Numbered from the stretch's first letter, positions 1 to 6,182 are shown. The stretch is DNA of 6,182 bases from Candidatus Sumerlaeota bacterium (GCA_007136585.1 SLGR01000252.1:1-6182), one strand, 5' to 3'. Program-made: numbers and translations. Notes: generated by a model from the sequence alone, not told the origin.

Positions 1-527
1 AAATCCACCTGCCACTGGAAAATATTCGCGAAATTCATTATTGTCGTCGGATCAGTTATTCCGCTTCCGGCAAGAGCGGCGTAGAGGCTCGTCTGCACTT
101 CTCCGGTCAAGGCCGCGAGTCGTTCTTCTATCTCGGGGGTCTGTTCATACGCGGTAAGACCCGCGCTGCTTCTTTCCACCACGTAATCAGTAAGCGGGTC
201 GGGGTTAAAGACGAATTTAAGAGCAGCTCCGTAAGTAGTGTGGTAGAGGCGATAATTGTCTCCGGGGCGTATGCGCCTGGAGCTGTAGATATCTTCCAGC
301 CTGCGGGTCAGTGAAAGGGTCTCCTGCGCGGGAAGTTTTCTCGCCAGCTCATTATACAGGGATCCCCGGGGCGGAATCTCACCTTCGGATATAAGTATTT
401 TCTTTCCTTCACGCAAAGGATAAAGACTGCTCCCCGCCCTTAAAGATAGAAGCAGTACCAGGGCCAGGCATCCCCCGGCTGCAGCGGCCTTGATGAGCGT
501 ATTTTTAATTCTCCAGGTATATTTCAT
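1..527 (-). CDS. M23-family murein endopeptidase (MepM/OapA-like), N-terminal part
   Basis: Partial: 175 codons are visible from ATG 527-525 and the reading frame stays open to the window edge. The N-terminus has a basic start (MKYTWRIK) and one hydrophobic stretch at about residues 11-29 (KAAAAGGCLALVLLLSL), fitting an uncleaved anchor or signal peptide. Residues 55-118 resemble the LysM/OapA-like domain that precedes the peptidase in MepM/Csd3-type proteins (LEDIY...IRPGDNYRLY). The best marker is residues 141-176, with SLYAAL followed by IFQWQVDF, which matches the conserved block just before the M23 catalytic domain. The catalytic HxxxD and HxH zinc motifs would lie beyond the edge and cannot be checked. 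Known family role: zinc-dependent cleavage of peptidoglycan cross-links in the periplasm. It is transcribed divergently from the membrane protein at 684. No clear Shine-Dalgarno sequence precedes the ATG. Confidence 0.8.
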   Translation of the reverse strand, partial: MKYTWRIKNTLIKAAAAGGCLALVLLLSLRAGSSLYPLREGKKILISEGEIPPRGSLYNELARKLPAQETLSLTRRLEDIYSSRRIRPGDNYRLYHTTYGAALKFVFNPDPLTDYVVERSSAGLTAYEQTPEIEERLAALTGEVQTSLYAALAGSGITDPTTIMNFANIFQWQVD

Positions 528-558
528 AAAAATAAAAGCAGAACAGGCAGAGTCTGCT
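528..558 (-). terminator. Terminator-like hairpin in the leader of the M23 gene (possible attenuator)
   Basis: On the minus strand AGCAGA (558-553) can pair with TCTGCT (542-537) across a 10-nt loop. TTTATTTTT (536-528) follows and runs directly into the ATG. An alternative 7-bp pairing is AAAGCAG with CTGCTTT (563-557 and 541-535). The stem is short and only half GC, so it is weak as a terminator. It lies between the proposed promoter and the start codon, so it could act in the leader RNA or be chance. Confidence 0.25.
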
Positions 559-584
559 GCTTTATGAGTCTCTTTAATAAGATT

Positions 585-612
585 CTTATACATACTGAAG
601 CGGTTTTGTCAA
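585..612 (-). promoter_or_regulatory. Sigma70-type promoter for the M23 gene
   Basis: Reading the minus strand, a perfect TTGACA -35 box (612-607) is followed after 16 bp by TATAAG (590-585), five of six matches to the -10 consensus. Transcription would start near 578, giving a leader of about 50 nt before the ATG at 527. This is one of the two best housekeeping-type promoters in the window. Confidence 0.6.
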
Positions 613-651
613 ACCCGCAGGGGTTTTCCCGTTCCCGGTTTTGTTGACAAA
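605..651. repeat. Mirrored -35 boxes: 8-bp inverted repeat in the divergent promoter region
   Basis: TTTGTCAA at 605-612 and TTGACAAA at 644-651 are perfect inverted repeats 31 bp apart. Each contains one TTGACA box, one for each divergent promoter. The symmetry may be only the two -35 elements facing away from each other, or a site where a regulator controls both genes. Confidence 0.5.
611..626. repeat. 6-bp inverted repeat between divergent promoters (candidate operator)
   Basis: AAACCC (611-616), GCAG spacer, GGGTTT (621-626) form a perfect short inverted repeat. It touches the -35 box of the leftward promoter, the position expected for a repressor site. It is too short to distinguish from chance without comparison to homologous loci. 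Confidence 0.3.
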
Positions 652-673
652 GGAAAGAGTTCCCCTTTAAATT
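644..673 (+). promoter_or_regulatory. Candidate sigma70-type promoter for the membrane protein/AmrS operon
   Basis: A perfect TTGACA -35 (644-649) is followed by weak -10 candidates: TTAAAT (667-672, 17-bp spacing) or TAAATT (668-673, 18-bp spacing), each four of six matches. The start site would fall near 679, leaving only a few nucleotides before ATG 684. If real, the transcript is nearly leaderless, which fits the absence of a good Shine-Dalgarno sequence there. Confidence 0.4.
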
Positions 674-683
674 AGTAAGAGTT

Positions 684-3122
684 ATGAGAAAGAAAACAGG
701 GCTTATTATTAAAAAGCTTTCGCCTCTTGCCGCTCCGGTTATGATGCTGGGGGTCATATCCCAGATAGGCCAGGTGCTTATTCTCAGGGAGCTTATGATG
801 GTCTTTCAGGGGAGTGAGGTTTCCATAGGGATAATCCTGGGCGCCTGGATGGTATGGACTGGAACAGGGAGTATCCTCGGGGGGGTTCTCGCGGAGAGAA
901 CCTCAAGACCCGGGGTTATCCTTCGTATCAGCGCCGTTATCGGGTTTTTGCTCATACCTTTAACGGTCGCTTCGGCCCGGCTGATCCGCGGTTTTTTCAA
1001 CCTTCTCCCCGGGACATACCTTTCTCTTTCGGAAATGGCTCTGGCCTCTTTTGCGGTAATGGGCCCTGCCTGTCTTATTATAGGGGCCCAATTTGTTCTC
1101 CTTGCGAAGCTATGGAGGCGTAAGGATAAATCCCGCGGATCCGAGGGAGCCGGAAAGACCTACGCCGGCGAGGCGGCGGGAAACCTGGCCGGGGGCGTTA
1201 TATTTACTTTTCTTCTGGTAAGGTATATTGACCCTCTGCTGATTTCGGTTCTTGTCGCGGGGTTTATGCTTTATTCTGTCTTTCACCTGACCTCGTCGTC
1301 CCCGCGGCGTACGGCAAAAGCGGTTTTACCCGTTCTTCTGGGTGCGGTCATACTGTTTATCCCGTTTAGTTCCGCCCTTGAAACCCGGCTTTACAGGGCC
1401 AAGTGGGGGGATCTTGCCCCCGGGCACACCCTGGAAGGGGTCTATAACTCAAAACACGGAGTCATATCCGTCCTTGAAAGGCAGGGGCAGTACAGTTTCT
1501 TTCAGAGCGGGCACCTGGTCTTCAGCACCGCGGGGCCCGGTACGCTCCGGACGGGTATGGAGGAGCAGGAGGCGGTGATCTTCGCCCATACGGCCCTTTC
1601 CCAGCACAGGGATCCCCGCAGGGTGCTCCTCATTGGGGGAGGGATGCGAGGTATACTCGCCGAGCTTGTAAAGTACCCCCTGGAAAGGATTGATTACGTG
1701 GAACTTGACGAGAGGCTCATAAAAGTGGCCCGCCCATACCTTTCCGGGGAGAGTATCAGGGCGCTTTCGGATGAAAGGGTAAGGGTGATTCACACCGACG
1801 GAAGGCGTTTTGTGAAGAGTTACCGGGGGGAGTCCTATGACCTTATTATAGCCGATATACCGGATCCGGCGACGGCGGTATTAAACAGATTTTATACCGG
1901 CGAATTTTTCCGGGAGGTCCGTTCAATCCTTGACAGAAGCGGCGTCTTTGTTACAACAGCGGTTTCAATGCCGGACCTGCGGGGGGTAGCGGTTACAAAC
2001 CGGAACGCGGCGATCTACCATACCCTTGCCGGGGTATTTAAGAGGGTTCTGCCGGCCGGGGAGAGGCATCTCTTCTTCTTTGCCGGGGATGACCCCGGCC
2101 AGCATACCCTTGAGGCCGGGGTTCTCAGCCGCAGGTTCGCAGAAAGGGGTATAGAGGCGGAAGGGTTCTCTCCTCATCATTTTTACACCCTTTTAGAGGA
2201 CTCCCACCTGCGAAGGATGAACTGGGTTTTGAGAAACCACGGGCGCCGCCCGGAGGCGCACCTGGAAGGCCCCGGCAGAAGCCCCGCCTTTCCGCCGCCT
2301 CTGAAGGAGCAGGAACTTACGGAGAAGGAACTTCCCCCGGTTATTGAAAGGTATTTCATTAACTCGGATTTCAGGCCGATAGGGTACTATTACACTCTTA
2401 TGTTCTGGGAGAGGCTTACCGGAACCGGCCGGGAGAGTTTCAGGAGGATACTGGAGGCCGAACCCCGGCGCGCGATTTTTCTTTTTATACTGGCCCCCCT
2501 GGTAGCAGCGGGGCTGAGGGTCTTTACACCGGGGAGCAGGAAGAGGCCCGAGACGCGTTTCGGGGTGCTCTTCGCGGTTTTTACAACGGGGCTTTCAACA
2601 ATGGCTCTTCAGATAGCCCTGATATTTTCTTTCCAGAACATTTACGGGTTTGTATACGAGATGATAGGGCTTATAGCGGCTATCTTTATGTTCGGCCTCG
2701 GCCTCGGGGCTCATCTTTCAAACCGGTATGTGCGCGATAAGGCAAACCTCCGGCTTCTGGCCCTTATGCAGGCCCTTATAGCGGGTTTTGCCTTTCCGGC
2801 GGCTTACCTGCTCCCGGCCGCTGCCGGGATACCTTCTCCCACCGCGGTATTTGGGGTCTTTGCGACTCTTACTTTCACGGCCGGGCTTGTAAACGGTTTT
2901 GATTTTCCCCTGGAAGCGGCCTGCTATCTCCGTGCGGGGGGAAACCCTGAGAGATCCGCCGGGGCGGTTTACGGGACAGAGCTTTTCGGGGCCTGCGCGG
3001 GATCGGTTCTGGCCGGCGCGGCGGTGGCCCCGCTGATGGGTATATCCGCCTGCTTCCTCCTGGCCGGCCTTGCGGCCTCTTCTGCTTTTCTGGTATTATT
3101 AATATGCAGAGGAACGTCGTGA
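684..3122 (+). CDS. Polytopic membrane protein with central spermidine-synthase-like SAM-binding domain
   Basis: 812 residues, matching the layout of proteins annotated as fused MFS/spermidine synthase. About seven hydrophobic helices lie in residues 14-230, a soluble Rossmann domain in about 240-510, a proline-rich linker near 525-555, and about seven helices in 596-806. The soluble domain shows the SAM-binding loop GGGMRG (318-323), the acidic pair E340/D342 after strand 2 (YVELDE), D372-G373, and the catalytic-type motif ADIPDP with D391 and D394. Aspartate of the usual GGGDG loop is replaced by M321, so true aminopropyl transfer is doubtful; methyl transfer or another SAM-dependent role is possible. 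The two membrane halves repeat a small-residue motif (YAGEAAGNLAGG at 160-171, YGTELFGACAGS at 763-774). Arginine/lysine-rich loops suggest the N-terminus is inside and the Rossmann domain outside. ATG 684 lacks a strong ribosome site. The gene overlaps the next by four bases. The family is clear, the substrate unknown. Confidence 0.85.
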   Translation: MRKKTGLIIKKLSPLAAPVMMLGVISQIGQVLILRELMMVFQGSEVSIGIILGAWMVWTGTGSILGGVLAERTSRPGVILRISAVIGFLLIPLTVASARLIRGFFNLLPGTYLSLSEMALASFAVMGPACLIIGAQFVLLAKLWRRKDKSRGSEGAGKTYAGEAAGNLAGGVIFTFLLVRYIDPLLISVLVAGFMLYSVFHLTSSSPRRTAKAVLPVLLGAVILFIPFSSALETRLYRAKWGDLAPGHTLEGVYNSKHGVISVLERQGQYSFFQSGHLVFSTAGPGTLRTGMEEQEAVIFAHTALSQHRDPRRVLLIGGGMRGILAELVKYPLERIDYVELDERLIKVARPYLSGESIRALSDERVRVIHTDGRRFVKSYRGESYDLIIADIPDPATAVLNRFYTGEFFREVRSILDRSGVFVTTAVSMPDLRGVAVTNRNAAIYHTLAGVFKRVLPAGERHLFFFAGDDPGQHTLEAGVLSRRFAERGIEAEGFSPHHFYTLLEDSHLRRMNWVLRNHGRRPEAHLEGPGRSPAFPPPLKEQELTEKELPPVIERYFINSDFRPIGYYYTLMFWERLTGTGRESFRRILEAEPRRAIFLFILAPLVAAGLRVFTPGSRKRPETRFGVLFAVFTTGLSTMALQIALIFSFQNIYGFVYEMIGLIAAIFMFGLGLGAHLSNRYVRDKANLRLLALMQALIAGFAFPAAYLLPAAAGIPSPTAVFGVFATLTFTAGLVNGFDFPLEAACYLRAGGNPERSAGAVYGTELFGACAGSVLAGAAVAPLMGISACFLLAGLAASSAFLVLLICRGTS
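3108..3113 (+). promoter_or_regulatory. Ribosome binding site that decides the GTG start of the AmrS-like gene
   Basis: AGAGGA lies 5 nt upstream of GTG 3119-3121 and inside the end of the preceding gene. The upstream in-frame ATG at 3104 has only AT-rich sequence before it (TATTATTAAT) and no Shine-Dalgarno match. GTG shares three bases with the TGA stop of the membrane protein gene (GTGA, 3119-3122), the usual arrangement for translational coupling. Confidence 0.65.
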
Positions 3123-4291
3123 CTGAGAGAAAAACAGATAAAAAAAATATAGGGCGCAGGGAGTTTCTGAGGTCCGCCGCCTCAGGGGCCTGCGCCGTCG
3201 GACTGGCTGCTTTTGCCGGGAAATGCGCCCTTGCGGCCTCATCGCAGACTTCTCTGGAAGGGGCCCGGAAAGGACTTGTAAAACCCCGTAAGGGGGACTG
3301 GTATGAGCCCCTGGAAAAGAGGAAACTCAGGTGCGGGCTCTGTCCCCGGGAGTGCGTACTTTCACCCGGTGAGAGGTCTCCCTGCCGGGTCAGGGAGAAC
3401 CGGGACGGGTCTCTGTATACCCTTGCTTACGCCAACCCGGCGCTTATCCAGGAAGATCCTATAGAGCGTAAACCTTTCTTTCACGTCCTTCCCGGTTCAA
3501 GAGCTCTATCGGTATCTACGGCCGGGTGCAACCTGGAATGCAAGTTCTGCGAGGTCTGGGATATGGCACTTGCCGCTCCCGAGGAGGTCTACTCTTACGA
3601 GGTTCCTCCGGAAAAGGTTGTCGGCTACGCTCTGAAATCCAAACTCCGCTCTGTAAGCTACGCATTCGGCGAACCCGTGGTGTTTTACGAGTATATGAAG
3701 GAGACCGCCTCACTGGCCGCCGGGGAGGGGCTTCTTAACCTCATCCATACGGCCGGGTACATAAACCCCGGCCCCCTTGAGGAGCTTTCCGGTTTTCTTG
3801 ATGCCGCCAACGTTGACCTGAAAGGGTTTGACGGGGATTTCTACCGCGATGTCGCCGGCGGGGAGCTGGATCCGGTGCTTGATACGCTCAGGACCCTTAA
3901 GAGAAAAGGGGTACACCTTGAGATTACAAATATCCTTATACCTTCCCTTAATGACAGCAGGGACGATATAAGGAAAATGTGCGACTGGATAGCCTCCGAG
4001 CTGGGCCCGGATGTCCCGCTTCATTTTGCCAGGTTCTACCCGCTTTACAGGCTCTCCCGGCTTCCAAGGACCCCGGTCTCCGCCCTTGACGAAGCCAGGG
4101 AAACGGCCCGTAAATCCGGGCTCAAATATGTTTACGTTTCAAGGGTAACCGGACACGAGGGGGAGAATACCTTCTGCCCCTCGTGCGGGGAGAAGATAAT
4201 AAACCGTATAGGGTTTGTAGTTGACAGCGTAAAGATATCGGACGGGAAATGCGCCCGGTGCGGTGAGGGTATCCCCGGTATATGGGGGTGA
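3119..4291 (+). CDS. amrS: Tat-exported AmmeMemoRadiSam-system radical SAM enzyme (AmrS-like)
   Basis: 390 residues from GTG 3119; ATG 3104 would add five. The N-terminus is a Tat signal: R13-R14 in GRREFLRS, an alanine/glycine-rich stretch (19-34) and a likely cleavage site after A37-L38-A39. The mature protein has a cysteine group C72-x2-C75-x3-C79 with C89, then the radical SAM motif C137-x3-C141-x2-C144 (CNLECKFC) for the SAM-cleaving 4Fe-4S cluster. The central blocks AYANPALIQEDPIERKP, NVDLKGF, ITNILIPSLND and LHFARFYPLY are typical of the AmmeMemoRadiSam family. Two C-terminal CxxC pairs (C353/C356, C378/C381) resemble a zinc ribbon. In that family the enzyme is linked to an AMMECR1-domain protein and a Memo-domain protein; neither is in this window, and I do not infer a substrate. 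Its stop abuts that of the convergent radical SAM gene. Confidence 0.87.
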   Translation: MTERKTDKKNIGRREFLRSAASGACAVGLAAFAGKCALAASSQTSLEGARKGLVKPRKGDWYEPLEKRKLRCGLCPRECVLSPGERSPCRVRENRDGSLYTLAYANPALIQEDPIERKPFFHVLPGSRALSVSTAGCNLECKFCEVWDMALAAPEEVYSYEVPPEKVVGYALKSKLRSVSYAFGEPVVFYEYMKETASLAAGEGLLNLIHTAGYINPGPLEELSGFLDAANVDLKGFDGDFYRDVAGGELDPVLDTLRTLKRKGVHLEITNILIPSLNDSRDDIRKMCDWIASELGPDVPLHFARFYPLYRLSRLPRTPVSALDEARETARKSGLKYVYVSRVTGHEGENTFCPSCGEKIINRIGFVVDSVKISDGKCARCGEGIPGIWG

Positions 4292-4294
4292 TCA
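4289..4294. other. Abutting convergent stop codons (TGATCA)
   Basis: The plus-strand gene ends with TGA at 4289-4291 and the minus-strand gene ends with TGA at 4294-4292. No base separates them, so there is no intergenic terminator. Transcription from either side must end inside, or run antisense to, the opposite gene. Confidence 0.9.
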
Positions 4295-5353
4295 GCGCAG
4301 CATACGCCGGAACCTCTCAAGCCTGGACTCGGACCTCGCGTCAAGGTTTTTAAGCCCGGCCTCCCTCGCCCAGCGTATGGCTTCTTCAAACTCTTCAGCG
4401 GTTATCGCGCGGGCTATCTTATCGTACTCAAAAGCCCTGTGCTCCACCCTGTACTGCGACATTATGTTGACGTAGGTCTCTTCTGAAAGGTTCTCCGCTA
4501 CCCATTTTACAAACTCACGGGTCCCCGCCACCCGGTTGGGCATCACAAGATGACGGAGCATAAGGCCCCGTAAGGCTATACCGGCGGAATCTGTCTGAAG
4601 GTCTCCCACCTGGCGGTGCATCAGTATAACGGCCTTGCGGGCCCGCTCAGGGTAGTCCCTGGCCCCTGTAAATACATACTTGTCAGCGTACTCCCCGTCC
4701 ATGAACTTAATATCCGGGAGGTATATATCCACTATCCCGTCAAGGAGTTCTATGCACTCTTCTGTCTCGTACCCGCCCGTATTGTAGCAGAGCGGCAGGT
4801 GAAGTCCTTTTCCGTGAGCGATATTTACTGCCTTCAGAATAAAGGGCATCATATGGGTCGGGGTTACCAGGTTTATATTATGGCAGCCCCTCCGCTGAAG
4901 GCTGAGCATTAAATCGGCAAGTTCGTCGTTACTTACCCTCCGTCCCCGCCCCTCGTGGGCTATGGGCCAGTTCTGGCAGAAGACGCACCTGAGGTTGCAG
5001 TGCGAGAAAAATATGGTCCCAGATCCGTTCCGGCCGACAAGTGGAAGTTCCTCCCCGAAATGTGGGCTTGAGCTGTGAACCACAGCCTCGGCGCCGGCCC
5101 GGCAGAACCCCGTCTGCCCCCTGAGCCGGTTGACTCCGCATTTATGGGGACAGAGGTCGCAGTTCTCAAGTTTCGCCCAGGCCTCTTCAATACGCCCGGA
5201 GAGATCCCCTTTCTTTTTCATCTTCTCATACCCCGGAGTTGATGATTTAACCGCATTCCTCCGAGATCCGGCCCCCAGGGCCCTGGTTCCGAGAAAAGTC
5301 CCTCCGGCTGCCAGCGTGATTGATTTTATAAAATCTCTTCTTGTAAGTTTCAC
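4292..5353 (-). CDS. Tat-exported radical SAM enzyme, PflX-like (COG1313 family)
   Basis: 353 residues from a GTG start (5353-5351). The N-terminus carries a Tat signal: R5-R6 in LTRRDFIKS, a hydrophobic stretch (SITLAAGGTFLG) and a possible cleavage site near A25-L26-G27. A cysteine group C65-x2-C68-x3-C72 with C84 precedes the radical SAM motif C119-x3-C123-x2-C126 (CNLRCVFCQNW). GSGTIFFSHCN, HNINLVTPTHMMP, YNTGGYE, DIYLPDIKF, RQVGDLQ and the late MSQYRVEHRA block are hallmarks of proteins annotated as putative pyruvate formate-lyase activating enzyme, PflX type. No glycyl radical enzyme lies nearby, so that name should not be taken as the function. A cytoplasmic form could start at ATG 5221 (M45), after the Tat region and before the cysteines. 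TAAGGG lies 9 nt before the GTG. The family has no firmly known substrate that I can name. Confidence 0.85.
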   Translation of the reverse strand: MKLTRRDFIKSITLAAGGTFLGTRALGAGSRRNAVKSSTPGYEKMKKKGDLSGRIEEAWAKLENCDLCPHKCGVNRLRGQTGFCRAGAEAVVHSSSPHFGEELPLVGRNGSGTIFFSHCNLRCVFCQNWPIAHEGRGRRVSNDELADLMLSLQRRGCHNINLVTPTHMMPFILKAVNIAHGKGLHLPLCYNTGGYETEECIELLDGIVDIYLPDIKFMDGEYADKYVFTGARDYPERARKAVILMHRQVGDLQTDSAGIALRGLMLRHLVMPNRVAGTREFVKWVAENLSEETYVNIMSQYRVEHRAFEYDKIARAITAEEFEEAIRWAREAGLKNLDARSESRLERFRRMLR

Positions 5354-5418
5354 TTTAATATGCCCTTATACCTTAACTCGGGTTCCGCTTCTTTAAATAG
5401 AGCGTCCGACTCATTCAT
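5350..5418 (-). CDS. Possible 22-codon upstream ORF coupled to the PflX-like gene
   Basis: ATG 5418-5416 opens 22 codons (M N E S D A L F K E ... G I L K) ending in TGA 5352-5350, which overlaps the GTG start of the radical SAM gene in a GTGA junction. The best ribosome-site match of this region, AGGAG (5423-5419), touches the ATG with no spacing. It is better placed, 4 nt away, for a second ATG at 5414 that opens a 13-codon ORF in another frame ending at 5373. Either could be a leader peptide. Both are short enough to arise by chance, and I recognise neither. Confidence 0.25.
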   Translation of the reverse strand: MNESDALFKEAEPELRYKGILK

Positions 5419-5494
5419 CTCCTAATACCCGCGCTTAATAAACTTAATTAAAATCCCCCGGAGTTTCAATAGCCGCCTCTTTTCGGCCAAGCGG

Positions 5495-5523
5495 TGGAAA
5501 TTCAGTTTAAAGAGTGTTATAAT
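5495..5523 (+). promoter_or_regulatory. Extended -10 promoter for the response regulator/kinase operon
   Basis: TGTTATAAT at 5515-5523 is a perfect extended -10 element (TGn plus TATAAT). TGGAAA at 5495-5500, 17 bp upstream, matches four of six -35 positions. Transcription would start near 5530, about 24 nt before the proposed TTG start. Confidence 0.65.
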
Positions 5524-5553
5524 TAAAAGCAAACGAAGCATAAGAAGCAAACA

Positions 5554-6113
5554 TTGAAAAGAACAAAGACTTTCAGCACCTGGGATATAGCAAAGCTCCT
5601 TGAAGTATACCCCAGCACCGTGACCGCTGGATAAAGAACGGCGAGCTTGAGGCATTCAGGACCCCCGGAGGTCATTTCAGGGTAGCCCAGGAAGACCTAA
5701 GGTCATTTGCCTCCGGGCAGGGTATTGAACTTGAGAAACTCTATTCCGGAAAAAAAATACTCGTAGTTGAAGATGATCCGGCTGTAATGAAGGTGATAAG
5801 CACGGCTCTTGAGAGGAGTTTCTCCCGATACAGTCTTATTTTATCTTCCGACGGGTTTGATGCCGGTATTAAGTTCAGCGAACAGACCCCGGAACTTATC
5901 ATCCTTGACCTGATGCTTCCCGGAATGGACGGGTTTGAGATATGCCGGAATATAAGAAAGAAGGATAGCTCGGTTCGGATACTTGCCGTTTCAGGGTATC
6001 CCACAAAAGAAAATATTGAAAAGATAAGAGAAGCCGGGGCCGATGATTTCCTTCCCAAGCCTTTTGACGTAAAGGATTTTGTAAGGCGCGTTTCCGATCT
6101 TCTTGAGAGATGA
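5554..6113 (+). pseudogene. HTH (excisionase/MerR-type) plus receiver response regulator, frameshifted
   Basis: Read as one protein of about 186 residues after restoring a base near 5625/5626. The first frame, from TTG 5554, gives 24 residues (FSTWDIAKLLEVYPSTVT) and then hits TAA at 5632. The next frame continues exactly where the family should, with WIKNGELEAF and RTPGGHFRV, completing an excisionase/MerR-type helix-turn-helix. A receiver domain follows at about 67-186: acidic E73-D74-D75, phosphoacceptor D119 (LIILDLMLPGMDG), S147 and K169 (LPKP). A missing C in what would read ACC-CGC-TGG (restoring R25) explains the break. ATG 5787 could start the downstream part, but it would lack strand 1 and the acidic pocket, so that fragment is unlikely to work. 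A weak AAGAAG lies before the TTG. A strong promoter precedes it and a membrane protein overlaps its end. Either a recent mutation or a sequence error fits. Confidence 0.75.
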
Positions 6114-6182
6114 ATATCCTCTCTCTAACACATTTCTTTGCCTTTACTGTATTTCTGGGACTTATGATTTTTGTCCTGGCAG
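6110..6182 (+). CDS. N-terminus of a membrane protein, probably a 7TM-type sensor histidine kinase
   Basis: ATG 6110-6112 overlaps the TGA of the response regulator (ATGA), indicating translational coupling, with GAGAG directly upstream. Twenty-four codons are visible before the edge: MNILSLTHFF, then AFTVFLGLMIFVLA, a single hydrophobic helix beginning almost at the N-terminus. This start resembles histidine kinases with an N-terminal seven-helix sensor region, and the cotranscribed receiver protein makes a kinase likely. No kinase motif is visible in the window, so the assignment is inference; any polytopic membrane protein would look similar here. Confidence 0.5.
   Translation, partial: MNILSLTHFFAFTVFLGLMIFVLA

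Follow-up and report, generated by a model that had tools for sequence, protein, structure and literature searches.

Can radical SAM chemistry be carried out on the outer side of the cytoplasmic membrane? The question is raised by a locus in a draft genome of Candidatus Sumerlaeota (1.88 Mb, 88% complete), in which a single contig of 6,182 nt forms the entire stretch of DNA analysed here, hereafter the window. An earlier note on this DNA had described three adjacent genes with SAM-type binding motifs, and these could be confirmed as open reading frames (Table 1), with PF01564 matched in the membrane protein (MEM) and PF04055 in the two enzymes (AMRS and PFLX). The reading frames of MEM and AMRS share 19 nt, and PFLX is convergent to AMRS with no gap between them. 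We consider it probable that the three products constitute one extracytoplasmic SAM-dependent system, all evidence for this being computational, with no data on localisation or activity.

Table 1. Features of the window, with positions counted from its first nucleotide
Feature	Position (nt)	Strand	Basis
MEM, 812-aa MFS-fold membrane protein with inserted spermidine-synthase-like (SpdS-like) domain	684-3122	+	NF037959, PF01564, AlphaFold2, fold matches
MEM helices TM1-TM7, aa 16-244	729-1415	+	AlphaFold2 model
MEM SpdS-like SAM-binding domain, aa 245-590, predicted outer face	1416-2453	+	AlphaFold2, basic-loop counts, fold matches
GGGMRG, aa 318-323, GxG(D/E)G motif with acidic residue replaced	1635-1652	+	Homologue alignment, SpeE alignment
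DIPDP, aa 391-395, Asp pair of aminopropyltransferase fold retained	1854-1868	+	SpeE and homologue alignment
MEM helices TM8-TM14, aa 594-808	2463-3107	+	AlphaFold2 model
AMRS, 395-aa radical SAM enzyme, TIGR04337 (AmrS) family	3104-4291	+	ORF, profile matches
AMRS putative Tat-type signal, aa 1-46 (RR at aa 18-19, nt 3155-3160)	3104-3241	+	Pattern; TIGR02811 TAT match, E 4e-4
AMRS CxxxCxxC cluster motif, C142, C146, C149	3527-3550	+	Invariant in alignment
PFLX, 353-aa radical SAM enzyme, PflX/COG1313-like	4292-5353	-	GTG start; PF04055, PflA fold
PFLX CxxxCxxC cluster motif, C119, C123, C126	4976-4999	-	Invariant in alignment
PFLX putative Tat-type signal, aa 1-27 (RR at aa 5-6, nt 5336-5341)	5273-5353	-	Pattern; TIGR01409 in family

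The two enzymes were identified by profiles, motifs and fold. AMRS passes the curated cut-off of a known family, scoring 336.5 bits against TIGR04337 (cut-off 220), a model that is matched by 35/35 AMRS members. PFLX, which has a fold similar to that of pyruvate formate-lyase activase (PflA), is assigned to the radical SAM superfamily and resembles PflX/COG1313. Membership of the superfamily is supported in both enzymes by PF04055 above cut-off and by the invariant CxxxCxxC motif, and the SAM-side motifs are likewise invariant in the two alignments. Reductive cleavage of SAM by the two enzymes is inferred from sequence alone.

Both enzymes had been proposed to carry RR-containing Tat signals. 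The two RR motifs in the window, GRREFL and TRRDFI, are each followed by a hydrophobic stretch, and among 78 AMRS N-termini 74 have RR, KR or RK in this position. When RR alone is counted together with a hydrophobic segment, 49/78 AMRS qualify where shuffled N-termini give 0.45 per 78, and for PFLX the figures are 42/64, after automatic start trimming, against 0.2 in shuffles. In most of the remaining PFLX the start had been set too far downstream, with RR or RK visible upstream, so that nearly all are tagged. The signals thus stand far above chance in the homologues, and the motifs are not, as would have refuted the proposal, missing from most genomes. A lipobox-like motif lies downstream of the signal in 23 AMRS and 17 PFLX. 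The NCBI Tat signal model TIGR01409 matches 16/28 PFLX, and the window's own PFLX scores 13.9, below the cut-off of 16.7; all of the Tat calls are pattern-based. Many AMRS signals are imperfect, having KR or RK in place of RR. In the 63 loci that could be read for both enzymes an imperfect motif occurs in 19 AMRS and 12 PFLX and never in both, where 3.6 such loci would be expected (P 0.008, ignoring relatedness). This complementarity would fit co-export of the two enzymes, but it represents few independent events and cannot be regarded as phylogenetically independent, because nearly all of the PFLX rows without RR fall in one Bacillota-centred group.

The distribution of TatC, which the earlier note had not called upon, adds support to export. 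TatC was found in the window's genome and in 43 of the 46 module genomes reached through their loci. Within the window's phylum tagged PFLX is recognised in 3/16 genomes by scores of 627-648 bits, compared with 354 or less for other matches, and TatC in 4/16, the three genomes with tagged PFLX among them. The tagged form is therefore present in 3/4 genomes with TatC and 0/12 without it (Fisher P 0.007), in a sample of only 16 genomes that are incomplete. Untagged PflX paralogues occur in most genomes of the phylum, and the next-best matches have no N-terminal extension.

MEM had been envisaged as a protein of about 7 + 7 helices, with a Rossmann domain between helices 7 and 8 on the outer face. 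The AlphaFold2 model (pLDDT 91, pTM 0.91, from 52 aligned sequences) reproduces this arrangement of seven helices, a soluble region of residues 245-590 and seven further helices. With the N-terminus placed inside, lysine and arginine in the loops of 59 homologues amount to 22.4 on the 'in' side versus 2.6 on the 'out' side, and the bias runs in the same direction in 59/59 homologues, thereby putting the SpdS-like domain outside. The basic loops near residues 71-77, 143-159, 205-212, 613-625 and 680-689 all lie on the 'in' side, as anticipated, and the outward placing of residues 240-590, which a cytoplasmic prediction would have overturned, agrees with a predicted topology that has 245-590 outside. 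The helical part is matched in fold by MFS transporters, with Z 28.7 for SV2A over 357 residues and Z 24.5 for NorC, and the inserted domain matches the aminopropyltransferase fold (Z about 26) and PF01564 (Spermine_synth); the whole protein scores 53.4 bits against NF037959, 'fused MFS/spermidine synthase' (cut-off 40). On the strength of this model the SpdS-like domain of MEM appears to face outward, its location being inferred and not measured.

The motifs of this domain bear on its ligand. The acidic residue of GxG(D/E)G, which is required for decarboxylated SAM (PMC10349129), is replaced by L, M, F or I in 59/59 MEM homologues; the Asp pair (391, 394), E340 and D372 are retained. No speD gene (PF02675) was found in the window's genome (88% complete), and it is missing from 29/44 module genomes in all and present in 15/44. 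In fungi the 7TM-SpdS protein NHMT, an ER-resident methyltransferase of secreted LPMOs, has Ile in GxG(D/E)G (PMC10349129). Because the acid is lost throughout, speD is so often absent and NHMT provides a precedent, SAM is the likelier ligand, and it seems reasonably probable that the domain would bind SAM and not decarboxylated SAM, although this is inferred and there are no ligand data. The identification of MEM as a true spermidine synthase was rejected, given the loss of the SpeE acidic residue in 59/59 homologues and the absence of SpeD from the window's genome. There is more support for binding or consumption of SAM on the outside than for its transport through MEM, which we regard as unlikely.

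In the alternative that survives best, MEM would do in bacteria what the 7TM methyltransferase does in fungi, methylating exported proteins, with the radical SAM enzymes acting on the same targets and SAM entering by some other route. MEM and NHMT do share the order of seven helices followed by a SpdS-like domain, as well as the loss of the acidic residue. However, NHMT has neither the second seven-helix block nor the MFS fold of MEM, and no methylated target is known, so that this explanation remains possible but somewhat doubtful. It amounts to a narrower version of the outer-face system.

That the three proteins of the proposed outer-face system belong together is indicated by their conservation. 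When 84,980 genomes were scanned with AMRS, a search that favoured close relatives, 80 loci were retained. In about 66 of these the order and orientation of the window (MEM and AMRS in one direction, PFLX converging on them) are preserved, and several others stop at a contig edge. Identity to the window across relatives is 46-54% for MEM, 52-65% for AMRS and about 58-69% for PFLX. The NCBI labels of the loci fall into 15 groups, of which no fewer than 14 are phyla, so the conserved three-gene neighbourhood that the earlier note had called for does exist; the labels come from draft-genome titles, and binning errors may blur the taxonomy. On the AMRS tree the labels require 22 changes, where the minimum is 14 and shuffled labels need 53.6. 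Since the tree mostly, though not fully, follows the labels, the module has apparently long been present in these lineages and was probably transferred in some cases. No fourth conserved neighbour was found within flanks of up to 10 kb; the large clusters obtained from these flanks were rejected as conserved neighbours, being shadow ORFs. A joint function of MEM, AMRS and PFLX seems to us likely.

The loci are also concentrated in one type of habitat. Judged by record names, 69 of 78 AMRS loci are of soda-lake origin, with 61 in Kulunda Steppe metagenomes and 8 in those of Cariboo, and the remainder include marine sediment and, on our own reading of the names, what are presumably serpentinising and deep-lake sites. 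As the two Kulunda surveys comprise 871 (PMC6146748) and 1032 genomes (PMC6704655), soda-lake genomes can account for no more than about 2-3% of the collection. The enrichment corresponds to a binomial tail of about 1e-101, with the reservation that the loci are not independent and that the scan favoured close relatives. A concentration of this kind, spread over many phyla, suggests that the bacteria share an adaptation of the envelope to alkaline and reducing conditions.

The same families also occur in other arrangements. In another phylum, long-form PFLX occurs in 17/395 genomes (587-623 bits, next match 469), with RR in all 17, and AMRS adjoins it in 13/17, two source loci being counted. 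In the regions examined MEM was not found beside this Tat pair, with the exception of a protein 30% identical (locus L078); the pair thus exists without MEM in most of the 17 genomes, and MEM is therefore not strictly needed. A further group of Tat-tagged PFLX lies directly beside MEM-like genes (loci L145, L146, L147 and L149); in the first three of these small membrane proteins are also present, one being a nucleoside-recognition (Gate) protein, as checked for L145. The window's genome itself has a second MEM-like gene next to another RR-bearing AmrS (L082), and a third AmrS that is untagged (L084). Taken together with the module loci, L082 and the loci of the other group show at least three arrangements in which MEM-like proteins are linked to radical SAM enzymes bearing RR.

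Another explanation draws in part on this wider distribution. Tat exports folded, cofactor-loaded proteins, and the enzymes could leave the cell preloaded with SAM and a reduced cluster, perform one turnover or none and serve mainly as Fe-S or binding proteins, with MEM an independent transporter. This would dispense with an outside pool of SAM, none being known, and would suit those genomes of the other phylum where the Tat pair has no MEM nearby. Against it, the SAM-side and cluster motifs are invariant in AMRS and PFLX, and several separate arrangements link MEM, with its outward SpdS-like domain, to Tat-tagged radical SAM genes; we regard this explanation as improbable. Two further alternatives have little in their favour. 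An outward aminopropyltransferase making surface polyamines from decarboxylated SAM could be argued from PF01564, the aminopropyltransferase fold and the retained Asp pair, but is very hard to reconcile with the loss of the acidic residue in 59/59 homologues and the lack of speD in 29 module genomes, the window's among them. Equally remote is the idea that AMRS and PFLX remain cytoplasmic, their RR segments being vestigial or serving as membrane anchors: KR or RK replaces RR in several AMRS, but lipoboxes follow the signals, the tagged form is restricted to genomes with TatC, and untagged paralogues of the same family coexist with it.

We therefore return to the extracytoplasmic system and to how it might work. 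AMRS and PFLX would fold in the cytoplasm, enclosing their [4Fe-4S] clusters, and then pass through Tat; many hosts would keep them anchored, as lipoproteins, to the outer face of the membrane. The SpdS-like domain of MEM would lie on the same side, most likely binding SAM in the manner of fungal NHMT, and the three proteins may act on one exported or membrane substrate, combining methyl or alkyl transfer with radical chemistry. It is a guess that the MFS pore of MEM might pass SAM or SAM products, and a guess also that the reductant could come from reduced, alkaline surroundings. With two export-tagged enzymes and an outward SAM-binding domain, it appears that radical chemistry based on SAM takes place outside the membrane; the outer location is the best-supported step and in our view very likely, though inferred and not measured. 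At high pH the hydrogen couple has a lower potential, and reduction of the clusters outside may therefore be feasible there, which is speculation; some module hosts belong to genera regarded as aerobic. To our knowledge the SAM and low-potential electrons used by radical SAM enzymes are cytoplasmic, and we know of no SAM pool outside. The absence of such a pool, the instability of SAM in soda lakes, where the pH is high, and the many KR and RK signals in AMRS are all points against an outer-face system. A complete pathway, in which the MFS-SpdS protein brings SAM to the outer face or holds it there and the two Tat-exported enzymes use it with electrons from a strongly reducing, alkaline environment, can only be put forward tentatively.

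If true, that pathway would break the rule that confines radical SAM chemistry to the cytoplasm or the interior of organelles. The conserved exported pair and its outward SAM-binding partner make it testable whether SAM crosses the inner membrane or acts outside it, and whether radical SAM enzymes can be reduced there; the families involved are numerous and uncharacterised. No published counterpart of exported radical SAM enzymes, nor any paper on them, was found in open-access PMC (subscription literature was outside the scope), and the phrase 'periplasmic radical SAM' occurs in no paper there. Titles and abstracts in the same collection revealed no paper on AmmeMemoRadiSam function, and NHMT was the sole relevant outcome of further searching in it.

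Comparison with known systems shows both agreements and differences. AMRS shares the cluster and C-terminal Cys motifs of the AmmeMemoRadiSam radical SAM enzyme (AmrS), but differs in its Tat-type signal and in its partners MEM and PFLX. AMMECR1 has a gene at another site in the window's genome, and it is present in 34/44 module genomes. Memo was not found in the window's genome (88% complete) and is present in 28/44 module genomes; membership of the classic AmmeMemoRadiSam trio was rejected because Memo is missing here and not consistently present elsewhere. PFLX resembles the PflX-like proteins (COG1313) in PF04055 and its PflA-like fold, and is about 40-46% identical to untagged paralogues over most of its length, whereas its N-terminal Tat signal of about 40 aa is missing in these common paralogues. 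MEM agrees with the fused MFS/spermidine synthases (NF037959; PRK03612/COG4262) in meeting the cut-off, in its MFS fold and in its SpdS-like domain; unlike them, it has this domain between two seven-helix blocks, has lost the acid for decarboxylated SAM and is linked to exported radical SAM enzymes. The fungal N-terminal histidine methyltransferase NHMT (PMC10349129) is similar to MEM in having 7TM followed by a SpdS-like domain and a hydrophobic residue in GxG(D/E)G, a likeness of helix order and motif for which there are no data on sequence relationship. In contrast to MEM, it is fungal and is without a second seven-helix block, an MFS fold or radical SAM partners. The membrane fold of MEM is shared with SV2A and other MFS transporters, and SV2A presumably also has a luminal, that is extracytoplasmic, domain between TM7 and TM8, but in MEM the insert at this point is a SAM-binding enzyme fold.

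When one enzyme of the AMRS/PFLX pair (AmrS-type and PflX-like radical SAM enzymes) carries KR or RK in its Tat-type signal, the partner always has RR (63 loci, from the homologous loci L002-L081 and the window). It is possible that this complementarity between RR and KR/RK reflects export of the two enzymes together as a complex. The module that they form with the membrane protein MEM is strongly concentrated, across L002-L081, in soda-lake genomes of many phyla.

The apparent frameshift in the gene at 5555-6113 could be either a sequencing error or the mark of a pseudogene.

Coordinates of window features
Feature	Position	Strand	Remark
Incomplete gene	3-593	-	truncated at contig end; weak match to peptidoglycan endopeptidase (ShyC)
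AMRS/PFLX pair	3104-5353		
Helix-turn-helix/receiver-domain (PF00072) gene	5555-6113	+	apparent frameshift split near 5623-5629, within HTH part

Elsewhere in the window's own genome (L082, G000:C194), a second MFS-SpdS-like gene adjoins an AmrS gene whose product has a membrane segment with TRRRFLFYL. In L145-L147, MEM-like and Tat-tagged PFLX genes form an operon, and ahead of it lie genes for two small membrane proteins; in L145 one of these is a Gate (nucleoside recognition) protein. Nearby genes in L145 and L147 are, in our own reading, cobalamin genes. Possibly, SAM-derived nucleoside products are handled at the L145-L147 operon.
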